Shown: in pieces, positions 1-13,837 of the stretch
Numbering within the stretch: position 1 is the first letter of the stretch
Layout: every line of letters begins with the position of its first letter
From: Nitrospirae bacterium GWC2_42_7
GTDB lineage: Bacteria; Nitrospirota; Thermodesulfovibrionia; Thermodesulfovibrionales; UBA6898
Length of the DNA stretch: 13,837 nucleotides
Reading direction: 5' to 3'
NCBI GenBank assembly: GCA_001803645.1
Contig: MHDW01000184.1
Location: forward strand, 9,406-23,242
Notes under the pieces: generated by a model
What the model was told of the DNA's origin: nothing
The model's input: only the letters and a program-made list of their open reading frames with translations
Database searches by the model: none
Made by a program: the position numbers and the translations under genes

Positions 1-922
1 GATAGTCAGTCCGCATGCCGTTACATCTTCCAAAATCACGGGCCTTCCTTTGGTTCTGAACTCTTTCAAAGAGGTCCTTTGCAATGATCGCTTCATGAGC
101 GTTCGGGCGGATAGTGCGCGGAGTCCCTTTCTTCGCCCATTTTCCGCCGTATATACGTTCTCCGATGTAGACACGGTTCACAAGGATTGAGCGGACAGTA
201 TCAACTCCCCAGCGTCCACCTTTCGGCGCCGGGGATCCTCCAGTGTTAAGAACATTGCAAAGCTCCTTATACCCCTTACCACCATCAGCATACAGTGTGA
301 ATATCCGATTAGCTAGGGCGACGGCATGCGGATCGCCGGGAACCCACTTGACCCAGTGGTTCTTAATTCCTTTCCTCTGGCCAGGCTTTAAAATGTCGAG
401 TTCATTTCCGTTCTCATCGCAAACCATGCGGCTATATCCTAACGGGGGAAATCCTCCAGTCGAATACCCCTTCTCTGCTGCTCCTGATTGACCGCGGATC
501 ACATCCTTTGCGAGCTGCTTACTGAACTCAGCGGCCTGTTCATACTTCACTGTTCGCATGATGATGCCGGCAGCGCCCGGCATGTTACTTTCACTTTGAA
601 CATATTCGATCATTACGCCGGACTTTTCAAGAAGATACTCATAGTGAATGCTTTCTTTTGCGTTCGGGACTCTACCAAAACGGGATTCATTAAGGATTAC
701 TAAGCGCATGAAATTATGTTGACCGGTCTGGACCTTCTGAAAGAGTCTCATTGCTCCCGGCCTCCCCTCGAAAGTAGTACCAGATATCCCTTCATCAATA
801 AACTCTTCGATAATCTCATACCCCTTGTCATGGCAGGACTTCCTGAGGATCTTCCGCTGATCCGGAATAGACATTTCTTGCTGGTCGGTAGAACATCTCA
901 TGTAGAGAGCTGCTTTCATCAT
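1..922 (-). CDS. Large serine recombinase (integrase), C-terminus cut off by window edge
   Basis: Site-specific DNA recombinase, probably the integrase of the element. I translated 307 codons; the frame is still open at the left edge. The resolvase catalytic domain is at the N-terminus: YMRCSTDQQ at residues 7-15 gives Arg9 and the nucleophile Ser11, GISGTTFEGRPG lies at about 45-56, and SRFGR (80-84) supplies the catalytic arginine pair. A Recombinase-type DNA-binding domain follows (about 150-265, with GGFPPLGY and the conserved VNRVYIGERIYG). The zinc-ribbon and coiled-coil end expected in this family would lie outside the window. The start is ATG at 922, which overlaps the upstream stop as ATGA. 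A second ATG at 919 is better spaced from the AAGGGA Shine-Dalgarno and cannot be excluded. It is the last visible gene of the replication operon. Family is clear; the role as integrase is inferred from context, and no att site could be assigned. Confidence 0.93.
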   Translation of the reverse strand, partial: MMKAALYMRCSTDQQEMSIPDQRKILRKSCHDKGYEIIEEFIDEGISGTTFEGRPGAMRLFQKVQTGQHNFMRLVILNESRFGRVPNAKESIHYEYLLEKSGVMIEYVQSESNMPGAAGIIMRTVKYEQAAEFSKQLAKDVIRGQSGAAEKGYSTGGFPPLGYSRMVCDENGNELDILKPGQRKGIKNHWVKWVPGDPHAVALANRIFTLYADGGKGYKELCNVLNTGGSPAPKGGRWGVDTVRSILVNRVYIGERIYGGKWAKKGTPRTIRPNAHEAIIAKDLFERVQNQRKARDFGRCNGMRTDY

Positions 923-1128
923 TTATCCCTTAAAATTCCTGTCTTTGATTTAGTCTCTTTTGCATTCATGTGTTCTGTTACTACCCAATCAGCCAGTTGT
1001 TTCAAGAAAAAATCTATCCTTGGAGGAATGTCCCTTCCCCTTTTCGGCTCTATTGACGGTATTGTAAGATTTCGCCTTGAACGAGTCAATAGCTCAGCTG
1101 CGATATATGCGTAGGCCTGCGCTGTCAT
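919..1128 (-). CDS. Small basic hypothetical protein between dnaB and the recombinase
   Basis: A 69-aa protein I do not recognise. It is Arg/Lys-rich, with an alanine-rich helical start (residues 1-15), a basic middle (TRSRRN, KRGRD) and a probable second helix (FFLKQLADWVVTEH, about 40-53). No signal peptide, membrane segment or metal-binding motif is visible. Coding status rests on context: its ATG at 1128 overlaps the dnaB stop and its stop overlaps the recombinase start, both as ATGA. AAGGA stands just upstream of its ATG and AAGGGA near its end serves the next gene. Its position next to an integrase makes a small DNA-binding accessory, such as a directionality factor or regulator, possible, but this is inference from place, size and charge only. 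Confidence 0.6.
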   Translation of the reverse strand: MTAQAYAYIAAELLTRSRRNLTIPSIEPKRGRDIPPRIDFFLKQLADWVVTEHMNAKETKSKTGILRDK

Positions 1129-2423
1129 TTGTCCTTATGATTCCTAAACGACATCGTGTTCCCATCAAAATAAAGCTTCACATTACCCAGGCCAATATTC
1201 CGGCCCTTTGCAAAATGGACCTCTGTAATACCTTGTACCTCTTTGGGGTTATCTCTGTAAAGAAACATAACTATGTCTGCATCCTGCTCAATCCCTCCAC
1301 TATCTCGAAGGTCAGAGAGTTTCGGCCTCTTGTCTTCTCGTTTCTCAACCTCCCTGCTCAACTGCGATAAGGCGATGACTGGGATCTGAAATGTTTTTGC
1401 AAGTTGTTTCAGAGTAGTACTAATTTCTCCTATCTCTCGTTCCCTCACCTTCTGTCTCTGGTTTCTTGCGAGCTGCAGATAGTCAACAACGATCATTTTG
1501 ACGCCCTTCACTTCCACCATCTGTGTTATCACTTTCCGTATTTGATCAAGTTCCATGGCAGAGAACGAAAAATATATCGGGAGAGAAACCATGCGGCTTG
1601 TCGCTGAGGTAATCGCATTAAATTCCTCTCTCTTAAGAATGCCCTTCCGTAATTTCCATATTTCAACTTGGGATAATGAAGCCATGGTTCTTATACCGAT
1701 CTGCTGGCTTCCCATCTCTATGGAGACTACACCGACAGGACAACCCGTCTCAGCAGCGTTCTGAACCATCGCCATGGCAAGCGCAGTTTTTCCCATGCTT
1801 GGACGAGCACCAAGAATAATAAGGTCACAAGGCTGAAACCCGTCTGTTATGGTATCAATATCTGCGTAACCGCTTGGAATCCCCGATATCTTTCCCTTGT
1901 CTATATACCTCCGTTCGATGCATTCCAATGTCTTCCTTGCCACTTCACGCATGTCAACTATCGGCTCAGCACCTCTACTTAAAATGTTCTGAGTCTCAGA
2001 TCTTAATTGCATCATGAGAGCGTCCAGGTTATCTTCGTTGATCCGGTCTATGACTTTTCTGCAGACATCCATTAATTTACGTTTCTTAGCGTGTTCTTGA
2101 ATAATCATGGAATGGTATTTTATGTTTGCAGAGGTAGGCACCATAGTAACAAGTGACGTAAGGTACTGAGAACCGCCGACTTCTTCAAGATCATTCATAC
2201 GCCTTAAATAGTCAGTCATGGTGATTATATCTATCGGCTCATTCTTATTAAAAAGCTCGTTCATTGCTATAAAAATCTTCCCGTGTGATTTCCGATAAAA
2301 GTCTTCATAACTTATCAGTTTAAGGGCTGTTGTCATAGCACCGTTATCTATAAGCAAGGCACCAAGTACAAACTGCTCTGCTTCGATATTTTGTGGCGGT
2401 ACTCCTGCTATATACTCGGTCAT
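1125..2423 (-). CDS. dnaB: Replicative DNA helicase DnaB
   Basis: Hexameric 5'-3' helicase that unwinds DNA at the fork and recruits primase. At 432 aa it is slightly shorter than typical cellular DnaB. The N-terminal domain starts with PPQNIEAEQFVLGALL (residues 9-24), the usual DnaB opening. The RecA-like C-terminal domain has Walker A GARPSMGKT (205-213), SIEM with the catalytic glutamate (Glu236), Walker B IVVDYL (311-316), the ALSQLSREVEKR segment (351-362), LRDSGGIEQDAD (372-383) and an arginine-finger region FAKGRNIGLG (404-413, Arg408). All key residues are present, so it should be active. The ATG has GGGGG seven bases upstream and overlaps the initiator stop as ATGA. Position directly after the initiator indicates an element-encoded helicase loaded at the element's own origin, as with phage P22 gene 12, rather than the host housekeeping copy. 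Confidence 0.96.
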   Translation of the reverse strand: MTEYIAGVPPQNIEAEQFVLGALLIDNGAMTTALKLISYEDFYRKSHGKIFIAMNELFNKNEPIDIITMTDYLRRMNDLEEVGGSQYLTSLVTMVPTSANIKYHSMIIQEHAKKRKLMDVCRKVIDRINEDNLDALMMQLRSETQNILSRGAEPIVDMREVARKTLECIERRYIDKGKISGIPSGYADIDTITDGFQPCDLIILGARPSMGKTALAMAMVQNAAETGCPVGVVSIEMGSQQIGIRTMASLSQVEIWKLRKGILKREEFNAITSATSRMVSLPIYFSFSAMELDQIRKVITQMVEVKGVKMIVVDYLQLARNQRQKVREREIGEISTTLKQLAKTFQIPVIALSQLSREVEKREDKRPKLSDLRDSGGIEQDADIVMFLYRDNPKEVQGITEVHFAKGRNIGLGNVKLYFDGNTMSFRNHKDK

Positions 2424-3121
2424 ATTAATTCCCCCGCGGCTGTTGTCTCCATCTCTAATTCTTTTTCAGCGGCCTTGATTATCTCCAGCATATTTTCTGC
2501 GGGCGCGTTTTCAGTAATTCGCGCGGCCTTTCGGTGCTTTCCAAACTTTAAAGCAAACTTAAACTGGTTATCGAGCTGTGACCGTGGACTTGCATTCTTT
2601 TTAAGTGGTTTGTCTAAAAGATATACTTTCCAGTTTTTGAGAAGTGAAAGGATATCAACATCAGGGTAGTCTTTAGATTTGTCCTGAAGAAAGCCTGAAT
2701 CTTTGTCAGCATCGAAGGGGTACCCCGGGATTGACTGCAAGATTTCAAAAAGCGGGATATATTCTTTATGTATATTAATATCATATATATTAGTAGTGTC
2801 GCTTGCTTGTCTCCTGCTCTTTTTGTTTTTGTCTCCTGCTAAACTTTTCAGATAAGAAAAGTCCTTGATAAACCTGAATTTCACTATATGTTTTGTGTCC
2901 CTTGCACTCTCGGTTTTTGTCCCCTGCTCGTCTCTTATTAAATTCATTGTTTTCTTAAGTGACCATCCCCATATTCTCGAATATTCCCGGCTGCTTTTCC
3001 CCTCTCCTTTTGTTAGATCATGCTGATACGAAAAACAAGCCTCTAAGAGTGTATATGGCCGGGTCGTTGGTAATGCAAACACTAAATCTTTATCAATCGG
3101 CATCCAGTTCCCTTCATTCAT
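2420..3121 (-). CDS. Phage-type replication initiator (O-like, winged-helix N-terminus)
   Basis: A 233-aa protein judged to be the origin-binding initiator. Residues 6-62 fit the N-terminal winged-helix domain of phage replication proteins: an early W-x-P-I, then LLEACFSYQHDL, SSREYSRIWGWSLKKTMNLI. Residues 63-118 are a polar, low-complexity linker that carries the iterons. Residues 119-200 form a second conserved-looking part (IPGYPFDADKDSG, LLKNWKVYLLDKP) that may contact the helicase. The architecture mirrors lambda O: DNA-binding N-terminus, linker overlapping the origin, and helicase partner next door. It is followed by dnaB with a 4-base overlap. The start is uncertain: ATG 3121 has AGGAG immediately adjacent and AAGGG about 13 bases away, whereas Met7 has GAAGGG at better spacing. 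Keeping Trp6, which matches the family, favours 3121. Similarity is judged by eye. Confidence 0.75.
   Translation of the reverse strand: MNEGNWMPIDKDLVFALPTTRPYTLLEACFSYQHDLTKGEGKSSREYSRIWGWSLKKTMNLIRDEQGTKTESARDTKHIVKFRFIKDFSYLKSLAGDKNKKSRRQASDTTNIYDINIHKEYIPLFEILQSIPGYPFDADKDSGFLQDKSKDYPDVDILSLLKNWKVYLLDKPLKKNASPRSQLDNQFKFALKFGKHRKAARITENAPAENMLEIIKAAEKELEMETTAAGELI
2761..2800. other. AT-rich block beside the iterons, probable DNA-unwinding element
   Basis: About forty bases with very few G or C, made of TATATTAATATCATATATATTAG-type runs, begin a few bases from the iteron at 2809. The block lies inside the initiator gene and encodes residues 107-121 (DTTNIYDINIH). Iterons on one side and an easily melted AT-rich stretch on the other is the arrangement of lambdoid origins. 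I infer that strand opening and DnaB loading happen here. Confidence 0.65.
2805..2928 (-). repeat. Iteron array in the initiator gene (four copies, 22-bp phase)
   Basis: The plus-strand element GTCYCCTGCT (minus strand AGCAGGRGAC) starts at 2809, 2831 and 2919 as exact copies, and a degenerate copy (GTCCCTTGCA, two mismatches) starts at 2897. All starts are separated by 22 or 66 bp, so they fall on one 22-bp, two-helical-turn register. The copies at 2809, 2831 and 2919 are preceded by TT. They are read in different codon frames (SRRQ, AGD, EQGTK, SARDT), so the repetition is a DNA feature and not a protein repeat. This is the spacing expected of initiator-binding iterons. Confidence 0.8.
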
Positions 3122-3282
3122 CTCCTGTTTTATTCCCTTTTCCTTTTTCTTTTTCTTGTTGTATGGTTTTCTTTGTTATTTCTTTCTTTTCCGTGTCCAG
3201 CTTGTCCCCTGCTCTCTTGAAACAGCATGAATAAAAAGACTTTTATTTATCCTGCTTGTTCCCTGCTACCATTATTCTTCCA
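3122..3282. other. Intergenic region upstream of the initiator with a polypyrimidine tract
   Basis: This is the only sizeable gap in the left-going gene run. Next to the initiator start the plus strand is almost pure pyrimidine: I count nine purines in 3121-3190, so the minus strand is a polypurine stretch containing overlapping AAGG-type Shine-Dalgarno-like sequence. The other half holds two iterons and an AT hairpin, and minus-strand AATAATGG occurs twice 11 bp apart at the 72-aa gene end (3269-3287). I found no convincing sigma70 promoter and no GC-rich terminator, so transcription from the ejection genes may read into the replication genes. Confidence 0.5.
3201..3267 (-). repeat. Two upstream iterons flanking an AT-only hairpin
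   Basis: CTTGTCCCCTGCT (3201-3213) and CTTGTTCCCTGCT (3255-3267) match the iterons inside the initiator gene, the second with one mismatch in the core. They lie 54 bp apart between the 72-aa gene and the initiator start. Between them is a perfect 7-bp inverted repeat, AATAAAA / TTTTATT (3230-3236 and 3241-3247) with a 4-base loop. Binding here could autoregulate the initiator gene or extend the origin. The spacing is not on the 22-bp phase. Confidence 0.65.
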
Positions 3283-3501
3283 TTATTTTTTATTGTTAAG
3301 CTTGCTCAGAATCTTCGTTACAAGCCTGCTTCCGAGGCTGGGGACAAACATTCCCTTATGTATGTGAAAGTTATTGTCTACAGCCTCTTCCTTTGCTGCT
3401 TCGTCCGCTGCCTTATTAGCCTCTAGTTCTCTCTGAAAATCGTCCGCCTCTTTCTGCGTATCGAAAACTACCCAGCCTTTGTCTGTTAAAACGCCCGGCA
3501 T
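3283..3501 (-). CDS. Small hypothetical phage protein
   Basis: A 72-aa protein with no assigned function. It opens with PGVLTDKGWVVFDTQKEADDFQ, a compact strand-turn-strand then helix, followed by an Ala/Glu-rich helix (about residues 28-41) and a basic C-terminus (LVTKILSKLNNKK). It is expected to be cytoplasmic. AAGGAG lies five bases before the ATG, which makes the start and coding status convincing. It starts 25 bases after the stop of the 920-aa ejection-like gene and probably belongs to that transcript. The VLTDKGWVV segment resembles a segment of the partial protein at the right edge of the window. Confidence 0.7.
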   Translation of the reverse strand: MPGVLTDKGWVVFDTQKEADDFQRELEANKAADEAAKEEAVDNNFHIHKGMFVPSLGSRLVTKILSKLNNKK

Positions 3502-3526
3502 AATGTCTCCTTATTGCTAAATGGTT

Positions 3527-6289
3527 TCATTGACGTGCTCCAAAGGCGGCGCCGAGATCAGGCGCGTTTTCCGGCAGTCTCTCCTCCGGATTCCACCACC
3601 AATCCTGTCCGGTCTCTCTCTCGACTCTGCTTTTCATCCTTCTGAGATATCCGGGGTTTTTAGCATCCTGAATCTGATAATAGAGCATATGATTAATAGC
3701 CGCTGTCATGTACCAGACATTTAGAAATCCAAACAGATTGCGCTTAGACTTTTCTATAGCATCAGCCGTCCACTCTACATCTTTACCCATGAACTCTTTC
3801 CTTGCATTACCAAGCGTGAACTTAACCAGATCGGTAGCAGGTCCGCTGATCACCGGGCCCGCAAATGTAGATCCCACATCAGCGCCAAAACGCGAGAAAT
3901 CTGAAAATAAAAAATCTCCGAATATACCGAGGCCTCCGGACTGTGCTGCGGCTGCCATCCAAAACTTAGCATGCGGGATCCCGTCCTCATCAAACATCTC
4001 CATCGGGTTTTTCCCTAATACTATTGATTTGAGCTGATAAGATATGCCGCCAAGAACCATCATCGCTACGGCGAACTGGGCGCCTATCTTTAACCTTGAT
4101 AGTCCAACGTCATCAGAGTGCATTACGCGCGGCAGGACCTTCGTGAACATCGATGCTGAAAAGGCTTTAAAAAGCATTACAGTGCGCAGCATCTCGCCGG
4201 GAAATGTGCCAGGCTTTGTCCCCTGATGCATAGCTGCAAGTTCACGTGCCCCTGGTGAAACTATCCCGATATTTGCTTCCTGCGTCATCATGCCTGCTAC
4301 TTTTATTGAGGTCATGCGGATATCATCCATTGCCTTCTGTCTTGCAGCCGGATCCGCGATCGCTTCAATGGCCGGAGATTCCTGCATTATGTGTATTGCT
4401 ATCGGCGTCAAGATCTTGTCCCTGCCAATTTCTACGGCCTCGGCCTGCTGAATTATCTTCCATTCCGCTTCTCCTATGCCGTATCTTTTGAGCATTCCAA
4501 TGACGGGCTTGCTGAGATCCTTATATGGCAGTTCTGCCGCCTTTGCCAGATCAAAACCAATAGCCATCTGAAAGCCATGTTTTCCGGCATTGGTCCAGTA
4601 CTCCACTCCTGATGCTTTTAAAACAGCGTTTGCGACCCGGTTGGATATTTCTGAACCCCGTATGCTTTCGCCATAACGCACACCTACGTCGTTGAGCACA
4701 GCCTGCGATGCTATACCAGCCTGCCTTGCCGCATCTATAGTTTCTTTATTTAACGGTTGTAGAGCTTTTGCAAAGAATCTTAGGGCATCTCCGACACCAA
4801 GGCCGTCTGTCTGTGCAATCGTTTTGTATATGCCTATATCATTCGGCTGGCTTAATAAGATATGACCGCCTTTCGTTGCGACTGTCCAGCTTCTGAGGCC
4901 TTGAAACCATCTCGCGATTATCGCGCCACTTGCACCCTCCGGACTATTTGCCTCGTTCGTTAGTTCCGCCCAAATATATTTTGTAAATGAGACGTATTTC
5001 TGACTTTTCCATCCAGGCTGTATTGCGTCATTAGAGGCGGCTTGTGCAAGAGTCGCTTTGAAGACGTTATTGTAATCCCAGGAAAAGACCTCCATGAGCG
5101 CTGTTTCCCTGGCATTGCTCCTTACTGCTTGTGTTACGATCCCGATGATATCAGTGGCCCCGAACTTTTTATTGAACTCGTACCAGTCCAGGGCACTCTT
5201 GAAATGCAACTCTCGGTGAGCTTCCATGCTGCGCAGTGTAGATCCTGAACCTACTGCCGGCCCTTTATTAAGTCCCCCGGTTCTGATGCTCTCAAATATC
5301 TCACTTAAAACATCTGCAAAACTCTTCCCCTCCGGGATTTCGTATCTTGCTGGGTCTGCCCTCTGTAATGCTTCAGTTATCCAAGTGTTCTTTGCCTTTG
5401 CGTAAAGCGCATTTTTCCTGTCCTGAGATATAAGCTTATCGGGTGCAACAAGCATAGCCTTTTCTTTTATGGATAGTCCGGCAATTGTTGTGTTTTCAGC
5501 GGACCATATGTGAAATATTCCCCAGTCATGAAGCTTGCCTATATCTGCACCGAGAGCATTCTTCCTCAGCCGCGATCTTTCAGCCCACTTACTGAGATTT
5601 TCTACAAAAAACTTTGCTGCATCGCTGCCACTGCTGCCGGGTTTGTCCATCTCCATTGCTAGATGTTTTTGCTGTTCATCTGTGATTTTAAAGTTACCCA
5701 ACTTTGTTATGTACTGATCGAATACTTTATGAAAATAGGCGGTATCTATAGTGAGTATGCCTTCCTTGATTGCCTCTACTGAGATATGCTCTCCAGCGCC
5801 GCCTTTATTACCAACAAGTATCTCTCTGAGCCCCATGACTTCACTGCCGGCCCTATCTGCGATTTTCACGGCTTGCTCAGTCAGTTTTATCTGAGCATCC
5901 GCCTTCAGATATTCCTTGTGCAGTGCCAATTCCTTTTTCCTTATTGTTTCCTCAAAAGTTGCCCGCGCCGCCTCTGAGATCCTCTCATCCATACTCATAG
6001 CTTTCAGGCGTTCTTCGTAGGCTGTAAGTTCTGCTGCCAGTGCATCTCCGTATTGGACTATTTTCGCAGGGTCAGCTGCTTTCCTTGTTCGGCTTGTCTC
6101 TTCCTGTGTCTTTTTGGCTTCTTTGTAAGTTGCGAAGTCTTTTGTCCTCAGCTCTTCCCCATATATCCGCAATAGTTTCCGTGGATCCATAGCACGTGCT
6201 TTGATGTCGTTTGCTATTTTCTCAATATCACCGATGGTCAAACCTCTATTTAACGCTTCTGCTGTGATTTTCTTAATACATTCAGGCAT
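3527..6289 (-). CDS. Large phage internal (ejection) virion protein, C-terminal type
   Basis: A 920-aa protein resembling the very large internal virion or ejection proteins of podovirus-like phages, which leave the particle with the DNA and help it cross the envelope. The N-terminal quarter is highly charged and helical, with a probable coiled coil (about residues 50-165). The middle has a conserved-looking core (RELHFKSALDWYEFNKKFG, then WTVATKGGHILLSQPND). The C-terminal part has a hydrophobic stretch (about 736-753), the QSGGLGIFGDFL segment (about 783-794), VWYMTAAINHMLYYQIQD and the ending GQDWWWNPEERLPENAPDL, a signature I associate with this phage family. AAGGAG lies 10 bases before the ATG, just after the stop of the preceding gene. 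Membrane insertion after ejection is possible but inferred. The phage origin is firm; the exact role is less so. Confidence 0.75.
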   Translation of the reverse strand: MPECIKKITAEALNRGLTIGDIEKIANDIKARAMDPRKLLRIYGEELRTKDFATYKEAKKTQEETSRTRKAADPAKIVQYGDALAAELTAYEERLKAMSMDERISEAARATFEETIRKKELALHKEYLKADAQIKLTEQAVKIADRAGSEVMGLREILVGNKGGAGEHISVEAIKEGILTIDTAYFHKVFDQYITKLGNFKITDEQQKHLAMEMDKPGSSGSDAAKFFVENLSKWAERSRLRKNALGADIGKLHDWGIFHIWSAENTTIAGLSIKEKAMLVAPDKLISQDRKNALYAKAKNTWITEALQRADPARYEIPEGKSFADVLSEIFESIRTGGLNKGPAVGSGSTLRSMEAHRELHFKSALDWYEFNKKFGATDIIGIVTQAVRSNARETALMEVFSWDYNNVFKATLAQAASNDAIQPGWKSQKYVSFTKYIWAELTNEANSPEGASGAIIARWFQGLRSWTVATKGGHILLSQPNDIGIYKTIAQTDGLGVGDALRFFAKALQPLNKETIDAARQAGIASQAVLNDVGVRYGESIRGSEISNRVANAVLKASGVEYWTNAGKHGFQMAIGFDLAKAAELPYKDLSKPVIGMLKRYGIGEAEWKIIQQAEAVEIGRDKILTPIAIHIMQESPAIEAIADPAARQKAMDDIRMTSIKVAGMMTQEANIGIVSPGARELAAMHQGTKPGTFPGEMLRTVMLFKAFSASMFTKVLPRVMHSDDVGLSRLKIGAQFAVAMMVLGGISYQLKSIVLGKNPMEMFDEDGIPHAKFWMAAAAQSGGLGIFGDFLFSDFSRFGADVGSTFAGPVISGPATDLVKFTLGNARKEFMGKDVEWTADAIEKSKRNLFGFLNVWYMTAAINHMLYYQIQDAKNPGYLRRMKSRVERETGQDWWWNPEERLPENAPDLGAAFGARQ

Positions 6290-6306
6290 TGTTCGTTATC
6301 TCCTTT

Positions 6307-8136
6307 TCATCCTTCATATCTGATGCAATTTGCCATTCGCTCATAGATATCCCGTGTACTGCTGGTTTTCTCTATTTCTGCCTTTGCTTCTTCAAGGGCT
6401 TTCCGCGCTCCACTGTATTTCGGCTCACCCTTCTGATCAACTCCAGTCACTCTACCCCCTGATGTCATATCTCCATTCTCTTCAAGGTAGGTTTCAACCC
6501 TGTCCACAATAGGATTTGATTGTCTTCTCTTCTGCTCTGCCTGCATCTGTCTGTCGATCTGATCTTCTGCATAGTTCATGTGCAAGCGGTTTTCTTCTAT
6601 GGCCTTCAGCAGTTCTTCAGGTGTGGCCTCTTTGATGTAGCCCTCTTCCTTTGCTCTCAAGGCCAGTTCATCGAGAGTAAGGCCCCTGCCTTTTTTATCT
6701 ATAATATTTTTTACACGCGCATTGCCTTCAATAAGGGTGTCTATTTCACCTTTAAACTGCTCTTTCTGGTAGTTAATTTTTCCTTTAGTCTCTATCCATG
6801 AAATGATTGATTTCTTGCCTAAAGATGCCGGGCTTGTTTTCTGCTGCTGCATACGTGATATTCTTTCGCCTTTTTTGCTGAGTGTGATCGTCTCACCTGT
6901 CCCCCAATCTTCTGTTACAGTTATCTCCTGAGGGATCTCTGCTTTGACTTCAGTAATTGCCTTGGCTGCAATTGCCTGCGCTTCTATCGCCTCTGGTGAA
7001 ACATCCTTTCTGATCGGAAGCTCTTCCTCGATGAAAAGCCTGTCCATGACCTTACGGACTTCAGGCGTAAGGGTCGCTCTCCACAAGTCCTCTCCAATGA
7101 GTTTCCTGTAGATATCAACCATCCAGGTCTTTAGTTTTTCGAACACGCCTTTTAATTCTTCAGTTGGCGCCTTGCCCTCTGCTATGTATCTTTCAAAGCC
7201 TTTTGCAAACTTCTCTTCATGAGCTGTCTTCCATTCACTGTCGCGAACACCGGCCCATGTCTCTAAAGACTTCAGGTCATCTCCTTTTACCTGTCTCCTG
7301 AAGACATAACCCAGATCATGAACAACAGTTGTTATGTCCGCGCTCTTGAATGCATATATAACCGCTCTACCATCGTCAAGAAACTTCACCGCGCCTTTTG
7401 TGATGGGTTTGCCGGTAGACGTAGCCTGATGCTGCTGTTCAAGATTAAAATCTCCTTCTGTAAGACCTTCTCCGTGCTGAACATCAGCTATGTACTTCTG
7501 GATAAAATCATCCGTGCTCAGTCCCTCTGCTTTTGCTCTGGCATCAAGCAGGGCCATTGTTCCCTTGATTTGATCGTCCGGGATGTTGTTGTCTTTCAGC
7601 TTTTGTTCGAAATCTCCAGCAAGGAATGATTCAGGAAGCTCTCTCTTGAGGTTCTGCAGCGGTTCCGATACATCAACCCTCTTTCCTTCGCTTAAATCTC
7701 CTATAGCCTTTTCCAGCGCATCCAGATGCGACGGTATAGCATTTGGCTTTCCCATTTCAAAAGGCATATCTGTAATCATCTGTTCTCTCTGATTGACAAG
7801 ATCAATCGCATCCATTGCCTCGATTGGCAACACTTCCTTCATCTTGTTCAGGCTTTCGAGCGCACGTTTCTTTTGAAAATTAAAGGCATTTTCTGCGCCT
7901 GTCCGTGCCCTGTAACCCATAATGCCGAAAACGCCTGAAAGCAGTATGTCCTGAGCAACAGCCTCTGGATCAAATGCCTTGAACATCTCAGCCTGTTTGT
8001 CATAGCCTGCTGATTTCAGCGCCTCGCTTGTTAAGTACCTCTGCGCTGCGCTTACTCCCACAGAGCCAGTAGCTATCCCTGCTGTTTTTGATATCGTCTT
8101 GCCTGACATAGGGGCTTTCATCAATAGAGCGGCCAT
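6307..8136 (-). CDS. Polyvalent-type phage internal protein, C-terminal part of a frameshifted gene
   Basis: A 609-aa ORF that is most likely the downstream part of one roughly 750-aa gene whose start is at 8558. The same frame is open upstream of its ATG back to 8169 and reads TATLTGIGQGT, which joins the end of the upstream ORF naturally. Visible parts: a small, Gly/Ala-rich hydrophobic start; the helical TMALLDARAKAEGLSTDDF segment (193-211); a zincin-like region (about 238-370) with VVHDLGYVFRRQ where relatives have HExxH; WKTAHEEKFAKGFERYIAEGKAP (302-324); and a later domain SIISWIETKGKI ... GLTLDELALRAKEEGYI (443-501) common in phage polyvalent proteins. The metallopeptidase motif is degenerate (Asp and Tyr for Glu and His), so peptidase activity is doubtful. 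Only a weak Shine-Dalgarno precedes ATG 8136. Independent translation is possible but not shown. Confidence 0.72.
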   Translation of the reverse strand: MAALLMKAPMSGKTISKTAGIATGSVGVSAAQRYLTSEALKSAGYDKQAEMFKAFDPEAVAQDILLSGVFGIMGYRARTGAENAFNFQKKRALESLNKMKEVLPIEAMDAIDLVNQREQMITDMPFEMGKPNAIPSHLDALEKAIGDLSEGKRVDVSEPLQNLKRELPESFLAGDFEQKLKDNNIPDDQIKGTMALLDARAKAEGLSTDDFIQKYIADVQHGEGLTEGDFNLEQQHQATSTGKPITKGAVKFLDDGRAVIYAFKSADITTVVHDLGYVFRRQVKGDDLKSLETWAGVRDSEWKTAHEEKFAKGFERYIAEGKAPTEELKGVFEKLKTWMVDIYRKLIGEDLWRATLTPEVRKVMDRLFIEEELPIRKDVSPEAIEAQAIAAKAITEVKAEIPQEITVTEDWGTGETITLSKKGERISRMQQQKTSPASLGKKSIISWIETKGKINYQKEQFKGEIDTLIEGNARVKNIIDKKGRGLTLDELALRAKEEGYIKEATPEELLKAIEENRLHMNYAEDQIDRQMQAEQKRRQSNPIVDRVETYLEENGDMTSGGRVTGVDQKGEPKYSGARKALEEAKAEIEKTSSTRDIYERMANCIRYEG

Positions 8137-8147
8137 GGTGCCCTGTC

Positions 8148-8171
8148 CTATTCCTGTGAGAGTAGCTGTTT
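8148..8171 (-). other. Frameshift junction at a short A-run
   Basis: Codons GAT GCT AAA CAG CTA lead to a TAG at 8150-8148. If the run were AAAA, the reading would be GAT GCT AAA ACA GCT ACT (DAKTAT), continuing in the frame of the downstream ORF. A one-base loss in the A-run (plus-strand TTT at 8169-8171) is therefore the simplest explanation. A programmed -1 shift is unlikely: slipping the Lys codon back one base puts it on TAA, and no classical X-XXY-YYZ heptamer is present. Confidence 0.7.
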
Positions 8172-8558
8172 AGCATCTACACCTGCATCAACAAGGTCAG
8201 CACCCGTGTTCATCGTTGCAGATCCTATAATCGTGGGCAATGTTGCTGGACCAAGAAACATCATAGGCCCTAATTCTGCGAGTCCTCCAAGGACCTTTCC
8301 GGCAAATCCTGTGCTTTGTGGATCTGGCGTAAAGCGCTCTCTTGCCGGCTTGATATAATCCTCATAAGACTTGTAGAACTTCTCTTGACTTTCGTCCAAG
8401 CCTAACAGTCCGGCAACGCCTGCGCCTGTCATATCCAAAAAGCCTCCTACATTTACTGCGCTGCGAACAAGCGCCATAGCAACTGATTTATCCCACGGTG
8501 TCGGTTCATATGTAAGTGGAGCTTTATATGGAAGATCTTCGTCAATGAGCCCAAGCAT
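8148..8558 (-). CDS. N-terminal part of the frameshifted internal virion protein
   Basis: 136 aa, starting at ATG 8558 rather than at the upstream in-frame ATG 8609: AGGAGG is eight bases before 8558, and 8609 would overlap the preceding gene by 50 bases. The sequence (LVRSAVNVGGFLDMTGAGVAGLLGLDE, FTPDPQSTGFAGKVLGGLAELGPMMFLGPA, MNTGADLVDAGVDAK) is typical of the N-terminus of phage ejection proteins, with amphipathic Gly/Ala-rich helices suited to membrane interaction. After GVDAK the frame changes to QLLSQE and stops at 8148. In the -1 frame the sequence continues as TATLTGIGQG into the next ORF. Restoring one A to the AAA run at 8171-8169 fuses both into about 750 aa. A real mutation or a sequencing or assembly error could produce this; the bases alone cannot tell which. 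Confidence 0.75.
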   Translation of the reverse strand: MLGLIDEDLPYKAPLTYEPTPWDKSVAMALVRSAVNVGGFLDMTGAGVAGLLGLDESQEKFYKSYEDYIKPARERFTPDPQSTGFAGKVLGGLAELGPMMFLGPATLPTIIGSATMNTGADLVDAGVDAKQLLSQE

Positions 8559-8559
8559 T

Positions 8560-10803
8560 TTAAAATCCTCCTGGTGGAATATCGGGACCAGGATATGGAA
8601 TATTCTCAAGCATATCCATGGCCCTGTAGAAGATGCTTCGTTTTGGTATGCTTATTGGATCAGGCATTTTGATCTGCACAAAGCCCTTTTCATCCCCACG
8701 GGCAAGGGGATGATTATCAACTTGCACCTCATATACGCCAGGGACCTTTGTCGCATACCATTTACCCTCTCTTATGTATTGCAGGGCTTTTTTATCAGTA
8801 AGACCTGCAACCCCTCCAGCAGCTTGTAAGTCCTTTTTAGTAAGACCCTTTATGGCGTTTCTGAAAGTGCTTTCATCATAGCCTTCAGGCAGTAATACCT
8901 GTTTGCCATTATATGATGCTACAGTCCCAACAGCTAAACTGAATGTGTCCTTAGCTATCTTCTCGTCTATCACTCCTTTTGACATAATGCCTTTTTGCGC
9001 AGCATTATATGCGTACAACGCCCGCCAACTGTTGTAGTATGTTACCTGCGTTTCTGGAAGCCCCTGTAGCCCTGTTCCCATGAGTTTGTCAAATTCTGAA
9101 CGCATTATTGTTGGATCATCCGGAAGAATTACGGCCTTGTCTTTGAGATATTTTTCCCCTGCTGCAATATTTTCTGCTATATCCGACTTGTTCTGTGCAA
9201 CATATCCAATCACCGCGGCATGACTGCTGTCTTTGTCTATTGCTTTCATTTGTGAAGCAATACCCATCATTGCATTAGGCCCTATGATTTTGCGTATATC
9301 TGCAAGCATTTTTGTTCCGGCTGCAGCATTGTTATCGAGGATGCCTTTCAGCACCTTTACTTCGTCCTGTTTTAGTACCGGTAGAAATTTCAGATCATTG
9401 GCTGCCTGTATCTTTGTTCCGAGTTCTTTCCTCTGCTGTATCTGCTGGATCAGTTTTGCAGGGTCAGAAATATTCAAATCTTCGAGCTTGTATCCGAATG
9501 CAGCAGCTCCGTACTTCATAGGGTCTGTATTGATCAGCTGCTTATGATATACATCACTTGTACCGATCTCCTTAATCTGGTTATATCGCCTCTTTAGCAT
9601 CGTGTCACCTTCGACAAGCTTGCTTGTGCGCACCCAGTCTTCAGCGTCCACCGGCATACCTGAAGTCACAGCGTCCTGCAAAAACATCAGTGCATCTCTT
9701 GCCCCGTTCTTTCTCTCGACTTCTGCCGCTTTTGCCTCTGCCTTGATCCTGTCTTTCTCATGTTTTACTTCAGTCTTTATTCCGTCAATCCGCGCCTGTC
9801 TTGAAACAGGGTCCATCCCCGGCATATTTGTATATGCGCCTGAACTGTCCTTCTTTGATAGTTCTGAAACAAGATTATTAAGGGCCGGTAGATTGTTTGA
9901 GGCTTCCTGCTTTTTCCGGGCGTATTCAGCAAAAGTTGCATCTTCAATAAATTTAATTCTTTTTGTAGTCGCTTCTTCATTGCTGAACATACTGCTATCA
10001 AAACTGTCATAATATCTGATCGCTTCTGCCGATCCGTTTGTTGCAGCTCTTTGAAGAAGTGACTCTGTAATATTATCGAAATTGGCCCGGGCCTCATCAT
10101 TTAGTTTTACAGTCTCCTGTTTTCTCAAGCTAGTCACAACAGAGTACATGGCTTTTTCATGTAATACCTCTGCCTCATCTGCAAAATCAGGCCCTAGGGA
10201 TTGTCTCAGATTTTCTTTTAACTGATTCGCTGCTGTCTGTATCTCGGTAAATTTCTCGTTATCAGGGACGTTTTTATCCTGCATAACAGAATCTGCAAAA
10301 AGCTTGAGATCTCCTTCATAAACTGCTACTGCTTTTTCTCTTGAGCTGTTTATTTTGCGGGTCCTTGCCTGCTCAAGTTTTTCTTCCTCATATTTATTTA
10401 ATGTCTTCTTTGCTCTCAGTAAAGCTTCTGCATGTAGCGGTTCCAGGTACATCTGCTGGTCCGGTCTTAGCTTTGCAGAAGTACTTGTCTTTACCTGATT
10501 TCCTGAAGAGCGGAAAAGCTCATATCTCTGATCAGCCGGAAGATCTGCATTCTTCTCCGTGATATCCTTCATAACATCTTCAAGAGCAGACTGGTGCTCT
10601 GTGAATATTGTTTCAAGCTGTGCCCTGTCTGCCTTGTCAGCAGCAATCATGCCTTTTTTCTGTTCATTCTGTGCTATCCCAAAAAAGGTATTTGAAAGGT
10701 TATCTAGACCCTGTGAAATTGAGGTGTCAGCCTGAGGTACCGGCTGTGATACCGGAGATACGATCTTCTGTCCGAAATAATCAGTTCCCTGTAGTATTCT
10801 CAT
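8560..10803 (-). CDS. Phage internal (ejection) virion protein, long helical type
   Basis: A 747-aa, strongly alpha-helical, charged protein with no signal peptide or clear membrane helix. It begins MRILQGTDYFGQK and passes through long helical stretches (about residues 40-250 and 330-370, e.g. EVKHEKDRIKAEAKAAEVERKNGARDAL). It ends in a small strand-rich region (AGGVAGLTDKKALQYIREGKWYATKVPGVYEVQVDNHPLARGDEKG, about 665-712) and a Pro/Gly tail (PYPGPDIPPGGF). This layout recurs in long helical internal proteins encoded just before the giant ejection proteins of podovirus-like phages, comparable in place with P22 gp20/gp16 or T7 gp15. GGGAGG six bases upstream supports ATG 10803, which overlaps the preceding 78-aa gene by 23 bases. 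No enzymatic motif was seen. The structural role is inferred from composition and order. Confidence 0.65.
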   Translation of the reverse strand: MRILQGTDYFGQKIVSPVSQPVPQADTSISQGLDNLSNTFFGIAQNEQKKGMIAADKADRAQLETIFTEHQSALEDVMKDITEKNADLPADQRYELFRSSGNQVKTSTSAKLRPDQQMYLEPLHAEALLRAKKTLNKYEEEKLEQARTRKINSSREKAVAVYEGDLKLFADSVMQDKNVPDNEKFTEIQTAANQLKENLRQSLGPDFADEAEVLHEKAMYSVVTSLRKQETVKLNDEARANFDNITESLLQRAATNGSAEAIRYYDSFDSSMFSNEEATTKRIKFIEDATFAEYARKKQEASNNLPALNNLVSELSKKDSSGAYTNMPGMDPVSRQARIDGIKTEVKHEKDRIKAEAKAAEVERKNGARDALMFLQDAVTSGMPVDAEDWVRTSKLVEGDTMLKRRYNQIKEIGTSDVYHKQLINTDPMKYGAAAFGYKLEDLNISDPAKLIQQIQQRKELGTKIQAANDLKFLPVLKQDEVKVLKGILDNNAAAGTKMLADIRKIIGPNAMMGIASQMKAIDKDSSHAAVIGYVAQNKSDIAENIAAGEKYLKDKAVILPDDPTIMRSEFDKLMGTGLQGLPETQVTYYNSWRALYAYNAAQKGIMSKGVIDEKIAKDTFSLAVGTVASYNGKQVLLPEGYDESTFRNAIKGLTKKDLQAAGGVAGLTDKKALQYIREGKWYATKVPGVYEVQVDNHPLARGDEKGFVQIKMPDPISIPKRSIFYRAMDMLENIPYPGPDIPPGGF
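8567..8572 (-). promoter_or_regulatory. Ribosome binding site that fixes the start at 8558
   Basis: A perfect AGGAGG on the minus strand lies eight bases before ATG 8558 and inside the last codons of the upstream 747-aa gene, whose TAA stop ends one base before that ATG. Ribosomes ending the first gene can restart directly. It argues against the longer 8609 start. Confidence 0.8.
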
Positions 10804-11017
10804 TTATTCCCTCCCCTTCTTTTTTCTCTTCTTCGATTTGCTTATAAATCCATTTGAGTGTCCGCTCTCGTCTTTCTATACACCTCTTGAGATTTTCATG
10901 AAATTCAAGCAGAGGTTTAATTTCTTCGTCGGTTAACCCAAAGTTTTTATAGATATCAACCTCAAACTTTATGTGCGATTCACCAAACAAAATGCTCTTA
11001 CGAAATCCATCTTTCAT
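10781..11017 (-). CDS. Small charged hypothetical phage protein
   Basis: A 78-aa protein I cannot name. It has an amphipathic start (KDGFRKSILFGESHIKFEVD), an acidic turn (GLTDEEIKPLLEFHENL) and a strongly charged helix or coiled coil (ERRERTLKWIYKQIEEEKKEGEG). Its ATG overlaps the upstream stop as ATGA and its end overlaps the 747-aa gene start by 23 bases, so it is cotranscribed and probably translationally coupled on both sides. A virion scaffold or partner of the large internal proteins is possible but unsupported by any motif. Confidence 0.6.
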   Translation of the reverse strand: MKDGFRKSILFGESHIKFEVDIYKNFGLTDEEIKPLLEFHENLKRCIERRERTLKWIYKQIEEEKKEGEGINENTTGN

Positions 11018-11286
11018 GCGACATTATCCTTTCTCCCTTTCAACGTGTAGATACTAGATCTAAGGCCCTTGAGCGCCTTGATATAAGTGAGGATAGAAAC
11101 GGCTGGATTGTTATACAACTCCATCAAAGCCTTCTCGATATTTTCGCCTTCCACAGAGAATACGACTTGGCCAGTGTCAACTTTTTGAGGGATTATCTTG
11201 AATGATTTCTGAGTGGTCTCAAAGAATGCAACGATGTGAACATCTGTGAAGAGCTTCTTCTCGGTAATTGTCTTAACTTTTTTCAT
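11014..11286 (-). CDS. DUF5659-like small protein, first gene of the left-going operon
   Basis: A 90-aa protein. The order of elements (FTDVHIVAFFETTQKSFKI, then QVVFSVEGENIEKALMELYNN, then VSILTYIKALKGLRSSIYTLKG) resembles DUF5659, a small alpha/beta family common in phages: aliphatic strand and helix, a strand with V-F-x-V, an L-x-E-L-Y-N helix, then a final helix with LKGLRSSIY. The function of that family is not known. AAAGGAG (11303-11297) is ten bases before the ATG. It is the first gene after the divergent control region, with tandem repeats 35 to 83 bases upstream, so it is probably the promoter-proximal gene of the whole ejection and replication run. The family assignment is by eye. 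Confidence 0.6.
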   Translation of the reverse strand: MKKVKTITEKKLFTDVHIVAFFETTQKSFKIIPQKVDTGQVVFSVEGENIEKALMELYNNPAVSILTYIKALKGLRSSIYTLKGRKDNVA

Positions 11287-11321
11287 TGTCTTACTACTCC
11301 TTTACATTTTCCCGTTTCCTT

Positions 11322-11369
11322 ACAACTATTGCTATCATTCGTGTGAACTCATCACAACTATTGCTATCA
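11322..11369. repeat. Tandem 16-bp operator-like repeats in the divergent control region
   Basis: ACAACTATTGCTATCA occurs exactly at 11322-11337 and 11354-11369, 32 bp start to start, about three helical turns, on the same face of the DNA. They lie directly upstream of the left-going operon. Between and overlapping them is TGTGA-N5-TCACA (11342-11356). No strong sigma70 promoter for the left-going operon was found around them (only weak TAGCAA-type -10 candidates), so control by a regulator bound here is plausible. The regulator is not encoded visibly in this window. Confidence 0.6.
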
Positions 11370-11467
11370 CTTGAGAATATATATCAAACTAGGCAAAAAT
11401 GAATTAGACAAGTTTCGGCTTTTTTTTATTAAATCCAGTCCCATAAGAGAGAACCGATTAATAGAAT

Positions 11468-11496
11468 TTGACTGATATTCTTCGGAGTGCTATAGT
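11468..11496 (+). promoter_or_regulatory. Sigma70-like promoter for the PIF1-type helicase
   Basis: TTGACT (11468-11473), a 17-base spacer and TATAGT (11491-11496) make a strong sigma70-type match reading to the right. The predicted transcription start near 11503 leaves a leader of about 40 bases before the TTG start at 11543. It points away from the left-going operon. The rest of 11287-11542 holds the tandem repeats and an AT-rich stretch with a T-run at about 11421-11429 but no gene. Confidence 0.7.
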
Positions 11497-11542
11497 GAAA
11501 TCAATCAGCAAGATACAAGAAGATATTAATAGCTAAGATTGT

Positions 11543-13024
11543 TTGTTCATAGCCATAGTTAAGGGGGATGCAATAGAAACTTTAATTGTCCTGCTGGGAA
11601 TATTAATTGCAATCACTATTTATTTCATCAAAACCAGAAAAATTGAGTCTCGTCCCGCCTTATCAAGACCTCTGACTGACATAAAACTTCCTCCCACCTT
11701 AGATGAGTCTGATGTCGACTGGCAGGACTGTTTAAATCAACTCCACAACGGCACAGATCACTTGTTTATTGCTGGTGTGGCTGGTACTGGTAAGTCCACA
11801 ATGATCAGGATGTATCGCAAATCAACCACAAAAAAGACCGTAATACTATCTTTCACAGGACTTGCTGCACTTAATGCCGGCGGTCAAACCTACCACTCAT
11901 TTTTCCGATTTAAGCCTGAATTCCTCGACAGATCATCAGTTAAGACATTTGAAGATACTGCTAAATATAGTGCTCCGGATGAGATCATTATTGACGAGGC
12001 CTCAATGGTCCGCGCTGATCATCTCGACTGCATAGATCAAACGCTCAGACTTAACGGCCGAGACAAGAGCAAGCCTTTCGGCGGAGCCAGGCTAATATTC
12101 GTCGGAGATCCTTATCAGCTTCCTCCTGTCACCGGTAAACCTGAAAGACTACCATTTAAAGAGTTATATAATATCCCTTCAAATAATGAACCCTACTTCT
12201 GGAAAGCTTATGCTTACAAAACATTTCATTTCATTCCTGCCATTCTGCGAAAAGTCCACAGACAGGACAATAAAGAATTTATTGAAATTCTTGGTCGGAT
12301 TCGTAAGGATGTCGCTATAGATTCTGACTATAAAACCATCAACAGCCGGGTCAATAAGTCACGCGGCCCCTCCCTTGCCAACAATGTAACCGCTATCACT
12401 CCCACGCGCAAGAGAGTAGATTACATTAACGAAACTCTCTTACGACAGATCCCAGGAGAACCGATCAGATACGATGCTGTTCTGACTGGAGACTTTGCTA
12501 AACTCAAAGCAAGAAATAATAATGATGACGGTAACCTCCCTGCTGATGATCCTCTATATCTCAAGATAGGCGCCAGAGTAATATTCACAAAGAATGACGG
12601 CAATATTGCAGGCAGATGGGTCAACGGTACGCTCGGCAAAGTTGCTGCTCTTGGTAATGACTGGGCGGATATTACTCTTGATGACAATAAGACATCCCAG
12701 GGTAATAAGACCTTCCGAGTCCATCGTGTCACGTGGGAAAAACTTCGTTACAAATTCAATTCAGCTACCGGCGAACTTGAAACTAAAGTGACAGGCACCA
12801 TGATTCAACTGCCTCTAAGACTCGCCTGGGCACTGACAATACATAAAAGCCAGGGACTTACTTTTGACAGACTGCATGTGGATCTCTCAACCGGCACATT
12901 TGCTCATGGGCAGGCCTACGTTGCCCTTAGTCGTTGCCGCACTCTCGATGGACTTTCTTTAGAAACTCCGCTTTATCCTAATGATATCAAAGTCGATAAT
13001 GAAATCAAGGTTCTCTGGGAATAA
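11543..13024 (+). CDS. PIF1-family helicase with an N-terminal membrane helix
   Basis: Superfamily 1B 5'-3' DNA helicase, 493 aa. Motifs in order: Walker A AGVAGTGKST (77-86), motif Ia SFTGLAALNAGGQTYHSFF (103-121), Walker B IIIDEASM (148-155), motif III FVGDPYQLPPV (186-196), a RKVHRQDNKEF segment (236-246), motif V ALTIHKSQGLTFDRLHVDL (430-448) and motif VI GQAYVALSRCRTLDGL (456-471). All are intact, so ATPase and unwinding activity are expected. Residues 11-30 (IETLIVLLGILIAITIYFIK) form a hydrophobic helix followed by a basic TRK, like a single membrane anchor, which is unusual for this family. The frame is closed by TAA at 11534. The only usual start before Walker A with good placement is TTG 11543, whose Shine-Dalgarno is weak. 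AAGGGGG about 20 bases inside the gene raises the possibility of a rarer start after the anchor begins. Role could be replication or recombination of the element. Confidence 0.9.
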   Translation: MFIAIVKGDAIETLIVLLGILIAITIYFIKTRKIESRPALSRPLTDIKLPPTLDESDVDWQDCLNQLHNGTDHLFIAGVAGTGKSTMIRMYRKSTTKKTVILSFTGLAALNAGGQTYHSFFRFKPEFLDRSSVKTFEDTAKYSAPDEIIIDEASMVRADHLDCIDQTLRLNGRDKSKPFGGARLIFVGDPYQLPPVTGKPERLPFKELYNIPSNNEPYFWKAYAYKTFHFIPAILRKVHRQDNKEFIEILGRIRKDVAIDSDYKTINSRVNKSRGPSLANNVTAITPTRKRVDYINETLLRQIPGEPIRYDAVLTGDFAKLKARNNNDDGNLPADDPLYLKIGARVIFTKNDGNIAGRWVNGTLGKVAALGNDWADITLDDNKTSQGNKTFRVHRVTWEKLRYKFNSATGELETKVTGTMIQLPLRLAWALTIHKSQGLTFDRLHVDLSTGTFAHGQAYVALSRCRTLDGLSLETPLYPNDIKVDNEIKVLWE

Positions 13025-13837
13025 TTTTCCGTATGCGACTTATCGTTTTTCTAAGCGCTTCTTCTGAGTGAAATGCTTTTGGGTCTACACAGTCTATGCA
13101 ATACTTCACAAACTTATAAAAGCAGCGCTTGCCGTCTACCTTTTGGTATATCTTATTTAGTTCACGAATATATAATAGCAGAGGATCGGGACGGTCCCCT
13201 CGTCCTTGTAGCTCATATTTCTTCATTTCTTTTATAGCCCTAAGAGCATCGTCCCCAAGTAAAATTAGCTGGAATCCTATATTTTCAAAAGGGTCATTAG
13301 AATCTTCATAACAAAAGATTTTCTTCAGCTGGGACCTTAAGTCGCCAGGGTCATCAGAACCCCCACAATAAATGATTTTCTCTTGTGCATGATTACTTAC
13401 CTGAAAAAGGAAGTCTGCGAATTCCTTTGTTCGCTTGTGTATGGATAGGAGTTCATCTCTTACTTTTTCTGGTGTAGGAGCCCTGCCTATATTTCTCTTG
13501 CTGTCTCCCTCAAGTTTGAACTTTTTCCGTATATACTCCTTCATTGCAGTGTTCAAATCATCTCGCAACTTAGTAATGCACAAAGGCGATAATGCTTTCT
13601 TCTTGAAGATCTTAACTATTTTGTCTATTTGAGAGTCGGTAAATAACGGTGGATAATTGATATGAACAGCAGTATCCTGCGGTTTTAGTTTTTCTTTTTT
13701 CTTTTTCCGGATTTTCTCATTGCTCGTCGGTACGCTATCCGATATATTAACAATCCAGCCCTTCTCAGTGAGTACCGTATACCCTTTGAGATTCTCATCT
13801 TGTAATTCCGCCGCCCCTTTTATTGATTCAGCAAGGA
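13005..13837 (-). CDS. Hypothetical accessory protein, N-terminus cut off by window edge
   Basis: The frame is open without a stop or ATG from the right edge to TGA at 13005, giving 276 visible residues. The TTG at 13583 is internal, not a start. The visible part has a short module GYTVLTEKGWIV (18-29), a Lys-rich linker (KIRKKKKEKLK), then a mostly helical C-terminal domain with RGDRPDPLLLYIRELNKIYQKVDGKRCFYKFVKYC (about 205-240), a pattern I associate with uncharacterised proteins of mobile elements. No catalytic motif was recognised. It converges on the PIF1-type helicase, and the two 3' ends overlap by 20 bp, with no terminator between them. Probably a separate transcription unit entering from the right. 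Confidence 0.7.
   Translation of the reverse strand, partial: LAESIKGAAELQDENLKGYTVLTEKGWIVNISDSVPTSNEKIRKKKKEKLKPQDTAVHINYPPLFTDSQIDKIVKIFKKKALSPLCITKLRDDLNTAMKEYIRKKFKLEGDSKRNIGRAPTPEKVRDELLSIHKRTKEFADFLFQVSNHAQEKIIYCGGSDDPGDLRSQLKKIFCYEDSNDPFENIGFQLILLGDDALRAIKEMKKYELQGRGDRPDPLLLYIRELNKIYQKVDGKRCFYKFVKYCIDCVDPKAFHSEEALRKTISRIRKIIPREP

Follow-up and report, generated by a model that had tools for sequence, protein, structure and literature searches.

A candidate replication origin on an 11-bp register inside the initiator gene of a putative Nitrospirae prophage

Introduction

Replication origins that lie inside the gene for their own initiator are known from a few model phages. In lambda (NC_001416), one account (PMC7466680) places iterons within the initiator gene, followed by an AT-rich tract and then by the gene for the helicase step, and describes these iterons as 19-bp imperfect inverted repeats; the genome record annotates four 18-bp iterons with starts 20, 24 and 23 bp apart. 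Phage P22 (NC_002371) has its origin annotated within the O-like initiator gene 18, which is directly followed by the DnaB-like helicase gene 12. SPP1, compared here by description only, carries oriL in gene 38, with direct repeats and an AT-rich unwinding element inside the initiator gene, and encodes its own DnaB-family helicase, gp40 (PMC6316719). A putative origin is also annotated inside the replication initiation gene gp20 of Staphylococcus phage 80alpha (NC_009526), where the next gene is a DnaC-like loader.

Here we analyse a stretch of 13,837 bp, called the window below, from Nitrospirae bacterium GWC2_42_7 (contig MHDW01000184.1). An earlier reading of its letters had proposed a lambda-like origin within an initiator gene; the order of the parts at this locus, together with the repeats carried by related genes, argues for such an origin.

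Results

An initiator gene directly ahead of dnaB in a putative prophage

The window belongs to a contig of 26,968 bp within a metagenome-assembled genome (MAG) of 2,579,021 bp. The left part of the contig holds ordinary bacterial genes, as judged by eye, and a tRNA-Leu; in the rest, one gene matches a virion structural family (phrog_684, E 8.8e-142) and others are recombinase-like, also by eye; together these lead us to read the element as a prophage, an integrated virus. On its left side, a recombinase-like ORF (L017 8595-9344) overlaps tRNA-Leu(cag) (8638-8724), and this overlap is a likely attachment site. Two recombinase-like genes, serine recombinases by eye, lie on one contig and on the same strand (window 1-920 and L018 2294-2998), and a PIF1-like helicase gene (window 11543-13024) is encoded on the other strand from the genes for replication and the virion.

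The features of the replication region are, in window coordinates:

1125..2423, minus strand: dnaB, replicative helicase, directly downstream of the initiator gene (Pfam: DnaB_C, E 1.4e-81; DnaB N-domain, E 4.1e-34)
2420..3121, minus strand: initiator gene, 233 aa, with embedded candidate origin (ORF; homologues P0001-P0020)
2420..2756, minus strand: C-terminal part, candidate helicase-contact domain (weak match, residues 123-199)
2757..2796, no strand: AT-rich block, candidate for the DNA unwinding element (the window's 40-bp stretch of lowest stability)
2796..2806, minus strand: weak iteron, linker cluster (slot 165; 2 mismatches, in register)
2807..2818, minus strand: exact iteron, linker cluster (slot 154)
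2829..2840, minus strand: exact iteron, linker cluster (slot 132)
2895..2906, minus strand: degenerate iteron, wing cluster (slot 66)
2917..2928, minus strand: exact iteron, wing cluster (slot 44 after the WxW codon)
2930..3121, minus strand: N-terminal domain, predicted helix-turn-helix, about residues 1-64 (alignments; hhalign)
3202..3213, minus strand: exact iteron upstream of the ATG (motif search)
3256..3267, minus strand: iteron with 1 mismatch upstream of the ATG (motif search)
3271..3299, minus strand: weak promoter-like site (TTAACA-17-AATAAT, 10/12; 0.7 expected by chance in the stretch)

The DnaB domain matches confirm that the putative initiator gene runs directly into dnaB, as had been proposed. 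At the protein level the likeness to lambda fails, as no relation to lambda O was detected. Iteron plasmids, whose Rep proteins have two winged-helix domains, also carry direct repeats in helical register next to an AT-rich element, with iterons about 22 bp apart that usually lie outside rep. The window protein, in contrast to Rep, has no Pfam match of any kind, and it has no PHROG match to any part, which separates it from the O-like initiator of P22. Its N-domain profile matches a set of phage initiators over the helix-turn-helix (hhalign probability 95.6); one member of that set, the protein of phage SL25, has weak winged-helix matches, and this distant relative also matches PF09681 weakly (E 0.037). 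Residues 123-199 resemble a stand-alone protein encoded beside the helicase gene of an Arthrobacter phage, again weakly (30%, E 2e-3). A search for related solved structures found none, with two matches at E 0.39.

Strand-melting computation placed the least stable 40 bp of the window at 2757-2796, adjoining the repeats, with 88% A+T and -35.7 kcal/mol; the next best separate stretch in the window reaches -41.9. The block touches the last, weak iteron, and the in-gene copies lie at its edge. The original prediction had called 2761-2800 nearly GC-free, which overstates it, since we counted 33/40 A+T.

Exact repeats confined to the locus

Three exact copies of GTCYCCTGCT at 2809, 2831 and 2919 and a degenerate copy at 2897, with 2 mismatches, lie where they had been reported, and their single register is real, with copy spacings of 22, 66 and 22 bp; what changes is its basic unit, which we read as 11 bp, the 22-bp spacing being that of a sparsely filled 11-bp lattice. 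The copies at 2809 and 2831 do fall in the linker-coding part, as claimed for all four, but those at 2897 and 2919 come earlier, in the predicted wing, an assignment that rests on alignment. Two more copies, overlooked in the earlier reading, lie upstream of the ATG: the one at 3204 is exact and the one at 3258 has 1 mismatch.

The 12-mer TTGTCYCCTGCT occurs exactly 4 times in the whole 2,579,021-bp MAG, all within about 400 bp at this locus: 3 copies inside the 233-aa gene upstream of dnaB and 1 just before that gene. The motif is thus not equally dense elsewhere, and we rejected a genome-wide host repeat on the ground that all exact 12-mers are confined to this locus. When up to 2 mismatches are allowed, the window holds many copies of the motif (48 occurrences against 22.2 expected; 0/200 shuffles reach 48), and the copies at 2897 and 2798 are counted only because they lie in register. 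Inside the gene, the exact copies (11-mer form) begin at positions 195, 283 and 305 of its sequence. They fall in three reading frames and therefore do not constitute a protein repeat.

Taken alone, the window gene is sparsely occupied, its 9 slots holding 3 exact copies, a degenerate one and a weak one, and its wing and linker clusters are 66 bp apart, the slots that would make this distance 44 bp being empty. Its best single self-match is not exceptional, being reached by 3/100 synonymous shuffles; its 11-bp periodicity has p = 0.005 against such shuffles.

The two upstream iterons (window 3202-3299) sit between the chance-level promoter-like site and the initiator ATG, and point to a possible autoregulation of the initiator. 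Their position next to a promoter-like site could also mean that the repeats are an operator only, through which the initiator or another regulator controls the operon while replication starts elsewhere. We consider this quite improbable: most copies lie inside the gene, adjoining the least stable DNA, the promoter-like match is itself at chance level, and among 17 loci, each searched with its own core, copies immediately ahead of the start occur in the window only, the other 16 having none.

Kept geometry and changed sequence in related genes

Homologues of the initiator gene do carry repeats. We compared each gene with itself at lags of 6-120, with synonymous codon shuffles as the null, and 17/18 genes sharing the N-terminal domain proved periodic at 11 bp with p = 0.005, the lowest value that 200 such shuffles allow; this count overstates the number of independent events since the relatives share ancestry. 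The exception is L016 (p = 0.109). With no register imposed, 48 of the 69 long self-match lags are divisible by 11. In the shuffles the mean is 5.3 such lags out of 12.4 and the maximum 11, although the fraction in one shuffle reached 0.83. The signal is absent from the neighbouring non-initiator ORFs of the same loci (0/41; first 900 nt of each, 100 shuffles), the one significant case of the 42 scanned being the initiator of L038, truncated at an internal Met. Left out of these counts were L012, L015, L020 and L060 (all the same gene, which ends ahead of the region), L033 (C-domain only) and duplicates of the same gene (L009, L014, L059; L019, L040; L021; L022; L031; L034; L045; L063).

The wing and linker clusters are 44 bp apart in 11/18 genes, the rest having 55 or 66 bp or one cluster only; cluster borders were set by judgement, L037 has one weak copy further out, and, as the slot search imposes the register, only positions and gap size count as its evidence. 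Measured from the conserved WxW codon, the window copies occupy slots 44, 66, 132, 154 and 165. They share the slots of L010, which are 44-88 and 132-154, and those of L011 are shifted by one base (43-87 and 131-164). Given these shared slots and the 44-bp gap in relatives, the 22-bp register of the window is therefore read as a partly empty 11-bp lattice. The repeat sequences, in turn, vary by lineage: AGCAGGRGACAA in the window, GGGACAGGTAA in L010, CGTTCCACAGA in L013, ACAATCTCCCC in L029, GCGAGTCAGAA in L032, AACGGGCCAAT in L035, CGGACAGATAA in L037 and ATTCCCCAAAC in L043. The L032 initiator gene also has an internal duplication with a shift of 114 bp, at gene positions of about 156-330, near its iteron array.

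Alternatively, the unit could be a two-turn, 22-bp site read by a dimer, with 11 bp as the half-site, a reading that we regard as unlikely though deserving of serious attention. The window copies are mainly 22 bp apart, and SL25 and L065 of a distant subfamily have 22-23 bp. Neighbouring 11-bp slots are, however, filled in L010, L011, L013, L029, L032, L043 and L067; the copies have a single orientation in 16/17 loci searched (in L041, 1/4 is reversed), and 2300-3300 of the window contains no inverted repeat of at least 12 bp. As relatives fill the slots between, 22 bp was set aside as the basic unit, and we retain the 11-bp unit.

The least stable 40 bp of the gene lie no more than 60 nt beyond the last iteron in 12/18 genes, the end of that iteron having been set by hand from the slot search and sequence reading. 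Across 20 homologous proteins, represented by their protein sequences, 54/60 sites whose codons could encode the window iteron are in lattice phase, compared with 1.6 of 15.9 after residue shuffling, and 5/20 proteins have no in-phase compatible site; in related proteins such sites reflect inheritance as well as constraint. Similarity of the N-domains correlates with that of the repeats (Mantel r = 0.37, p = 0.0012, with repeat lists edited by hand: L016, L030 and L037 each lost one weak copy, L044 gained one and L011 was shifted by 1), as would be expected if each initiator reads its own repeats, and shared ancestry could give part of this correlation.

That the repeats belong to the protein, as a tolerated linker repeat, or arose by chance tandem slippage, in either case without a function in the DNA, is barely credible. 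Linkers tolerate repeats and some relatives do hold plain tandem copies (L029, and the 114-bp duplication of L032), but the copies lie in different frames, the signal stands above synonymous shuffles in 17/18 genes, and repeats of unrelated sequence come with the same position, register and AT-rich block. A protein-level repeat was rejected on the three frames and the synonymous shuffles.

Later genes, distant relatives and controls

Drifting repeats at the same gene position with kept spacing, which the original prediction had asked of relatives, were found in the core family, and the picture is mixed in six genes added after the idea had formed. All six have p(11) <= 0.02, and a strict 11-bp lattice is present in 2/6: L067, with slots 43-87 and 131-164 and a gap of 44, and L068, which lacks the 44-bp gap. 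A period of 12 bp suits L061 and L064 better, L065 has 22-23 bp and L066 is weak. Among the distant relatives L047-L049, counted apart, p(11) = 0.005 in 1/3, and the other two have spacings of 12, 23 or 24 bp and no 11-bp signal. The isolated Pseudoalteromonas phage SL25, of a distant subfamily, has a replication gene (L050 2411-3127) whose linker carries 23-bp repeats and which directly precedes a helicase gene. Taken together, the later genes, L047-L049 and SL25 suggest a register of one or two helical turns as the broad rule, with strict 11-bp spacing a property of the core family.

Phages that share mainly the C-domain (11/12 loci scanned, L026 left out) have 6-, 7-, 10-, 12- or 23-bp repeats or nothing clear, with some 11-bp signal in P19250A (lags 11, 21, 22 and 32) and nd4 (lag 22). 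In Methylophilaceae phage P19250A, found by its C-domain, 11-bp repeats in the linker (L025 1560-2225) are followed by 7-bp AT-rich repeats.

Applied to known origins, the scan recovers the spacings of lambda O (lags 20, 23, 44 and 67) and, for P22 gene 18, ranks 20, 24 and 44 among the highest lags; in both controls the least stable 40 bp lie just after the repeats. Despite its 20-24-bp spacing, lambda O has p(11) = 0.010, since its lag of 44 is divisible by 11. What is specific is therefore the series of multiples, and not the p value by itself. The remaining controls gave p(11) of 0.050 for 80alpha gp20, whose main self-match lags, unlike those of the window, are 30 and 15 bp, 0.055 for P22 and 1.000 for TP901-1.

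Distribution of the family and its neighbouring genes

Protein and profile searches returned 20 homologous proteins (P0001-P0020), besides a fragment of the window's own, and homologous DNA loci were found in two environmental viruses, a Desulfuromonadales MAG and further genomes. The family is uncommon. It occurs in 1/150 relatives, namely the window's own genome, in 3/230 genomes of the window's class, which also includes genome G335, and in 3/395 of its phylum, own included; another genome set gave 3/46. Elsewhere the counts are 15/141 in the order to which G914 and the Desulfuromonadales MAG G422 belong, 6/395 in the phylum of G422 (one by C-domain only), 15/254 in the class of G710 and 1/23 in the class of G615, this being G615 itself. 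One Nitrospirae relative of the initiator (L012 2520-2732), with an ORF behind it that is ATPase-like by eye, breaks off at about 70 codons, immediately ahead of the iteron region; it looks like a decayed copy.

None of 24 family members matches Pfam at E 0.01, and none of 6 matches NCBIfam at E 0.1. PHROGs do match the C-domains of several relatives: those of L010 and L036 match replication initiation and primosomal families, and the matches of L038 and L043 include O-like ones. Against phage records, tblastn gave a single weak C-domain match for the window protein, 6 records, all weak, for the L013 protein and no match for the N-part of L043. Scans of viral contigs with the window protein and with the spaced DNA pattern returned little or nothing, and a scan with the L010 protein returned L010 and L011 again and nothing more.

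The downstream gene was tested for 10/17 relatives, and in 10/10 it matches a DnaB, DnaB-type ATPase, IstB/DnaC-type ATPase or Toprim domain. The neighbourhood also bears on whether the repeats could be a partition, packaging or other non-replication site that lies in the initiator gene by chance. One-turn direct repeats are known in partition sites too, but this site is part of a replication gene and has a helicase gene and DNA of low stability next to it, and we judge such a role highly improbable.

Discussion

Judged from the sequence of the locus and its relatives, the element very probably carries its replication origin inside its initiator gene. The locus combines repeats, their register and their position with an AT-rich block and a helicase neighbour, and the relatives keep the spacing while the sequence changes. 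The best explanation is an embedded origin like those of lambda, P22 and SPP1, in this case with an initiator family that has no Pfam or NCBIfam match and with one-turn iterons. Lambda O and P22 gene 18 share with the window the order N-domain, repeats, AT-rich block, C-domain and helicase gene. The window differs from lambda in its 11-bp slots in two clusters, in that no inverted repeat was found and in that the element encodes its own DnaB, and from P22 gene 18 in repeat spacing, the lags there being 20, 24 and 44 bp with no clear 11-bp period. We found no published description of an 11-bp origin lattice in a phage initiator gene among papers searched by title and the start of the abstract, a search in which subscription journals are sparsely covered.

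Such an origin is likely to work as those of lambda, P22 and SPP1 do, with a different initiator and one-turn sites, and we infer initiator binding, melting, helicase loading and autoregulation as its steps. The N-domain, with its predicted helix-turn-helix and wing, would bind one 11-bp iteron per monomer. With two iteron clusters whose register is kept across the strand-coding gap, the monomers, once bound, would be aligned along one face of the helix, and the resulting initiator complex could strain and melt the adjoining AT-rich block at 2757-2796. The C-terminal domain might then pass on the helicase, the product of the next gene, and this would enter on the melted strands. The two iterons upstream of the ATG may let the initiator repress its own promoter. 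Wing and linker would tolerate the residues imposed by the DNA sites, and site and protein would therefore be copied and changed together.

For the phage initiator family as a whole, we see an even chance that the origin is a one-turn lattice of 11-bp sites in two clusters four turns apart, with monomers stacked on one face, in which the DNA encoding the protein's own DNA-contacting wing forms part of the binding site, and in which the repeat sequence turns over completely and the geometry stays fixed. If this is true, recognition and site would change together in one segment.

The design known from the model phages would thus occur in an initiator family without Pfam or NCBIfam match, with its geometry kept and its sequence free, and spread over the class of the Nitrospirae MAG, the order with the Desulfuromonadales MAG and environmental viruses. 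The family would offer a natural series in which to study the joint change of an initiator and its site. It may also supply a simple search rule for origins in uncultured phages: helical-turn repeats across wing and linker, followed by AT-rich DNA and after that a helicase gene.
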